Positions 1 through 64,000 of a DNA stretch of 64,000 nt are shown here, one piece after another (the first letter of the stretch is position 1; each line of letters starts with the position of its first letter). Both the position numbers and the translations under genes were made by a program. The stretch is from NCBI GenBank assembly GCA_016928995.1, contig JAFGJS010000026.1, positions 1 through 64,000 of the forward strand, in the 5' to 3' direction. Below the pieces are notes generated by a model that did no database searches, had not been told where the DNA came from, and saw nothing but the letters and a program-made list of their open reading frames with translations. Source of the DNA: Candidatus Sumerlaeota bacterium. GTDB taxonomy: Bacteria; Sumerlaeota; Sumerlaeia; JAFGJS01.

Positions 1-1
1 C

Positions 2-175
2 GACGTCCGGCCGCATGTGTTCCAGGTTCCGGAGCTGATCACGGGCCCGATCCGCGTAAAAGGCAAGCAATTCAGCGCCGCGATCAAATCCTATTCCCAG
101 CAAACCGGCGGCGGCTCGAGTTGGAAGCCATCAGCCCCGGGCAACGATACCAGCAGCCTTCACTATGAACGGTGA
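2..175 (+). CDS. C-terminal end of an unknown protein (cut by window start)
   Basis: An open frame enters from the window edge and runs 57 codons to a TGA at 173-175. The tail is polar and rich in Gly, Ser and Gln, including a TGGGSS stretch, and ends in HYER. I do not recognise a family from this fragment. It reads in the same direction as the beta-helix gene that starts at 289, with an AT-rich gap of about 110 bases between them that could hold a promoter. The frame looks coding because it has no stops and ordinary residue composition, but the evidence is thin. Confidence 0.5.
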   Translation, partial: DVRPHVFQVPELITGPIRVKGKQFSAAIKSYSQQTGGGSSWKPSAPGNDTSSLHYER

Positions 176-288
176 AATCTCAGAAAATACAAAAAATTTC
201 TCCGCAAAAAATTGCCTGTATTTCAACGCGCCGTGTATTAGTCCAATAGCGCAATGCCAATTCCAAGCTATGATTCGATTTAAGATCG

Positions 289-2328
289 ATGAAACGTTGC
301 ATCTTCATTATCGCATGCGTCCTGCTGACAGCATGGAATCCGCAAGCGGAAACTTACTACGTCGCGAATGATGGAAGCGATTCACTGAATGACGGCATGT
401 CGGCGGAGACGCCGTTCCAGACCATCGCGCATGCGGCCAGCCTGCTGAACACGGACGACACAATGCTGCTGAAGCGCGGCGACGTGTTTTATGAGTCCGT
501 CACGATCAATCGATGGAATCTGACGAACTTCACTATCGACGCATATGGCGATCCTGGCGACGATCTGCCCGTGGTGAGCGGTGGAACGCGCATCACGACA
601 TGGACGCCGTTTCTGGGTTCAATTTACGAGGCGGACGTGGCGCTGGCTTCGGGCGAGTCGCTCGGTTATTTGACCGTCGATGGCGTGCATATGGACATCG
701 CCCGCTACCCGAACAGGGATTGGGCGCGCACGACAACCTGGACGGAAAATGCGGACGGCACAAACACGGTTCTCACCAGTCTTGAATTGTTGAACCATCC
801 GCGCAACGCCAACGATTATTGGAAAGGCGCAAATATCCGCTGGCACCGGCATAGTTGGTGGTTCGAAACGCGCACGATTCTGGATTACGACGCCGTTACG
901 GGAAATCTATACCTGAGCGATAAGAGCATTATCCCGGTCCAACCCGGCGATAAAAACGGCTGGGGGTTTTATCTGGACAATATATTCCAAGAACTGGATA
1001 GCCCCGGTGAATTCTATTTCTACGCAGCGGGAAACAAAGTGTATCTGCTGGCGCCGGGCAACGGCGATCCGAACGGCATGCTAGTGGAAGGCTCCGTGCG
1101 CGAGTACGGCCTTTCCGTGAAGGATGCCACGGTTCGCAACATCGCTTTTCGCCATCAGAAACTTTATGGCCTGACCATCACCGACGAGAGCATTGTGGAA
1201 TATTGCCGGTTCGAGCATATCGGCAGCGACGAAGGCGGCGCGGGAGTCCGTCCGACCTGGAACACGACCAATGGCATTGTGCGGTATAACTTGTTTCAAG
1301 ATAACTATAACACCGCCATCTCGTGGAACGAGGATCCATCGCAAACAGATTCCTGCTCATATATCGAACGCAACCGATTCATTAATTCCGGCACAGTGGA
1401 CGGCTATGGCGGCGAAGGCCCCTGGAAAGCGGCGGCGATCATTATTTCCAATGCCAGCGGCCTGCACATCGAATACAACACCTTCGATGGCGCGGGTTAC
1501 GCGGCGGTCATTCTGGGCAGCGATGGGAATTACGTGGAATATAACGTCATTGAAAACGCGATGTGCACATTGAATGACGGCGGCGCGGTTTACTGCAACT
1601 GCAGCCTCAGCACGATTCGTCACAACATCATCCTGGAGACGCGCGGCGGCATGGAGTCCATGGGCCCCTGGGCCAATCTGGCGCAAGGCATCTGGCCAGA
1701 GTTTCTCAGCGAATTCCATGATTCGGTGATCGAAAACAACACCGTCGTCAACAGCGGCTGCTACGGTATTTTCCTGGAAAACAATTTCGACTGCGAGATT
1801 CGCGGCAATGTAATTTTCAGCAGCGACGCCGCGGCGATCCGGCTTGGCGGCGACGCATACGATTCGCAGGGCAACCTGATCGAAAACAATGTTTTTTACA
1901 GCGACGAGGAAGACGCGACCACGGTGTACTTCGACCGCGACATCGACTATGGAACGTTGCAGAACAATTACTACTGCAATCCATTCACCATGCAGGAGGT
2001 CGGGTATTTTCAGAGTTGGAGCGTTGTGCCGATTTCAATCGCCGACTGGCAGACCGGATATAGCAGTTGGGCCGATATGAGTCCGCATGTGGATTTTGAA
2101 AAACTATCCCAACCGCCCACGGACCCCAATCCGTATGGCCGTGCGGATATTTTCATCAATAAAACCGAGTACAACCGGATCGTCTCGCTGCCCGCTGATT
2201 ATCGAGATATTGATGGCAACCCGGTCGAAGGCCAATTCACATTGGCGCCATTCACTTCACGGATCTTGATCTATCGCCGCGCTCAAACGAGTCCGTCGCG
2301 GGCGTTCAGTCCTTGGACGTTCTATTAA
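289..2328 (+). CDS. secreted right-handed parallel beta-helix repeat protein
   Basis: This 679-residue protein has a signal peptide: a KRC start, a hydrophobic stretch to about residue 16, and a probable cut near NPQA-ET. The mature N-terminus (YYVANDGSD, then TPFQTIAHA) is the typical opening of DUF1565/pectate-lyase-like parallel beta-helix proteins. From about residue 270 to 560 there are many PbH1-type rungs, such as VEYCRFEHIG, VRYNLFQDNY, IERNRFINSG, IEYNTFDGAG, IRHNIILE and IENNTVVNSG. The fold is common in extracellular polysaccharide lyases and glycosidases. I see no catalytic signature that would fix a substrate, so activity on a polysaccharide is inference. It is monocistronic and converges on the minus-strand cluster that follows. 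Confidence 0.85.
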   Translation: MKRCIFIIACVLLTAWNPQAETYYVANDGSDSLNDGMSAETPFQTIAHAASLLNTDDTMLLKRGDVFYESVTINRWNLTNFTIDAYGDPGDDLPVVSGGTRITTWTPFLGSIYEADVALASGESLGYLTVDGVHMDIARYPNRDWARTTTWTENADGTNTVLTSLELLNHPRNANDYWKGANIRWHRHSWWFETRTILDYDAVTGNLYLSDKSIIPVQPGDKNGWGFYLDNIFQELDSPGEFYFYAAGNKVYLLAPGNGDPNGMLVEGSVREYGLSVKDATVRNIAFRHQKLYGLTITDESIVEYCRFEHIGSDEGGAGVRPTWNTTNGIVRYNLFQDNYNTAISWNEDPSQTDSCSYIERNRFINSGTVDGYGGEGPWKAAAIIISNASGLHIEYNTFDGAGYAAVILGSDGNYVEYNVIENAMCTLNDGGAVYCNCSLSTIRHNIILETRGGMESMGPWANLAQGIWPEFLSEFHDSVIENNTVVNSGCYGIFLENNFDCEIRGNVIFSSDAAAIRLGGDAYDSQGNLIENNVFYSDEEDATTVYFDRDIDYGTLQNNYYCNPFTMQEVGYFQSWSVVPISIADWQTGYSSWADMSPHVDFEKLSQPPTDPNPYGRADIFINKTEYNRIVSLPADYRDIDGNPVEGQFTLAPFTSRILIYRRAQTSPSRAFSPWTFY

Positions 2329-2347
2329 AAAAAATCTCACGATGTCA

Positions 2348-2500
2348 TTACGATTGGGAATCGTCGTTATCGAGGTTCGTCTGGTATTGACGTTGATGAA
2401 GCACAAGGTAGGTTTTGATAAATTCCCACGCGACCCATGCGCCCAATAGTGTTGTGGGGATTGCAACGATAATGATGCCGGCGGTATTGCTGAGTTGCAT
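2348..2500 (-). CDS. small single-pass membrane protein, 50 aa
   Basis: A short minus-strand frame starts at ATG 2500-2498 and ends at TAA 2350-2348. Seven to twelve bases before the ATG lies AGGTGA, a well-placed ribosome binding site. The product opens with MQLSNTAG and has one hydrophobic segment at about residues 8-25 (IIIVAIP, then LLGAWVAW). It ends in a polar tail rich in Gln, Asn and Asp. It follows the GT4 gene by about 100 bases on the same strand and could be its last operon member. I know no family for it. The call rests on the start signal and the clean membrane segment. Confidence 0.5.
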   Translation of the reverse strand: MQLSNTAGIIIVAIPTTLLGAWVAWEFIKTYLVLHQRQYQTNLDNDDSQS

Positions 2501-2599
2501 GTATGGTCACCTTTTCCCGATGATGCTTCCAAGCCGCAATCAATAACGCGATGTTCCATCCACATTACGGCTTTGGCAAGCAGAAAGATCGCTTTGCAA

Positions 2600-3676
2600 T
2601 CATTGCGCGGCCAGGGCGAGAATCTTCTGCAAGCGGGAAATCAGCGAATCGGGCTGAAAGGCCAGCGCGCGGTCTTTCTGCTTATTGATGATCCGCGTAC
2701 GCAGGTCCTGGTCAGACAGAATCAGATGCGCCAATTCCGCGATCTCTCCGCACTTCTTTTCATTCACCAGCACACCCGCGTCGTCCAGCGTCTCGCCCAC
2801 GGCCGAACAGTTGTAGGCGATGATCGGGATGCCCAAGTACATGCACTCCAGCAGCGGCACGCCGAAGCCCTCGTGTTCGCTCATGCAGAGGTAAATCCGG
2901 GCCAGACGATAATATGCGATCAGTTCCCGAAAACGGACGCGCCCGGTGAAAATCACATTTTGTAAATTCAATTTATGATGAAAGTTGATCAGCTGGTCGT
3001 AATACCACTCCATGCCCTTGGAATCGCCGATGATGAACAGACGCGAGTTGGGATTGATCAGGTTCTGGTAGTAGTAAAAAACCCGCAGGATGTCTTCGAT
3101 CTTCTTGTGCGGATAAATCCGGCTGACCGTGACAAAATTGACCATTCCATCGTTGAATCGATGCATGATCGCCGGATCCGGGGCGCGGTCGAACAGCGAG
3201 TAATTCAGAATGATCGGCAGAATCTCAGTGCGCTTGAAGCCGACCGACTCAAGCTGCTTCATGTTGTACGCCGAGCTACCCACGGCCATCACGGGGATGT
3301 CCACGAAGGATTTGAGATCCTGCAAACCGGCGTACAATTTCGAGGAGAAGAAATTCTCGCCGCCGATGGAAAGGTCGGGCGGCGTGATGTTATGATACAG
3401 CAGCACGACGCGGCCGCGCATCTCGCGCATTTGTCGCGTGATGTCCGAGACGATGGAATAATGAAAAAGCCAGATGATTTTTTCATCCGCGGCGCAGCGG
3501 CTCATCGAAGCCAGCGGAATGGTGTTTCTGCGCAACCGGGGATGAATGTACTGAGCATAGATATTCGACTGAAATCCGAGCCGGCGCAAGGTCTGCTGCA
3601 ACAACAACGCGTAATTGCTGATGGCGTCGCCGTATTCCATGTTGGGCAGCACTTGATGCACTTTATACTGAAACAT
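2600..3676 (-). CDS. GT4-family glycosyltransferase
   Basis: A 358-residue GT-B fold glycosyltransferase of the RfaB/WcaI-like group. The C-terminal half shows the family hallmarks: VTVSRIYPHKKIEDILR at the start of the nucleotide-binding domain, the SEHEGFGVPLLECMYLG motif (the E-x7-E sugar-nucleotide signature), then GIPIIAYNCSAVGETL and AGVLV. These enzymes transfer sugars from nucleotide-sugar donors on the cytoplasmic face of the membrane during polysaccharide or LPS synthesis. It lies 21 bases after the 154-residue gene and shares a minus-strand operon with a second GT4. GGAA lies about 10 bases before the ATG. The acceptor and sugar cannot be read from sequence. Confidence 0.88.
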   Translation of the reverse strand: MFQYKVHQVLPNMEYGDAISNYALLLQQTLRRLGFQSNIYAQYIHPRLRRNTIPLASMSRCAADEKIIWLFHYSIVSDITRQMREMRGRVVLLYHNITPPDLSIGGENFFSSKLYAGLQDLKSFVDIPVMAVGSSAYNMKQLESVGFKRTEILPIILNYSLFDRAPDPAIMHRFNDGMVNFVTVSRIYPHKKIEDILRVFYYYQNLINPNSRLFIIGDSKGMEWYYDQLINFHHKLNLQNVIFTGRVRFRELIAYYRLARIYLCMSEHEGFGVPLLECMYLGIPIIAYNCSAVGETLDDAGVLVNEKKCGEIAELAHLILSDQDLRTRIINKQKDRALAFQPDSLISRLQKILALAAQ

Positions 3677-3697
3677 ACGGATTTTCCGTGAGTTTAA

Positions 3698-4162
3698 TCA
3701 ATGATCGTCCGGCTTGGATCCGCCGGCGCCGGACGCGGCAATATGCGCTTTCAACTGCTCGTTTTCCTGTTTCACTTCATTGAGTTGCTGATTCATCTGC
3801 GCCAGCACATCGACGATTTGCAGATTGAAGTGGTTCTGTTTGAAAAAAATCGCGTCAGTGTAACGGCGGACCCAAAATCGCGTGATGCGCTTAAGCGCGA
3901 CGATCAACGAACCCCAAAGGCGGCGGTGCGACGTGATCTTCTCCCCTTCCAGATCGAGCCGCCCGGCGATCCTGAGCATGGCGAGCATGTCGGCGGTGCG
4001 TTGCGTGCCCATGCCCGTGTGCGGCCGCGTGATGTCCTGCATCATCCAAGGCTCTTCGATGTAAATCTGCGATTTCTTCTTGTTGTCGATGCTGGTGCGG
4101 ATGCGCTCCATTAAATCATCGACGTTGATCGCCTTATCCCGAATTTCGAATGCATCTGGCAT
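3698..4162 (-). CDS. 154-aa helical protein between two glycosyltransferases
   Basis: I recognise no named family. The N-terminus (NVDDLMERIRTSI) resembles the short helical module often found at the front of polysaccharide methyltransferases and glycosyltransferases. The middle has a basic amphipathic stretch (RRLWGSLIVALKRI), followed by FKQNHFNLQIVDVL and a C-terminal coiled coil (QMNQQLNEVKQENEQLK). It looks like a free-standing version of that accessory module. Its position between two GT4 genes with gaps of about 20 bases suggests it scaffolds or membrane-anchors them. GGAG 10 bases upstream supports the ATG. The function is inferred from context only. Confidence 0.7.
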   Translation of the reverse strand: MPDAFEIRDKAINVDDLMERIRTSIDNKKKSQIYIEEPWMMQDITRPHTGMGTQRTADMLAMLRIAGRLDLEGEKITSHRRLWGSLIVALKRITRFWVRRYTDAIFFKQNHFNLQIVDVLAQMNQQLNEVKQENEQLKAHIAASGAGGSKPDDH

Positions 4163-4187
4163 GGCTCTCTCGCTCCGGTTTAGTGTT

Positions 4188-5468
4188 TCACTGATCGAGG
4201 CTGGCGACGGACAGATGCGACGGCTCCCGCTTTGCGGCAGCTTTTTCTTGAGCCGCCGTTCCGCAGCAACCGCCGCTCAGCTCCGCGATGAATTCCCGGT
4301 ATTGCTGATTGACAATGGGCCAGCTGTAATTCTCCTGCACATATCGCTTGCCGTTGCGCCGCATCTCATTACACAGCTCGGGATTTTCATGCACTTCCCG
4401 GATACTTGCGGAAAACTCTTCGTAATTGCTGTACGTGAACGCCGCATGGCTGCGTTCGGCGTGTCCCTGCAAGACTTCGCACTCCTGATTGACGATCACC
4501 GGGGCGCCGCAAGCCATCGCCTCCAGCGTGACGATGGAAAGCGACTCGTAGCGCGAGGGCATGATCATCGCTTCGGCAGCGGCGATCGCATTGAATTTCG
4601 CCTCGTCATCCAGGTAGCCGATGTGAATGATCTTTGGATGCGGCTGAATGTGCATGGCGCGAAACCCGATGAGCAGCAGTCGCAACGGCGTGTCAGGATT
4701 TTCCTCGAAGTAGCGCCACATGTAGTTGAACATCGCCCCGCAGCCCTTGTTCTCATCGATCCGCCCGACATACAGCAGAAACGGTCCATGAATCCCGAAA
4801 TCCATGCGGAACTTCTGCGGATCGGTCTGCGGCGGCGGATTCACTCCGATTCCGATGATCCGGCTTTCGACTCGCTCGTTATGCGTGACGCCGTTGATCA
4901 AGGTTTTCTCCTCTGGCGTCAGGTAAATGATCGCGCGCGGCTGGTGGAAAAAATCCATATAGGAATGCAGATAGATCGTGCGGTCGTGCTCGGCGGTGGG
5001 CACGAGGACGCTTTTCTGGCGCACCTTGGGCAAACCGAAAAACGCCGGATAGTAGCGATACGAAAAAAACAGCAGCAGATCGTAATCCGAGGCGTTGCGT
5101 TCGATGTAGTCGATCAGCACGGGGGTGTTCGGACCTTGCGCCTGAATCCAGCGGCGTTCGCTTTCCAGCGAATGCGGCAGACGGAAGAGCAGCCGCGTCT
5201 GCCAGCGGAAACGCAAGGCGTTGTACTGCCCTTCGATGGGAAAGCGCTTGATCGTCAGCCGGTCCACTTTCTCGCGGCCGGGGATGTAGTAATTTTTCCA
5301 GTCGGTGTAGTCCTTCGCCGTGGTGGTCAGAATTTCAATATCGTAATGCTCGCTGAGATTCTCCGCCACCTGACGGCAGAGTTGCTCCGCGCCGCCGGTG
5401 ATGCGTTCACCGTAGCGCTGAACGACAAAGGCGATTCTCAACTTGCGCTTTGGGGCTTCCGTAGTCAT
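4188..5468 (-). CDS. GT4-family glycosyltransferase, paralogue of the one at 51714-52910
   Basis: A 426-residue GT-B glycosyltransferase. The N-terminus has IAFVVQRYGERITGGAEQLC, the glycine-rich loop of the acceptor domain. The C-terminal domain has LLYVGRIDENKGCGAMF, then AMIMPSRYESLSIVTLEAMA (the E-x7-E motif), and GAPVIVN. I start it at ATG 5468, not at the longer open frame. That ATG overlaps the stop of the upstream amidase gene as ATGA, and the resulting N-terminus aligns with the paralogue at 51714. Translational coupling to the amidase gene is likely. The C-terminus after residue about 400 is Ala/Cys-rich (GGCCGTAAQEKAAAK) and probably unstructured. Donor and acceptor are unknown. 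Confidence 0.88.
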   Translation of the reverse strand: MTTEAPKRKLRIAFVVQRYGERITGGAEQLCRQVAENLSEHYDIEILTTTAKDYTDWKNYYIPGREKVDRLTIKRFPIEGQYNALRFRWQTRLLFRLPHSLESERRWIQAQGPNTPVLIDYIERNASDYDLLLFFSYRYYPAFFGLPKVRQKSVLVPTAEHDRTIYLHSYMDFFHQPRAIIYLTPEEKTLINGVTHNERVESRIIGIGVNPPPQTDPQKFRMDFGIHGPFLLYVGRIDENKGCGAMFNYMWRYFEENPDTPLRLLLIGFRAMHIQPHPKIIHIGYLDDEAKFNAIAAAEAMIMPSRYESLSIVTLEAMACGAPVIVNQECEVLQGHAERSHAAFTYSNYEEFSASIREVHENPELCNEMRRNGKRYVQENYSWPIVNQQYREFIAELSGGCCGTAAQEKAAAKREPSHLSVASLDQ

Positions 5469-7297
5469 GGCGCGTCCGTTTGCTGCATGAAATTGACGAT
5501 GCCGCGGACGATGGCGTCGGCGATGCGCCCGCATTGTTCCGCGCTGAGCAAATCCATCTCATCGGCGGGATGACTCAAATAGCGGCATTCGACCAGCGCC
5601 GAGGGCATGCGAGTGACTTTACGCGTCACACGTAAATCCCGCTGGTAGACGCCGCGCGGACTTGGCGCCGTGTCGATGAGCAGCAGCTGATCGTAGATAT
5701 CCATCGCCAATCGCTTCGATTGCGTGTGCGTATAAAACAGGCTGGAACCGCGATAGGCCAGCGGATCGTCATACAGGCTCACGGAGTCGTTATGCACGCT
5801 GACGAACAAGTCGCCGCCCAGCCGGCCGGCTCGCGTCACGCGTTCATCCAGATCAACCGCCTCGTCAGCGTCGCGTTTGATCCATCGCACCTCGCCGCCC
5901 AGTTGTTCAATGCGTTGCGCGATCAGTTCCGCCAATTGCACGTTCGCCTTCTTTTCCTCCAGGCCCGTGCCGCCAAGCGCGCCGGAATCCGAGCCTCCAT
6001 GCCCCGGAGACAGGACAATCGCCATGCCGCTGAGCGGTTTTTCCGGCGATGCGGCCAGAAGCGGCGGATCGAACAGCGACACTTCCATCACACCGCCATC
6101 ATACGCCACATCGTAGCCCCATGCCGGCCGGTCCTTGGTGATGATCTCCACATCCACTACGCTGTCCTCGGCCTGACGTGCGCGGATGTCCTGAAAATCG
6201 CCCTTGGAACTGCGATGATCCCAGAAGGAATCGAGTTGGCAAGCATAAATGCGAATCGTCAGCGTGTTCGCCTCCGGCGCCTCGAACACCGTCCAGGCGC
6301 ACCGTTGACCGGTGGACAGCCGCACAACCTGCGCCCGGTTCAAGCGGCGGACAGAGATGCTATCCAATCTCCCGGCCGGACGCCGATGCGGCTCATCCAG
6401 ACGGTTGAAAAACTGATCCTTGCCCCAGGCGGATTGATTCGGCGCAAGACGAAATTGCAGCTTGTTCCCGATGCAGCCCGTATATTCCAGCCATGTATTG
6501 ATGTCCGCCTCGATATATGGCTTGTCCATATTCGGACCGGTGTACAAATCAACGGTGCTTCTGCGCGCTTCATATAAAATCGGAGTTTTGTTTTTCAGCA
6601 CGCTGATCTTCGCGTTGGGCAGCGACCATTCCGCCACGGCTTTCGCGTCCGGTTTGCGGCGCAGAAAGACCGTGATGGATGCGCGCACGAATTCGTCGTC
6701 CGGCTGCAGGAGATAGCTTCCCTCATATACGCCCGCGACGCCGCCCTCCTTCGCATCCAGTTCGCGCATCGGAATCGCTGGCTTGGGGCTGCCGATGCGG
6801 AAATCGGCGCACATCCCCGGGCTGCCCTTGACGCGCACAATGATCTCGGCGCCAGGAGGGAGTTCAATGGAATCGTCCGGCGTGGCGGCATATTCTTTAT
6901 CGAATTGCGGCGGATCCGCAGGCGACGGCTTCAGCGGCGCCGCGCGATAGATTCGGAGCGTCCTTTCCGTTGTCTGCCCTGCTGGATTCTCCGCGCGAAA
7001 GAGCAGCGTATTATCGCCAGGCTCCAATGGCACACGGCCGGCGAATGCGCCTGAGGCGAACACTTCAACCTCCTCGTCCTGCACACTGACTGTATTGCCC
7101 GGCTGCGTGGCGCCGCTAAACCGGGCATAGGCGCCGTAATACGTGCGTCCCTCGCGGGGATACACGATGTTGAGTTCCGGAACAGCGGATGAATTTTGCG
7201 GAAATGCAGACAAGGCGTTTCCCACGATGCACAAGATGAAGGCCGGCAGTAATAGGCTGCCGGCCTGAACACTGCTTCGTTTCAACCGCATCGGCAT
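5465..7297 (-). CDS. secreted N-acetylmuramoyl-L-alanine amidase (Amidase_3)
   Basis: The 610-residue protein begins with a basic N-terminus and a hydrophobic signal segment (LLLPAFILCIVGNALSAF). An Ig-like domain follows at about residues 42-120. A long middle region of about 300 residues is unassigned. The catalytic Amidase_3 domain starts near residue 420. Its zinc ligands are visible as SPGHGG, the Glu in TGLEEKKAN and the His in SVHND, with the catalytic Glu in LVECRYLSH. It should cleave the amide bond between N-acetylmuramic acid and the stem peptide in the periplasm. The start codon overlaps the ftsH stop as TAATG, and the end overlaps the GT4 start as ATGA, so the three genes are probably co-translated. 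Confidence 0.9.
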   Translation of the reverse strand: MPMRLKRSSVQAGSLLLPAFILCIVGNALSAFPQNSSAVPELNIVYPREGRTYYGAYARFSGATQPGNTVSVQDEEVEVFASGAFAGRVPLEPGDNTLLFRAENPAGQTTERTLRIYRAAPLKPSPADPPQFDKEYAATPDDSIELPPGAEIIVRVKGSPGMCADFRIGSPKPAIPMRELDAKEGGVAGVYEGSYLLQPDDEFVRASITVFLRRKPDAKAVAEWSLPNAKISVLKNKTPILYEARRSTVDLYTGPNMDKPYIEADINTWLEYTGCIGNKLQFRLAPNQSAWGKDQFFNRLDEPHRRPAGRLDSISVRRLNRAQVVRLSTGQRCAWTVFEAPEANTLTIRIYACQLDSFWDHRSSKGDFQDIRARQAEDSVVDVEIITKDRPAWGYDVAYDGGVMEVSLFDPPLLAASPEKPLSGMAIVLSPGHGGSDSGALGGTGLEEKKANVQLAELIAQRIEQLGGEVRWIKRDADEAVDLDERVTRAGRLGGDLFVSVHNDSVSLYDDPLAYRGSSLFYTHTQSKRLAMDIYDQLLLIDTAPSPRGVYQRDLRVTRKVTRMPSALVECRYLSHPADEMDLLSAEQCGRIADAIVRGIVNFMQQTDAP

Positions 7298-9240
7298 TAG
7301 ATTCCCAGATCCCCCGGCGCAAGTTTCGGCAGCGGAGGCGGCGCCGGTCTCTGCTCTTCTTCGCGGCCAAACTCCTTGGAGCCGCCCGAGCCGTCGCCGG
7401 AATCGCCGGAGGAGTCCTCCCGCACGAGCGGGTCGAGCGCCTTGCCTTCCATCAGCAGGTCGATTTCTTTGCTGCTCAGCGTTTCGCGCTCCAGTAAATG
7501 CGACGCACAGGCGTCCAGCACATCCTTATGTTCCCGCAGCACACGAAGCGAGGTTTCATACGCTTCTTTCACCAGCCCCTCGACCTCCTCGTCGATGCGC
7601 GCCGCCAGCGCCTCGCTGTAATCGCGCTCCCGCGCCATGTCGCGCCCGAGGAACACCGGCGAACCGGATTCGCCGAATGATCGCGGTCCCAGGCGATCGC
7701 TCATGCCCAACTCGCAGATCATGCGATGCGCCAGCGCCGTGACGCGCTGAATATCGTTCGCCGCGCCCGAGGTGTATTCGCCGAAACGAATCTCCTCCGC
7801 TGCCCGGCCGCCCAGCAGCGTGACGAGCTCGTTGCGCAATTGCCGGCGCGAGGAATTATGCAAATTCTCCGTGGGCAAAAAGGAGGTCAGCCCCATTGCC
7901 ATGCCACGCGGGACAATCGTCACTTTGTGCACCTGGTTCGCATCGTCCAGATACTTGGCGCACAGCGCATGGCCCGCCTCGTGAAACGCCACGATCTCTT
8001 TATCGCGCTCGATCTGCTTCACGCTGCGGCGCTCCGGACCCATGATTACGCGGTCCTTGGCCTCTTCAAGTTCCTCCATGCCGACCATGTCTTTATCGCG
8101 ACGCGCGGCCAGCAGCGCGGCTTCATTGATCATATTCGCCAGATCCGCGCCGCAAAATCCTGTCGTTGCGCGAGCCAGCGTCTGAACGTCCACATCCTTG
8201 CGGCATTTCACCTTAAGCAGGTGCACCTCAAGGATTTTCTCGCGTCCCAGCACGTCGGGATAGCCGACCACGATCCGCCGGTCAAAGCGTCCCGGACGCA
8301 GCAAGGCTTTATCCAGCACGTCCGCGCGGTTCGTCGCGGCGACCAGAATGATGCCCTCGTTCGGATTGAAACCGTCCATCTCCACGAGCAGCTGATTCAG
8401 CGTCTGCTCGCGTTCATCGTGCCCGCCGCCCACGCCGGCGAAACGCTGACGGCCCACGGCGTCGATCTCGTCCATGAAAATCAGGCAGGGCTTGTGCTTC
8501 TTGGCCTGCTCGAACAAATCGCGCACGCGCGACGCGCCCACGCCGACGAACATCTCCACGAAATCCGAGCCGCTGATGCTGAAGAACGGCACGCTCGCCT
8601 CGCCGGCAACGGCCTTGGCCAGCAGCGTCTTGCCCGTTCCTGGCGGTCCATGCAGCAATACGCCCTTCGGAATCTTCGCGCCCAACCGCGAGAATTTCTG
8701 CGGATCCTTGAGGAACTCAACGATCTCCTGCAGTTCCTCCTTGGCCTCATCCACGCCGGCCACGTCGTCGAAAGTCACGTTCGTCTGGCCTTGACCCACG
8801 AGCCGCGCGCGGCTCTTGCCAAACGACATCGCCTTGTTGCCGCTGCCCTGGATCGAGCGCATCAGGAAAAACCAGAAGCCGATAATCAACACCAGCGGCA
8901 GCAGCACCGGAATGAGCATCGACTGAAATATGTTGCTGGAATTGTTGGCTTTGTAGTTGATCTTGGAATCGACCATTTTCGCCAGGATGTATTCCGCCTG
9001 CTGCGGCAAATACTGACTTTTGAACTTCTGTTCTTCGCCGTTATCGTTGTAAATGCCGTTGATTTTGCAATTATTGTCGACCAATTCCTTGATCTTCTGC
9101 GCCTGCGCCAGGTCAATCACCTCGCGAATCCCCAGCTCCTTGACCGGCTCGTTGCCGCTCAAAGTCATAACGAGCAATACTATGGCCACAATGATCACAA
9201 TCCACAACGCGGCCGACCGAAAAAAACTATTCATTTCCAT
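7297..9240 (-). CDS. ftsH: ATP-dependent zinc metalloprotease FtsH
   Basis: The 647-residue protein has the full FtsH plan. A first membrane helix lies near residues 7-27, a periplasmic loop follows, and a second helix lies near 108-125. The AAA+ domain has Walker A GPPGTGKT near residue 197, Walker [15 protein letters not shown] and the second region of homology (RPGRFDRRI). The M41 peptidase zinc site HEAGH is near residue 418, and a Gly/Ser-rich tail ends the protein. It degrades misfolded and regulatory membrane proteins from the cytoplasmic side. GGGGAG lies 9 bases before the first ATG, and a second ATG two codons later is also possible. A promoter-like TTGACT/TAAAAT pair lies upstream at 9323-9352. 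Confidence 0.97.
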
Positions 9241-9322
9241 TCCTGACTGCTCCCCGGCGTAATTATTGAAATTCGGCTTCTATGCTTGAGGCCTAAACCG
9301 GTTGAGCCCGAACTATTTACGG

Positions 9323-9352
9323 ATTTTATCGGGATTTCAGGCGGACAGTCAA
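9323..9352 (-). promoter_or_regulatory. candidate sigma-70-type promoter for ftsH
   Basis: On the minus strand, TTGACT (9352-9347) and TAAAAT (9328-9323) are separated by 18 bases, close to the consensus. The pair sits in the 146-base gap between mqnC and ftsH, about 80 bases before the ftsH start. This would let ftsH, the amidase and the GT genes be transcribed independently of mqnC. Only sequence similarity supports it. Confidence 0.45.
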
Positions 9353-9386
9353 GCCATAACGGGCTTGCGGCCTGAATCGCATATGT

Positions 9387-10505
9387 TCATTGCGCCTGAG
9401 ATCGAAAGAACTCTGGATTCTTCATCGGCGGAGGATCGAGGATTTCGTAGTAAAAATTGCGCTGGCGAGGCTCCAGGCCGATGTCGCGGATCATATCGAG
9501 CAGATCGCTTTCGTGCACATCGTGCGAGCAACCCGCCGCGCTGACCACGTTCTCCTCCAGCATCGTGCTGCCTACGTCGTTGCCGCCGAACATCAGGCCG
9601 ATTTGACACATCTGCTTCCCTTGCGTGACCCACGACGCCTGGATGTTGCGGAAGTTGTCGAGATACAGCCGCGAAATCGCCAGCGTCTTGAGGTATTCAT
9701 GCCCGCCCACCATCGGCACGTCTTGCATGCCCGGCGTGTTTTCCGCTTGAAACGTCCACGGAATAAAGGCGATGAAGCCTCCCGTCTCGTCCTGCAAGCC
9801 GCGGATCCGGCGCAGATGCTCCACGCGATCCTCATATTGCTCCACGTGGCCGAACATCATCGTGGCCGAAGTCTTCATCCCGAGTTTGTGCGCCTCGCGC
9901 ATCACGCCGATCCATTCATCGGACGTGGCCTTGCGCGGCGCGATCTGCTTCCGCACGCGCTCGCTCAGGATTTCCGCGCCGCCGCCGGGCAGGCTCTCCA
10001 GTCCGGCCGCCATGAGCCGCTGGAGCGTCTCGCGTACGCTCAGCCGGTTCATCTTCGTGAAGTGGATGATCTCCGGCGGCGAGAAGCAGTGCATCTGCAA
10101 CATCGGGAACTCGGACTTGGCCCAGCGCAGCAGTTCCTCGTACCATTCGAGTTTCAGCGTGGGATGATGCCCGCCCTGCATCAACACCTGCGTGCCGCCG
10201 TGCGCCGCGGTCTCGGCGAATTTCTGCCGCATCGTCTCGCGATCCAGCACGTAGCCCTTTTCCGCATCCTTGGGCTTGGCGTAAAACGCGCAAAACTGAC
10301 AATCGACCACGCAGACGTTCGTATAGTTCACGTTCCGGTCTACGATATACGTCGCCACTTTCTCCGGAATCTTACGCCAGCGCGCCGCATTCGCCGCCTG
10401 CCCCAGCGCCAACAGATCATTCGACCGGAACAGCGCCAGACATTCCTCGTCGGTGATACGTTCACCGTTGAAAGATTTTTGTAATATCGACGATAGTGGC
10501 TTCAT
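9387..10505 (-). CDS. mqnC: cyclic dehypoxanthinyl futalosine synthase MqnC
   Basis: A 372-residue radical SAM enzyme of the futalosine menaquinone pathway. It converts dehypoxanthine futalosine to its cyclic form. The [4Fe-4S] motif CVVDCQFC (C-x3-C-x2-C) lies near residue 64, followed by the family landmarks GGHHPTLKLEWYEEL, LPGGGAEIL and FGHVEQYEDRVEHL. The PKDAEKGYVL region after the cluster and the HHP motif match MqnC better than MqnE, which is encoded separately at 13504-14649. The ATG overlaps the stop of the small upstream gene as ATGA. mqnA, mqnB and mqnD are not in this window. Confidence 0.9.
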   Translation of the reverse strand: MKPLSSILQKSFNGERITDEECLALFRSNDLLALGQAANAARWRKIPEKVATYIVDRNVNYTNVCVVDCQFCAFYAKPKDAEKGYVLDRETMRQKFAETAAHGGTQVLMQGGHHPTLKLEWYEELLRWAKSEFPMLQMHCFSPPEIIHFTKMNRLSVRETLQRLMAAGLESLPGGGAEILSERVRKQIAPRKATSDEWIGVMREAHKLGMKTSATMMFGHVEQYEDRVEHLRRIRGLQDETGGFIAFIPWTFQAENTPGMQDVPMVGGHEYLKTLAISRLYLDNFRNIQASWVTQGKQMCQIGLMFGGNDVGSTMLEENVVSAAGCSHDVHESDLLDMIRDIGLEPRQRNFYYEILDPPPMKNPEFFRSQAQ

Positions 10506-10804
10506 TCTGTATGGTTCTTACCTAATTTTAAATTAATTGGAGTTTTTCCATCGTATAAACGTTCGAATTGATGAAGAGCCTGACTTAAATTAGATTCTTT
10601 TATCAATGATGCAATAACTATAGCTTTATACAGATCTGAAATTTGCTGACGAAATTCCTCTTCGCGTCTCAGTTGATCATCATTATCACGCTTACGATTA
10701 TCTTCCAATTTCTCAATTAATCGATTGTTTTGGTTTGATACATGCCAGATACCACAAGTGGCTATGGCCATAACTGCCGTTACGAAAATCATCAACCAGT
10801 CCAT
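10502..10804 (-). CDS. small membrane-anchored coiled-coil protein, 100 aa
   Basis: An AT-rich gene with GGAG about 8 bases before the ATG. Residues 1-22 (MDWLMIFVTAVMAIATCGIW) form a membrane helix. Residues 25-60 are highly charged (EKLEDNRKRDNDDQLRREEE) and predict a coiled coil, followed by a short helical tail. I know no named family, though similar short anchored coiled coils are common near mobile regions. The stop overlaps the mqnC start by 4 bases, so expression may be coupled. Its composition differs clearly from the flanking GC-rich mqn and ftsH genes, which suggests late acquisition. Confidence 0.65.
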   Translation of the reverse strand: MDWLMIFVTAVMAIATCGIWHVSNQNNRLIEKLEDNRKRDNDDQLRREEEFRQQISDLYKAIVIASLIKESNLSQALHQFERLYDGKTPINLKLGKNHTE

Positions 10805-10841
10805 AATGCAATCTCCTTGTGATAATCCAGAAATTCATGAT

Positions 10842-10943
10842 AAACCACAGAGAGCACAGAGGTCACAGAGAACGATACAATAAAAACACAAAAAGAACCT
10901 CTGTGTCCTGTGGTTTTTTTATCATGTGTTCTCTGTGGTTTTA
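10842..10943. repeat. palindromic ACCACAGAG-type intergenic repeat
   Basis: A near-palindrome: the left arm at 10843-10863 (AACCACAGAGAGCACAGAGG) pairs with a right arm at about 10897-10915 ending in CCTGTGGTT. A third partial copy (TTCTCTGTGGTTTTA) runs to 10943, reaching the stop of the 89-residue gene. Transcripts in either direction could fold into a hairpin followed by a T run (TTTTTTT on the plus strand). It may act as a terminator between the nucleotidyltransferase cassette and the small membrane gene. Repeats with this CCACAGAG core are scattered in many environmental genomes. Confidence 0.7.
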
Positions 10944-11210
10944 TTGATCAGTGCTATAATTCCGATTGATAGCGCGGATGATCGCTTCGTGCTGCTCCTG
11001 TGGAAAATCATGCCCATAAAAACGCAAAAATGTATGTTTACGCAATTCTGCTTCGCTGATGTTGTCACCGAATTCATGCTTGATGCCGGTAATCGCCATA
11101 GCCCTAGCGGAATCAAACATGTCGCAGCATTTGCGGAAACGCTCTTGCGGAGTGAGACGCATGATCATTTGATGGTACAACACATCGATTTCCCGCGCGG
11201 TGTCATTCAT
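10941..11210 (-). CDS. 89-aa partner protein of the nucleotidyltransferase
   Basis: A small acidic, all-helical protein with the pattern TPQERFRKCCDMFDSARAMA, then LRKHTFLRFYGHDFPQEQ near the C-terminus. I recall similar short proteins (CDMFD-ARA, then FLRFYG-DF) encoded next to nucleotidyltransferase-like genes, but know no assigned function. Its ATG at 11210 overlaps the end of the upstream gene by 8 bases, so the two are almost certainly co-expressed. The pairing resembles a two-gene toxin-antitoxin-like cassette, which is inference from arrangement alone. The gene ends at the palindromic repeat. Confidence 0.75.
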   Translation of the reverse strand: MNDTAREIDVLYHQMIMRLTPQERFRKCCDMFDSARAMAITGIKHEFGDNISEAELRKHTFLRFYGHDFPQEQHEAIIRAINRNYSTDQ

Positions 11211-11754
11211 TTCCCTGGACCTTTCGCCAGAGCGTTTCCAGTTCCAGCCTCTCCACCCAATGCTCGATATGATTACGATCCAAGTCCGTTCGATCCTGCA
11301 ATAAAGACTTTACATCGCGCATCTGCAACTCCGATTCGCTATCGCGCGCCCATTGCAGTTTGGCGAGGATCAAATCCTCCGGTGATACCGTGCATACAGG
11401 CACATCATCATGCTGGATCACTTCCCGTCGTTGGAACTCCTGCTCGAAATACGCCCCGTTTTTCCTGATGATGAAGTCTGCTTTGATGATCCATTCGCGA
11501 TGCAGGATATTGAAAATGCTTTGTTCGTCAACAGCTCGCTGAACGCTATCCAGCTGGATGAAACAGTCTTGCTCGAAGGCCCGGACAAACAATGGTATTT
11601 TTCTGCGGTTTAATTCAATCACCATATCGATGTCTCGCGTTGTACGCAGCATGGAGTACAAAGCCATCGCACAAGAGCCGGTGAGCATATATGGAACATC
11701 CAATTCATTCAACCGGCGCGCAATGAGTTTGGTAAACTCCATTTGTTCCTGCAT
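11203..11754 (-). CDS. nucleotidyltransferase-fold protein (AbiEii/DUF6036-like)
   Basis: The 183-residue protein carries the minimal nucleotidyltransferase signature: YMLTGSCAMALYSMLRTTRD followed by IDMVIE. This is the G-S glycine turn, then the D-x-D metal-binding pair. Further on, VSPEDLILAKLQWARDSESE and the KSLLQD helix are typical of AbiEii/DUF6036-like proteins. Members of this superfamily transfer nucleotides to proteins or tRNA, and several are toxins. It follows the GT-C gene by 17 bases and overlaps the 89-residue gene by 8. GAGG lies 10 bases before the ATG. The AT-rich composition and flanking repeat suggest an inserted cassette. Target and activity are unknown. Confidence 0.82.
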   Translation of the reverse strand: MQEQMEFTKLIARRLNELDVPYMLTGSCAMALYSMLRTTRDIDMVIELNRRKIPLFVRAFEQDCFIQLDSVQRAVDEQSIFNILHREWIIKADFIIRKNGAYFEQEFQRREVIQHDDVPVCTVSPEDLILAKLQWARDSESELQMRDVKSLLQDRTDLDRNHIEHWVERLELETLWRKVQGNE

Positions 11755-11771
11755 TGAGTTATGCCTCGAAA

Positions 11772-13481
11772 TTATTTATCCGCGATGATCAGTTGCTTCG
11801 CGTATGCGAGCGAATGAATTTTTGTCTGTCCGTCGATCTCGATTTGCCGCGCAAGCCGGTAAAAGTTTTCCATGATCAATCCATCCGGCCAAGTTAAATC
11901 TTTTCGTGCGTACATTTCAACCAAACATCCATCCGTCCGTTCATGCAGCAACAGACGGTAACGCTGCCGAAATCGCTCCGCCCATTGCGCGTCGAACGCC
12001 TTGCTCGAAGGATCCAACTCCAGGCTGCCGGGAGTGATGAAAATCTCCGCTCCGCTGTCGTAGGCGATCTTGCTGAACGAATCCCGGCCCAGGCGCTGAA
12101 GATTCGCCGGAGTGGCGATGCCGACAACATCCTCGCAGCGCAAGCCGGAATGATAACCCACGATGCCGATCTCCGGCGCGGCGAAGGTCCATTCCGGATC
12201 GGCGTAACGATTGAGCCACTGCCCCATCGCCTTATAGCACTTATACTCGCTGTAGTCGTATCCGCCTTCCATCACGGAAGCCAGATACATCGGGAAGAAA
12301 AACAGGCAATATCCGAGTCCATAGCCCGTGATAACGCTAGCCAGCAGGATTCCATATCGCTGGCGCTTCGACTCGATAACAGCTGCCGCGGCAGCATCGC
12401 TGACCAGAAATCCCAGCGGCTCCAGACCGCAACGCCAGCGCCAAAGCCCCGCGATGGCGACGCCGAAAAAAGGAATCAGCATCAGCTTCGGCGCGTACAG
12501 GTACCAGGGATAGCTGCCCGGCGCGCGGCCGATAATGAATGCCGCGGCATGCAACGCGCCAAACAGACCGATCAATCCCAGGAGACGGTAAGCGCGGATG
12601 TCGAGGCGCCGGAGGCGATAGAATGTCCACGGCGCGGCGCAAGCCAGAAACAACAGCAACAGCCCCCAAATCGGGATGTAGATATCCAGGCGAACCAGAT
12701 ATGTTTTCCAAAATGACAGCACGGTGTTCCAACCCAGATGCGCCTGGTGCATTTTCGCCGTCACGGAGTCCGGTAGCACCGAATCATAATGCGTGAGCAA
12801 GAGCCACAGGAATGGCAGGCCGGTCAGCAAACAGGCGCCTGCGGTCGTGAGTAGATCGCGCAGGCGGAATTCATTTTTCCCATATGCTATGCGGCCAACG
12901 AGCCAATACACGGCATACGCCACGCAGATCAACGCACCTTCGGTTCGGGCGCATGCGACCAATCCCAGCAGGATTCCAGTCGCCAGATTCCAGCGCCGCG
13001 CAGCGCAAAGCCCAGCCGCCAAGGCCAACGCCCCAAAGAGCATTGTCTCCATGCCTTTGATAAACATCAATTCCTGTGGTTGTAGAAAATAGATCAGCGG
13101 GAACAGGCAGGCATAAATCTTATCTCGCAATAGCAGATATCCAAAGAGCCAAAGCAGCGCGGCTGTCGCGCTAAACGTCAGTGCCTGGATCACGGTTTCG
13201 ATACGCAGCACGCTCACCGGCGCCACCTTGCGCAGCGCGGCCAGCAGCATAAGATACAACGGCGATGTGCTGACCTGCACACGCTCGCCGGGATTGTAAT
13301 ACGGGCCATCGCCCGCCGCGAAATTTTCCGCGGTGCGAAAGGTGATGAATGCGTCGTCGATGCATGTTTCAAAACCCAGCAGGATCCAGCCCGATGCGCC
13401 GCCCGCGACAATCAGCAGCGCCAGCAGCATCAGTTGGATGAAACGGCGCGAAACGCTTTGCAACAGAAAAGATCGAACCAC
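11772..13481 (-). CDS. polytopic GT-C type glycosyltransferase (AftB-like)
   Basis: A membrane protein of about 569 residues with roughly ten hydrophobic helices and a soluble C-terminal domain of about 170 residues. After the first helix comes the GT-C loop (FETCIDDAFITFRTAENFAA, then NPGERVQVSTSPL). This matches arabinofuranosyl/mannosyl-transferase-like proteins that use polyprenyl-phosphate sugars on the periplasmic side. I chose GTG at 13481 because GGAAGG sits 9 bases upstream, in the gap after mqnE. An in-frame ATG at 13541 would overlap the mqnE coding end. The C-terminal part (YADPEWTFAAPEIGIVGY) resembles the periplasmic domain of such enzymes. The acceptor is unknown. Confidence 0.8.
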   Translation of the reverse strand: MVRSFLLQSVSRRFIQLMLLALLIVAGGASGWILLGFETCIDDAFITFRTAENFAAGDGPYYNPGERVQVSTSPLYLMLLAALRKVAPVSVLRIETVIQALTFSATAALLWLFGYLLLRDKIYACLFPLIYFLQPQELMFIKGMETMLFGALALAAGLCAARRWNLATGILLGLVACARTEGALICVAYAVYWLVGRIAYGKNEFRLRDLLTTAGACLLTGLPFLWLLLTHYDSVLPDSVTAKMHQAHLGWNTVLSFWKTYLVRLDIYIPIWGLLLLFLACAAPWTFYRLRRLDIRAYRLLGLIGLFGALHAAAFIIGRAPGSYPWYLYAPKLMLIPFFGVAIAGLWRWRCGLEPLGFLVSDAAAAAVIESKRQRYGILLASVITGYGLGYCLFFFPMYLASVMEGGYDYSEYKCYKAMGQWLNRYADPEWTFAAPEIGIVGYHSGLRCEDVVGIATPANLQRLGRDSFSKIAYDSGAEIFITPGSLELDPSSKAFDAQWAERFRQRYRLLLHERTDGCLVEMYARKDLTWPDGLIMENFYRLARQIEIDGQTKIHSLAYAKQLIIADK

Positions 13482-13503
13482 GCTCTGCGGCCTTCCATTG
13501 TAT

Positions 13504-14649
13504 TTAGCGCTGAACGGAATCGCGTCCGGCGTTGCTGTCATGAATCCGCACGATATCAAACGTCGTGTCACGCTCCACGGGACGGCGTCCGGTCTCGGCG
13601 ATGAGGCGCACGATCTGCTCGACCGGCAGCAGTTGCGGCGTATCGGCGCCGGCGAAATGCGTGATGCGCTCCTCGGTCACGGTGCCGTCGAAATCGTCCG
13701 CGCCAAAATGCAGCGCGGTCTGCGCGAGTTTCAATCCCAACATCGTCCAGTACGCCTTGACATGATCGAAGTTGTCCAGCATCAAGCGCCCCACGGCGAT
13801 GCAGCGCAGATCGGTCTGCCCCGTGGCGTGGCGCAAATGCGAAAGTTTCGGCGTATTTTCCGGGTGAAAATGCAGCGGAATGAAAGTCATGAAGCCGCCG
13901 GTTTCATCCTGTAATCCGCGCAGCCGCAGCATATGATCCAGACGATCCTCGGCCGACTCCACATGGCCGTAAAGCATCGTGGCGTTCGACTTCACTCCCA
14001 GCTGATGCGCCGTTCGATGCACCTCGCTCCATTTGTCCCAGCGGATCTTCTGTTTGCAGATCTGATCGTGGACGTGATCGGCGAAAATCTCCGCTCCGCC
14101 TCCGGGCATCGAATTCAGCCCGGCCTCAATCAGCTCGGTCAGGACTTCCTCGTATGACTTGCGGAACTTGCGCGCGAAATAGTCGATCTCCACGGCGGTG
14201 AAGCCCTTCAGATGCACATGCGGAAATTCCGCCTTCAACGCGCGCAGCATGTCGAGGTAATACTCCCACGGCAATGTGGGATGCAGCCCTCCGACCACAT
14301 GGAACTCGCGCGCGCCAATCGCCACGCCGCGCCGGGCGCGCTCCACGATCTCCTCCACGCTATACACCCAGGCGTGCGCGTCGCCTTCCTTCGCGGAAAA
14401 GGCGCAGAAGTCGCAGCCCAGCGCGCAAATGTTGCAATAGTTGATGTGCTGATTGATGATGAAATACGCGTCGTCGCCGTTTTTCGCCGCGCGCACGATC
14501 CCGGCCAGCTGCCCGGCTCCGATCAAATCAGGCGTTTCGAACAGCACGCGCCCATCCTCCAGGCTCAGCCGCTCCCCTGCCACAACCTTCTCATAGATCG
14601 GCCACAATGCCCGGTCCAGCATAGCAAGGTTGACTACGCATTGTTCCAC
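13504..14649 (-). CDS. mqnE: aminofutalosine synthase MqnE
   Basis: A 381-residue radical SAM enzyme that joins 3-enolpyruvylbenzoate-type chorismate product and SAM to form aminofutalosine, an early step of futalosine menaquinone synthesis. The cluster motif is CALGCDFC near residue 74, preceded by INQHINYCNI. Other landmarks are VVGGLHPTLPWEYYLDML, SMPGGGAEIF, LYGHVESAEDRLDHM and LRGLQDETGGFM. GLHP after the cluster, where mqnC has GHHP, supports MqnE. The frame opens with a GTG at 14649; an ATG nine codons later lacks a ribosome site. It lies 42 bases after secA on the same strand. Confidence 0.9.
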   Translation of the reverse strand: MEQCVVNLAMLDRALWPIYEKVVAGERLSLEDGRVLFETPDLIGAGQLAGIVRAAKNGDDAYFIINQHINYCNICALGCDFCAFSAKEGDAHAWVYSVEEIVERARRGVAIGAREFHVVGGLHPTLPWEYYLDMLRALKAEFPHVHLKGFTAVEIDYFARKFRKSYEEVLTELIEAGLNSMPGGGAEIFADHVHDQICKQKIRWDKWSEVHRTAHQLGVKSNATMLYGHVESAEDRLDHMLRLRGLQDETGGFMTFIPLHFHPENTPKLSHLRHATGQTDLRCIAVGRLMLDNFDHVKAYWTMLGLKLAQTALHFGADDFDGTVTEERITHFAGADTPQLLPVEQIVRLIAETGRRPVERDTTFDIVRIHDSNAGRDSVQR

Positions 14650-14691
14650 GAGGCACCGACTCTTTCTGTTCCCAGACAGTGTCTAGGATTT

Positions 14692-18162
<3,471 letters not shown>

Positions 18163-18575
18163 ACTGAATTTTCCATCAAGAATATTTGGATCAAAAGAAC
18201 CGCCCGGAACAAAAACAGGTCATTCTTCCGCAATAAACATGCCGTCTGAAACGGCGATATTGCCAGATAATGGCATACAATCCAATGACCATAGGCTCCT
18301 CTAAAGGGCTTGTCAACACGTAGCAACGTATCAAATCGCCGATTATGACACAGTATTTTGCCCAACGCGGACATACATGTTGCAAAATGATCCGGTTCAC
18401 AGCGATTGAATTTAAAATGAGCCTGTTCAGCCTTGTTTGGCTCAAATGATGGATGAAAACAATCGCTCCAACCAACTCCTCAATGGAAAGTCTCATCTTC
18501 GATGATCAGTTTTGGGTTGATCATTTCATACAGGCAAGGTTCAATTTCGGATATAATTGCTGGAAGACGCCGATA
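18163..18575. other. divergent intergenic region between secA and the Gfo/Idh gene
   Basis: About 410 bases without a convincing gene. On the minus strand it holds the candidate secA promoter (18288-18316). On the plus strand, TATAAT at 18552-18557 is a possible -10 element for the oxidoreductase, without a clear -35. Short frames inside have no ribosome sites or recognisable products. Confidence 0.5.
18288..18316 (-). promoter_or_regulatory. candidate sigma-70-type promoter for secA
   Basis: Minus-strand TTGACA (18316-18311) and TATGGT (18293-18288) are spaced by exactly 17 bases, about 125 bases before the secA start. The -35 is perfect and the -10 is weak. No other good pair was seen in the divergent region. 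Confidence 0.42.
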
Positions 18576-19586
18576 ATGAATCCTGCTTCGCAACTCAACA
18601 TCTGTGTGATCGGCCTGGGGAAGATGGGCGTGATGCATTGCGCGATGAGCTCGGCTTTACCGCAGACTCAGCTCTGTGCGGTTGTGGATCGCGACGCAAA
18701 ACTGGGCAAGCAACTCCGCAGCATGGGAGCCGACGCTCCGTACTTCAACTCCGTGGAAGCCATGCTGAACAGCGTGAAGCGCGTGGACGCTGCAATCCTG
18801 GCCACGCCGCAATTCACGCATCGGGCGCTGGGCGAGCAATGCCTGGCTGCGGGTCTGCATGTGCTGACGGAGAAACCGCTGGCGCATACGCTGGCGGACG
18901 CCGAGGCGATGGCGGCCGCGGCGGCGAAGCATGCGGATCGCATTACGGCAATTGGCTTCATGAAGGGGCACTATCCGCTGTGGATCGAGGCGGCGCGGCG
19001 CTTGAAAGACGGCTGGATCGGCGAGCCGGAATCGTTCAAGGCCAGCGTGAACCTCAGCCAGGTGTTCAAGCCGATGAAAGGCTGGACGTTCACCAAGGAC
19101 CAAGCCGGCGGCGGTGTGCTGATCAATACGGGCATTCATCTGGTGCATCTGCTGACGATGCTGTTCGGTCCGGATGCGCATGTGATTTCGGCCGAGGGCG
19201 GACCGGTGCACAGCGCGGTGGAGGATCGGATCACGGCGATCATGCAGTTCCCCAACGGTGGCCCGCACGGAACCTATTCGGCGAACTGGAGCGTCGAAGG
19301 CTTCCCTACCGAGGCGACGCGGGTGGATATCGAAGGCGACGCAGGCAGAATGTCCATCACCGACGACTGGTTGCGTCACAGCGACGGCACGGCGCTGCAT
19401 CGCAGCGAGTTCGATCGCGCGGCGTTCAACGCCAGTCCGGATTACGGCGGCGAGGGTTGGTATAATCAACTGGAGGATTTCGCGCAGGCGATCATTCAGG
19501 ACGGCCGCACCGCGCGTTATGACTGGCAATACGGCCTGGCCGTGCAGCGCATCGTGGACGCGATGTACCGCAAACTCGAAGGATAA
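18576..19586 (+). CDS. Gfo/Idh/MocA-family NAD(P)-dependent oxidoreductase
   Basis: A 336-residue sugar-dehydrogenase-type protein. The N-terminal Rossmann fold begins INICVIGLGKMGVMHCAM-like (the GLGKMG dinucleotide loop). TEKPLAHTLADAEAM contains the conserved EKP lysine. The C-terminal sheet domain has DQAGGGVLINTGIHLVHLL, including the GGG-x-L-x-D/N-x2-H-like active-site stretch. I start at ATG 18576, which has GGAAGA 11 bases upstream and gives the expected short N-terminus, not the longer frame. It lies 16 bases before a gene of unknown function and is probably co-transcribed with it. The substrate is unknown; the family oxidises sugars, inositols or their derivatives. Confidence 0.9.
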   Translation: MNPASQLNICVIGLGKMGVMHCAMSSALPQTQLCAVVDRDAKLGKQLRSMGADAPYFNSVEAMLNSVKRVDAAILATPQFTHRALGEQCLAAGLHVLTEKPLAHTLADAEAMAAAAAKHADRITAIGFMKGHYPLWIEAARRLKDGWIGEPESFKASVNLSQVFKPMKGWTFTKDQAGGGVLINTGIHLVHLLTMLFGPDAHVISAEGGPVHSAVEDRITAIMQFPNGGPHGTYSANWSVEGFPTEATRVDIEGDAGRMSITDDWLRHSDGTALHRSEFDRAAFNASPDYGGEGWYNQLEDFAQAIIQDGRTARYDWQYGLAVQRIVDAMYRKLEG

Positions 19587-19602
19587 GACGAACTTGAATC
19601 GC

Positions 19603-20409
19603 ATGATTCCATTGCCAAAAAAAATTTTATCGGGAACATCGCTGACGCATCCGGCGCCGAATAATACGGCAGGTGATTCTGTCTCGGCGCGACTGGAGCG
19701 GGCGATTGAGCGCGGCGCCGGGGGCTTGATGACGCTGAACAACGCGGAAATACAGCAAGCGTTGCGCGAGATGAAAGAGAAACATCCCGAATTCACTGTG
19801 CTGCCGGTGATCCCGAACGTGCCGGAATTCGTGCGCGAAGCGACGGAGTACGGCATGGCCGGAGCGGGCATCCGGCGCCTGCTGCGCGTGGGATTCATGG
19901 GGGCAGTGCGGCTGGGAATCTTCGGCGTGTTCAAGGCTCCAGCGGTTCTGCTTCAGCGCGATTTCCCCACGATCCTCTCTGTGCTGTTCGAACTCGAAAT
20001 GAACGAATTCCGCAAATTCAATCCGCCGGCCGTGTTTCTGCAGAACCAAATGGCCGACCTCCTGTTGGCGCTGAATAACCGGCGAGCGTTTGCGATGTTC
20101 GCGGAGCAAGCGCGCGACCGCTATGGCGCGGAGCCGGGCGTATTGACGGTGAACTTCGTGCGCATGGCGGAAAAATTGAAGGAATGGGACGTCAAGATCC
20201 GTCTGATCTGCGCCCCGTTCAACCGTGATCAATTCCTGATGCCCGACATCGGCGATGTAACAGGCGACGAATCTTACGCGCCGATTCTGGAGTCCGGCAA
20301 GTTCCAGCTGATCGCGGATCGCATCTCGATCCACTCCCCTACTCCGGACGACGCGCTGGAATGGGCGCTGAACAGCGGCGCGGCATCCAGCGCCATTGTC
20401 AGTTGTTGA
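19603..20409 (+). CDS. conserved protein of unknown function, possible TIM-barrel
   Basis: A 268-residue soluble protein without signal peptide. I do not recognise the family. Alternating strands and helices with glycine-rich turns (AIERGAGGLMTLNNAEIQQA, FTVLPVIPNVPEFVREA) and a late IRLICAPFNRDQFLMPD are compatible with an alpha/beta barrel. GAIS-like catalytic motifs are absent. It follows the Gfo/Idh gene by 16 bases, suggesting a joint role in sugar or polyol catabolism, which is inference. A TTG at 19594 is a possible alternative start, closer to the AAGGA at the end of the upstream gene. An inverted repeat follows the stop. Confidence 0.75.
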   Translation: MIPLPKKILSGTSLTHPAPNNTAGDSVSARLERAIERGAGGLMTLNNAEIQQALREMKEKHPEFTVLPVIPNVPEFVREATEYGMAGAGIRRLLRVGFMGAVRLGIFGVFKAPAVLLQRDFPTILSVLFELEMNEFRKFNPPAVFLQNQMADLLLALNNRRAFAMFAEQARDRYGAEPGVLTVNFVRMAEKLKEWDVKIRLICAPFNRDQFLMPDIGDVTGDESYAPILESGKFQLIADRISIHSPTPDDALEWALNSGAASSAIVSC

Positions 20410-20438
20410 AATCGAATGAGAGAACTGCATCGAATTTT

Positions 20439-20529
20439 CACCACAACGGCACAACGCCACGACGTAAAACGACTTTAAATCTATCAACCATGTAAAAGCA
20501 AAACGTTGTGCCGTCGTGCCGTTGTGGTG
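20439..20529. repeat. imperfect 26-bp inverted repeat (CACCACAACGG type)
   Basis: The left arm at 20439-20464 (starting CACCACAACGGCACAACG) and right arm at 20504-20529 (ending GTGCCGTTGTGGTG) match at about 22 of 26 positions when folded. A loop of about 39 bases separates them. It occupies the gap between the unknown gene and terC. It resembles the other tandem-word palindrome at 10842-10943 in style (CCACA-rich words), but the sequence differs. It may be a mobile intergenic palindrome or a bidirectional terminator. Confidence 0.75.
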
Positions 20530-20582
20530 CACTTTAAGGTTTCATTGAATCTAAATTTCGGATTTCACTTAAGGACATCGCC

Positions 20583-21353
20583 ATGTTGCTATCCGCAACC
20601 GCAAACATCCCGGCGGACGCCGCGCTTTTGAGCATGGACAACCTGCTGGCGCTGCTCACGCTGACCGCCCTGGAAATCGTGCTGGGCATCGACAATATCG
20701 TCGTCATCGCCATCGTGACCGGCAAGCTCCCCAAAGACCAGCAAGGCAAAGCGCGCACGCTTGGTCTGGCGCTAGCCATGATCATGCGCGTGTTGCTATT
20801 GCTTTGCATCAGTTGGTTGATGGGCATGACCAAAATCCTGTTCACCGCATTCGGCCAGGGTTTCACAGGCAAGGATCTGATCCTGCTTACCGGAGGACTG
20901 TTCCTGATCGCCAAAGCCACGCATGAAATCCATCATAACATCGAAGGCCCCACAAGCCCTGAAAAAAGCGCGCAAAAAGCCGTCAGCAACTTCGGCATGG
21001 CCATCGCCATGATTCTCGCCATGGACATGGTCTTTTCACTCGATTCCGTCATCACCGCGGTCGGCATGGCCAATGATGTGAAGATTATGATCACCGCGAT
21101 CATTCTGGCGGTGATTATGATGATGATCTTTTCCGGCGGCATCAGCCGTTTCATCGAGGGGCATCCCACGATTAAAATCCTCGCGCTTTCCTTCCTGCTG
21201 CTGATCGGCGTCATGCTGACTGTGGAAGGCGGGCTGGATCACGCGCATATCGATAAGAAATATATCTACTTCGCCATGGGCTTTTCGCTGGTCGTGGAAT
21301 TAATCAATTTGCGCATACTAAAAAAACAGCAAATCATCACAATCAAATCTTGA
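20583..21353 (+). CDS. TerC-family integral membrane protein
   Basis: A 256-residue polytopic protein with about seven helices. The TerC signature is clear: LTLTALEIVLGIDNIVVIAI with the buried acidic residues, then TGKLP, a long polar loop (HHNIEGPTSPEKSAQKA), and AMDMVFSLDSVITAVGMAN, the second D-x2 repeat half. TerC proteins are linked to metal export, notably manganese during protein secretion, and to tellurite resistance. The exact ion here cannot be read. AAGGA lies 8 bases before the ATG. It stands alone between an inverted repeat and tRNA-Leu. Confidence 0.92.
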   Translation: MLLSATANIPADAALLSMDNLLALLTLTALEIVLGIDNIVVIAIVTGKLPKDQQGKARTLGLALAMIMRVLLLLCISWLMGMTKILFTAFGQGFTGKDLILLTGGLFLIAKATHEIHHNIEGPTSPEKSAQKAVSNFGMAIAMILAMDMVFSLDSVITAVGMANDVKIMITAIILAVIMMMIFSGGISRFIEGHPTIKILALSFLLLIGVMLTVEGGLDHAHIDKKYIYFAMGFSLVVELINLRILKKQQIITIKS

Positions 21354-21543
21354 ATGTGAAAATTAGCGCTGCCTGTCGCATGGGGTGAATCGCGATGTGA
21401 ATCTTCTTTATCAACAGCTTACTATGGTTCCTGCATAGGATTATAATGATTTATGAGACAATCGATCAAACGACCTCCGCATGAAAATCCTCATTTTCAA
21501 CTTGCCACTCAACATTGTGCAAACCAATAATCCCCATTCACCT

Positions 21544-21627
<84 letters not shown>

Positions 21628-22053
21628 AGTTGATTGACTGGGGGCTTTCTTACGCCCCGTCAGGATTCTGTAGAAATCTTGCGTTCTTCCGTGATTCCAT
21701 TCGGTTACCCACAGTGATATTCTTGCGCCTCATCGAACCCTTAAACAGCCCGTTGAAAAATTCGTTGCGGCGTAAAAACGTAGCGCCGGCGTCTCGCCGG
21801 CATGAATAAAATCAATGCTTTGCATTTCACAAAATGCCAGCGGGACGCTGGCGCGACCCTTTTTCAACGGGCTGTTAACATTGGGTGTGTTATGGCCGAT
21901 ACGAATCAGCAACGAAGGCTGGACAACATCATCATGATATTACTATTATTTTTGCAGCAGTGGCAGTCCTCGATTTTTGCCATTCTGACTTTTCTCTCTC
22001 CGCCATTCATACATTTGATCGGATAGATGCATTCAACTGGAGGATTTTTCAAC
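21628..22053. other. intergenic region downstream of tRNA-Leu
   Basis: About 425 bases without a supported gene. The main content is the 133-bp inverted-repeat element (21744-21876). Short frames here run through that repeat and lack ribosome sites. The segment just before 22054 is AT-rich and probably carries the promoter and GGAGG site of the giant secreted protein. Confidence 0.5.
21744..21876. mobile_element. 133-bp MITE-like element with 17-bp terminal inverted repeats
   Basis: The ends are perfect 17-bp inverted copies: AACAGCCCGTTGAAAAA at 21744-21760 and its complement at 21860-21876. Inside are shorter palindromic words (GCCGGCGTCTCGCCGGC at about 21785-21801; CCAGCGGGACGCTGG nearby) and an AT-rich core. 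Size, perfect termini and lack of coding capacity fit a miniature inverted-repeat element next to a tRNA gene. A clear target-site duplication is not visible. Confidence 0.6.
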
Positions 22054-25000
22054 GTGACATTGATGAGAGGATTATTGTGTGCGGCGTTATCAGTTATTTT
22101 GGCCGTCGGACAAAGTTCAAACGCGGATAGTGTTATTGTATTTAATGAAATTATGTATAATCCACTCGCTGCAGGTAACGATCTCGAATGGGTGGAGCTT
22201 TATAACCAGATGGCAGTCAATGTTGACATTTCTAATTGGCGCTTGGAGGGAGGCGTTGAGTTTCAATTTCCAGCCGACACAGTTGTTCCTGGTTTGGGTT
22301 ATCTCGTAATCGCCAAAAATCCGCCGGCGTTGGCTGTTCAAACCGGTTACGCCGATGCGCTGGGGCCATTTGACGGCAATCTATCCAATGGCGGTGAATC
22401 GCTTCGTTTGCTGAATAATAATGATCGCGTCATGAATGCGGTTTCCTACGAGGACGGAGGAAAATGGCCGGCGGCGGCGGATGGAACTGGATTTACACTC
22501 GCCAAACAGCTTTTGAATTCAAATGCTGCCAATCCGGCGAATTGGGTTGTGAGCGATGAATTGAACGGCACTCCCGGCGCGGAGAATTTTCCTTCAGTCG
22601 AGGATTCGACGATTGAAACGATCCTGGTCGAAAAAATAGGCGTCTGGCGCTATAACGACTCGGGTGTATATCCCGGCGCGGGATGGAAGAATTCATCATA
22701 TGATGATAGCACATGGCTGGAAGGCTCAACTGGTTTTTACAGCCGGCTCACAACAGTCACATTATTATCCGATAACTTCAACGCCGCCACGAATAGCCTG
22801 GATCTCAATCTCGATATTTTAACCCGGCAAACAGGCATTTTCGTTCCTTTGGATTATGATGAAACTGACAGCACGAAACCTGGAGCGGTTTTCGATGACG
22901 GCACGCAAATTAATCCAATTTCGTCGCCTGGGCAGTTGTTAATAGCTCCTGATGCATCCAGTTATCCCCGGTTGTCCGTCTCACCCAATTATGATTTTTC
23001 CGGGATTCTGAGATTTACAATTTCGTTCGATGTGGATGCAGTGCTTGGCGACACGATCGGTGATAATTGGACCGGAGTCATTTTCAGCGCGTCGCAGCCG
23101 CTGGTGAACATCGAATCTTCCGACGGAGTTGGGATTTTATTTCGCAGCAATGGCGGTTATCAAGTATGGGACAACGGCAGCTTGATCCGCAGCGAATCCG
23201 CTGGATCCATGCCAGTCGGGCAGATCAGCGTTTTCATCACGGCGCAGGATGATGTCATTCAATTGTTCGTCAATGGCACACAAAGACCAATCGGCGCGAG
23301 CGGAATGAATCATCATCGGACGAATCTGAATGGCGGATCTATCACGCTGCAAGCAAATAGCAATTCAGGTCAAAAACAGCATGCGATCGATAATTTACTC
23401 ATCACTGGATCATACACTTCATCTTTTATTCCTAATTTATTCGGCACTAAACTGGACGCTACCGGGAATAAATTATCAGCCGGAGACAGCGACTTGGATT
23501 ATACCAATGACGCTACAGGGCTCTCTGTGATCGCCATGCAGCCACACTCCGCATGGGCGGCTGAAGATGAAAATTCCGGCTGGGTTGGCCTTTCTGCGCA
23601 AGGAACCGACAGCCAACCGGGAGGCCAGTATGATTTTAAAACGACATTTAATCTTAGCGGCTCGAGTCATAACACAGCGGAGATAAATTTCCGAGTCGCT
23701 GTAGATAATGAGCTGGACGATGTTTTGATCAATGGCGTCAGCACAGGCATCACGCTTTCGGGCCATGCGGCGTTCAGCGGATGGCAATCCATCGCCAGCG
23801 GCTTTCTTCCAACGGAAAACGAGCTGCATTTTCTCTTCACGAACTGGTCGGCCGGACCGATGGGATTGCGCATTGAAATGAGCGGCACAGCGAAAAGAAA
23901 TTCCAGCGTTACGCCAATAACTCCAGGAAATACTACTTACTATTTTCGCAAGGAATTCACATATAACAACAACTCATTTGACGCCGTTGAACTCTATTTG
24001 GATCACAGTGTGAATGATGGCGCTGTGTTTTATTTAAACGGAGTCGAGATACATCGGACGAACATGCCATCCGGAATCGTTGCTGATGATACTCCTGCAT
24101 CAACTGACATTTCCATTTCATCGTTCAGCGGAGCAATTTTAGTGTCCTCCGCTCCGCTTGTTTCCGGCGTAAATGTCCTTGCGGTTGAATTGCATGATTC
24201 CAACCCATCCAGCGACGATATGTATTTTGATATGGAACTTCGCGCGGAGCGAACGCCGATGGAATGGCCGGTTCCGTCGATCGCACTTAACGAAATACAA
24301 TCCGCCTTGGATGCTCCATTTTTTGTTGAATTGTATAACTACGGATCGGCGGATGTGGACCTTGACGGCTATATCGTTGAACTAATCGGCGACTCGACTG
24401 TTGATTATATCATACCAGCGACAACCTTGAGCGCCGGGCAGATTGTATCCTTTGATCAGACAACATTGGGATTCAGCGCCGAGGATGAAGACCTGATCGT
24501 TTTTTATCTTCCCGGCAAAGCGCGAGCCATCGACGCGCGACACGTGAAAAATACATTGCGCGGCCGTTATCCCGATGGAACAGGCGAGTATTTAAGACTC
24601 TCAGTTCCGACTCCCGGCGCCACTAATCAAGCGGAACTCTCCGATGCGATTGTGATCAACGAAATCATGTATCATAATCGCGACAGTTCCGGAGCGGATT
24701 GGATCGAGTTTTTCAACCGATCCTCTCAGACCGTCGATATGACTGGATGGAGTTTGTCGGGCGGCATTCAGTTTGACTTTCCGATAAGCGCTTCAATCGG
24801 ACCAGAAGAGTATTTAATCCTGACCAGCGACCTGTCATCGATGCAAGTTTCATATCCAGCGCTTTATATCTATGGCGAGTATTCGGGACAACTGTCGGAT
24901 GGCGGCGAAGAAATATCATTATTGGATGCGGTCGACAATCCAGTTGATCGCGTCCACTATCATGATCGAGGCAGATGGCCGGCAGCTGCGGATGGCGCGG

Positions 25001-28000
25001 GTTCCAGTCTGGAATTAAAAGATCCTGACGCCGATAACGCTTCGCCTGAGGCATGGGCGGCTAGCGATGAATCGGGGAAGGCGTCGTGGAAAACATATAG
25101 TTACACGATGACTGCCGGGACTTATTCCGGTGTAAGCGTTCCGACGATTTGGAATGAATTCATCATCGGCTTGCTGGACGCCGGGGAAGTTTTGCTGGAT
25201 GACATCAGCGTGATCGAGGATCCCAACGGTTCGCCGGTTCAGCTAATTCAAAATGGAGCATTTGAGGGCGATGCGGTGCAATCCTCGCCCGATAAATGGC
25301 GATTACTGGGAACTCATGGCAGTCATGGCCGGAGCATGGTTGTTGTTGATCCTGATGACGCTGGAAACCATGCGTTGCTGCTTGTCGCCACCGATCAAAC
25401 GGAGCATATGCACAACCATGCAGAGACGACTTTGCACGATGGTTCAGGATACGTCACAATAACAAATGGCGCCGAATACGAAATTTCATATCGCGCCAAA
25501 TGGCTGAGCGGTTCAAACCAGGTGAATACACGGCTGTATTTTAATCGTTGTCAGCAAACAACTCTCATCGATAAACCGGCGTTAAGCGGGACGCCTGGCG
25601 CTCAAAACTCACGATCCGCAAGCAACATCGGTCCGGCATATTCCGCATTGATTCACTCTCCGGCGCTGCCGGAAGCTGGAGAAAATGTCACTGTGACGGT
25701 AAACGCGTATGATCCCGACATTGTGGCCAGCGTGACTCTCTGGTGGTCTGAGAATGAAGGCGCATTTCAGAGCGTGCTGATGAGTGACAACGGAACCGGA
25801 CAATTCAGCGGCGTGATTCCATCAGTTGCTGACGCGGCGGTCATCCAGTTTTATGTGGAAGGATCCGATTCGTTGGGCGCCACAACTACATTCCCCGCAA
25901 AAGGCGCAGATTCGCGCGCGATAATCAAAGTAACGCCGCCGTTGACGTCAGCGACAAGCCCCAACACGATTCGTGTGTTTATGCGGCCCAGCGATGTCAA
26001 TTTTCTGCATGAAGAAACGAATGTGATGAGCAATGATTTGATCGGCTGCACAATACTCTACAAGGATGAAGAGGTCTTTTACGATTGCGGGATTAAATTG
26101 CGCTCAAGTGAACGTGGCCGTTTGAATAGTGCTCGAGTCGGTTACACAATTAAGTTCCCCGATAATGATCATCTGTTCCGCGGTGTGCATCAAACTATAA
26201 AAATTGACCGTAGCGGCGTGCAACGCGGAAATGCCGGATATTTCGGGCAGGTGGAAATGTTGAATTGGCACGTCTTGAATCGAGCCGGCGGCATTCCAAG
26301 CATGTATGATGATATGATTTACATCGACGCGCCTCAATCGACGGAATCCAGTTCCGCATTATTGAATATGGCCGGTTATCGCGATGTGTATTTGGATAGT
26401 CAGTACGCTGGCGGCGATAACGACGGAACGCTCTTTAAGTATGAACTGATCTATTATCCAACATCGACAGAAGACGGCGATGTGGAGAGTTTGAAATTGC
26501 CGCAACCGGACAGTGTATTAAGCACATACATTCGCGATCATGGCGCGAATAAAGAGGCTTACCGGTGGAATTTTCTGATTAGCAGCAAATTGAAAGATGA
26601 CGATTATAGCCGCATCATTAAACTTTGCGAAACTTTCAGCAAGAGTGGAGCTGATTATAATAATTCAATCGATCAAATAGTGGATGTTGACCAATGGCTG
26701 CGCGCCTCGGCTGCGATGAGTCTGATCAATCCCAGCGACCATTACCAGAGCGGAGCAGCGCATAATCTGAAGCTATACGTCCGGCCATCGGACCAACGCG
26801 CGCTTTATTTCCCTTGGGATTTCGATTATCTTGCCTTGGGCGCGACAACATCGATTGTCGCCAATTCCGATCTGTCAAAAATGGTGGGCGATGCCAGCCG
26901 CAAGCGGCTTTTTTACGGCCACCTGCTGAATATCATCGATCTCGCGTTTAACCGTGATTATCTTGAACCATGGGGCAATCATTATCAGACATTTGTGCTC
27001 CCGCCGCAGACGTTTTCGACCATGGTCAGTTTTGCTGAGCAACGCGCTGCATATGTGACATCGCAGATTGAATCCGAAACGCCACATGTTGAATTTGCAA
27101 TCACAACTAACGGTGGCGCCGATTTTTCAGTCACTACTTCCGATGTGACATTAGAGGGAACGGGATGGGTCGACGTGCGAACGATCCGCCTGGCGGGAGC
27201 GGAATTTCCGCTGAATGTCGAATGGGATTCGATCAATACTTGGGACGTTTCCATTCCGCTGGAGACGGGCGTTAACAACATTGTGCTCGAAGCATATGAT
27301 TTTAATGGCGATATTATTTCAACGAACAGCATCGCTGTCACCACTTCCTATGCCGGCGATGTGTACAAGGAAAATTTAAAGGTCACTGAATTAATGTATG
27401 ATCCGCTCGATGGCAGCGACTACGAATATTTCGAGTTGTATAATGCCGGCGATGAAACGTTGGACTTGTCCCATTTGATTATTCGCGGAGCCATCGATGA
27501 TTTCGCGTTTGCGGACAGTGCAGTGACATCTTTATCCGCCGGCGAATGTGTGTTGATCGTAGCCAATCAGGCGGCATTTGAAAGCAGGTATGGGACTGGA
27601 TTGAATATCGCGGGAACATTTTCCGGAAAGCTGGCAAACGATGGAGAATCGTTTTCCATTGTTAAAACAAATGGAACAACCGTCATGGAATTTGAATATG
27701 GCGACGGTCGAGGTTGGTGGCTCGCAGCCGATGGTCCCGGCCATTCGTTGGTTGCGATCGAGTTTGACAACCAATCCTCAGGATCATTGTCCTATGGACG
27801 CAATTGGCGCCCGAGCGCATATCTCAACGGTTCGCCGGGAACCGCGGACAGCGAGCCGCTGAACGATATTCGCATTAATGAAGTATCTCCGCACACCGAC
27901 ACTGGTCTGCCCGCTTCAGCCGACTCTAATGATTGGTTTGAAATCGTCAATCAAACTGGCGGCGCGATCAGTTTGGATGATTGGTATGTTTCCGACGATA

Positions 28001-29196
28001 AGGAAAATCTGCTGAAATACGAACTGAGCAACGGTTATAGCAGCATTGGCGCATACGACCGGTTGGTATTCACTGAGAATTACCATTTTAATAATCCCGC
28101 TGGCAATGGTTTCGGGTTGAACAAAGCCGGTGAAGAACTTTTTCTCTCGTATTATCCGGACGATGTCACCTCGTGTTGTGTCGTCGATGTGGCGCGATTC
28201 AAGGGCGTGGAGAATGAAGGTTCTCCCGATTTCACAACATGGGGGCGCATCGAGGATGGCGCCTGGTGGGGATTGACAAATCCAAGCCCTGACGCAACGA
28301 ACAACGCCTTAAAAGAAGGCATTATTATTAATGAAATTATGTATTATCCGCCGACAGATCAACCAACATTGGAATACATTGAGCTTGTCAATCCGAACGC
28401 ATGGACGATTCATTTGTTTCATGCTGTTGAAGGACCGTGGCGAATTAATGGAGGGGTGGATTACACCTTGCCGCCCAATCTGTCGCTTGGCCCGGGTGAA
28501 AACTTGCTGATTGTTAATTTCGATCCCAGCAGCGCTTCAGCATTGTCGAACTTTCAATCGACCTATGGTCCTATCGACGGTCGAATTTATGGCCCTTTTG
28601 AGAATGATAACTTGTCCAACCTTGGAGAGCGGATCGCATTAGAGCGTCCTCAACCGGAAGATGATTTGGGCGAAGGGATGTCCTGGGTCATTGTCGATGA
28701 GGTTATTTATTTCAGCCTCGCGCCATGGACGATGGATGCCGCGGGAACAGGCAATTCGTTGCATCGACTCGATCCAGCTCAATCCGGTAATGATTGGAAC
28801 AATTGGATTGCCGCGCCGCCGGCTCCCTGTGTCGATGTGTATGATTTTTTCACAGTGACTTTAACCTCGCCGGATGTTTCGTATGGCCATAGCACTGGGC
28901 TTACAACAGTCACAATGACCGCGACATTCAGCAGCGAGGCGTTGAATTTCACTCCGGATGACATTGTAGTTACGAACGGAAGCGTTGATGCGTCCAGTTT
29001 TTATGCTAGCGAAAGCGGCGGCGTATTTCATTTTGATATTCTTCCTTTGGTCGATGGGATCGTGACAGTTTTAATTCCGTCATCAAGCGCGCAAAGGGCG
29101 TCTGACAATACTGGCAATCTTGCTTCAAACACATTCCTATTTTATTATATATATGGCTATAAAATAAATGCGGATAACTACTGGTTGCTGTATTGA
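22054..29196 (+). CDS. giant secreted lamin-tail-domain / CotH-kinase protein
   Basis: About 2380 residues with a signal peptide (MRGLLCAALSVILAVGQSS). Lamin-tail domains repeat with a [IV]-x-[NT]-E-[IL]-M-Y motif and acidic E-[LF]-[YFV]-N: near residue 30 (NEIMYNPLAAGNDLEWVELY), 745, 865, 1775, 1935 and 2090. Residues about 200-730 hold LamG/jelly-roll-like segments (YYFRKEFTYNNNSFDAVELY). A CotH-like kinase domain spans about 1290-1620, with IKLRSSERG, IKIDRSG, NPSDHYQSGAAHN and the FPWDFD motif, so its D-x-N and DFD residues are kept. A Big-type Ig domain is near 2275-2370. GTG 22054 is preferred because GGAGG sits 10 bases upstream; ATG 22063 is the alternative. No cell-wall or PEP-CTERM sorting signal is seen. 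Confidence 0.9.
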   Translation: MTLMRGLLCAALSVILAVGQSSNADSVIVFNEIMYNPLAAGNDLEWVELYNQMAVNVDISNWRLEGGVEFQFPADTVVPGLGYLVIAKNPPALAVQTGYADALGPFDGNLSNGGESLRLLNNNDRVMNAVSYEDGGKWPAAADGTGFTLAKQLLNSNAANPANWVVSDELNGTPGAENFPSVEDSTIETILVEKIGVWRYNDSGVYPGAGWKNSSYDDSTWLEGSTGFYSRLTTVTLLSDNFNAATNSLDLNLDILTRQTGIFVPLDYDETDSTKPGAVFDDGTQINPISSPGQLLIAPDASSYPRLSVSPNYDFSGILRFTISFDVDAVLGDTIGDNWTGVIFSASQPLVNIESSDGVGILFRSNGGYQVWDNGSLIRSESAGSMPVGQISVFITAQDDVIQLFVNGTQRPIGASGMNHHRTNLNGGSITLQANSNSGQKQHAIDNLLITGSYTSSFIPNLFGTKLDATGNKLSAGDSDLDYTNDATGLSVIAMQPHSAWAAEDENSGWVGLSAQGTDSQPGGQYDFKTTFNLSGSSHNTAEINFRVAVDNELDDVLINGVSTGITLSGHAAFSGWQSIASGFLPTENELHFLFTNWSAGPMGLRIEMSGTAKRNSSVTPITPGNTTYYFRKEFTYNNNSFDAVELYLDHSVNDGAVFYLNGVEIHRTNMPSGIVADDTPASTDISISSFSGAILVSSAPLVSGVNVLAVELHDSNPSSDDMYFDMELRAERTPMEWPVPSIALNEIQSALDAPFFVELYNYGSADVDLDGYIVELIGDSTVDYIIPATTLSAGQIVSFDQTTLGFSAEDEDLIVFYLPGKARAIDARHVKNTLRGRYPDGTGEYLRLSVPTPGATNQAELSDAIVINEIMYHNRDSSGADWIEFFNRSSQTVDMTGWSLSGGIQFDFPISASIGPEEYLILTSDLSSMQVSYPALYIYGEYSGQLSDGGEEISLLDAVDNPVDRVHYHDRGRWPAAADGAGSSLELKDPDADNASPEAWAASDESGKASWKTYSYTMTAGTYSGVSVPTIWNEFIIGLLDAGEVLLDDISVIEDPNGSPVQLIQNGAFEGDAVQSSPDKWRLLGTHGSHGRSMVVVDPDDAGNHALLLVATDQTEHMHNHAETTLHDGSGYVTITNGAEYEISYRAKWLSGSNQVNTRLYFNRCQQTTLIDKPALSGTPGAQNSRSASNIGPAYSALIHSPALPEAGENVTVTVNAYDPDIVASVTLWWSENEGAFQSVLMSDNGTGQFSGVIPSVADAAVIQFYVEGSDSLGATTTFPAKGADSRAIIKVTPPLTSATSPNTIRVFMRPSDVNFLHEETNVMSNDLIGCTILYKDEEVFYDCGIKLRSSERGRLNSARVGYTIKFPDNDHLFRGVHQTIKIDRSGVQRGNAGYFGQVEMLNWHVLNRAGGIPSMYDDMIYIDAPQSTESSSALLNMAGYRDVYLDSQYAGGDNDGTLFKYELIYYPTSTEDGDVESLKLPQPDSVLSTYIRDHGANKEAYRWNFLISSKLKDDDYSRIIKLCETFSKSGADYNNSIDQIVDVDQWLRASAAMSLINPSDHYQSGAAHNLKLYVRPSDQRALYFPWDFDYLALGATTSIVANSDLSKMVGDASRKRLFYGHLLNIIDLAFNRDYLEPWGNHYQTFVLPPQTFSTMVSFAEQRAAYVTSQIESETPHVEFAITTNGGADFSVTTSDVTLEGTGWVDVRTIRLAGAEFPLNVEWDSINTWDVSIPLETGVNNIVLEAYDFNGDIISTNSIAVTTSYAGDVYKENLKVTELMYDPLDGSDYEYFELYNAGDETLDLSHLIIRGAIDDFAFADSAVTSLSAGECVLIVANQAAFESRYGTGLNIAGTFSGKLANDGESFSIVKTNGTTVMEFEYGDGRGWWLAADGPGHSLVAIEFDNQSSGSLSYGRNWRPSAYLNGSPGTADSEPLNDIRINEVSPHTDTGLPASADSNDWFEIVNQTGGAISLDDWYVSDDKENLLKYELSNGYSSIGAYDRLVFTENYHFNNPAGNGFGLNKAGEELFLSYYPDDVTSCCVVDVARFKGVENEGSPDFTTWGRIEDGAWWGLTNPSPDATNNALKEGIIINEIMYYPPTDQPTLEYIELVNPNAWTIHLFHAVEGPWRINGGVDYTLPPNLSLGPGENLLIVNFDPSSASALSNFQSTYGPIDGRIYGPFENDNLSNLGERIALERPQPEDDLGEGMSWVIVDEVIYFSLAPWTMDAAGTGNSLHRLDPAQSGNDWNNWIAAPPAPCVDVYDFFTVTLTSPDVSYGHSTGLTTVTMTATFSSEALNFTPDDIVVTNGSVDASSFYASESGGVFHFDILPLVDGIVTVLIPSSSAQRASDNTGNLASNTFLFYYIYGYKINADNYWLLY

Positions 29197-29535
29197 TATG
29201 TATCATGTGATTGTTATATAGCATGATAAGACGCCGCGCATTAAATCGAAACTCATCGAATTTACATTGGCGGCCGAAATTAAGCGTAAAATTTAAATGA
29301 ATCACGCTATTCACTGCCTGAGACATTTACAAATAAAAATTAGAGCGGCGGCAAAGCACTCAATTACCACTTATTCAGTTCCTTGCCCCCAGCGTCTTGA
29401 TAGATTACGGAGGACGCCGGTTTATCCGCCCGCCAATTCACCTCTCCCCTTCTATCTCGATATCGATCAACAGATTTCCTTGAAATCGCTGATCCATTGA
29501 ATTAAATAGGTCATGGAAGAAAGGAGGCGACATCA
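29197..29535. other. intergenic region after the CotH gene
   Basis: About 340 bases. I see a weak TATCATG/CATGATA inverted pair just after the CotH stop and a GAAAGGAGG ribosome site at its end for the next gene. Frames inside are short and lack start signals. Confidence 0.45.
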
Positions 29536-30198
29536 ATGGAGACTCGCGACTATTTCTTCGCCGCATTGGCGACGCTTATCATTGCCGCGCTGTGGACCGG
29601 CGTGGCATGGGCCACACACGGCTACTTCAGGGCGGCCTCGGGATCAATAGCCGTTTTCGTCGGCGTCGGCGTCGGCTGGACGGTGATCCGCAATGAAGAT
29701 GAGAGTTTTTTCAGCTGGAAGATCTGCATTCCTTTGCTTGGACTCGCGTTCCTGGCTGGACATGAGCTCGCGCGTCCCTTTGAAAAACCGACCGCCATTG
29801 ATCAATACAACCAAAGTCAAGCGGAAGGCGTCGCAATGGCAGTGGATATGCTGGGCACAGCTTTTGGCGTCAACAACGATCCTCTCGTCCAGGCATGGAT
29901 TCAGAAAGCGGAAGAGTTTTTCGCGCTCAGCACTGAATATGAATGGCCGCAGTTTATGATCAAACATCAATACACCAGCGCCTCCAGCGCCGGGCAAGTC
30001 ACCGAAGCCGAAATTGAAAATTTTCGCGCGACAATCGTCCCACAATTAGAATATTATTACATGAGAGCGCATCCCGAGGAAGCATTGAAGTATGAGGCTC
30101 CGAAAACCAGCTTCATCGCAGCCGTTTTCTTCGCCTTCATCGATCTGATTAGCGCCTGCATCGGCATGCTCATCGCTTATAAAGCCCTGGTGTATTAG
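29536..30198 (+). CDS. membrane protein of unknown function, 220 aa
   Basis: An excellent ribosome site (AGGAGG) lies 9 bases before the ATG. Hydrophobic segments lie at about residues 7-26 (FFAALATLIIAALWTGVAWA), 38-55 (SIAVFVGVGVGWTVI), 63-80 (WKICIPLLGLAFLAG) and at the C-terminus (FIAAVFFAFIDLISACIGML). A soluble acidic loop of about 100 residues separates the third and fourth. No family is recognised. It is monocistronic and converges on the next minus-strand gene through a small hairpin. Confidence 0.75.
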   Translation: METRDYFFAALATLIIAALWTGVAWATHGYFRAASGSIAVFVGVGVGWTVIRNEDESFFSWKICIPLLGLAFLAGHELARPFEKPTAIDQYNQSQAEGVAMAVDMLGTAFGVNNDPLVQAWIQKAEEFFALSTEYEWPQFMIKHQYTSASSAGQVTEAEIENFRATIVPQLEYYYMRAHPEEALKYEAPKTSFIAAVFFAFIDLISACIGMLIAYKALVY

Positions 30199-30261
30199 CC
30201 TTGGCCAATTTGCGGGCTTCGGATTGCGAGGTTCGGTATGATAATAGGCCGACGCCACTTC

Positions 30262-30281
30262 AAAACGCGTTATTGCGTTTT
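30262..30281. terminator. short hairpin between convergent genes
   Basis: AAAACGC (30262-30268) and GCGTTTT (30275-30281) form a 7-bp stem with a 6-base loop, with T runs in both orientations. It lies between two convergent genes and overlaps the stop of the minus-strand one. A weak bidirectional terminator is plausible. Confidence 0.35.
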
Positions 30282-30788
30282 GCCTGGCTTGCCGTGCAAC
30301 TTCTGATGCAGTTTTCTTTGTCTATCAAGATGCTCGGCGTCAAAATCAGCGATGATTGCATCGCATAAGTTTTTCAGATCGTCCGGTGTGCCTGTCCTGA
30401 CCCAATGCTCTTCAAACCGGTAAAGATTATTCGTCAGTATCTCCATGTATTTCTTTTGCGAAGGAGGAGACACGGCCGTGATTGTCTTGGTGTCGAACTG
30501 ACGTAAAATGACCACGGACACCACAACGCCGTTCTTTGTGCCGTCTTGCGCCAGCAAATCCATCACGACAACGTCGATTTTCCAGCTGGGATCACGATTA
30601 ACTAATTCCACGTCTTGAATGCCGTTCAGTTTCTCGGTGAAAAAACCGCTGATGATTTCTCTCGATTCCTCAGCCGCAGAAACAGAAAGCTGAACGCGGG
30701 AGTTGAGACCCTTTGTTTCCTGCGCTGCGGCAAGATAAGCCGAAGAAAAAATGAAGATCACCGCCAAGAGGCTGGAAATATATCTCAT
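30270..30788 (-). CDS. secreted protein of unknown function, 172 aa
   Basis: I start at ATG 30788 because AGGAAGAG sits just upstream; the longer frame lacks a site. The N-terminus is a clear signal peptide (MRYISSLLAVIFIFSSAYLA, cut near AAAQ). The mature part is a mixed alpha/beta domain (VQLSVSAAEESREIIS, then WKIDVVVMDLLAQDG) and a basic C-terminal helix rich in Lys, Gln and His. The pattern is reminiscent of small periplasmic domains that bind the outer-membrane machinery, but I cannot name a family. It follows the OsmC gene by 31 bases and is probably in its operon. Confidence 0.72.
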   Translation of the reverse strand: MRYISSLLAVIFIFSSAYLAAAQETKGLNSRVQLSVSAAEESREIISGFFTEKLNGIQDVELVNRDPSWKIDVVVMDLLAQDGTKNGVVVSVVILRQFDTKTITAVSPPSQKKYMEILTNNLYRFEEHWVRTGTPDDLKNLCDAIIADFDAEHLDRQRKLHQKLHGKPGKTQ

Positions 30789-30819
30789 TGCTCTTCCTTT
30801 CGACCGCAAAGTTTATCCC

Positions 30820-31230
30820 TTAAATTGATTCGCCGGACGCATCGCTCGTTATGATCGAAAAAACCGGCGGTTGAGAAAGATGTTTCTTCACACTGCAGAA
30901 TTCCGCTGCGCGAACCACGGCGTCGCGATATTTTTCAGGAAAATCGGACGGCAGTTGAATCTCGATGTCCACTTGCGTCACCATTTTCGTGTCGGCGTTT
31001 CGCTTCATCCGCTGAATCAGTCTTATATTCTCCGTTGGTATCTTGCGTTGCTGGCAAAATGACACGACATTGCTGCCCATGCATGTGCCGATGGCCGCCC
31101 ATAAAAGATCGAACGGCTCCGGCGCGGAGCCGTCACCGCCATAATCGGGCGGCTGGTCTGTTTTGATCGTAAAACCCTTATATTCGGCGTTTACTTTCTT
31201 TCCGCCAGAAAAGGAGATCTCCATATCCAT
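30820..31230 (-). CDS. OsmC/Ohr-family protein
   Basis: A 136-residue protein. GGAGG lies 10 bases before ATG 31230, and this start fits the family length better than the longer frame. The OsmC fold is visible: YKGFTIKTDQPPDYGGDG, then APEPFDLLWAAIGTCMGSNV with the first conserved Cys, and RAAEFCSVKKHLSQPP with the second Cys. These two cysteines reduce organic hydroperoxides in Ohr/OsmC; YhfA-like members have unknown substrates. The spacing fits a general OsmC domain and not a specific Ohr. It is divergent from argS and likely co-transcribed with the secreted protein downstream. Confidence 0.88.
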   Translation of the reverse strand: MDMEISFSGGKKVNAEYKGFTIKTDQPPDYGGDGSAPEPFDLLWAAIGTCMGSNVVSFCQQRKIPTENIRLIQRMKRNADTKMVTQVDIEIQLPSDFPEKYRDAVVRAAEFCSVKKHLSQPPVFSIITSDASGESI

Positions 31231-31458
31231 CTCGCGCTTCCCTCCTATCGGTTCGAGATCATACATCACTGTAGTCCGCATCATATGCCGATCCGCGCTG
31301 CAATTCAAGCGTGAAAAAACGATCCGGATGTCATGGATAAACAATCGCGCTGCAGTTGGCAATTTCTGTTGAAAGTTTACGGAACAAGGGGCACTTTGGC
31401 CCCATTATCGCGCATGACGATGCGAATTCAACCAAGCGTGAAATCATCGGGAGCAAGC

Positions 31459-33141
31459 ATGGAAACGAAAACGGCGTTGCAGGAATTATTGCATCAGGCC
31501 TTGATAAGCGCGTTTAACGGCGTGGATGGGCTACCGGAAACGAAAGATATTGCGATCAAACCAGCGTCCAAAGCGGAGTTTGGTGATTTTTCGAACACTT
31601 CGGCAATGGGATTGGCATCAACTTTAAGACAGCCACCGATAAAGATTGCACAAACAGTAGTGGCTGAAGTGGAAAAAATGGGTTGCCCTAAGTGGATCAA
31701 GCGGATGGATGTCGTGTCGCCGGGATTCATCAACATCTGGCTGGCGGGCGACAGCGCCTTCGGCGCGGTGAAGGCGATCATCGAACAAGGCGAAAACTAC
31801 GGACGCAAACCGGCGGGCACGGGCCGCAGGACACTGGTAGAATTCGTCAGCGCAAATCCAACCGGACCGCTGCACGTCGGGCATGGCCGTGGCGCGGTAG
31901 TCGGCGATTGCATCTGCCGCATCCTGGAAGCGAACGGTTGCGAGGTGACGCGCGAGTATTATTACAACAACGCCGGTGTGCAGATGAAGAACCTTGGCCG
32001 ATCCTTGCACGCGCGCTATCTGCAGGCGCTGGGCGACGATGTGGAATTCCCCGATGATGGCTACAAGGGCGATTATGTGCGTGAACTGGCCGAAACGCTA
32101 AAAGAGGAAGCCGGTGAAAGCAAACGCGATGCAAAATTGGAATTCTTCACGGTATATGCCTCCGATCGCATCATGCAATGGATCGATGAAGACCTGAAGG
32201 CGATGGGGATTACGTTCGACGTGTTCTTCAAAGAATCGTCGCTGTATGAATCGGGAGAAGTGGAAGAAGCGCTCAAGCAATTGGCGGAGCGCGAAATGTC
32301 GTATAAACAGGACGGCGCGCTGTGGCTGAAATCGACTCAATTCGGCGATGAGAAGGATCGTGTGCTGATCAAGTCGGACGGCGAAAAAACCTACCTCACG
32401 CCAGACATCGCCTACCACCTGGACAAGGCGCGCCGTGGATTCGAGCGGGCGATTAACATCCTTGGCCACGACCATCACGGATACATCGTACGGCTCAAGG
32501 CCGGCATCCAGGCGCTGGGCTTCAGCGCGGATTTCCTCGACTGTCCCACGATCCAGATGGTCTCGGTCGAGCGCGACGGCAAGGAAGTGAAACTCTCCAC
32601 GCGCGGCGGTGAATTCATCACGCTCAAGGAATTGCTGGATGAATTCGGCGCGGACGTCGTGCGCTACTTTATGGCGATGCGCAGCTACGACAGCCAGTTC
32701 ACCTTCGATCTCAATCTGGCGCAGGACACCAGCGAGAAAAATCCGCTGTACAAGATTCAATACGCGCATGCCCGCACCTGCAACCTGCTGGTAAAGGCTA
32801 AAGAACAGGGCATCGAATGGCAGGGCGCGGATGCGGTCGATTTCGAACTGCTGCAATTGTCTGAGGAAAAGGAGCTCGGCAAGGCGCTGGCGCGATATCC
32901 GGAGATCGTTGATCGGGCCGCGGCGGAATTGGCGCCGCATTGCCTGCCGAACTACCTGCTCGAATTGGCGAACCTGTTCAACTCATACTTCGCCGTGGGC
33001 AACAACGACGCCTCGGCGCGCATCTTGCGCGTGGACGCGCCGGAATTGACGCAGGCACGCCTCGCCCTGGTCGTCGTCTTGCGCCAGGTGCTGCGCAACG
33101 CCCTTGGGCTGCTGGGCATCTCCGCGCCTGAGCGGATGTAA
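31459..33141 (+). CDS. argS: arginyl-tRNA synthetase
   Basis: A 560-residue class I synthetase that charges tRNA-Arg. It has the N-terminal Add-1 domain, then FVSANPTGPLHVGHGRGAVV containing the HIGH box (HVGHG). The YYYNNAGVQ segment follows. VKLSTRGGEFITLKELLDE occupies the KMSKS position, degenerate as in many ArgRS. The C-terminal anticodon domain (DALR fold) has LELANLFNSYF, then RQVLRNALGLLGI. I start at ATG 31459, with GGGAG 7 bases upstream. It is followed after 38 bases by the mannosidase gene on the same strand. Confidence 0.97.
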   Translation: METKTALQELLHQALISAFNGVDGLPETKDIAIKPASKAEFGDFSNTSAMGLASTLRQPPIKIAQTVVAEVEKMGCPKWIKRMDVVSPGFINIWLAGDSAFGAVKAIIEQGENYGRKPAGTGRRTLVEFVSANPTGPLHVGHGRGAVVGDCICRILEANGCEVTREYYYNNAGVQMKNLGRSLHARYLQALGDDVEFPDDGYKGDYVRELAETLKEEAGESKRDAKLEFFTVYASDRIMQWIDEDLKAMGITFDVFFKESSLYESGEVEEALKQLAEREMSYKQDGALWLKSTQFGDEKDRVLIKSDGEKTYLTPDIAYHLDKARRGFERAINILGHDHHGYIVRLKAGIQALGFSADFLDCPTIQMVSVERDGKEVKLSTRGGEFITLKELLDEFGADVVRYFMAMRSYDSQFTFDLNLAQDTSEKNPLYKIQYAHARTCNLLVKAKEQGIEWQGADAVDFELLQLSEEKELGKALARYPEIVDRAAAELAPHCLPNYLLELANLFNSYFAVGNNDASARILRVDAPELTQARLALVVVLRQVLRNALGLLGISAPERM

Positions 33142-33179
33142 TCGAACCGATGTCCATGAATCAGAAACAAGGAAATCCT

Positions 33180-36100
33180 ATGCTGCCGCCCAAAGCCGAT
33201 AAGCGTATTGAAAAGACCATCCAAAAATTATCGCAATGGCGTTATGCGAAAATCAGCTCCATTGAGATGGAGCTCTTCGAAACGCAAGACCACCTGCGCA
33301 AGCCGCCGCGTGGCGCGAAATACAAACCAGCCAAGGCCGGCGAGACGCTTTATGGCAAAGCCTGGGGATCGGCATGGCTGCGCGGCGTGGTGACGATTCC
33401 GCAGGCATACAAGGGCCGCCGGATCTACATCCGCCAGGATGCGACGAGTGAAAAACTGCTTTTCATCAACGGCAAACCTGTGGGCAGCATTAATTCGTGC
33501 CACAAGGAAGTGCTCATCGCCGCGAAGGCGAAAGGCGGCGAAAAATGGCGCGTGGACATCGAGATTTACATCGGTCATCCATACCCCGGTGAAAACCCCT
33601 GGGATCTGCGCACTCGCTTCATCCAATTCGTCGGCTGCGGTCATGGCTTCGCCCCGCCATTTAAACTCGAAGCGACCGAACTGCTGGCGGGGCGCGAAGC
33701 GGTTGCGGGATTGCACTACGATGCCGAGGCGCTTTGGCAGACGGCGCGCTTGCTGGATGACAACTCGTTGCGCAAGGCGAAAATCCGCCAGGGGCTTTAC
33801 GACGCGCTGAACCTTATCCCGCTGATGTGGGAAACAGACGACGAACTGGAGAGCGGCGCGAAAGCGGCGCGGAAGGCGCTGGCGCCGTTGCTTAAAGCGA
33901 AAAACGGCCCTACAACGCCGTTCATCGGCCTCGCGGGTCACACGCATATCGACATCGCCTGGCTCTGGCCGAAAAAGGAATCGATACGCAAAGCGGCCCG
34001 CACCTTCAGCACGTTCCTCAATCTCATGAACGATTATCCCGAGTTGCGCTTTCTTCAGAGCCAGCCCGCGTTGATCCAGATGATCGAAGACTGCTATCCG
34101 GAGATACTGCCGGCGATCAGAAAGAAAGTGAAGGAGGGCAACTGGGAGCCGAACGGCGGAATGTGGGTGGAGGCGGATTGTAATGTCTCCAGCGGCGAAG
34201 CGCTCGTGCGCCAGTTCCTCGAAGGCTTCAAGAAGACACAGGAGATTTTCGGTTATCAGAGCGACACACTGTGGCTGCCGGATGTCTTCGGCTATAGCGC
34301 GGCGCTGCCGCAGATCATGCGACAGGCGGAGATCGTCAATTTCATCACCAGCAAGATCAACTGGAACGACACGACGCGCTTCCCCTACGATACGTTCCTG
34401 TGGGAAGGGATCGACGGCACGAAAATTTTCTCGCATTACATCACCTCGCGCTCCGGCGGCTACAATGCGACTGTAAAGCCGGAAGAGATCAACGGCACGT
34501 GGAACAACATTCAGCAAAAAGAAAATCAGGAATGGGCCATCGCATCCGTGGGGCATGGCGACGGCGGCGGCGGCGTGACGCGCGAAATGTGCGAGATGGC
34601 GCGGCGGCTGGAAGACCTCGAAGGCTGCCCAAAGACCGGCTGGATCAATGTCTCCGAATTCATGGACGGATTGAAAAAACAATGCGGCAAGTGGCCGGAA
34701 TGGAAGGGCGAACTCTATCTGGAACTGCATCGCGGCACTTACACCTCGCAGGCAAAAACAAAGCAATGGAACCGGCGATTGGAGTTCCTGCTGCGTGAGG
34801 TGGAGTGGCTCTGCACAATGGCGATGGGCTGTGGCGTGGCGTATCCGGCGAAACAGCTGGAGCGATTGTGGCGCGTGGTGTTGACGAATCAATTCCATGA
34901 CATCCTTCCCGGCTCCTCGATTCAAACCGTATATGAGACCACTGGAGCGGAATATACCGAGGTGGACGCGGAGTTGCGCAAATTACGCGAAAAAGCGATC
35001 CAGACGATTGGCGCGCGGCTCGCAACGAATGCTCCATTTGGCAAGCCATACTGGATCGCAAATGCGCTTTCCTGGGATCGGAATGAAATCATCCGGCTGA
35101 AGGAAACCGGCGCTTCAGGCGCAGCAGATGCTCAAGGGAACGCGCTGCCATGTCAACGAACCCGGGAAGGTGCGCTCTGCGTAAAGGCAGCGGCGCCGGG
35201 CATGGGAATCACGACGATCCACCTGACCAACAGTCCGGCAGAATCAGCAACCGCGCCGTTCAAAGGCGACGCAAGCAAACTGGAAACGCCGTTCTATAAA
35301 ATCCGATTCGACCGGTCCGGCCGAATCGCCAGTTTGGTGGACAAACGGGCGAAACGCGAGCTAGTGAAATCCGGCGGCCACCTCAACGCGCTCTACTCGG
35401 CGGAAGATCAGCCGATCAATTGGGATGCGTGGGATATTGATTTATACTACCGCGATAAAATCACGCAGGAAGACCGCCTGCAATCAAGCGAACTCATCGA
35501 ATGCGGTCCGCTTTTCGCCACGATCAAACAGGAATATGCGATCGGGCGAAGAAGCATGCTGACGCAGCACATTACGGTGTACGCCGATTCGCCGCGCATC
35601 GATTTTGAAACGAAGGTGGATTGGCGCGAACGGCACGTGTTGCTCAAAACCGGCTTTGCGCTCGATGTTTTGACGGACCAGGCGCGCTGTGAAATCCAGT
35701 ACGGACACGTCTCGCGAAACACGCACAGCAACCTGAAAACCGATCAGGCGCAATTCGAGATTTGCGCGCACAAGTGGGTCGATCTCAGTGAAGAGGCGTA
35801 CGGCGTGGCGCTGCTCAACGATTGCAAATACGGCCACGACACGCTCGACGGCATACTTTCGCTCACGCTGCTTAAATCGGCGCTCGCGCCGGATGAAACA
35901 GCGGATCAGGGCGAACAGACCTTCACCTACGCGTTGCTCCCCCACATCGGCGAATTTTCCGTCGATCCGGTTGTGCGCGAAGCCTACGCGTTGAATCAAC
36001 CGCTCACCGTGCAAAAGGCTTTAAGCGGCAAGCAGGATGGCGCCGCCAGCGTGTCGTTCTGCTCGGTCGACAATCCCAACGTAGTGCTTGAAACTATTAA

Positions 36101-36314
36101 AAAAGCGGAAAAGAGCGACGCGGTCATCGTGCGCATTTACGAAGCGGGCCGCACTCGCGCGCAGGGGACGCTCACCTTCACACGGCCGGTCAAATCCGCG
36201 GCGATCTGCAATTTGCTTGAACGCCAGGACGCGCCAGTGAAAGTCAAAGGCGGCGCCATCGGCTTTGATCTGCGCCCCTTTGAAATCCGCACCTATAACG
36301 TGGAATTCGAATAA
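33180..36314 (+). CDS. GH38-family alpha-mannosidase
   Basis: The 1044-residue protein has the GH38 catalytic core: GLAGHTHIDIAWLWPKKESI supplies the H-x-D zinc residues near residue 260, and TLWLPDVFGYSAALPQIM holds the nucleophilic Asp. WEPNGGMWVEADCNVSSGEA is the family middle-region marker. N-terminal beta-sandwich and C-terminal domains flank it, as in mannosylglycerate hydrolase/alpha-mannosidase II-like bacterial enzymes. It should release alpha-mannose residues, probably in the cytoplasm since no signal peptide is seen. AAGGAA lies 5 bases before ATG 33180; the in-frame ATG at 33150 has no site. Confidence 0.93.
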   Translation: MLPPKADKRIEKTIQKLSQWRYAKISSIEMELFETQDHLRKPPRGAKYKPAKAGETLYGKAWGSAWLRGVVTIPQAYKGRRIYIRQDATSEKLLFINGKPVGSINSCHKEVLIAAKAKGGEKWRVDIEIYIGHPYPGENPWDLRTRFIQFVGCGHGFAPPFKLEATELLAGREAVAGLHYDAEALWQTARLLDDNSLRKAKIRQGLYDALNLIPLMWETDDELESGAKAARKALAPLLKAKNGPTTPFIGLAGHTHIDIAWLWPKKESIRKAARTFSTFLNLMNDYPELRFLQSQPALIQMIEDCYPEILPAIRKKVKEGNWEPNGGMWVEADCNVSSGEALVRQFLEGFKKTQEIFGYQSDTLWLPDVFGYSAALPQIMRQAEIVNFITSKINWNDTTRFPYDTFLWEGIDGTKIFSHYITSRSGGYNATVKPEEINGTWNNIQQKENQEWAIASVGHGDGGGGVTREMCEMARRLEDLEGCPKTGWINVSEFMDGLKKQCGKWPEWKGELYLELHRGTYTSQAKTKQWNRRLEFLLREVEWLCTMAMGCGVAYPAKQLERLWRVVLTNQFHDILPGSSIQTVYETTGAEYTEVDAELRKLREKAIQTIGARLATNAPFGKPYWIANALSWDRNEIIRLKETGASGAADAQGNALPCQRTREGALCVKAAAPGMGITTIHLTNSPAESATAPFKGDASKLETPFYKIRFDRSGRIASLVDKRAKRELVKSGGHLNALYSAEDQPINWDAWDIDLYYRDKITQEDRLQSSELIECGPLFATIKQEYAIGRRSMLTQHITVYADSPRIDFETKVDWRERHVLLKTGFALDVLTDQARCEIQYGHVSRNTHSNLKTDQAQFEICAHKWVDLSEEAYGVALLNDCKYGHDTLDGILSLTLLKSALAPDETADQGEQTFTYALLPHIGEFSVDPVVREAYALNQPLTVQKALSGKQDGAASVSFCSVDNPNVVLETIKKAEKSDAVIVRIYEAGRTRAQGTLTFTRPVKSAAICNLLERQDAPVKVKGGAIGFDLRPFEIRTYNVEFE

Positions 36315-36349
36315 CACTGTTGCGCGGTCATTTCAGATTGCGGCAGCCT

Positions 36350-37447
36350 TCATTCCATATCTTGTGCAGGCAAATGCATATCGCTGATTGGATCGAACGG
36401 ATTGGCGGCGAATGACCGGTCCCACATCTTTCCTTGAAACGGTGGCGCTTTCGGATTCGTTACGTTGCCGGTGATCGGTTTGAAGATGCCGCCGCCTTTG
36501 GCCGTTGCGCCCCAGTGGCCGCGATACCGCATAATCAGGCGGCACTCAAGATTCGAAGCGTCATCGAGATTTTGCACATGTGATGCGGTGCGATATGAAC
36601 TTCCCCGGCCTTGGTGCTGCAACCGCATCGGACCATCGCGATACACCCCGGGGCATGTGTGCAGTTCGTTGGCGCCTTCCTCTAAATATGCAATCGGATG
36701 CTGGCCGGCCGAATCGTCATCAGCAAAACGAAGCCGCCCTTCGACCGTCCATTCGCCGCCAGGATACGCCCCTCCCCCATCCCGATTCGCGATGAACTGC
36801 TTGCCATGATAATGATCGATCGCATAGACAATGTCCGAACGATTCAACGGATCATCGCTCTCCACCTGCAAATCGATGCACAGCCAATCGCCCTCATGGC
36901 TGCCCAGGGGCAGGAAAGTGCGGCTGATCGCCAGAAAGAAAAAGTATTTCACACTGTAGACATTTTCATCAATTCTGCGTACAATCCCGAACACGCCTTT
37001 CCCATCCGCGAAGGCTTGCTTATTCGCCTGCGCGATTTTTTTCGGCGACATCTTGTAGATCGATTTCTGCGGCTGAAGATGATATGTATGCGATAATTCA
37101 GAATGGGATGGTTCACTCAACCACTGATCGAGCGTTTCCGGATCGAGCTCGGCGCCAACCTCCTGGATCGAACCTCCGGCGACGAAATCGCTCGGATTGA
37201 GAATCGGCCCATGCCGCCCGTCGTCATGCAAAACGAAACAAGGCGCATGCCGCTGCAAAAGCGCATCGCTGACTTCCAAATCAACAGCATGCTGAATAAA
37301 TGGAGCATGTGGTTTCTCAACAGTCATATTTGTTCGTTTCGGTCGCAATGCGTCAGTTTCCGTTTTTCGCGTATGGCTGCACGCCGTTAATGAAGACCAT
37401 ACAAACGTCAGCCCAAATGCATATATTAAAAGTCTGACAAAATTCAT
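36350..37447 (-). CDS. Vps62-like lipoprotein
   Basis: A 365-residue protein with a lipoprotein signal: the N-terminal helix ends in SSLTACSH, a lipobox with Cys at about residue 23. The mature part matches the Vps62/DUF946-type beta-sandwich: LPLGSHEGDWLCIDLQVESD near the middle, then HPIAYLEEGANELHTCPG and NLECRLIMRYRGHWG. Bacterial members of this fold are secreted or surface proteins of unclear function. The gene starts immediately after the stop of the next gene (TAG then ATG), so the two form an operon. It converges on the mannosidase. Confidence 0.7.
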   Translation of the reverse strand: MNFVRLLIYAFGLTFVWSSLTACSHTRKTETDALRPKRTNMTVEKPHAPFIQHAVDLEVSDALLQRHAPCFVLHDDGRHGPILNPSDFVAGGSIQEVGAELDPETLDQWLSEPSHSELSHTYHLQPQKSIYKMSPKKIAQANKQAFADGKGVFGIVRRIDENVYSVKYFFFLAISRTFLPLGSHEGDWLCIDLQVESDDPLNRSDIVYAIDHYHGKQFIANRDGGGAYPGGEWTVEGRLRFADDDSAGQHPIAYLEEGANELHTCPGVYRDGPMRLQHQGRGSSYRTASHVQNLDDASNLECRLIMRYRGHWGATAKGGGIFKPITGNVTNPKAPPFQGKMWDRSFAANPFDPISDMHLPAQDME

Positions 37448-37960
37448 CTATCTATTCTCATCATCACAATCAAACTCATACTCCAATAAACGATACTTGC
37501 CATCCCCATCGATCAGATAGATCAACCATAGCCATTTAATCGAACCGTCACTGGGCTGTACTTTCAATTTCGCTGCTCGATTAAAAGATGCGTTTTTCAA
37601 ATCAGCGTAGACTGCGCTTTTAACGACATATGCGCCGATTCCCCCGTTGATAGCTCTCATCTCCTTGAGATTGTAAAAATTCCATCGTGTAAAGTGGATT
37701 GTCGTCCTTGATATCTCTTCAAACTTATCTGCATCGCTGTGATTATAGGCATGAATGAATTCGTCGATGATCGCTGATGGATTTTCCTTAGCGTCCGGCT
37801 TGAACACTGCGGCATTGAGTATTTTTCGATACTCATGATGTTCTCTCCACATTTGTCTTCTCACGCAATCCGCACTAAATACAATATAATATACGAATAA
37901 TCCGAAAAACAACGATGCCACGACGGCGCCGATACGAATACGTATTTTTGTTAGAGTCAT
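37448..37960 (-). CDS. membrane-anchored protein of unknown function, 170 aa
   Basis: One N-terminal membrane helix (IGAVVASLFFGLFVYYIVFS) precedes a soluble domain of about 130 residues. A stretch NPSAIIDEFIHAYNHSDADK is like the first helix of an SnoaL/NTF2-like fold, and later strands (YVVKSAVYADLK, IKWLWLIYLID) are compatible with that. No catalytic residues are apparent. It ends one base before the Vps62-like lipoprotein gene, so they should be co-expressed; a joint surface role is inference. The composition is AT-richer than the neighbours. Confidence 0.68.
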   Translation of the reverse strand: MTLTKIRIRIGAVVASLFFGLFVYYIVFSADCVRRQMWREHHEYRKILNAAVFKPDAKENPSAIIDEFIHAYNHSDADKFEEISRTTIHFTRWNFYNLKEMRAINGGIGAYVVKSAVYADLKNASFNRAAKLKVQPSDGSIKWLWLIYLIDGDGKYRLLEYEFDCDDENR

Positions 37961-38343
37961 ATCGTCTTATTCCGTCGAACCTGAAAACCGAATATCACTT
38001 AAGCAAAAGTATAAGATCCCTGTCAAGGCATAGACCCGTTCAATAATGTGCGAAGTTGAAAATTGAAGCGCGACAGCGTTTCACACCTCGACAACAAATC
38101 TTGTATTCTGCCGGACATTATATGCTTGCAAATGCTGGCTTCAAAGCGACTCCCCCCGTCAAGATAATTCGCAAAATATTGAATTTATCAGGGATATGGC
38201 AGCGGCTGCAATAGGCACAGCGTTTGCATACCATATCGTAGGAACGAGATGCGCCTATACAAAAATACAAAAAATCGCATTGATGTTGCATGAGCAGCGC
38301 TGCTCGTCATAATAAGAATCAAACCGAAGGGAGGATTGGAACG
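37961..38343. other. divergent intergenic region
   Basis: About 380 bases between the divergent 170-residue gene and the large secreted protein gene. It is AT-rich with no gene I can support. A GGGAGG site at 38329-38334 serves the plus-strand gene. No clear -35/-10 pair of good spacing was found in either direction. Confidence 0.4.
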
Positions 38344-41300
38344 ATGAAAATCCCACGATGGAGCGCTTTGGCAGTCTTGGTCGCTTTTGCCTGTTCCGGA
38401 ACGGCATGGTCCGCGCCGGACTTGCGCAACAGCGCCAAATACGAACGGCCGAATTCGGGGTATGCGGCGTATCGCTGCGAAGTCAATCTTCCCGGACCGG
38501 GAACCTGGGAATTGACAGGCGGCTTGCAGGATGATCCCCGGCAATTATACCTGCTGCCGCCGCAAGGCTTATCTAATCAGATGTTTCGGGGAAAACGTGC
38601 GCGAGCAGTGCAACGTGAAGAAATGATTCAACGTGGGCGGTCATACATATGGTCGATCACCTGGGCATGCCAGCAGCACGCGATTGATCATAACAATACA
38701 GGGCCGCAAACATTGGACGATCTCGATTCTACAAAAAATGAGTGGCTCGAACAACGGCTGGACAAATCGCCGTGGAGCGATCGTCTCCCTATCGATATCA
38801 ATCCGCCTTATATTTTCCTGATCCCTAATGCTGAGTTTATCTTTGATCATGAAAATAACCGGGAATGGGTGAAAAAAGAGAACCGCAGACTGCTCGCGGT
38901 TGAACTCTGTCCGTTTGTCGATGATGGCAAACATTGGGTGCTTTACACCGACCACAGCACCGAGCGCGTGGAGATCGATTCACAGTTGGTCGAGCAATAC
39001 CAGTTGAAGATTCGCCCGGTGATGAAGGAGGAGGATCTCGAGCAAGATCCCACGGCGGAAGTCGTGTATCAAATCATCGCCGTGCGAGACAAGGACCGCG
39101 CCACACCCCTCAACATCTCATTGGAAAACACTTTCCTGGATCAAAAAATGACGCTGCAATGGGACGTCGCGCAATCCACAGCTGGCGGAGAGGCGGTCTG
39201 GGAAGAATTGAACCAGGCGCGCGCGGCATGCCTGCGTCCCTATGCAGGCGCCTCGGACAATCCCGTGCTCGATCAATGGATGCACGGCGATGTGGTTCAA
39301 AACGTGAATGATCGTCGAGCTGCACGACGGCGCAGAGGCGCGGAAACCGACGTGTTCGGGATCATGGGCGGACGCGCCGCGATGCGCGAGACCCTGCAAT
39401 TGCGCGCCATCGGCGGCGCGGAAGCCAGCGAAGCGGAGCGCACGATTCCGGTCGATACGCTGCAGGGCGTGCAGGTGAAATCGCATCCCTACGAAGAAAT
39501 GCTGCAAGGGCAGCCGGGCGGATCGCTGGCGCTCGCCAAGCTGGCGCCCACGGATCGCTTCTTCATCTACGTGGCGAAACCGCAGACAGTCGCGCCGTTC
39601 CTCGATCACGGAGCGGATTTCCTTTCGAGCATCGGCGCCGCGATGACAAACAGCAGCATCCGCTATGATCTGAAGCAACGCTACTTGGCGCGGCTTGGGC
39701 TGAACGAGGCATGGCTGAAAACCTTCCTGTCTTCGGGCATGGTGAAGGAACTGGCGATCTATACTCCGGATTTGTTTTTCATCGAAGGAACCGACCTGAC
39801 CGTGATTTCCCGGATCGAATCACCGGCGGCGGTGCAGCCCATGCTGGCGCTGATCCAGGCGCCTGGCCTGACCAATCAGGGAACCGTCACGGTCAACGTC
39901 AATGGCCGCGAGGTGCATTGGGCCATGCGCGACGACCTGTTGTTCATCTCAACGAATGAGTCCGAATTGGAGTCCGCACTGGCGTTGCAGGCGAATCAAG
40001 GCGCCGGCAGCCTCGGACAAAGCGCGGAATTCCGCTACATGCTGACCAAACTGCCCGTTCACGAACCGACGCGCGCCTTTGTCTATTTCTCCGATCCCTT
40101 CATCCGCCGTTTGGTCGGGCCGGAAATGAAGATCGCGCAACTGCGCCGGATGAAGGCCAAGGCTGACATGCAGGTGCTCACCTCCGCCGCGCTCAAAGCC
40201 AAACTGGACGGCATGCAGCCGCCGATCGGCGTGGATACTTGCGTCGAGAATGGCTACGTGAACGAGCAGCTGTTGACAGGAGAATACACGATTGATGCGA
40301 ACCTGATCGTCCATTCGGAAGCATATGGCGAACTGGCGAATCTGACCACGCTGGCCGAAACACCGGCGGACCTGGTGACTGAAGCCGAAGCCAAATTGTA
40401 CCAGCAATACGTGGACAGCTACACCCGGTTCTGGCGTCGATATTTCGATCCCATCGCTATGCGGCTGGACGACGCTCCCGACAATTCGCTCGAACTGGAA
40501 ACCTTTATTCTGCCGCTGATCGACGACACGTTGTTCAATGGTTTACGGCAAGTGATGGCGAACAAGGAAAGCGGGACGGCGCTGCGAATCCCGCAAATCG
40601 AGCCTCAACCCGTGCTGAAACTCTCGCTCAACCTGAATGAAGAGGCATGGCAGAATATGGTGAAGGGATTTTATGAAGTCATGGATCAGTTTGCGCCCAT
40701 CGACTCGCAAATCCTCGACGACCTGGGGCCGGGATTTCATCTGGCGATCCACGACAGCGATCCGGTGATTGCGCTGGGCAGCGGCGACATCATGGGCGTC
40801 TTCGGCGCGAACATCATCTCAATGAATGAAGAAATGATTTTCATTCCGGTCATAGCAACGCTGTTGACTCGCCCCTGTTCGATGTATATCGAAACGCAAA
40901 ATCCCGAAGCGACGAAACGCTTTCTGCATCAGGCCGCCATCTTCAATCCAGTTGCGAACCGAGGCGGCTGGGATGAATTGGAGATGAGTCTTTATCAAGT
41001 TGAAGCTCGCGACGAATGGATTTTTACGGCGGAATTCGGCGGGATCGTCAAACTACGCTACGGGCTTCAGGTGGAGGGCGACTATCTGATCATTCGCAAC
41101 ATTCCATGGTCCAATGACGCGAGGATCACGGAAATCACCGCGGCTCCGCTGAACGCCGCGCGGCTGGAAGCGCTCCCGTGCGCCTGCAAAATCCAACTCC
41201 CCAGCCTGCAAGCAGCCGCCGTTGAAGGCTACCGGGCCGCGACAGTGAGCGGCATGGGCTATCTCTATCCACTGTTGCTCAGCAGACATGCCGGATTGAC

Positions 41301-41556
41301 AGGCGCCGCTGCCAGGCATCAGGCGATGTTCGGCTATCACCCGGTCCATCCGCCGCTGGGCGATTGGAACTGGGACGGCCTGGAGCTCAGCAGCACGGCG
41401 TTTGGCTCTGTTACGCATCAAGCCTGTCCGGCCAATGACGAAGATAATCCCATCTATGGCGTCATGCGAGGCATCCAATCGATCAGCCTGAATATGCAAT
41501 TCGAAGAGAGCGGCTTAAGAACCATCGCCAAGTGGAAATTGGATCAAACGGAGTGA
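38344..41556 (+). CDS. large secreted DUF3352-like protein
   Basis: A 1070-residue protein. The signal peptide MKIPRWSALAVLVAFACSGT is cut near AWSA. I start at ATG 38344 with GGAGG 10 bases upstream. An ordinary N-terminal region of about 380 residues is followed by segments with strand-helix alternation (APTDRFFIYVAKPQTVAPFL, TVISRIESPAAVQPMLALI, HWAMRDDLLFISTNE) that resemble DUF3352 domains. The whole is periplasmic or extracellular. No catalytic motif is seen. The protein is lone, with a divergent upstream region, and ends before a hairpin in front of the thioesterase gene. Function unknown. Confidence 0.75.
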   Translation: MKIPRWSALAVLVAFACSGTAWSAPDLRNSAKYERPNSGYAAYRCEVNLPGPGTWELTGGLQDDPRQLYLLPPQGLSNQMFRGKRARAVQREEMIQRGRSYIWSITWACQQHAIDHNNTGPQTLDDLDSTKNEWLEQRLDKSPWSDRLPIDINPPYIFLIPNAEFIFDHENNREWVKKENRRLLAVELCPFVDDGKHWVLYTDHSTERVEIDSQLVEQYQLKIRPVMKEEDLEQDPTAEVVYQIIAVRDKDRATPLNISLENTFLDQKMTLQWDVAQSTAGGEAVWEELNQARAACLRPYAGASDNPVLDQWMHGDVVQNVNDRRAARRRRGAETDVFGIMGGRAAMRETLQLRAIGGAEASEAERTIPVDTLQGVQVKSHPYEEMLQGQPGGSLALAKLAPTDRFFIYVAKPQTVAPFLDHGADFLSSIGAAMTNSSIRYDLKQRYLARLGLNEAWLKTFLSSGMVKELAIYTPDLFFIEGTDLTVISRIESPAAVQPMLALIQAPGLTNQGTVTVNVNGREVHWAMRDDLLFISTNESELESALALQANQGAGSLGQSAEFRYMLTKLPVHEPTRAFVYFSDPFIRRLVGPEMKIAQLRRMKAKADMQVLTSAALKAKLDGMQPPIGVDTCVENGYVNEQLLTGEYTIDANLIVHSEAYGELANLTTLAETPADLVTEAEAKLYQQYVDSYTRFWRRYFDPIAMRLDDAPDNSLELETFILPLIDDTLFNGLRQVMANKESGTALRIPQIEPQPVLKLSLNLNEEAWQNMVKGFYEVMDQFAPIDSQILDDLGPGFHLAIHDSDPVIALGSGDIMGVFGANIISMNEEMIFIPVIATLLTRPCSMYIETQNPEATKRFLHQAAIFNPVANRGGWDELEMSLYQVEARDEWIFTAEFGGIVKLRYGLQVEGDYLIIRNIPWSNDARITEITAAPLNAARLEALPCACKIQLPSLQAAAVEGYRAATVSGMGYLYPLLLSRHAGLTGAAARHQAMFGYHPVHPPLGDWNWDGLELSSTAFGSVTHQACPANDEDNPIYGVMRGIQSISLNMQFEESGLRTIAKWKLDQTE

Positions 41557-41590
41557 ATATCGAAATCAGGGCTTATTGCTGCTAATGCCA

Positions 41591-41622
41591 TGAGGCGCGT
41601 CTTAAACCCAAGGCGCGCCTCA
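41591..41622. terminator. hairpin between convergent genes
   Basis: TGAGGCGCG (41591-41599) pairs perfectly with CGCGCCTCA (41614-41622) with a 14-base loop. It lies between the convergent DUF3352-like and thioesterase genes and overlaps the thioesterase stop. There is no long T run, so termination efficiency is uncertain. Confidence 0.4.
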
Positions 41623-42057
41623 ATCATTAATGCCGAAAACATCATATCCCGCGCGCAAGACGCGGCGTTCCGGGCTGACAAACGGATGCAGCGTGCTCCC
41701 CTCGGCGACCAGCGCGCCGTCCGCCTGCTCCACGCGACACTCGAACTCCAGCCGCGTGCGCGTCAGTTCCTTCGCGCGCGTGACCACGGTGATCAGATCG
41801 TCGTACATCGCCGGCGCATGATAGCGCACGCGGCATTCGCGCACGGGCAGCAGGATTCCGCGCTGCTCCAATTCCTTGTACGACACGCCGAAATCGCGAA
41901 TCCACTCCGTGCGCCCCATCTCGAACCACACCAGGTAGCGCGCATAATACGCATGCCCCATGATGTCCGCGTCATGATACGTCACCCGCACCTGAATGCG
42001 ATTCTCATGCGCCAGCACATCCTCCAACGTCATCGCTTGTTTCACATGCTCCTCCAA
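41620..42057 (-). CDS. YbgC/FadM-type acyl-CoA thioesterase (hot-dog fold)
   Basis: A 145-residue 4HBT protein. The signature VTYHDADIMGHAYYARYLVW holds the catalytic Asp (position about 28) and GHAYYARY, then WFEMGRTEWIRDFG. The rest keeps the hot-dog pattern (VRECRVRYHAPAMYDDLI, EFECRVEQADGALVAEGST). It should hydrolyse acyl-CoA thioesters in the cytoplasm. It starts 4 bases after the DUF1854 gene ends, within the exporter operon. Confidence 0.88.
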   Translation of the reverse strand: MEEHVKQAMTLEDVLAHENRIQVRVTYHDADIMGHAYYARYLVWFEMGRTEWIRDFGVSYKELEQRGILLPVRECRVRYHAPAMYDDLITVVTRAKELTRTRLEFECRVEQADGALVAEGSTLHPFVSPERRVLRAGYDVFGIND

Positions 42058-42061
42058 TGAA

Positions 42062-42556
42062 TCAAATGAACCGGTCGAGAACCGCGCGGCTGCGCGAGGA
42101 TAGGGCGGAGACGTCGCGGATGGCGTAACGGCAGTTGTGCACGTCGTTGATGAAGATCATGCCGTTTTTCATCGGTTTGACTTCTTCCACGCGGCCCTTG
42201 ACGTAGAAATCGCGCGGACCGCGATCCGTTTCGGTGCGCCAGAGGCAGTAGCCGTACTCTTCTTTGATCTCACTAACCTCGGTGATCATGGGCACGGCGT
42301 AATAGTAATCCAGGTCTTCCTTGATTAAGCGGCGCGCGTCCGCATCGAGCGCGGCCAGGTTCTCAAGGATGCCGATCTCCTTGCCTTCCTTATCCGCGAT
42401 GGAAATATAATGATCGGGCCGGCTGACGGGAAATAGCCGTCGCAGCATGATATGGTCGAATCCGGCTTCGTCCTTGATTTCGAGCCGCAAAAATCCCGTC
42501 TCCTCTCGGGAGAACAGACATTGCTCGGGCGTCAGCAATCGCGCGTCGTCGCTCAT
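42062..42556 (-). CDS. DUF1854 protein coupled to the ABC exporter
   Basis: A 164-residue soluble protein with RRLFPVSRPDHYISIADKEG, then GKEIGILENLAALDADARRL, DLDYYYAVPMITEVSEIKEE and a C-terminal IFINDVHNCRYAIRDVSAL. This matches DUF1854 as I recall it. Its ATG overlaps the stop of the ABC gene as ATGA. As I remember, the family is found next to this same type of ABC transporter, sometimes near cyanophycin genes. Biochemical function is not known to me. The tight coupling suggests a regulator or partner subunit of the exporter. Confidence 0.85.
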   Translation of the reverse strand: MSDDARLLTPEQCLFSREETGFLRLEIKDEAGFDHIMLRRLFPVSRPDHYISIADKEGKEIGILENLAALDADARRLIKEDLDYYYAVPMITEVSEIKEEYGYCLWRTETDRGPRDFYVKGRVEEVKPMKNGMIFINDVHNCRYAIRDVSALSSRSRAVLDRFI

Positions 42557-44784
42557 CCTTCCACCGCCTGAATTTCTGAAGTCTCTTTGTGGAGGTTGAC
42601 CAGACGATGATAAACTCCATCGTCCATCTCAACCAATTCCTGATGCGTGCCTTGCTCGACGAGCTTGCCTTTGTCGAGCACGATCAGCCGGCTGGCGTTG
42701 CGCAGCGTGGAAAGCCGGTGCGCGATGGCGATGGTCGTGCGTTGCTTCACCATGCGCTCGATGGCCTCCTGAATCTGCTTCTCCGTTTCAAGGTCCACGC
42801 TGGCGGTCGCCTCGTCCAGAATTAAAATCTTCGGATCGCACAGGATGGCGCGGGCGATGGAAAGCCGCTGCTTTTCGCCTGAGGAGAGATTCCCGCCGCC
42901 TTTCGAGAGTTCCGTATCGTAGCCGTCAGGCTTGCTCATGATGAAGTCGTGGGCGTTGGCGGCCTTTGACGCCTTGATGATGTCAAAGATGGTCGCGTTG
43001 GGCCGGCCGTAGGCGATGTTTTCCGCGATGGTGCCGTCGAGCAGGAACGTCTCCTGCATCACGAATCCGATCTGGTTGCGCAGGTCTTCGTATTTGATGT
43101 CGCGAATGTCCACGCCGTCGATAAAGATATGCCCGGCGTCCGTTTCGAACAACCGGCACAGCAGGTTGACGAAAGTGCTCTTGCCTGCGCCGGACTTGCC
43201 GACCAGGCCGATCATCTCCTTCGCCTCGATTTTGGAGGTGATGTCATGCAGCACAGGCTTGTCCACGTGATAGCCGAAGGTCACGTCCTTGAATTCAATC
43301 TTGCCCTGAATATCGGGCATGGACACAGCGTTCGGCGCGTCGGCGATTTCCGGCTCGGAGTCGATGATATCGAACACGCGGCTGGCCGCAGCCAGCGTAT
43401 TGGGGACCATCTGCGCCAGCCGTGTCAGCATGATCACCGGACGAAAGAGCATGCCGAGGTATCCGGTGAAGGCAAAGATCGCGCCAAGGGTCATCTTGTC
43501 ATGAAACACCAGCCACCCGCCGATCAGCCAGACCAACGGCATTCCGGACATAATCAGGGCATGCATCATGGGAAAAACCGTGGCGAATCGCAATTCCGCG
43601 GCATACTCGGTGTCCCGATAGGCTGTGCTATGAAAATCGAACCGGCTCTTTTCGGATCGTTCCTGATTAAAAACCTTCACCACTCGTACGCCGTTGACCA
43701 CGTTTTCCACGAATGAAGAGAGGCGCGACCTTTTCTCAAAGTGCCGCTGCCAGTAGATGCGGAATTGCGGAAAGAACTTACGCACAATGATCACTATGCC
43801 GATGATCGGCAGGAACATGAACAACGTCAGAATCCACGACAGGTATAAAAGCAAAGCCAGCACGCCGATGCCTGTCAGGATACAGCTGATACCCTCGGGC
43901 ACGAAATCCACCAGCAACCGGTTGAACTGCCCGGTGTCCTGATTTACCCGCGTGATCAAGCTGCCGGCCTTGTGCCGGGAATAGAACGAAAGCGAAAGTT
44001 CTTGAAGTTTATGAAACATCGCGCCGCGCACATCGCAAACAGCGCTTGTCCCGAGATACGCCGAGCGTTTCCAGGTCAGCATCTCAAACAGGCTTTCGGC
44101 GACGAAGCAGACGACCATGCCCAATACAAGGAAAGGGAGCCAATGGAAGTTCTGTACCGGCTTGATCACGTCGTCCACCAGAATCATGCTGAGATACGGC
44201 GCGACAAGGCCGATGCCGGTGCGCGTGGTCATCAGGATGAAGATCATCGTCACATCGCGCTTGTAGGGCTTGAGGAACGAGAGCACCTTGAGCATGAGCT
44301 TGCCCTTGTCCATGCAACGCGGACAAACGCTCATCTCGTCGGTCAAGGGCCGGCCGCAGCGCGGGCAGACGTTGGGCGCGTCAATCGACTCCGGCTTCCA
44401 CTCCTTTTCCTTGAGCCACGTGTTGATCATGCGGACAGCTTCGGAAAAATCCTTCTGCCGGACGTTGGATATACGCATCAAGCGCTCGCGAAAGTTGCCC
44501 TTCTTGACCTCGATTACCGCGCTGCTGATGCCTGGTTTGACGGAAAGCTCCTCAATCTGTTCGAACGTGTATTCGGCTGAGACTTCCACCCCTGCGCCGT
44601 TTTCGGAAAGGACGCCGAGCTGCGAGTCGTTCATCAGCAGCCAGGCATTGCCGAATTGACCATTCAGCAGCATATCGCCCGGAACGGCCAGGCGCCATTT
44701 CGAGTCCTCGCCGAAACGCTGGCGCGCCACAGCCGCCGCCGCTTCGGGCAATTCAGCTTTCAGATGAAAATGTTTCTCACTCAT
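42553..44784 (-). CDS. ABC exporter with N-terminal domain and zinc ribbon
   Basis: A 743-residue fusion. Residues 1-130 form a sensor-like alpha/beta (possibly PH-like) domain. A zinc ribbon follows with Cys at about 140, 143, 154 and 157 (CPRCGRP, then CPRCMDKG). Next come six membrane helices (175-450) of an ABC type IV exporter. The ATPase has GKSGAGKST (Walker A, near 525), LSSGEKQRLSIARAI (signature) and KILILDEATASVD (Walker B). It should export a substrate by homodimer action. The zinc ribbon plus N-terminal domain is unusual for this class. The gene starts after a 344-base gap and is followed at 4-base overlap by DUF1854. The start has no obvious ribosome site. Confidence 0.93.
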   Translation of the reverse strand: MSEKHFHLKAELPEAAAAVARQRFGEDSKWRLAVPGDMLLNGQFGNAWLLMNDSQLGVLSENGAGVEVSAEYTFEQIEELSVKPGISSAVIEVKKGNFRERLMRISNVRQKDFSEAVRMINTWLKEKEWKPESIDAPNVCPRCGRPLTDEMSVCPRCMDKGKLMLKVLSFLKPYKRDVTMIFILMTTRTGIGLVAPYLSMILVDDVIKPVQNFHWLPFLVLGMVVCFVAESLFEMLTWKRSAYLGTSAVCDVRGAMFHKLQELSLSFYSRHKAGSLITRVNQDTGQFNRLLVDFVPEGISCILTGIGVLALLLYLSWILTLFMFLPIIGIVIIVRKFFPQFRIYWQRHFEKRSRLSSFVENVVNGVRVVKVFNQERSEKSRFDFHSTAYRDTEYAAELRFATVFPMMHALIMSGMPLVWLIGGWLVFHDKMTLGAIFAFTGYLGMLFRPVIMLTRLAQMVPNTLAAASRVFDIIDSEPEIADAPNAVSMPDIQGKIEFKDVTFGYHVDKPVLHDITSKIEAKEMIGLVGKSGAGKSTFVNLLCRLFETDAGHIFIDGVDIRDIKYEDLRNQIGFVMQETFLLDGTIAENIAYGRPNATIFDIIKASKAANAHDFIMSKPDGYDTELSKGGGNLSSGEKQRLSIARAILCDPKILILDEATASVDLETEKQIQEAIERMVKQRTTIAIAHRLSTLRNASRLIVLDKGKLVEQGTHQELVEMDDGVYHRLVNLHKETSEIQAVEG

Positions 44785-45128
44785 AAATCAAAAAAATCAA
44801 CATTCACTTGTTCGCATTGCAAAACGATAGGATCGACATTCACTAGACTTGCAGCAGCTGTTATGGTTTGCAGCGGCGGCCAAGGCTGGATTGATCGGAC
44901 ATCGAAATCGCGTTTTTTATCGTCGCATGATTCCAAGCGTTCGATAAGCGTCGTTATGATTTGGGCGCTTGCGGCAGAAAAGCTCAAGGATAAAGTGGGA
45001 GCAATGTGACGCATGAATGATTGACTGCCCAATCTTTACCGCGATTAAAAAAGGGATTATCTTCTTTACAGTCAGCACGATCCGCGCCTGAGTATGGTAA
45101 TTTCATCACACAGCGAGATTGAAAAAAA
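44785..45128. other. intergenic region between divergent exporter and aminotransferase
   Basis: About 344 bases. A minus-strand open frame (44781-45032, 83 codons from a TTG, or 77 from an internal ATG) would end with an ATGA overlap onto the exporter start. It has ordinary composition but no ribosome site and no family I recognise, so it is not called as a gene. Otherwise it likely holds two divergent promoters, with no clear consensus pair seen. Confidence 0.4.
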
Positions 45129-46241
45129 ATGCATTACGAGTTTCCTTGTTTGCACAGCGGTATAACGTTCCTGAACCATGCGGCGGTGTCGCCGATACCC
45201 GATAGCGCACGTCGTGCGATCCGCGAGGCGGCCGATTTGCTGGCGGAATCCGGGCCTGTGGAGCATGCGAAATGGTTCGCGCGATTGAAGCAGGCGCGCG
45301 AACGGGCCGCGGCGCTCTTGCACTGCGCGCCGGGCGAGGTCGCCTTCATGCGCAACACGACCGGCGGGCTGCTCACCGTGGCGGAAGGAATCGAATGGAA
45401 GCCGGGAGACAACGTGCTGCTCCCGGCGGGCGATTTTCCATCGAACCGCTATCCCTGGCTGGGATTGCAACGACGCGGCGTCGAAATTCGATACGTGCAA
45501 CCGGCCCCGGGCCAAATCGGCCTGACGGCGGATGATTTCGTGCCTCTGATCGACTCGCGCACGCGCGTGGTTTCCGTCAGCTGGGTGCATTACGCCACGG
45601 GCTTCCGCATCGCCCTGGAGCCGCTGGGCGAGCTCTGCGCCCAACGCGGCGCGCTGTTCGTAGTGGACGCCATCCAGGGGCTGGGAGCGATACCGCTGAA
45701 CGTCAAAGCGGCGAAAATCGACTATCTCTCGGCCGATGGGCATAAATGGCTGCTGGGGCCGGAAGGCGCAGGAGTGTTCTACGCCTCGGACGATGCGAAA
45801 GACCGGCTGGACTACGGCCTCAAAGGCTGGCTGGGCGTGCCGGACCCGCTGGCGTTCCATCTTGAGCAGGAGCCAACGCCCGAAGCCCGGCGATTTGAGG
45901 AAGGCGCGCTGAATATGCTGGGGATCTTCGGATTGAGTGAATCGATGCGCGTGCTGCTGGAAACCGGCATCGAGAGCGTCTGGCGCGCAATATGCAATTT
46001 CAATGACGAACTGGTTGACGGTCTACGCGCAAAGGGGTATACCATCGATTCTCCCCTGCTCGAAACAGTACGATCCGGGATTTTGAGCGTTTCGCGGCAG
46101 GGCGTAAACGCCGATGAAACCGTGCGGCGTTTGCAGGATGGCGGCATTTTCATCAGCTCGCGCGATGGCCGTTTGCGGATCTCGCCGCATTTCTATAACA
46201 CGCGGCAGGACATCCGCCGGCTGCTGGATGCGCTGCCATAA
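45129..46241 (+). CDS. class V aminotransferase (cysteine desulfurase-like)
   Basis: A 370-residue PLP enzyme. YLSADGHKWLLGPEGAGVFY has the Schiff-base Lys (GHKW) and FVVDAIQGLGAIPL the Asp that binds the pyridine nitrogen. The N-terminus FLNHAAVSPIPDSARRAI and AFMRNTTGGLLTVAEGI are typical of the NifS/CsdA-like and kynureninase-like class V group. Desulfurase-type enzymes have a catalytic Cys in a loop; I do not see one, so it is more likely an aminotransferase or lyase. The substrate is unknown. No strong ribosome site precedes the ATG, and the next gene begins after 120 bases. Confidence 0.87.
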   Translation: MHYEFPCLHSGITFLNHAAVSPIPDSARRAIREAADLLAESGPVEHAKWFARLKQARERAAALLHCAPGEVAFMRNTTGGLLTVAEGIEWKPGDNVLLPAGDFPSNRYPWLGLQRRGVEIRYVQPAPGQIGLTADDFVPLIDSRTRVVSVSWVHYATGFRIALEPLGELCAQRGALFVVDAIQGLGAIPLNVKAAKIDYLSADGHKWLLGPEGAGVFYASDDAKDRLDYGLKGWLGVPDPLAFHLEQEPTPEARRFEEGALNMLGIFGLSESMRVLLETGIESVWRAICNFNDELVDGLRAKGYTIDSPLLETVRSGILSVSRQGVNADETVRRLQDGGIFISSRDGRLRISPHFYNTRQDIRRLLDALP

Positions 46242-46361
46242 CGTGGACAGCGGGATCGTCCGCCGAAAATTAGAAGCGCGGGTCATGCGCACGCAAGGCC
46301 CGTGGAAACGGTTGCTTTTGCGCCGGGCAAGCCAGATCAAACCGGAGTTCAGTGAAACACA

Positions 46362-48596
46362 ATGAACGAACAAGAAAAATTAATCATCGATATGATCAAA
46401 CGCCGTCAGCATGACAAGGCGGAGACGGTATGGCTGAACTATTGCGAAAAACCCGGCCGCAACATGCAGTTCTACATGCAGTTGGTCAAGTTGCTGGCCA
46501 AATCGAAAAACAACCGGCGGCTGAACGAGTTCGGCGGACTTGTGGTCTCGAACATGATCAAAGAGGGAGATTACCGCTCCGCGATCCGCGTCGGCCGGCT
46601 TTTCATCAAAGGATTGAACGCTGAGTGCGCATTCCTGCCGCAGATCGTGGAATGCGTGCGCAAGCTGAACGAAAAACGCCCTCGCCTGGATGAATACATC
46701 CAGCTATCTAAACTGGAAGAAGACAACGACACCAACGCGGCGCTGAACAGACTGGACGTGCTGCTCTACAACGATGAAGGAGAAGTTTTCGCGCACGACG
46801 TCAGCGGCATCGGCGTGATCACGGTTAACGACACGCAAGAACGCAAAGTCTTAATCGAATTCGAAAACGGCGAGACTAAGGAATTCAACTATGACGGCGT
46901 GCGGCAGTTTCTCTACAAGTATCCGGCGGGGCATTTTCATGCGCTGCGCATGAAGAATAAAGACAAGCTGAAAAAGATCGCGCTGAGCCGCCCATTGGAT
47001 TTCATGCGGATCGTCTTGCGCAGCCACGACAAGGAAATCCGGTTGGACGAACTGAAGGAACTGCTGACGCACCGCTTCCTTAAAGCTTCGGAATGGCAGA
47101 AGTGGTGGCGGGACAGCCGCGACGCGCTGATGCTGGATCCGTACATTGAATTTACCGGCGGCGCGCGCGGGGCGTTCAAACTGCGCGAAACGCCGCGCGA
47201 GTTGGACGAAGAACTGGCGCAACGCTTTCGCAAAACCAGCGACTCAAACTCGCGGCTCTCGATCATCAAGGAAGCGCACAAGCAATTCAACGGCGATGAG
47301 AAACTCAACCGCCTGATCGCGCTGTGCGAAGAAGTGCTGCGCGAGGATTTCCAGATCGCGCAGGGCGACGGAGATGAACGGGCCGTCCAGCGCATCGAAC
47401 TGGCTTTCCTGTGGGAGGATCTGCACGCCGGAACTGGAGAGCCGATCCCCGGCTTCGATCCCTTCATGGAATTAAGCGATCCGGGCAAGGCCAGCAAACG
47501 GGCGATGACCATGTCTTCCTACGACCATCAGACGCGCGTGCTGGAGCGTTTCGCGGCCTATCACCAGGAAGAGCAAGCCTGGACGCGCTACTTCGCCAAG
47601 ATCCTGTCCAATGCTTCGCCACGCCTGGCGACCTGGATCATCAAGCAATTGGACGATGCGGGCGAGAAAGACCTGTTGCACAACACCGTCGAACGCATCG
47701 TGAGCAATCCGGCGGAAAATCCCGAGATGTGCATCTGGGCGATGAAACAGGCGTACGACGGAAAATGGGATTCCTTTTACCAGCTGGAGTTCCCGCATAT
47801 CCGCATCATGGACCTGATGGAAGTCATGCGCGACCTCTACAACCTGGCGGACCAGACGCCGGAGCTTTCTTCTCGGCTACGCGGCACGATCGCCAAAGTC
47901 CGCAACTTCCTCTGGGACGGACATTGCAAATTCATGATGGACGCCATCGACGGAATCCCGGTGGACGACGCGCGCAAGCTGCGCAATATGATCCGCAATC
48001 ACCCGGCGCTGAACGAGCACTTCGTGTCCGAGGCGATGGCAGCCTTCCGCAAGGTCCGCGACGATCTGATCGAAGTGCAGCAGCAATCGGAAGAGGAGCT
48101 GATCGTATACGTGACAGCGCATACCCTGGCGAATCGCCAAACCGAGTTGCGTCGCATTACGACGGAAGACATTCCCCGCACCAGCGAGGCCATCGGGCGC
48201 GCGCGCGAACTGGGCGACTTGCGGGAAAACGCCGAGTATCACGCCGCGCGCGACGACATGCGCGTCTTGATGGCGCGCAAGGATGAACTCACCGCGCTGA
48301 TCCAGCGCGCGCGGATTATCGAGATTGATAAAATCGGCACGAACGAGGTGAATATCGGCACGCGATTCATCGCGCGCAACCTGACGCTGGATGAAGAGCA
48401 ACAATACACCATCCTGGGTCTGTGGGACGCCGATCCCGAACGCGGCATCCTGAACTATCGCTCTCCGCTGGCCGAGCAATTCCTGGGCAAAAAACCCGAT
48501 GTGGAGTTCGAGATCGAAATGCCCACTGGCGGCGAGGCCCGGTATATCATCCGTAACATCGAACGCGCCGAGTTGCCCGTCGAGGCGTCCAGCTGA
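46362..48596 (+). CDS. greA: GreA/GreB-family elongation factor with ~580-residue N-terminal extension
   Basis: Residues about 580-744 are a complete Gre factor. A coiled-coil hairpin (TLANRQTELRRITTEDIPRT) leads to its tip ELGDLRENAEYHAARDDM, which keeps the acidic Asp/Glu that rescue stalled RNA polymerase. A C-terminal FKBP-like domain follows (TRFIARNLTLDEEQQYTILG, ending EMPTGGEARYIIRNIE). The first ~580 residues are helical and charged, TPR-like (LLAKSKNNRRLNEFGGLVVS). E. coli GreA has only 158 residues. I recall Chlamydia GreA as a ~720-residue protein of the same plan. The N-terminal role is unknown. No other elongation gene is nearby. Confidence 0.88.
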   Translation: MNEQEKLIIDMIKRRQHDKAETVWLNYCEKPGRNMQFYMQLVKLLAKSKNNRRLNEFGGLVVSNMIKEGDYRSAIRVGRLFIKGLNAECAFLPQIVECVRKLNEKRPRLDEYIQLSKLEEDNDTNAALNRLDVLLYNDEGEVFAHDVSGIGVITVNDTQERKVLIEFENGETKEFNYDGVRQFLYKYPAGHFHALRMKNKDKLKKIALSRPLDFMRIVLRSHDKEIRLDELKELLTHRFLKASEWQKWWRDSRDALMLDPYIEFTGGARGAFKLRETPRELDEELAQRFRKTSDSNSRLSIIKEAHKQFNGDEKLNRLIALCEEVLREDFQIAQGDGDERAVQRIELAFLWEDLHAGTGEPIPGFDPFMELSDPGKASKRAMTMSSYDHQTRVLERFAAYHQEEQAWTRYFAKILSNASPRLATWIIKQLDDAGEKDLLHNTVERIVSNPAENPEMCIWAMKQAYDGKWDSFYQLEFPHIRIMDLMEVMRDLYNLADQTPELSSRLRGTIAKVRNFLWDGHCKFMMDAIDGIPVDDARKLRNMIRNHPALNEHFVSEAMAAFRKVRDDLIEVQQQSEEELIVYVTAHTLANRQTELRRITTEDIPRTSEAIGRARELGDLRENAEYHAARDDMRVLMARKDELTALIQRARIIEIDKIGTNEVNIGTRFIARNLTLDEEQQYTILGLWDADPERGILNYRSPLAEQFLGKKPDVEFEIEMPTGGEARYIIRNIERAELPVEASS

Positions 48597-48802
48597 TTAT
48601 CAACCGGATCGGTATTCAGCAAGCATAGACCGTGTCAAGGCCGCATAACTTCATACGAACGGCTGCGTGGCAAATCCATATCATCCACATTTTTTTTATT
48701 TGCTTTCCGGCTTTTCAGGCTTCATGTTATGCGGCTCTTCCAGCCGACGACCGTAAAAATTTTATGGCCGAAGCCTTGCCGTGGCGCTGTTCGAGTAAGG
48801 AT

Positions 48803-48831
48803 TTGACACTCGCGCGACAAAGCGATAGACT
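48803..48831 (+). promoter_or_regulatory. sigma-70-type promoter for the acetolactate synthase gene
   Basis: TTGACA (48803-48808) and TAGACT (48826-48831) are spaced by exactly 17 bases. This is the best consensus match in the window. Transcripts would start about 50-60 bases before the ATG at 48893, leaving a short leader with a hairpin. Confidence 0.65.
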
Positions 48832-48855
48832 GGAAAGACTCAAGTAAAAACATTA

Positions 48856-48874
48856 GCCCGCAAGACAGGCGGGC
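48856..48874 (+). promoter_or_regulatory. leader hairpin before the ilvB start
   Basis: GCCCGC (48856-48861) and GCGGGC (48869-48874) form a 6-bp GC stem with a 7-base loop, ending 6 bases before the AGGAG ribosome site. It could affect translation of the acetolactate synthase. No leader peptide or T-box/other riboswitch sequence is seen. Confidence 0.45.
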
Positions 48875-48892
48875 GCAAAAGGAGCAAGGATC

Positions 48893-50728
48893 ATGGCGAC
48901 TCATGCAAAACCAGAGAAAGTGGAAAAGAAACCTCACCCCTTGGCCGGTCAGGAACTGCAGGGCAGCGATATTGTCATGCAAGTGTTGGCCGACGAGGGC
49001 GTTGACACCATTTTCGGATACAGCGGAGGCGCGATCCTGCCGACTTACGACGGCGTCTTTCGGTACAACGAATCGCATCCGGACAAGAAAATTCGTCTGG
49101 TCGTGCCGGCCAACGAGCAAGGCGCCGGATTCATGGCGGCGGGCTACGCGCGCTCGACCGGAAAAGTCGGCGTATTGATCGTGACCAGCGGCCCCGGGGC
49201 GACGAACTGCGTCACTCCGATCCGTGACAGCGCGGCGGACAGCGTGCCGGTCGTAATGATCAGCGGCCAAGTGGCGCGCGCGTCCATCGGCACGGATGCG
49301 TTTCAGGAAGCGCCGGTGTTCAACATCATGTCCTCAGCCGCCAAGCACACCTTCCTGGTCACGGATGAAAACGAACTGGAAGAGACGATCCGCAGCGCCT
49401 TTCACATTGCCCGCAGCGGGCGTCCAGGGCCTGTGGTGATCGATATCCCCAAGGACGTGCAAAACAGCCATGTGAAGTTCAAAGGCGAAGGCCTGCTGCA
49501 TTTCCGCGGTTATAACGACCGGATGCGGCAATTGCATGAGATGCAAATCACGGATAAAATCGCGAGCCGTTTTTTCCGCTTGCTGGAAAACTCCTCGCGC
49601 CCCTTGGTCTATGCCGGCGGCGGAGTGATCTGCAGCGGCGCGGCGGAAACCTTGCGCACATTCATTGAACGCTATCAACTGCCCTGCGTCACCACCTTGA
49701 TGGGCATCGGCTCCATCGACACGCAGCACGACTTGTCGATGCGGATGCTTGGCATGCACGGAACCGCGTTCGCAAATTACGCCGTTCAGGACTGCGATTT
49801 CTTCATCTCGATCGGCGCGCGCTTCGACGACCGCGTGACCAGCGACATCAAGGCCTTCCTCGCCAACGCGAAGATCGCGCATATCGACATTGACGCCTCG
49901 GAGCATGGCAAGGTCAAAATCGCCGATTGGGGTTTCCACGGCGACGTGCGGAAAACGCTGGAAGAGCTGATGGAGCACGGCAAGGATTTCAACAAGGACT
50001 TTAGCCCCTGGGTGCGGCATTGTCAGGAACTGAGGAAAAATTATCCGATGGATTTCAACCGCGAAACAGCCGATCTGATGCCGGAATACGTGCTGGAGGA
50101 GCTGAACAAACTGATCCAGGGAGAAGCGATTGTAGCGACGGGCGTGGGGCAACATCAGATGTGGGCCGCGCAATACATCGACGTGAAAGAGCCGCGTGCC
50201 TTCCTCACTTCCGGCAGCATGGGCACAATGGGCTTTGGCCTGCCCGCATCAATCGGCGCACAGACGGCCAATCCGGACCGCATGGTGATCGACATCGACG
50301 GCGACGGCAGCATGCGCATGAACATCGGCGAACTCGAAACCGCCGTAACCTATAATATTCCGGTTAAAGTGTTGATGCTTAACAACAATGCCGACGGCAT
50401 GGTGCTGCAATGGCAGGATCTCTTCTACGAAAAGCGCTATAGCGGCACGGAAAAAAACTGGCACACGAAGGATTTCGTCAAGCACGCTCAAGCCGACGGC
50501 TTCAAGTTCGCCCGGCGTGTGGAAAAGAAAGAAGACCTGCACGCCGCCCTGGAAGCGTTCATCGCCTTCAAAGACGGCCCGGCATTCCTCGAAGTGGCCG
50601 TGGCGCACTCGCACGTGTATCCCATGATCGCGCCCGGCAAGTCATACGCGCAAATGCTGACCGGACCGTTCATCAAAGCGCGCGAGGAAGTCGGCGACAT
50701 CGACGTGAGCAACACCAACGCATTCTAG
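48893..50728 (+). CDS. ilvB: acetolactate synthase, large subunit
   Basis: A 611-residue ThDP enzyme that condenses two pyruvates, or pyruvate with 2-oxobutyrate, in branched-chain amino acid synthesis. The catalytic Glu is in PANEQGAGFMAAGYA; most AHAS have HEQGA, so His is Asn here. The middle FAD domain (LVYAGGGVICSGAAETLRTF) and the ThDP motif DGDGSMRMNIGELETAVTYN through LMLNNNADGM are clear. MVLQWQDLFYEKRYSGT matches AHAS. AGGAG lies 8 bases before the ATG. No small subunit (ilvN) gene follows, which is unusual. A near-consensus promoter and a leader hairpin lie upstream. Confidence 0.93.
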   Translation: MATHAKPEKVEKKPHPLAGQELQGSDIVMQVLADEGVDTIFGYSGGAILPTYDGVFRYNESHPDKKIRLVVPANEQGAGFMAAGYARSTGKVGVLIVTSGPGATNCVTPIRDSAADSVPVVMISGQVARASIGTDAFQEAPVFNIMSSAAKHTFLVTDENELEETIRSAFHIARSGRPGPVVIDIPKDVQNSHVKFKGEGLLHFRGYNDRMRQLHEMQITDKIASRFFRLLENSSRPLVYAGGGVICSGAAETLRTFIERYQLPCVTTLMGIGSIDTQHDLSMRMLGMHGTAFANYAVQDCDFFISIGARFDDRVTSDIKAFLANAKIAHIDIDASEHGKVKIADWGFHGDVRKTLEELMEHGKDFNKDFSPWVRHCQELRKNYPMDFNRETADLMPEYVLEELNKLIQGEAIVATGVGQHQMWAAQYIDVKEPRAFLTSGSMGTMGFGLPASIGAQTANPDRMVIDIDGDGSMRMNIGELETAVTYNIPVKVLMLNNNADGMVLQWQDLFYEKRYSGTEKNWHTKDFVKHAQADGFKFARRVEKKEDLHAALEAFIAFKDGPAFLEVAVAHSHVYPMIAPGKSYAQMLTGPFIKAREEVGDIDVSNTNAF

Positions 50729-51211
50729 GACGCCTTGTCTCCTGAAGAAGAAAATAATCCCGGGCGCCTGAAACGCTTGACAGCGCGCAAGGAGCCCGGG
50801 GATCGCTTTGCTGAATTAATATACACTGCTTGTTATCATGATCGTAATCGTACACCTCACAAGATCAACAAGTACGTATACGAACGCCACTGCTTCGCAG
50901 AACAGGATTTCGATTCATACTTATTTCGGTTATTACCCGGACATAATACTAAGAAATACAGAAAATCGATCTCCTGCGTTGTTGCCAAGTTTGATGTAAT
51001 CGCAGGAAATCCAGATGATCGTCGTTGAAAAAGAAAATTCGGCCGGGAGTTGAACTCCCGGCCGAGATCCCTTACGCTGGATTACGTCTTTTCGTAGCCT
51101 GCATTCGGGTGATTTTTTTGACTGCCCACCCCTTGCCGTTTAGCCCTTATGGGTCTCTTCAACACTGCTTGGGTTCTGGAACAGCCGGATGCCAATCAAC
51201 GGCGTTGCGCA
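50729..51211. other. intergenic region with two hairpins
   Basis: About 480 bases. A weak hairpin (arms at 50759-50769 and 50790-50800, GGGC/GCCC core) follows ilvB without a T run. The strong 12-bp hairpin at 51039-51065 is the terminator of the cold-shock gene on the minus strand. Open frames here (50735-51028, and 51025-51315 partly over csp) lack start signals and are treated as chance. Confidence 0.5.
51039..51065 (-). terminator. Rho-independent terminator of the cold-shock gene
   Basis: A perfect 12-bp stem (TCGGCCGGGAGT / ACTCCCGGCCGA) with a TGA loop. On the minus strand it is followed by AATTTTCTTTTTC, a T-rich tract. It lies about 150 bases after the csp stop. Confidence 0.75.
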
Positions 51212-51415
51212 TTAGAGTGCGCGGACGTTGGTGGCTTCCGGACCTTTACGCCCCTGGCCAGCCTCAAATTCCACTTTCTGGCCTTCAGCTAACGTCCGAA
51301 AGCCATCCATGTTGATGTTGGTGTGGTGGATGAATAAATCAGCGCCACCACTGTCGGGTTCAATAAAACCATAGCCTTTCTTTTCATTGAACCATTTGAC
51401 AGTCCCAGTTTCCAA
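51212..51415 (-). CDS. cold-shock domain protein
   Basis: A 67-residue OB-fold protein, the family's usual length. [19 protein letters not shown] includes the RNP1 motif KGYGFIEP, and DLFIHHTNI is RNP2. It binds single-stranded RNA/DNA and melts structures. I start at TTG 51415, which has GGAGGAG 5 bases upstream and gives the usual N-terminus LETGTVKW. The open frame continues upstream to an ATG, but those residues do not fit the family. A promoter-like pair lies at 51494-51524 and a terminator at 51039-51065. Confidence 0.92.
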
Positions 51416-51493
51416 CGGTACTCCTCCTCGACCCATTGAATGGGCCATGTTTTTCTTGGATTGCCCGATAAGATAGAATGACAATCGTATATA

Positions 51494-51524
51494 ATATTAG
51501 CATAACAGCATAATCACGTGTCAA
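51494..51524 (-). promoter_or_regulatory. candidate promoter for the cold-shock gene
   Basis: Minus-strand TTGACA (51524-51519) and an extended -10 TGCTAATAT (TAATAT at 51499-51494) are separated by 19 bases, slightly long. It would give a leader of about 70 bases. The leader holds a small GGCCCATT/AATGGGTC hairpin. Confidence 0.4.
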
Positions 51525-51713
51525 TCACTCATTTTAAGAATTTTATCGGTGTCAACAAGTATTGTTCTATCAAACCATCCGCGTTCCGCCAGATCATCCG
51601 CCATCTAATCGGGCGTTTACGTGAATCCAATTTCGGGTTTTCGAAGCGCATTTTTTTTCACCATGCGTCGTTTTGCTTTGCGCGTCCGACCTGTTTTCAG
51701 GCATGACTAACGC

Positions 51714-52910
51714 ATGATTGATCGCCGTTTTAATATCGCATTCGTGGTTCAACGCTATGGCTCGGAGGTGCTGGGGGGCGCGGAAACGCTGTGCCGCATG
51801 TACGCCGAAGCGTTAAGCCCGCATTGCCACGTGGAAACGCTGACAACCTGCGCGCGAGATTATGAGACATGGAACAATCATTATCCCGCCGGCGTGAGCG
51901 AGGAACGCGGTGTACGTATACGTCGCTTTCCCGTGGATCATCCGCGCGAAACCGGACGTTTCAACCGAGTCGACCGCTCGATCACGCGAAATGCACATTG
52001 GCTCGTGGACGAGCATCAGTGGATGCGGCTTCAGGGTCCGGTCTGCACGCGGTTGACACGCTTCATCGAAGAGCGCCGGAATCATTATGATGCTTTTGTA
52101 TTTTTTGGATATTTATACGCTACGACCTTCTACAACTTAGCGGCGGTGCAAGATCGAGCGTGGCTCTTCCCATTCACTCATGACGAACCGCCGGTGTATC
52201 TGCGTATCTTCGAGCAAGTGTTTCGCAATCCCCGCTGTCTTTTCTTTCTGACGCCGGAGGAGCGCGATTTCACGCAGCGGCGTTTCGGACCATGGCTGCC
52301 TGACGGCGAGGTGCTGGGCGTTGGGCTTGCCGCGCAAACGCCCGTTCTGCATGAAGCCGTGGAGCGCTTCCGCCATCGGCACGGCTTGAATCGTCCGTAT
52401 ATTCTCTACGCCGGACGACTGGATCCTTCAAAAAACGCGGATCAATTGCTGCGCGACTACCTCGCGCTGAAGGAACACTGGCCGGAAGGGCCGGATTTGG
52501 TGTTGATCGGCCGCGGAGAACTAGCGCTTCCTGTCCGCCCTGATATCAAAGCGCTGGGTTATATCGATGAGCAAGACAAACGTGCCGCGATGACAGACGC
52601 ATTATGCCTGGCGCTTCCCTCAATACAGGAAAGTCTTTCCATCGTGCTGCTGGAAAGCTGGCTGGCTGGACGACCGGCGCTGGTTCATCGTGATTGCGCC
52701 GCGGCGCTGGGGCAAACGCGTAGAGCGCAAGGCGGATTATGCTATCGCGGCGCGGGGGAATTCAGAGCGGCTGTACGGCAATTGACTGAAAATCCAGCGG
52801 AAGCGATACAACTCGGTAAGCAAGGCCAGAGATATGTGCTACATTATTATCATTGGCCCGAAATTTTACAAAAACTTTTTCATAACCTATTTCGAGATAC
52901 TGTAGTCTGA
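51714..52910 (+). CDS. GT4-family glycosyltransferase, paralogue of the one at 4188-5468
   Basis: A 398-residue GT-B enzyme. The N-terminus FNIAFVVQRYGSEVLGGAET matches the first residues of the gene at 4188-5468 (IAFVVQRYG, GGAE). The C-terminal domain has YILYAGRLDPSKNADQLLRD, then CLALPSIQESLSIVLLESWL with the E-x7-E motif and GRPALVH. The proteins differ enough to be distant paralogues. It is followed after 47 bases by a membrane protein of unknown function. The sugar and acceptor are unknown. Envelope-glycan genes lie just downstream. Confidence 0.88.
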   Translation: MIDRRFNIAFVVQRYGSEVLGGAETLCRMYAEALSPHCHVETLTTCARDYETWNNHYPAGVSEERGVRIRRFPVDHPRETGRFNRVDRSITRNAHWLVDEHQWMRLQGPVCTRLTRFIEERRNHYDAFVFFGYLYATTFYNLAAVQDRAWLFPFTHDEPPVYLRIFEQVFRNPRCLFFLTPEERDFTQRRFGPWLPDGEVLGVGLAAQTPVLHEAVERFRHRHGLNRPYILYAGRLDPSKNADQLLRDYLALKEHWPEGPDLVLIGRGELALPVRPDIKALGYIDEQDKRAAMTDALCLALPSIQESLSIVLLESWLAGRPALVHRDCAAALGQTRRAQGGLCYRGAGEFRAAVRQLTENPAEAIQLGKQGQRYVLHYYHWPEILQKLFHNLFRDTVV

Positions 52911-52957
52911 TATTCTAAGTGCATGACATCGTTTCATGCGGCTAGGAAGCATCCCCG

Positions 52958-53434
52958 ATGATTTACAAAGGATGTTTGAAATATTGGCGAATTGGCATTT
53001 TTTTACCCTTGATTTATATCGTTATTTGCCTGTTCGTCGAAAGGATGTATTTTCAGTCTCGACCAGCCCCCGGATTTAGCCGGCTCGCTCCCGAAACCTT
53101 CGTTCTTGTATCGCGGATCGCCTTCAGTATTGGCATCCTGTGCATCCCCGTGCTGTATTTGTTGAAACGCTTTTGGTGGGCCTCGGAAGGCGCTTTACGG
53201 CGCATGAATTCTCCAGAAAAAATGCTGCATCAACTCATCTTGCGCTATCTTTATCTCCTGTGCGTATGTGACTTGATCGGCTTTACAGGCATGGTTTTGT
53301 ATTTGGTCCAAGGACAAATGGAAGTGGCATTACGCTTATGCTGTGTTTCGATGCTGGCATATGCCGTTGTGTATCCACCTCGTCTTAAAATCGATTCAAT
53401 CTATTTTGACCTTGATCAAGATCGGAAATCATGA
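52958..53434 (+). CDS. four-helix membrane protein of unknown function
   Basis: A 158-residue protein with hydrophobic segments at about residues 11-30 (IGIFLPLIYIVICLFV), 45-64 (VLVSRIAFSIGILCIPVLYL), 93-113 (YLYLLCVCDLIGFTGMVLYL) and 120-140 (LRLCCVSMLAYAVVY). No family is recognised. It lies 47 bases after the GT4 gene and could be its membrane partner. A gap of 299 bases to the XRE regulator follows. Confidence 0.72.
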   Translation: MIYKGCLKYWRIGIFLPLIYIVICLFVERMYFQSRPAPGFSRLAPETFVLVSRIAFSIGILCIPVLYLLKRFWWASEGALRRMNSPEKMLHQLILRYLYLLCVCDLIGFTGMVLYLVQGQMEVALRLCCVSMLAYAVVYPPRLKIDSIYFDLDQDRKS

Positions 53435-53587
53435 TAATATTATTCGTTGTCGAAATATAACAATAAATGGTTATTGGAAAGCGAACTGTTGATTAGTTTC
53501 AAGGCTTCAATAAACCAGAAAAAATCAAAAAAGTGGTAAAAAAAGGGCGTCAATGGGGAAAAATGTATGTTGTGGTACAATTAACCA

Positions 53588-53618
53588 TTGACAGTTTCTT
53601 TTTGACATCTTCTAAAAT
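53588..53618 (+). promoter_or_regulatory. candidate promoter upstream of the XRE regulator
   Basis: TTGACA at 53588-53593 and TAAAAT at 53613-53618 are separated by 19 bases. A second TTGACA sits at 53602-53607, 14 bases after the first. An 8-G run lies between this and the start at 53734. The repeated -35-like boxes could also be a regulator site. Weak support only. Confidence 0.3.
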
Positions 53619-53733
53619 AACAAAATTGGTGGGGGGGGCGGTAGAAAAGAGTGTCCGTATCAAAAACGGGGTCGCTTCAACATCATAACATCTTATTAGC
53701 AAGTTCATTTCAATCGATGCAAAGGGAAAAAGT

Positions 53734-54285
53734 ATGGACAATCTGCTGGGCAAAAGGATACAGGAACTGCGCAAGCGGATGGCGATGACGCAAGATCAGT
53801 TTGGCACGAAATATGGCGTTTCGGGGCCGGCGATCTTCAAGTTCGAAAAAAACTATGTCAAGCCATCGCTGGAATTATGGATGCGCATGTCGGAAGATTG
53901 CGGGATGAGCGAACGTCAAGCCGTTCTGCTCTGGGTGAAGGCGAAATTGCCTGAGCGTTATCATGAGTATATCGATCTGCAAGGCGCAGATGAACTGGCC
54001 GTTGGAGAGACCTCTTCTAAATATGCCGTTCTCGAAGGTGTTCCCGAATATACACAGGTGACGGATCGCGAGCTTTTGCGGAAAATGCTGAAGAGCGACG
54101 ATAGTCTGCCGCTGGGCATCCGCGAGTTGGTGGCGGACGATGAGTTTTGGGTAGTGTTCAAGCCGACTGGCGCCGAAATCTACGGCGTCGTCCAGAAATT
54201 CGGCATGTTCCATAATGGCTCCAAAGCTTTATTTTCCGAAGCGTTGCGCTTGATGCGCAATTTCCTGGCCAACGAGGCGATGTAA
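53734..54285 (+). CDS. XRE-family helix-turn-helix regulator
   Basis: A 183-residue protein. Residues about 5-60 form a Cro/C1-type HTH: GKRIQELRKRMAMTQDQFGT, then YGVSGPAIFKFEKNYVKPSL, where the recognition helix sits. The C-terminal 110 residues are an unassigned acidic effector domain (ELVADDEFWVVFKPTGAEIY). It should bind DNA as a dimer and regulate neighbouring or its own expression. A hairpin-plus-T terminator follows at 54342-54376. It lies between glycan genes but no target is identifiable. Confidence 0.87.
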   Translation: MDNLLGKRIQELRKRMAMTQDQFGTKYGVSGPAIFKFEKNYVKPSLELWMRMSEDCGMSERQAVLLWVKAKLPERYHEYIDLQGADELAVGETSSKYAVLEGVPEYTQVTDRELLRKMLKSDDSLPLGIRELVADDEFWVVFKPTGAEIYGVVQKFGMFHNGSKALFSEALRLMRNFLANEAM

Positions 54286-54341
54286 GCCAATTGTCAATGG
54301 GGATGCTTGAAACACCCTCTTTTTGAAACAACAACAAATCC

Positions 54342-54376
54342 GGCGCGGCATGCTGCATGCCGCGCCGTTTGATTTT
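54342..54376. terminator. bidirectional Rho-independent terminator
   Basis: A 12-bp GC-rich palindrome, GGCGCGGCATGC / GCATGCCGCGCC, runs 54342-54366. On the plus strand it is followed by GTTTGATTTTT. On the minus strand it is followed by a moderately T-rich tract, so it may stop both the XRE gene and kdsA, which converge here. Confidence 0.75.
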
Positions 54377-54389
54377 TAAATGCCGTGTC

Positions 54390-55229
54390 TTATTCCACAG
54401 GCGCGCGAACTGCAATGTGCAGACGGACGAGAGTTCTGAGCAACTCTTCAAGCTCTTCGAGTGGAACTGAATTGGGACCGTCGCTGAGAGCCTTGGACGG
54501 ATCATCATGGGTTTCGATAAAAATGGCGTCAATTCCGGCGGCGACGGCGGCGCGTGAGAGCGGCGCGATGAATTCGCGCTGGCCGCCGCTGCTCGTTCCC
54601 TGGCCGCCAGGGAGTTGCACGGAGTGCGTGGCGTCGTAAATCACAGGATAGCCCGTTTCACGCATGATGACAAGGGAGCGCATGTCGCTCACCAGATTAT
54701 TGTAACCAAAGGACGCTCCACGTTCAGTGAGCAGGATGTTGCGGTTGCCCGTTGATTCAATTTTAGCCAGCGCCTGCTTCATATCCCACGGCGCGAGAAA
54801 TTGGCCTTTCTTCACATTGACCGGAAGACCGGTCTCGCCGGCGGATATGAGCAGGTCAGTCTGACGGCAGAGGAACGCGGGGATTTGCATTGCATCAACG
54901 GCATCAGCGGCGCGTGAAACCTGATCCACAGCATGGATATCCGTCAACACAGGGCAGCCCACACGCCCTCTCACCGCAGCAAGCAGTTCAAGACCGGCGT
55001 CCATTCCAGGACCGCGATAGGATTGGATGGAAGAGCGGTTGGCTTTGTCGAATGAGGCCTTGAAGATAAACGGCATCTTCACCCGTCCGGCGATCTGCGC
55101 GACGGCTTCGGCCATTTTCATAACATGTTCAGGCGATTCGATCACACAGGGACCGGCGATCAAGGCCAGCGGAGCTTCGCCGCCAATTGTGACGCCGCCA
55201 ATCAGAACCGGGCGAGTTTTCGAGATCAA
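54390..55229 (-). CDS. kdsA: 3-deoxy-D-manno-octulosonate-8-phosphate synthase (KdsA)
   Basis: A 279-residue TIM-barrel aldolase that joins PEP and D-arabinose 5-phosphate to make KDO8P for LPS. Family landmarks are [62 protein letters not shown] and [21 protein letters not shown] start at a TTG at 55229 because AGAAGGAC sits upstream; a TTG at 55268 opens the longer frame. It follows the GT2 gene by 42 bases and should be co-transcribed. Presence of kdsA indicates a Gram-negative cell envelope. Confidence 0.94.
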
Positions 55230-55271
55230 AGTGGAGTCCTTCTCTTTTGCGGATCGCAAAGACAACAATGC

Positions 55272-55970
55272 TTACTGCTTACCGAAACCGAGTCCGTATT
55301 TGACGATGCACCACACAGCGCGAAAGCCGTCCCGCATGCCGATTTTCTTGCCTTCATCATAGGTGCGCCCGGCGTAGGAAATGCCGACCTCATAAAAACG
55401 CAGGTGGCGCCGCGCGAGCTTAGCCGTGATTTCAGGCTCAAAGCCGAAACGGTCCTCTTCGATTTCCAATCCCTCGATCGACGATCGGCGGAACATCTTG
55501 TAGCATGTCTCCATGTCAGTCAGGTTGATGTTGGTGAACATGTTGGACAGCAAGGTCAACATCTTATTGCCCATCATGTGCCAGAAATACAGCACGCGAT
55601 GCGGCCGACCGCCCAGAAAGCGCGAACCGTACACCACATCGGCATGGTTTTTCAGCAATGGCTCAAGAAGAAGCCGGTATTCCTGCGGATCGTATTCAAG
55701 GTCGGCGTCCTGAATGACAACGAAATCGCCGGTGGCATGCTTGAAGCCCGTGCGCAAGGCGGCGCCTTTGCCCATGTTCTTTTCATGCAGAATTATCTTA
55801 TCGACCTGCGGCTCCAATTGATGGTAGAGTTCGCGTGTGCCGTCGGTCGAACAATCGTCCACCAGGATGATTTCCATTTCGAGTTCCACGGCGCGGACGG
55901 CGCGGATCAATTCCGGCAAAGTTTCGACTTCGTTATATACTGGGATAACGACGCTCAGTAATTTGGGCAT
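55272..55970 (-). CDS. GT2-family glycosyltransferase (DPM1/dolichyl-phosphate-like)
   Basis: A 232-residue GT-A fold enzyme. [35 protein letters not shown] (the D-x-D-like donor site), [20 protein letters not shown] and [14 protein letters not shown] are all GT2 hallmarks. [20 protein letters not shown] matches polyprenyl-phosphate glycosyltransferases of the DPM1 type. It should transfer a sugar from nucleotide-sugar to a polyprenyl phosphate. I start at ATG 55970, not the longer frame. The gene leads kdsA on the minus strand. Confidence 0.9.
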
Positions 55971-56250
55971 GATAAAGTATCCGCATTCGCCAACTAATGA
56001 TGCTTGACCGATCTTGGCGCATTTTAGTGAGGGAAATTCGTTGATCAAGCAAAAAGCGCCCAAAACGCGCTCAGGCCCATATAAGCCTATCGCGCAACGG
56101 TAAAACGCAGGATAAATTGCTTGATCTTCGATGTTTCGGAAACTATTGCTTCAGTTCGAAGAAAATAAAGCAACGCAATCCGATCAAGAAACGCCGAATC
56201 CTCCAGCAGGACTCTGGCGGATCAATGTTAAGGGCGCGAGGCCGACAGGC

Positions 56251-58179
56251 ATGCCAGAGCAACAAGTTGCGGAGAATCCAAACAAGCCGACCCGCTCACA
56301 GCGAGCGTGGTTTCTCATCTCGGTGGATGCGTTTTTCATTGCGGCGGCTCTGCTGCTTGCTTATGTGCTTGGCTTCGATCAAGGAAGCGACGAACAAAAA
56401 ATCTATCTTCCGCAATACCTGTGGATCGCCGGACCGGCCGTGGTCATCCGTCTGCTGGTCTTCTGGTTCTCCGGACATTATCGCAGCATCACTATTTTTT
56501 CCTCCATCCATGAAATCATCAGCATGGGCTACGCCATCCTGATCGGCACGATCATCTTCTTTTTATTGAATCCGATCTATGGGCATTGGCATCCGCCGGC
56601 TGATCTGCTTGGGCAACTAGGCCGTCTGGTCGAGGCCGACGGCACAATGCTGCGCATTCCATGGAGAATCCTATGCCTGGAGGGCATTCTTTCATTTCTG
56701 TTGGTTGGATTTGCACGAATCTGGCCGCGCGTATTTATCATCTATTTTTCCACCAAGCATGAGGATGAGCATCGCGTGGTGATCATCGGAGCGAACAAGG
56801 CGGGGGTGAACGCCGCAAGAATGCTCAATGAAGATCCGACATCGGCTTATCGGCCAGTGGCTTTCATCGATGATAATGTTTCGTTGCACGGCAAAATGGT
56901 TTCGGGCATACCCGTGGCGGGCAGTTTGGAGCGCTTGCAGGAAACCGTGGAGTTGCGCAAAGCCGATGAGATTCTGATCGCTCTGCCGGATGCCGCCCCG
57001 AAGGACATTCAGAAAATCATCAATGAATGTGAAAAGGCGCACGTCTCCTTCCGGCGCATTCCCAGCGTGGATGAGGTGATGAGCGGTCGAGTGACCGTGG
57101 ATCAGTTGCGGCCCGTGGAGATTGAGGACTTGCTGGGACGGCCGCAGGTCGATCTGGTTCTCAGCCCGGATCGCAACTATCTGAGCGGCGAGTGCGTGCT
57201 GATCACTGGCGCGGGCGGCTCGATCGGATCGGAGCTCGTGCGGCAATGCCTGAAGCACGATCCGGAGCAGCTCGTGCTGATGGGGCGCGGCGAGAACAGC
57301 ATCTATGAGATCGCTACGGAGTTGGGTTACGATTACAAATCGACACAGCTGCGCCTGGTGATCGGCGACGTGCGCAATGAAGAGAAACTGCGCTGGGTGT
57401 TCGAGAAATATCGTCCGGGCATCGTCTTCCATGCGGCGGCGCATAAGCATGTGCCGCTGATGGAATTGCATCCGGACGAGGCGATTGAAAACAACGTGTT
57501 CGGCACGTTGCGCTGCGCCCAACTGGCCGACGAATTCAAGGTGAAAAAATTCATCCTGATTTCCACCGACAAGGCGGTGCGTCCGACCAACGTGATGGGA
57601 GCGAGCAAACGCTTGGCCGAAATGGCCGTGCAGACGGTCTCGCAACATTCAAACGTGGCGTTTCACGTTGTGCGTTTTGGCAATGTGCTGGGGAGCCGGG
57701 GATCGGTGATCCCTCTGATGCAGCGGCAGGTGCGGAATGGCGGACCGGTGACCGTGACGCATCCGGAAGTGACGCGCTATTTCATGACCATCCCCGAAGC
57801 GTGCAGCCTGGTGATTCAAGCCGGATCTTTCAACGACAAGAACCAACTGTTCCTGCTGGATATGGGCCAACCGGTGAAGATCATCGACCTGGCGCGCAAC
57901 ATCATCACGCTGTCCGGTTATGAGCCAGAGGAAGACATCGAAATTGTTTACACTGGCTTGCGGCCGGGCGAAAAACTCAAGGAAGAACTGCTTACTCAGG
58001 GCGAAGGAATACACAAGACCGAACTGGGCAAACTATTCGTGGCCGAACGCGAGCCGATTGATCCCGAGCAATTCACACAAACCCTGGAGCGCTTGCGCAA
58101 AGCGGCGCGTGAGAAAAACACCGATGAAATCCGCGCCATCCTGCACGACGCCGTCCCGGATTATTCTCCCGCGCCATGA
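56251..58179 (+). CDS. CapD/WbpM-like nucleotide-sugar 4,6-dehydratase/epimerase
   Basis: About 642 residues. Four N-terminal membrane helices (first ISVDAFFIAAALLLAYVLGF) are followed by a CoA-binding-like domain (VVIIGANKAGVNAARML). The extended SDR domain holds LITGAGGSIGSELVRQCLKH and VIGDVRNEEKLRWVF. Then FHAAAHKHVPLMELHPDEAI and LISTDKAVRPTNVMGASKRL follow, where WbpM-type proteins lack the YxxxK Tyr. These enzymes make UDP-sugars for capsule or O-antigen. GAGG 9 bases upstream favours the ATG at 56251; the open frame extends to 56131 without a site. Confidence 0.9.
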   Translation: MPEQQVAENPNKPTRSQRAWFLISVDAFFIAAALLLAYVLGFDQGSDEQKIYLPQYLWIAGPAVVIRLLVFWFSGHYRSITIFSSIHEIISMGYAILIGTIIFFLLNPIYGHWHPPADLLGQLGRLVEADGTMLRIPWRILCLEGILSFLLVGFARIWPRVFIIYFSTKHEDEHRVVIIGANKAGVNAARMLNEDPTSAYRPVAFIDDNVSLHGKMVSGIPVAGSLERLQETVELRKADEILIALPDAAPKDIQKIINECEKAHVSFRRIPSVDEVMSGRVTVDQLRPVEIEDLLGRPQVDLVLSPDRNYLSGECVLITGAGGSIGSELVRQCLKHDPEQLVLMGRGENSIYEIATELGYDYKSTQLRLVIGDVRNEEKLRWVFEKYRPGIVFHAAAHKHVPLMELHPDEAIENNVFGTLRCAQLADEFKVKKFILISTDKAVRPTNVMGASKRLAEMAVQTVSQHSNVAFHVVRFGNVLGSRGSVIPLMQRQVRNGGPVTVTHPEVTRYFMTIPEACSLVIQAGSFNDKNQLFLLDMGQPVKIIDLARNIITLSGYEPEEDIEIVYTGLRPGEKLKEELLTQGEGIHKTELGKLFVAEREPIDPEQFTQTLERLRKAAREKNTDEIRAILHDAVPDYSPAP

Positions 58180-58566
58180 TGACGCCAATTTTTCCGGCGC
58201 CAATTCCAAAAGGCGGAAGTTCAGAGCGAGAGCAAGGATAACATCCTCAATTGTCCCGAAGGGACTCGGGACTATGATGCCATCCGGTGAATTGTTTTTT
58301 TTGCGCCAACGGTAGCTCTGCAAAGATGCGCCCCTGTATAAGCGCATCGCGCTTTTGCGCTTGTGTATTTGTCGCTTGCGTTTGGACATGCACGGGGCGT
58401 AAAAGGACTTTGAGCGCCTGCAAAACTGCTCCGCACGGCTGTAAGAGTACTCTGCACACCTGTAAAAGCGTTCCAACGGCCGGTAAGAGTGCTTCGACAG
58501 CCCGCGAAAGCGGTCAGGCGAAGTAAAACATTGTGAGATAATGACGAAGGATTGGATACATCCGAT
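58180..58566. other. intergenic region before the restriction-modification genes
   Basis: About 390 bases without a supported gene. The 21-bp tandem repeat tract (58399-58529) occupies its second half. The first half is unremarkable and could hold a promoter. Small frames in the tract encode heptad-like peptides in several frames, but none has a ribosome site. Confidence 0.5.
58399..58529. repeat. degenerate 21-bp tandem repeat tract
   Basis: Five consecutive 21-bp units begin GTAAAAG, GCAAAAC, GTAAGAG, GTAAAAG and GTAAGAG at 58399, 58420, 58441, 58462 and 58483. A sixth, shorter unit (58504-58522) and a final GTAAAAC follow. Period 21 is exact for five units; the other positions are about half conserved (CGGCTG/CACCTG-like ends). 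The period is in phase with a heptapeptide in each frame. It sits about 40 bases before the XamI-type endonuclease gene. Confidence 0.8.
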
Positions 58567-59529
58567 ATGTCCGTGAATATGGACAAGCCGCACCTTTGGA
58601 AGGCCGATGTAGCACGATCGGTTGACTTCTACAATGACTGGTTCATGCGGTTTGCCCCGAAGGCCTACAGGGAGACGCGGAAGGAAACGACAAGGCAGGT
58701 TGAAGAGGCACTGAACCTGACAAACAACCTGATGAACATATCGCCAAGCACGCTTACGGAGCACCCGGAGATACTGCCCATTCTTCGCATGACAACGGCT
58801 CCGCCCATTGCCCGCGACAGGCTGATTGGATTGGCGGCCATTGCGCCGAATCTTGTTCGCAATATGGAGTTGAAGCAGCGAATCTCGCCCAACATGGGAG
58901 AAGCGGTGGTCCTTGAAGAATTGGAAAAGGTCGGATCGCTGATCCGGAAATTGGCGGACATGGATATTTTCCCATGGCTGGATAATAAGCATCAGCCGGA
59001 GGAAGCCGAAATCCATCGCGCCGCGACTGTTGTGGCTGATCGTCTCTGTGGAGCCGTGGCTGATCCGATTGTAAGAAATGCTCAGGAACAGCGGCAGTTG
59101 GCTTCCATTCGAAAATGGCTTGAGCAACGGGATTATAGCCATGTCAAGCCGATCTCGATTAAAGAGTTCAGAGAGATGAAGGCAGGAACTTTTGCTTATC
59201 ATCTGAATGTGCCAGTTTCACTGGAAGGCGGACAAACCAAAATCAATATTCCAATAGATGTAGCGGTTATGCCACGCAAAAAAGCCAAGAACGGGCTGCC
59301 AATTCTCGTTGAGTGCAAGTCGGCGGGCGATTTCACAAACACTAACAAGCGGCGGAAAGAAGAGGCCGTAAAGATTGCCCAATTGCGAGCCAACTATGGT
59401 AAGGATGTTTGCTTCATCTTGTTTCTATGCGGCTATTTCGATAGCGGTTATCTCGGCTATGAGGCTGCCGAGGGATTGGATTGGGCTTGGGAGCATCGAA
59501 TCGACGATTTGGCGAAGTTCGGACTATGA
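58567..59529 (+). CDS. XamI-family type II restriction endonuclease
   Basis: About 320 residues. The N-terminus KPHLWKADVARSVDFYNDWF and then RFAPKAYRETRKETTRQVEE are characteristic of XamI-type enzymes as I recall them. The PD-(D/E)-x-K core is visible as INIPIDVAVM, then ILVECKSAGDF (Asp near residue 230, Glu-Cys-Lys near 252). XamI recognises GTCGAC; that specificity here is inference. The start is uncertain: ATG 58567 is chosen, but a TTG at 58552 or ATG at 58594 is possible, and no clear ribosome site fits. The gene overlaps its methyltransferase as ATGA. Confidence 0.87.
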   Translation: MSVNMDKPHLWKADVARSVDFYNDWFMRFAPKAYRETRKETTRQVEEALNLTNNLMNISPSTLTEHPEILPILRMTTAPPIARDRLIGLAAIAPNLVRNMELKQRISPNMGEAVVLEELEKVGSLIRKLADMDIFPWLDNKHQPEEAEIHRAATVVADRLCGAVADPIVRNAQEQRQLASIRKWLEQRDYSHVKPISIKEFREMKAGTFAYHLNVPVSLEGGQTKINIPIDVAVMPRKKAKNGLPILVECKSAGDFTNTNKRRKEEAVKIAQLRANYGKDVCFILFLCGYFDSGYLGYEAAEGLDWAWEHRIDDLAKFGL

Positions 59530-61118
59530 TTATGTCGAATATCGAATCAAGAGAGCAAGAACGGCTCGATATACAAGCGCGTTTGGATGGCACAAAGTCC
59601 CAAGCCGAACGCAACCGCTTGGGCCAGTTCGCCACGCCAACAGCGCTTGCTCGCGACATACTCGCATATGCAAAGAAGCGGATTCGCAAAGAGACGCCTA
59701 TCCGGTTCCTCGACCCGGCGTTAGGATCGGGATCTTTCTACTCAGCGTTCCTTAAGGTTTTCGGTGAGGATGCCGCATCCAGCGCCACAGGCTTTGAAAT
59801 CGATAATCTTTATGGGGACGCCGCGTGTTCACTATGGCGGGACCTTGGTCTTGACGTTATCCAAAGTGACTTCACGAAAGCCGAAATTCCGGACAGTGAA
59901 GACGAAAAGGCAACGCTTGTCATCTGTAATCCTCCATATGTCCGGCACCACCATATTCTCGCCGAAGAAAAGCAAAGGCTGAATGGAAGCGTCTCGATAC
60001 GTCATGGCGTTTCGCTTTCCGGCCTCAGTGGCCTATACTGCTATTTCCTGTGCCTTTCAAAAGATTGGATGGCTAAGGGGGGGCTGGCAGCATGGTTGAT
60101 TCCGAGCGAATTCATGGATGTAAATTACGGCAGGGCCATCAAGGACTTTCTTCTGAATAATGTCTCGTTGATTCATATTCACCGCTTCTTGCCAAGTGAC
60201 GTTCAATTCGGCGATGCTTTGGTTTCTTCCGCCATTGTATGGTTTAAAAACGATAAGCCGTCAGAAAGGCAAAAGGTTAAATTTTCCCTCGGCGGCAGTC
60301 TCTCAAAATCTGCAATCGAGATGAACTTCACTCTTGAGGATCTTCGGCGAGAAAGAAAATGGACGAGTCTTCCAAGCGCCGGCAATCGGAAGGGAAACGG
60401 CAATAAAAAATCCTTGCCTGTACTTGGCAATTTCTTCGATGTAAAACGGGGCATCGCTACCGGGGCAAACGAGTTTTTTGTACTATCGCCTTCGGAGGTT
60501 CAACGCCGTGCTATTCCATCTGAATTCTTGAACCCGATCCTTCCTAGCCCTCGCTATCTCAAGGCTGATGTGATTGAAAGCGACAAGAACGGCATTCCCC
60601 TCGTTGACAAGGCTGGATACCTCTTTTCAAGCGACATGCCCGAAGACCGTATCAAGAGTGAATTTCCAGTGGTATGGAATTATCTTGAAGTTGGCCGAAA
60701 GCAAGGTGTCGCTGAGCGGTATATTTGTCGCAATCGCTGCCCCTGGTATGCGCAGGAAAGACGGGAAATCGCTCCGATTCTCTGCACATATATGGGGAGG
60801 ACAAACGGGAATGGCGATTCGCGGCCTTTTCGTTTTATCCTCAACCGTTCACGGGCAATCGCGGCCAATGTCTATCTGATGCTTTACCCCAAGCCGTGGA
60901 TGAAAAGGGAACTTCAAGAAACCCCGGAGATGGTCGAGGATATCTGGAAGATTCTTCAATCCATTCCTGTTGAGTGCCTTATAGGAGAAGGCCGCGTTTA
61001 TGGGGGGGGCCTTCACAAGATGGAACCGAAGGAACTACTCAATGCCCCCGCGGAAAACCTAGCGTCTCTTTTCCCTCATAGGATGATATTCAGCGGGACA
61101 CAAATGACTCTTTTCTGA
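59526..61118 (+). CDS. DNA N6-adenine methyltransferase of the XamI-type system
   Basis: About 530 residues. Motif I is FLDPALGSGSFYSAF near residue 62 and the catalytic motif is LVICNPPYVRHHH near 134, typical of N6-adenine MTases. LGQFATPTALARDILAY precedes motif I. The C-terminal 250 residues form a target-recognition-like domain (FFDVKRGIATGANEFFVLSP, LIGEGRVYGGGLHKMEPKEL). It should protect host DNA from the neighbouring endonuclease. The start overlaps the endonuclease stop by 4 bases. The composition is AT-richer than neighbours, with GGGGGGG-type runs, consistent with transfer. Confidence 0.92.
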   Translation: MIMSNIESREQERLDIQARLDGTKSQAERNRLGQFATPTALARDILAYAKKRIRKETPIRFLDPALGSGSFYSAFLKVFGEDAASSATGFEIDNLYGDAACSLWRDLGLDVIQSDFTKAEIPDSEDEKATLVICNPPYVRHHHILAEEKQRLNGSVSIRHGVSLSGLSGLYCYFLCLSKDWMAKGGLAAWLIPSEFMDVNYGRAIKDFLLNNVSLIHIHRFLPSDVQFGDALVSSAIVWFKNDKPSERQKVKFSLGGSLSKSAIEMNFTLEDLRRERKWTSLPSAGNRKGNGNKKSLPVLGNFFDVKRGIATGANEFFVLSPSEVQRRAIPSEFLNPILPSPRYLKADVIESDKNGIPLVDKAGYLFSSDMPEDRIKSEFPVVWNYLEVGRKQGVAERYICRNRCPWYAQERREIAPILCTYMGRTNGNGDSRPFRFILNRSRAIAANVYLMLYPKPWMKRELQETPEMVEDIWKILQSIPVECLIGEGRVYGGGLHKMEPKELLNAPAENLASLFPHRMIFSGTQMTLF

Positions 61119-61302
61119 AAATCTCCTCATCGGGGATGCGCTGGTTTTCATCGAGCGGCATGGCCGAGGTCAACAGAATGCCGCCCATGCCAGAGCTCTA
61201 GATCACGCCCTTGGCGTGCAGGTTCGTTCAGGGGCTGCGGATCGAAGCCACAGCCCCGCACTCGCCTTCCTCATTCGTGAAGCGCGCCCCTGCGGCGCAG
61301 TA
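61119..61302. pseudogene. possible gene remnant between the RM pair and gnd
   Basis: On the minus strand, an open segment from about 61202 to 61090 reads GMGGILLTSAMPLDENQRIP then DEEIFRKES, and has an in-frame TAG just upstream. The residues look coding-like but the piece has no start. It may be the end of a gene disrupted when the RM pair was inserted. I do not recognise it. The rest of the gap (61203-61302) also lacks a gene. Confidence 0.3.
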
Positions 61303-62754
61303 TCACACCACGTAAGTCGAGGCGCTGGTATCGCCGCCGCGGCCGGTCCAGTTGGTGTGGAAGAATTCGCCGCGCGGCTTGTCCACGCGCTCGTAGGTGT
61401 GCGCGCCGAAGTAATCGCGCTGCGCCTGAAGCAGGTTCGCCGGAAGACGCTCGCTGCGGAAGCCGTCAAAAAAGGATAGCGCCGAGGAAAGCGTCGGAAC
61501 CGGCACGCCCATGTTGACCGCCGCCGTGATGACGCGCCGCCAGGCGCCCTGCGCATTCTCCACAGCATCCTTGAAGAACGGATCGAGCAGCAAGTTAGGC
61601 AGACTGGGATCGTTGTCAAAGGCTTCCTTGATCTTGCCCAGGAACACGCTGCGAATGATGCAACCGCCGCGCCACATCAATGCGATGCCGCCGCGATTCA
61701 GATTCCAGCCGTAATTCTTCGCGGCCGATTCCATCAATTGATAGCCTTGCGCGTAGGAGACGATCTTCGAGGCGTACAGCGCCTGACGCAAATCATCCAC
61801 GAACTTGGCCTTGTCGCCCTCAAAGGTCGCCACATCGCCGCGGATCGCTTTTGAAGCCGTCACGCGTTCGTCCTTGATCGCCGAAAGGCAGCGCGCGAAC
61901 ACCGCCTCTCCGATCAGCGTCAACGGCATGCCCTCGTCCAGCGCGGCGATAGCGGTCCATTTGCCCGTCCCTTTTTGGCCGGCGGTGTCGAGAATCAGAT
62001 CGACTACCTCGTTACCATCCTCATCCTTGTAACCCAGAATGTCCCGCGTGATTTCAACCAAATAGGAGCAAAGCTCGCCATCGTTCCACGCTTTGAAGAC
62101 TTCGTGCATCTCCGCGTTCGACATACCGAGGCCTTCCTTCATCAGGTGGTAGGTCTCGCAGATCATCTGCATGTCGCCGTACTCGATGCCGTTGTGCACC
62201 ATCTTGACGAAATGACCGGCGCCATTCTCGCCGACCCACTCGCAGCACGGCTCGCCTTGATCGGTCTTCGCGCATATGGCCTGAAAGATCGGCTTCACGT
62301 GCTCCCATGCGGCCGGCGATCCGCCGGGCATGATCGATGGCCCCCGCAAGGCGCCCTCTTCGCCGCCCGACACGCCGGTGCCGATGTACAGTTTCCCCGC
62401 GGCTTCCACCTTCTGCGTGCGGCGGATCGTGTCGGGAAAATGCGAGTTGCCGCCGTCGATGATGATGTCGCCGTCCTCGAGCAACGGCAGCACCTGATCG
62501 ATGAACGCATCGACCGGCGCGCCGGCCTTGACCATCACCATGACTTTGCGCGGCCGTTTGAGCTTGGAGATCATCTCCTCGACGGACCATGCGCCGATGA
62601 TGTTCTTGCCCTTCGCCCGGTTGGCGAGAAAATCATCCACCTTGGATGTCGTGCGATTGAAGGCGCATACGGTGAAGCCTTTGCTCTCCATGTTGAGAAC
62701 CAGATTTTCGCCCATGACGGCGAGACCTACGACTGCAATGTCTGCTTGCGGCAT
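61303..62754 (-). CDS. gnd: 6-phosphogluconate dehydrogenase, decarboxylating
   Basis: A 483-residue enzyme that converts 6-phosphogluconate to ribulose 5-phosphate with NADP in the pentose phosphate pathway. The N-terminal Rossmann motif is AVVGLAVMGENLVLNM. Landmarks follow: DIIIDGGNSHFPDTIRR, GTGVSGGEEGALRGPSIMPG and HFVKMVHNGIEYGDMQMI with the catalytic Lys. The C-terminal end YERVDKPRGEFFHTNWTGRG is complete. I start at ATG 62754 because AGGAG sits 9 bases upstream. It is 55 bases after the LarA-like gene on the same strand and may be co-transcribed. Confidence 0.97.
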   Translation of the reverse strand: MPQADIAVVGLAVMGENLVLNMESKGFTVCAFNRTTSKVDDFLANRAKGKNIIGAWSVEEMISKLKRPRKVMVMVKAGAPVDAFIDQVLPLLEDGDIIIDGGNSHFPDTIRRTQKVEAAGKLYIGTGVSGGEEGALRGPSIMPGGSPAAWEHVKPIFQAICAKTDQGEPCCEWVGENGAGHFVKMVHNGIEYGDMQMICETYHLMKEGLGMSNAEMHEVFKAWNDGELCSYLVEITRDILGYKDEDGNEVVDLILDTAGQKGTGKWTAIAALDEGMPLTLIGEAVFARCLSAIKDERVTASKAIRGDVATFEGDKAKFVDDLRQALYASKIVSYAQGYQLMESAAKNYGWNLNRGGIALMWRGGCIIRSVFLGKIKEAFDNDPSLPNLLLDPFFKDAVENAQGAWRRVITAAVNMGVPVPTLSSALSFFDGFRSERLPANLLQAQRDYFGAHTYERVDKPRGEFFHTNWTGRGGDTSASTYVV

Positions 62755-62809
62755 ATCCCTCTCTCCTTTTGAACTTCGCATCTATGCTGATGTTTGTTTC
62801 ATTTCAATG

Positions 62810-64000
62810 TCACGATTCAAACTGCGACTTCAAGCCCCACAAGCCCAACGCCGGATTAGAGACGAAGAAAATCTCCTCGCCGTCCGGCATGACGTTGATT
62901 CCGTCGCGCAATTGCGACGGATCATAGCGGCGCTGGAACTCGGCCAGATCGCCATATTCGAAGCCAGCGCCTTCGATCTCCTCCCGGTTCAGATGCCCAG
63001 GACAATAGCGAATCGTGAAGCGCCCTTCGGATGAGCCGTGGATCAGATGCGCCGCGGCGGAAAGATTAGCGCCCAGTTCCGGCGCTTCCTTCACCAGCCG
63101 CAATGTGTTCGGCGTCCCTTTATAGCCATACTTGCGGATCAACCGGTCGATCTCCTTGTCTTCTCCAAAGCGATCGACGCCGGGCGCCAGAATGAGCAGT
63201 TCGCCTTTGCCGGCCATGGCCATGCGCGTGCGATAAATCGCCTTGTTGCCCAGCCAGGTCGATTTGAACTCTTCCGCGTCGAGCCAAACGACGATCTTGC
63301 GCAATGGTTCGTCGAGCAGATCCAGGTTGACCTGTTGGCACAGCTTCGCGGCGCGCGAGAAGCAATCGTCGCTGTCTCCGGCATACAATCCGCGTGTGAC
63401 TAACTCCCCTGCTTCATTTTTCGCCCGCACGGTCAGCACGTAAGTGATCGGCAGCTGCGCAGTGAAGTGCTCGCTCATGTAGCGGAAGATTTTGCGGACG
63501 CAGGTCTCGCTGCGGCCCATCATGCGCTCCATGCCATACACCGCCCCGGCGAAATGGGTCTTGTTGATCGTGTCCTGACCGCCCGCGCCAACGAAGATGT
63601 TCTTCGCATGGTTCGCAATGCCCACAACCTCATGCGGCACGGCCTGACCGACGGAGATGATGCGATCCCAGCCGCCTTCGACGATGGCGCGGTTGATCTC
63701 GCAAAAAATCGGGTAATCGAGCGCGCCCTCCGTCGCCTCATGTACGAAGGGGCCCGGCGTTTCGCCCAGCCGGATCAGCGCATTGCGCCAGTCATGGACA
63801 AAAAAGCGATCCGCCGGAATGCCGGGAAACATCCGCTCGATTTCATGCGGCGTCATCGGCAGATGCGTGCCCAACGCGGGCATGATGCGGATTTCCGCGT
63901 TCCATTGCGCGAGCAGTTCGCAGAGCGACACAGTGAGTTCGCCGGCCCAGGAATGAAAACGGGTGAAATCCGGCGGCAGAATCAGCACACGTTGCGGCCG
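62810..64000 (-). CDS. LarA-like nickel-dependent racemase family protein (5' end beyond window)
   Basis: At least 396 residues; the frame is still open at the window end. The first visible residues VLILPPDFTRFHSWAGELTV match the LarA/DUF2088 N-terminus. RIISVGQAVPHEVVGIANHA carries a conserved His (PHE), and IFVGAGGQDTINKTHFAGA follows. LarA uses a nickel pincer cofactor to racemise lactate; related family members act on other 2-hydroxy acids, so the substrate is open. No larB/larC/larE genes are in view. Confidence 0.85.
   Translation of the reverse strand, partial: RPQRVLILPPDFTRFHSWAGELTVSLCELLAQWNAEIRIMPALGTHLPMTPHEIERMFPGIPADRFFVHDWRNALIRLGETPGPFVHEATEGALDYPIFCEINRAIVEGGWDRIISVGQAVPHEVVGIANHAKNIFVGAGGQDTINKTHFAGAVYGMERMMGRSETCVRKIFRYMSEHFTAQLPITYVLTVRAKNEAGELVTRGLYAGDSDDCFSRAAKLCQQVNLDLLDEPLRKIVVWLDAEEFKSTWLGNKAIYRTRMAMAGKGELLILAPGVDRFGEDKEIDRLIRKYGYKGTPNTLRLVKEAPELGANLSAAAHLIHGSSEGRFTIRYCPGHLNREEIEGAGFEYGDLAEFQRRYDPSQLRDGINVMPDGEEIFFVSNPALGLWGLKSQFES

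Follow-up and report, generated by a model that had tools for sequence, protein, structure and literature searches.

Comparison of sequences across phyla strongly supports DUF1854 as the dedicated partner of an ABC exporter that carries a predicted PH-type domain at its N terminus. We consider it probable (roughly 0.6) that the two proteins form a single machine made of a type IV ABC exporter homodimer and a dedicated cytosolic DUF1854 subunit, and in it the PH domain and DUF1854 would recruit cargo or gate the pump. The pair was studied in a 64,000-nucleotide stretch of DNA, here called the window, from a Candidatus Sumerlaeota genome (4.55 Mb in 161 contigs, 92.5% complete). The features concerned are as follows.

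42553-44784, minus strand: ABC exporter half-transporter, 743 aa (open reading frame, Pfam, motifs)
44398..44754, minus strand: predicted N-terminal PH-fold domain, exporter residues 11-129 (structure model, VIA)
44314..44367, minus strand: zinc-ribbon-like CPRC-x10-CPRC linker, exporter residues 140-157 (cysteine motif)
42062-42556, minus strand: DUF1854 protein, 164 aa (PF08909), with halves 11-87 and 88-164
41620-42057, minus strand: YbgC/FadM-type acyl-CoA thioesterase (TIGR00051, 85.4 bits; cut-off 68.7)

Both reading frames of the pair lie where the original prediction had placed them, with the 4-base overlap (42553-42556) that it described. Its claim that exporter helices and ATPase occur in one protein is borne out by Pfam matches far above their cut-offs: PF00664 (ABC_membrane) at residues 179-450 (121.3 bits, cut-off 28) and PF00005 (ABC_tran) at residues 512-661 (112.2 bits, cut-off 25), a combination in one chain that identifies a type IV (ABCB-like) exporter. 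The ATPase motifs are intact, with GKSGAGKS as Walker A, LSSGEKQR as signature, ILILDEA as Walker B and AHR as H-loop. The LSSGE of the signature is a variant of LSGGE, and the same position varies in a few relatives. The putative PH domain and CxxC ribbon precede the first exporter helix. PF08909 matches residues 33-163 of the DUF1854 protein at 132.6 bits (cut-off 26.8) over the full length of the profile (1-130 of 130). This arrangement is not due to chance, since it recurs in other genomes from several phyla; the window genome itself has a second exporter/DUF1854 pair on another contig (C147), with an exporter that lacks the ribbon. The thioesterase gene starts 4 bases past the end of the DUF1854 gene and may be co-transcribed with the pair. 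It is not a recurrent partner, as no such cluster occurs among the gene families that recur near pairs.

We collected 58 non-duplicate DUF1854 genes. Thirty-nine are directly downstream of an exporter gene on the same strand and 11 are fused to the exporter C terminus; one has a divergent exporter across two cphA genes, and the remaining seven are without an exporter in the retrieved stretch. A narrower set of 53 genes was restricted to those found by PF08909 alone, leaving out L030, L032, L035, L036 and L038. The last four were left out because L032 and L035-L038 had been found by fused-copy patterns and would bias the fusion counts; L037 was kept, its genome having also been found by PF08909 (G044). 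In this narrower set 45 genes (45/53) either form a fusion with such an exporter or follow it directly, and the genomes of the other eight all encode an exporter of the same kind, of 736-764 aa, elsewhere. A further PF08909 match (G329:C12, 28.1 bits) was dropped; our own DUF1854 profile did not recover it. Members of Sumerlaeota, Omnitrophota and Planctomycetota, along with some bacteria not placed in a named phylum, encode fused proteins, and well-supported branches in both the exporter tree and the DUF1854 tree force at least two fusion events. The distribution of DUF1854 is patchy, with 9 of 40 Sumerlaeota and 33 of 294 Planctomycetota genomes having it. The natural fusions and the co-occurrence uphold the earlier statement that DUF1854 genes accompany such transporters.

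A profile of the N-terminal PH domain, built from 48 rows, matches all nine DUF1854-bearing Sumerlaeota, partly by construction because these genomes supplied profile rows, so that among Sumerlaeota the real test lies in the negatives only. Among eight DUF1854-free Sumerlaeota there was a single weak match, in a 295-aa frame, and none of 36 DUF1854-free Planctomycetota matched; most of the genomes compared are incomplete metagenome assemblies. Pairwise distances among exporters and among DUF1854 proteins are correlated (Spearman 0.56, 57 pairs). To take species descent out of the comparison, co-evolution was also tested in six genomes by swapping partners between paralogues within a genome. 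Out of 192 assignments the true pairing ranked first when two fragmentary exporters were excluded, with or without the fused rows; when they were kept it ranked 11th of 768.

The original prediction described a sensor-like N-terminal domain of the exporter and proposed structure prediction of residues 1-165. We predicted this region together with seven relatives; the domain stands and is predicted to adopt a bacterial PH fold, which replaces the sensor label. The model (mean pLDDT 84.0, pTM 0.71) runs from a helix through seven strands to a long helix at the C terminus. The strands occupy residues 32-106 and the helix residues 107-126, a topology that matches solved PH domains, in which a barrel of 4+3 strands is capped by a helix. 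The top VIA match was the bacterial PH domain 3hsa (Z 9.9 over 108 residues, 3.2 A), 3dcx reached Z 9.7, and 42 of 999 chains had Z of 8 or more. Foldseek returned almost exclusively PH, PTB and FERM-F3 domains with probabilities near 1, the best E value being 1.1e-3 and none falling below 0.001. At the sequence level no Pfam PH model reaches its cut-off on this domain; bPH_3 (PF14470) agrees with the predicted fold but scores only 16.3 bits (E 0.014) against a gathering score of 23, and has matches at E <= 1 in 7 of 48 relatives. The solved relatives of this fold, from PF08000/DUF1696 (3hsa and 3dcx), form stand-alone oligomeric rings according to the available part of their report (PMC2817789), whereas the predicted PH domain of the window heads an exporter.

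The four cysteines named earlier (140, 143, 154 and 157) are confirmed, as the motif CPRCGRPLTDEMSVCPRC begins at residue 140 and has the CxxC-CxxC pattern. The putative zinc ribbon is modelled with pLDDT 59-74, and Pfam zinc-ribbon models stay below cut-off on this stretch (Zn_Ribbon_1, 17.3 bits against 25). A ribbon-like motif is present in 40 of 55 related exporters. The ribbon is dispensable, because a Phycisphaeraceae fusion protein (L037, 3649-6513) has lost the ribbon cysteines and retains its PH, exporter and DUF1854 parts. Among solved type IV exporters, TM_0288, Sav1866 and MsbA share the membrane domain and ATPase with the window protein (residues ~160-735); their matches start at residue 160 or later and thus leave the PH domain and ribbon uncovered.

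The DUF1854 protein is, as judged by profile comparison, made of two homologous halves that represent an internal duplication. The halves score 24.9 against each other; none of 200 column shuffles exceeded 16.6, and with one half reversed the score was 11.1. The predicted structure (pLDDT 85.5, pTM 0.58) gave weak, PH-like or DUF1285-like matches for the halves, with a best Z of 4.8. This best match joins the second half to DUF1285 (PF06938; 2ra9, with 2re3 as a further structure) over only 65 residues. Foldseek gave no match for the halves at E <= 0.001, a sequence search at E <= 1 recovered no solved relative of DUF1854, and a profile comparison of the halves with the exporter N-terminal domain gave no PH homology (probability 0.4-2.5%). 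DUF1285 was not reported in a Pfam scan of DUF1854 proteins. The two families are alike in being duplicated and beta-rich; for DUF1285 the authors of the structures noted a domain duplication and a superficial similarity to PH domains, and the part of their paper available to us mentions no exporter link, unlike the situation in DUF1854 (PMC2954208).

What the pair transports has to be considered against its existing annotation. The best NCBIfam models for the two proteins, NF052233 and NF052234, are labelled "cyanophycin metabolism-associated" and describe the same kind of two-gene system, with an alignment that is full-length and includes the N-terminal domain. In the genome G261 a DUF1854 gene comes immediately after two cphA genes, and a divergent exporter gene adjoins them. 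These observations bear out the earlier statement that such pairs can lie near cyanophycin genes, and they would fit a cyanophycin-pathway transporter that moves cyanophycin precursors or breakdown dipeptides. The window pair, however, falls below both curated equivalog cut-offs: the exporter scores 522.6 bits on NF052233 (cut-off 880; its paralogue in the same genome scores 642.7) and the DUF1854 protein 104.7 bits on NF052234 (cut-off 150). With cphA called by TIGR02068 at more than 850 bits, the window genome, at its 92.5% completeness, has none, the best match being 133.5 bits. None of the 40 Sumerlaeota genomes, including the nine with DUF1854, has a cphA match even at E <= 1e-60. The original prediction had held that absence of cphA from nearly all genomes with the pair would reject the link, and cphA is absent by our cut-off from 42 of 45 such genomes. 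The three positives are distributed as 0/9 in Sumerlaeota, 3/32 in Planctomycetota and 0/4 in others. The Planctomycetota number 32 and not 33 because of dropped rows, namely the G329:C12 match mentioned above and a sub-cut-off match in G225, and the others are six genomes with fused or near-fused pairs, minus G044 (Planctomycetota) and G041 (a Sumerlaeota contig already counted). Among DUF1854-free Planctomycetota, 1 of 20 has cphA over cut-off. The archaeon Sulfolobus acidocaldarius, which alone among 14 control genomes has PF08909 over cut-off, is not among the control genomes with cphA at E <= 1e-60.

Even where cphA is present, the exporter gene is far from it in two of the three genomes. 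In G328 the DUF1854 gene is about 8 kb from cphA and the exporter is elsewhere, and in G150 all three genes are mutually distant. Of nine genomes scanned, exactly three have exporters above the NF052233 cut-off (1060, 1016 and 1010 bits), and these are the three cphA genomes. In the exporter tree the exporters of these three fall into a single clade with full support; in the DUF1854 tree, unlike the exporter tree, the corresponding rows are not one group (two changes). The closest tree neighbors of the window exporter are two exporters from Planctomycetota (SH-aLRT 98), and all three lie outside a group of nine rows that contains the cphA clade; the second exporter of the window genome lies inside that group. 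The cyanophycin link is real but belongs to one clade of the pair, which is probably a specialised branch of the exporter family. For the window pair we discarded cyanophycin as cargo, given the absence of cphA and the failure to reach either model cut-off; its cargo is probably not cyanophycin-derived, and a cyanophycin transporter is a very improbable reading of it. The original caution that the substrate of the window pair is open stands.

Two other explanations concern the nature of the cargo and the role of DUF1854. The exporter could be an MsbA-type flippase for envelope lipid, with the PH and DUF1854 parts sensing or binding membrane lipid. The MsbA model TIGR02203 is the next-best model of the exporter, PH folds often bind lipid, and in the window an acyl-CoA thioesterase gene follows immediately downstream. 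The TIGR02203 match is nevertheless below its cut-off (437 bits against 602), the thioesterase does not recur beside other pairs, and the scattered occurrence of the pair described above is unlike that of an essential flippase, all of which makes this explanation improbable, although less so than a cyanophycin transporter. Alternatively, DUF1854 might help the pump to assemble or keep it stable, or might switch it as a sensor of a small ligand, and not be a subunit that recruits cargo. The match of its second half to DUF1285 would be in keeping with a sensor, since the accessible text on that duplicated fold suggests a nucleotide ligand and a signalling role (PMC2954208). As noted, that match is weak, and 11 genes encode DUF1854 covalently fused to the exporter, which is more readily expected of a permanent component than of a transient chaperone. 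We regard such a factor or sensor as unlikely, while giving it more weight than the flippase.

Type IV exporters expel their substrates through ATP-driven alternating access. In the machine that we favor, the exporter homodimer and its DUF1854 subunit would work as a single unit, with the PH domain and DUF1854 placed on the cytosolic face beside the ATPase domains as a collar. These modules may act in the manner of PH/PTB adaptors that bind peptide or lipid, and binding would either recruit the cargo or license the pump, after which ATP would drive the cargo outward. The closest case with experimental backing is a functional likeness in enterocin DD14, for which it is reported that the PH-domain proteins DdE and DdF, whose genes ddE/ddF are export genes together with ddHIJ, are needed for export beside an ABC transporter, and that deletion of either one stops export even though the ABC genes are expressed (PMC8657885). 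There the PH domains reside in separate membrane proteins, and DUF1854 is not mentioned in that portion of the paper (PMC8657885). Bacterial PH domains have been proposed to function in membrane transporters or pores (PMC2817789).

More broadly, and only tentatively, these proteins might constitute a distinct class of ABC exporters in several bacterial phyla and perhaps in archaea. Cytosolic PH-type modules would choose the cargo or gate the pump in this class, namely a PH domain in front and a duplicated, PH-like DUF1854 as an obligate subunit, and the cyanophycin members would be one specialised branch. We think this possible, with odds somewhat against it. In a full-text search, which most subscription papers fall outside, "DUF1854" appeared in no paper, and neither did "NF052233"; the literature found assigns DUF1854 no role beyond the cyanophycin label. 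Its position as a fused or obligate partner of the PH-exporter, mostly in genomes without cphA, corrects the annotation of such genes and makes an uncharacterised family open to testing as a transporter subunit. Should the PH modules select cargo, ABC exporters would have in them a means of selection on the cytosolic side, for which leaderless-bacteriocin export provides no more than a loose precedent.

Gene neighborhoods were considered as a clue to the cargo and set aside: the families present in at least three loci come mainly from five orphan-type DUF1854 loci, and no gene recurs near the pairs in a way that names the cargo. Two small, generic-looking neighbor clusters, named by eye, are response-regulator-like (L014, L102, L115) and sulfatase-like (L080, L081, L112). 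A defence system was likewise rejected, as the exporter matched nothing in PADLOC beyond generic ATPases and DUF1854 had no match there. Viral contigs contained no relatives, and a match on a Burkholderia plasmid proved to be a generic exporter without DUF1854.

A divergent subclass of DUF1854 forms one well-supported group from five Planctomycetota genomes (L107, 4428-5024; L109, 4678-5286; L114, 3140-3634; L115, 4430-5215; L116, 4276-4878). In these genomes, which weigh against the favored reading, the exporter is not adjacent and is found elsewhere. Judged by eye, most of the genes adjoin one for a trypsin/HtrA-like protease, and several have RecA-like and DUF342-like genes upstream.

Elsewhere in the window, positions 46362-48596 encode a protein of 744 aa in which a long, unrelated N-terminal part precedes a C-terminal part that, by eye, resembles GreA. 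Positions 9387-10505 and 13504-14649 encode paralogous proteins that, by eye, resemble radical-SAM enzymes of the futalosine menaquinone pathway.
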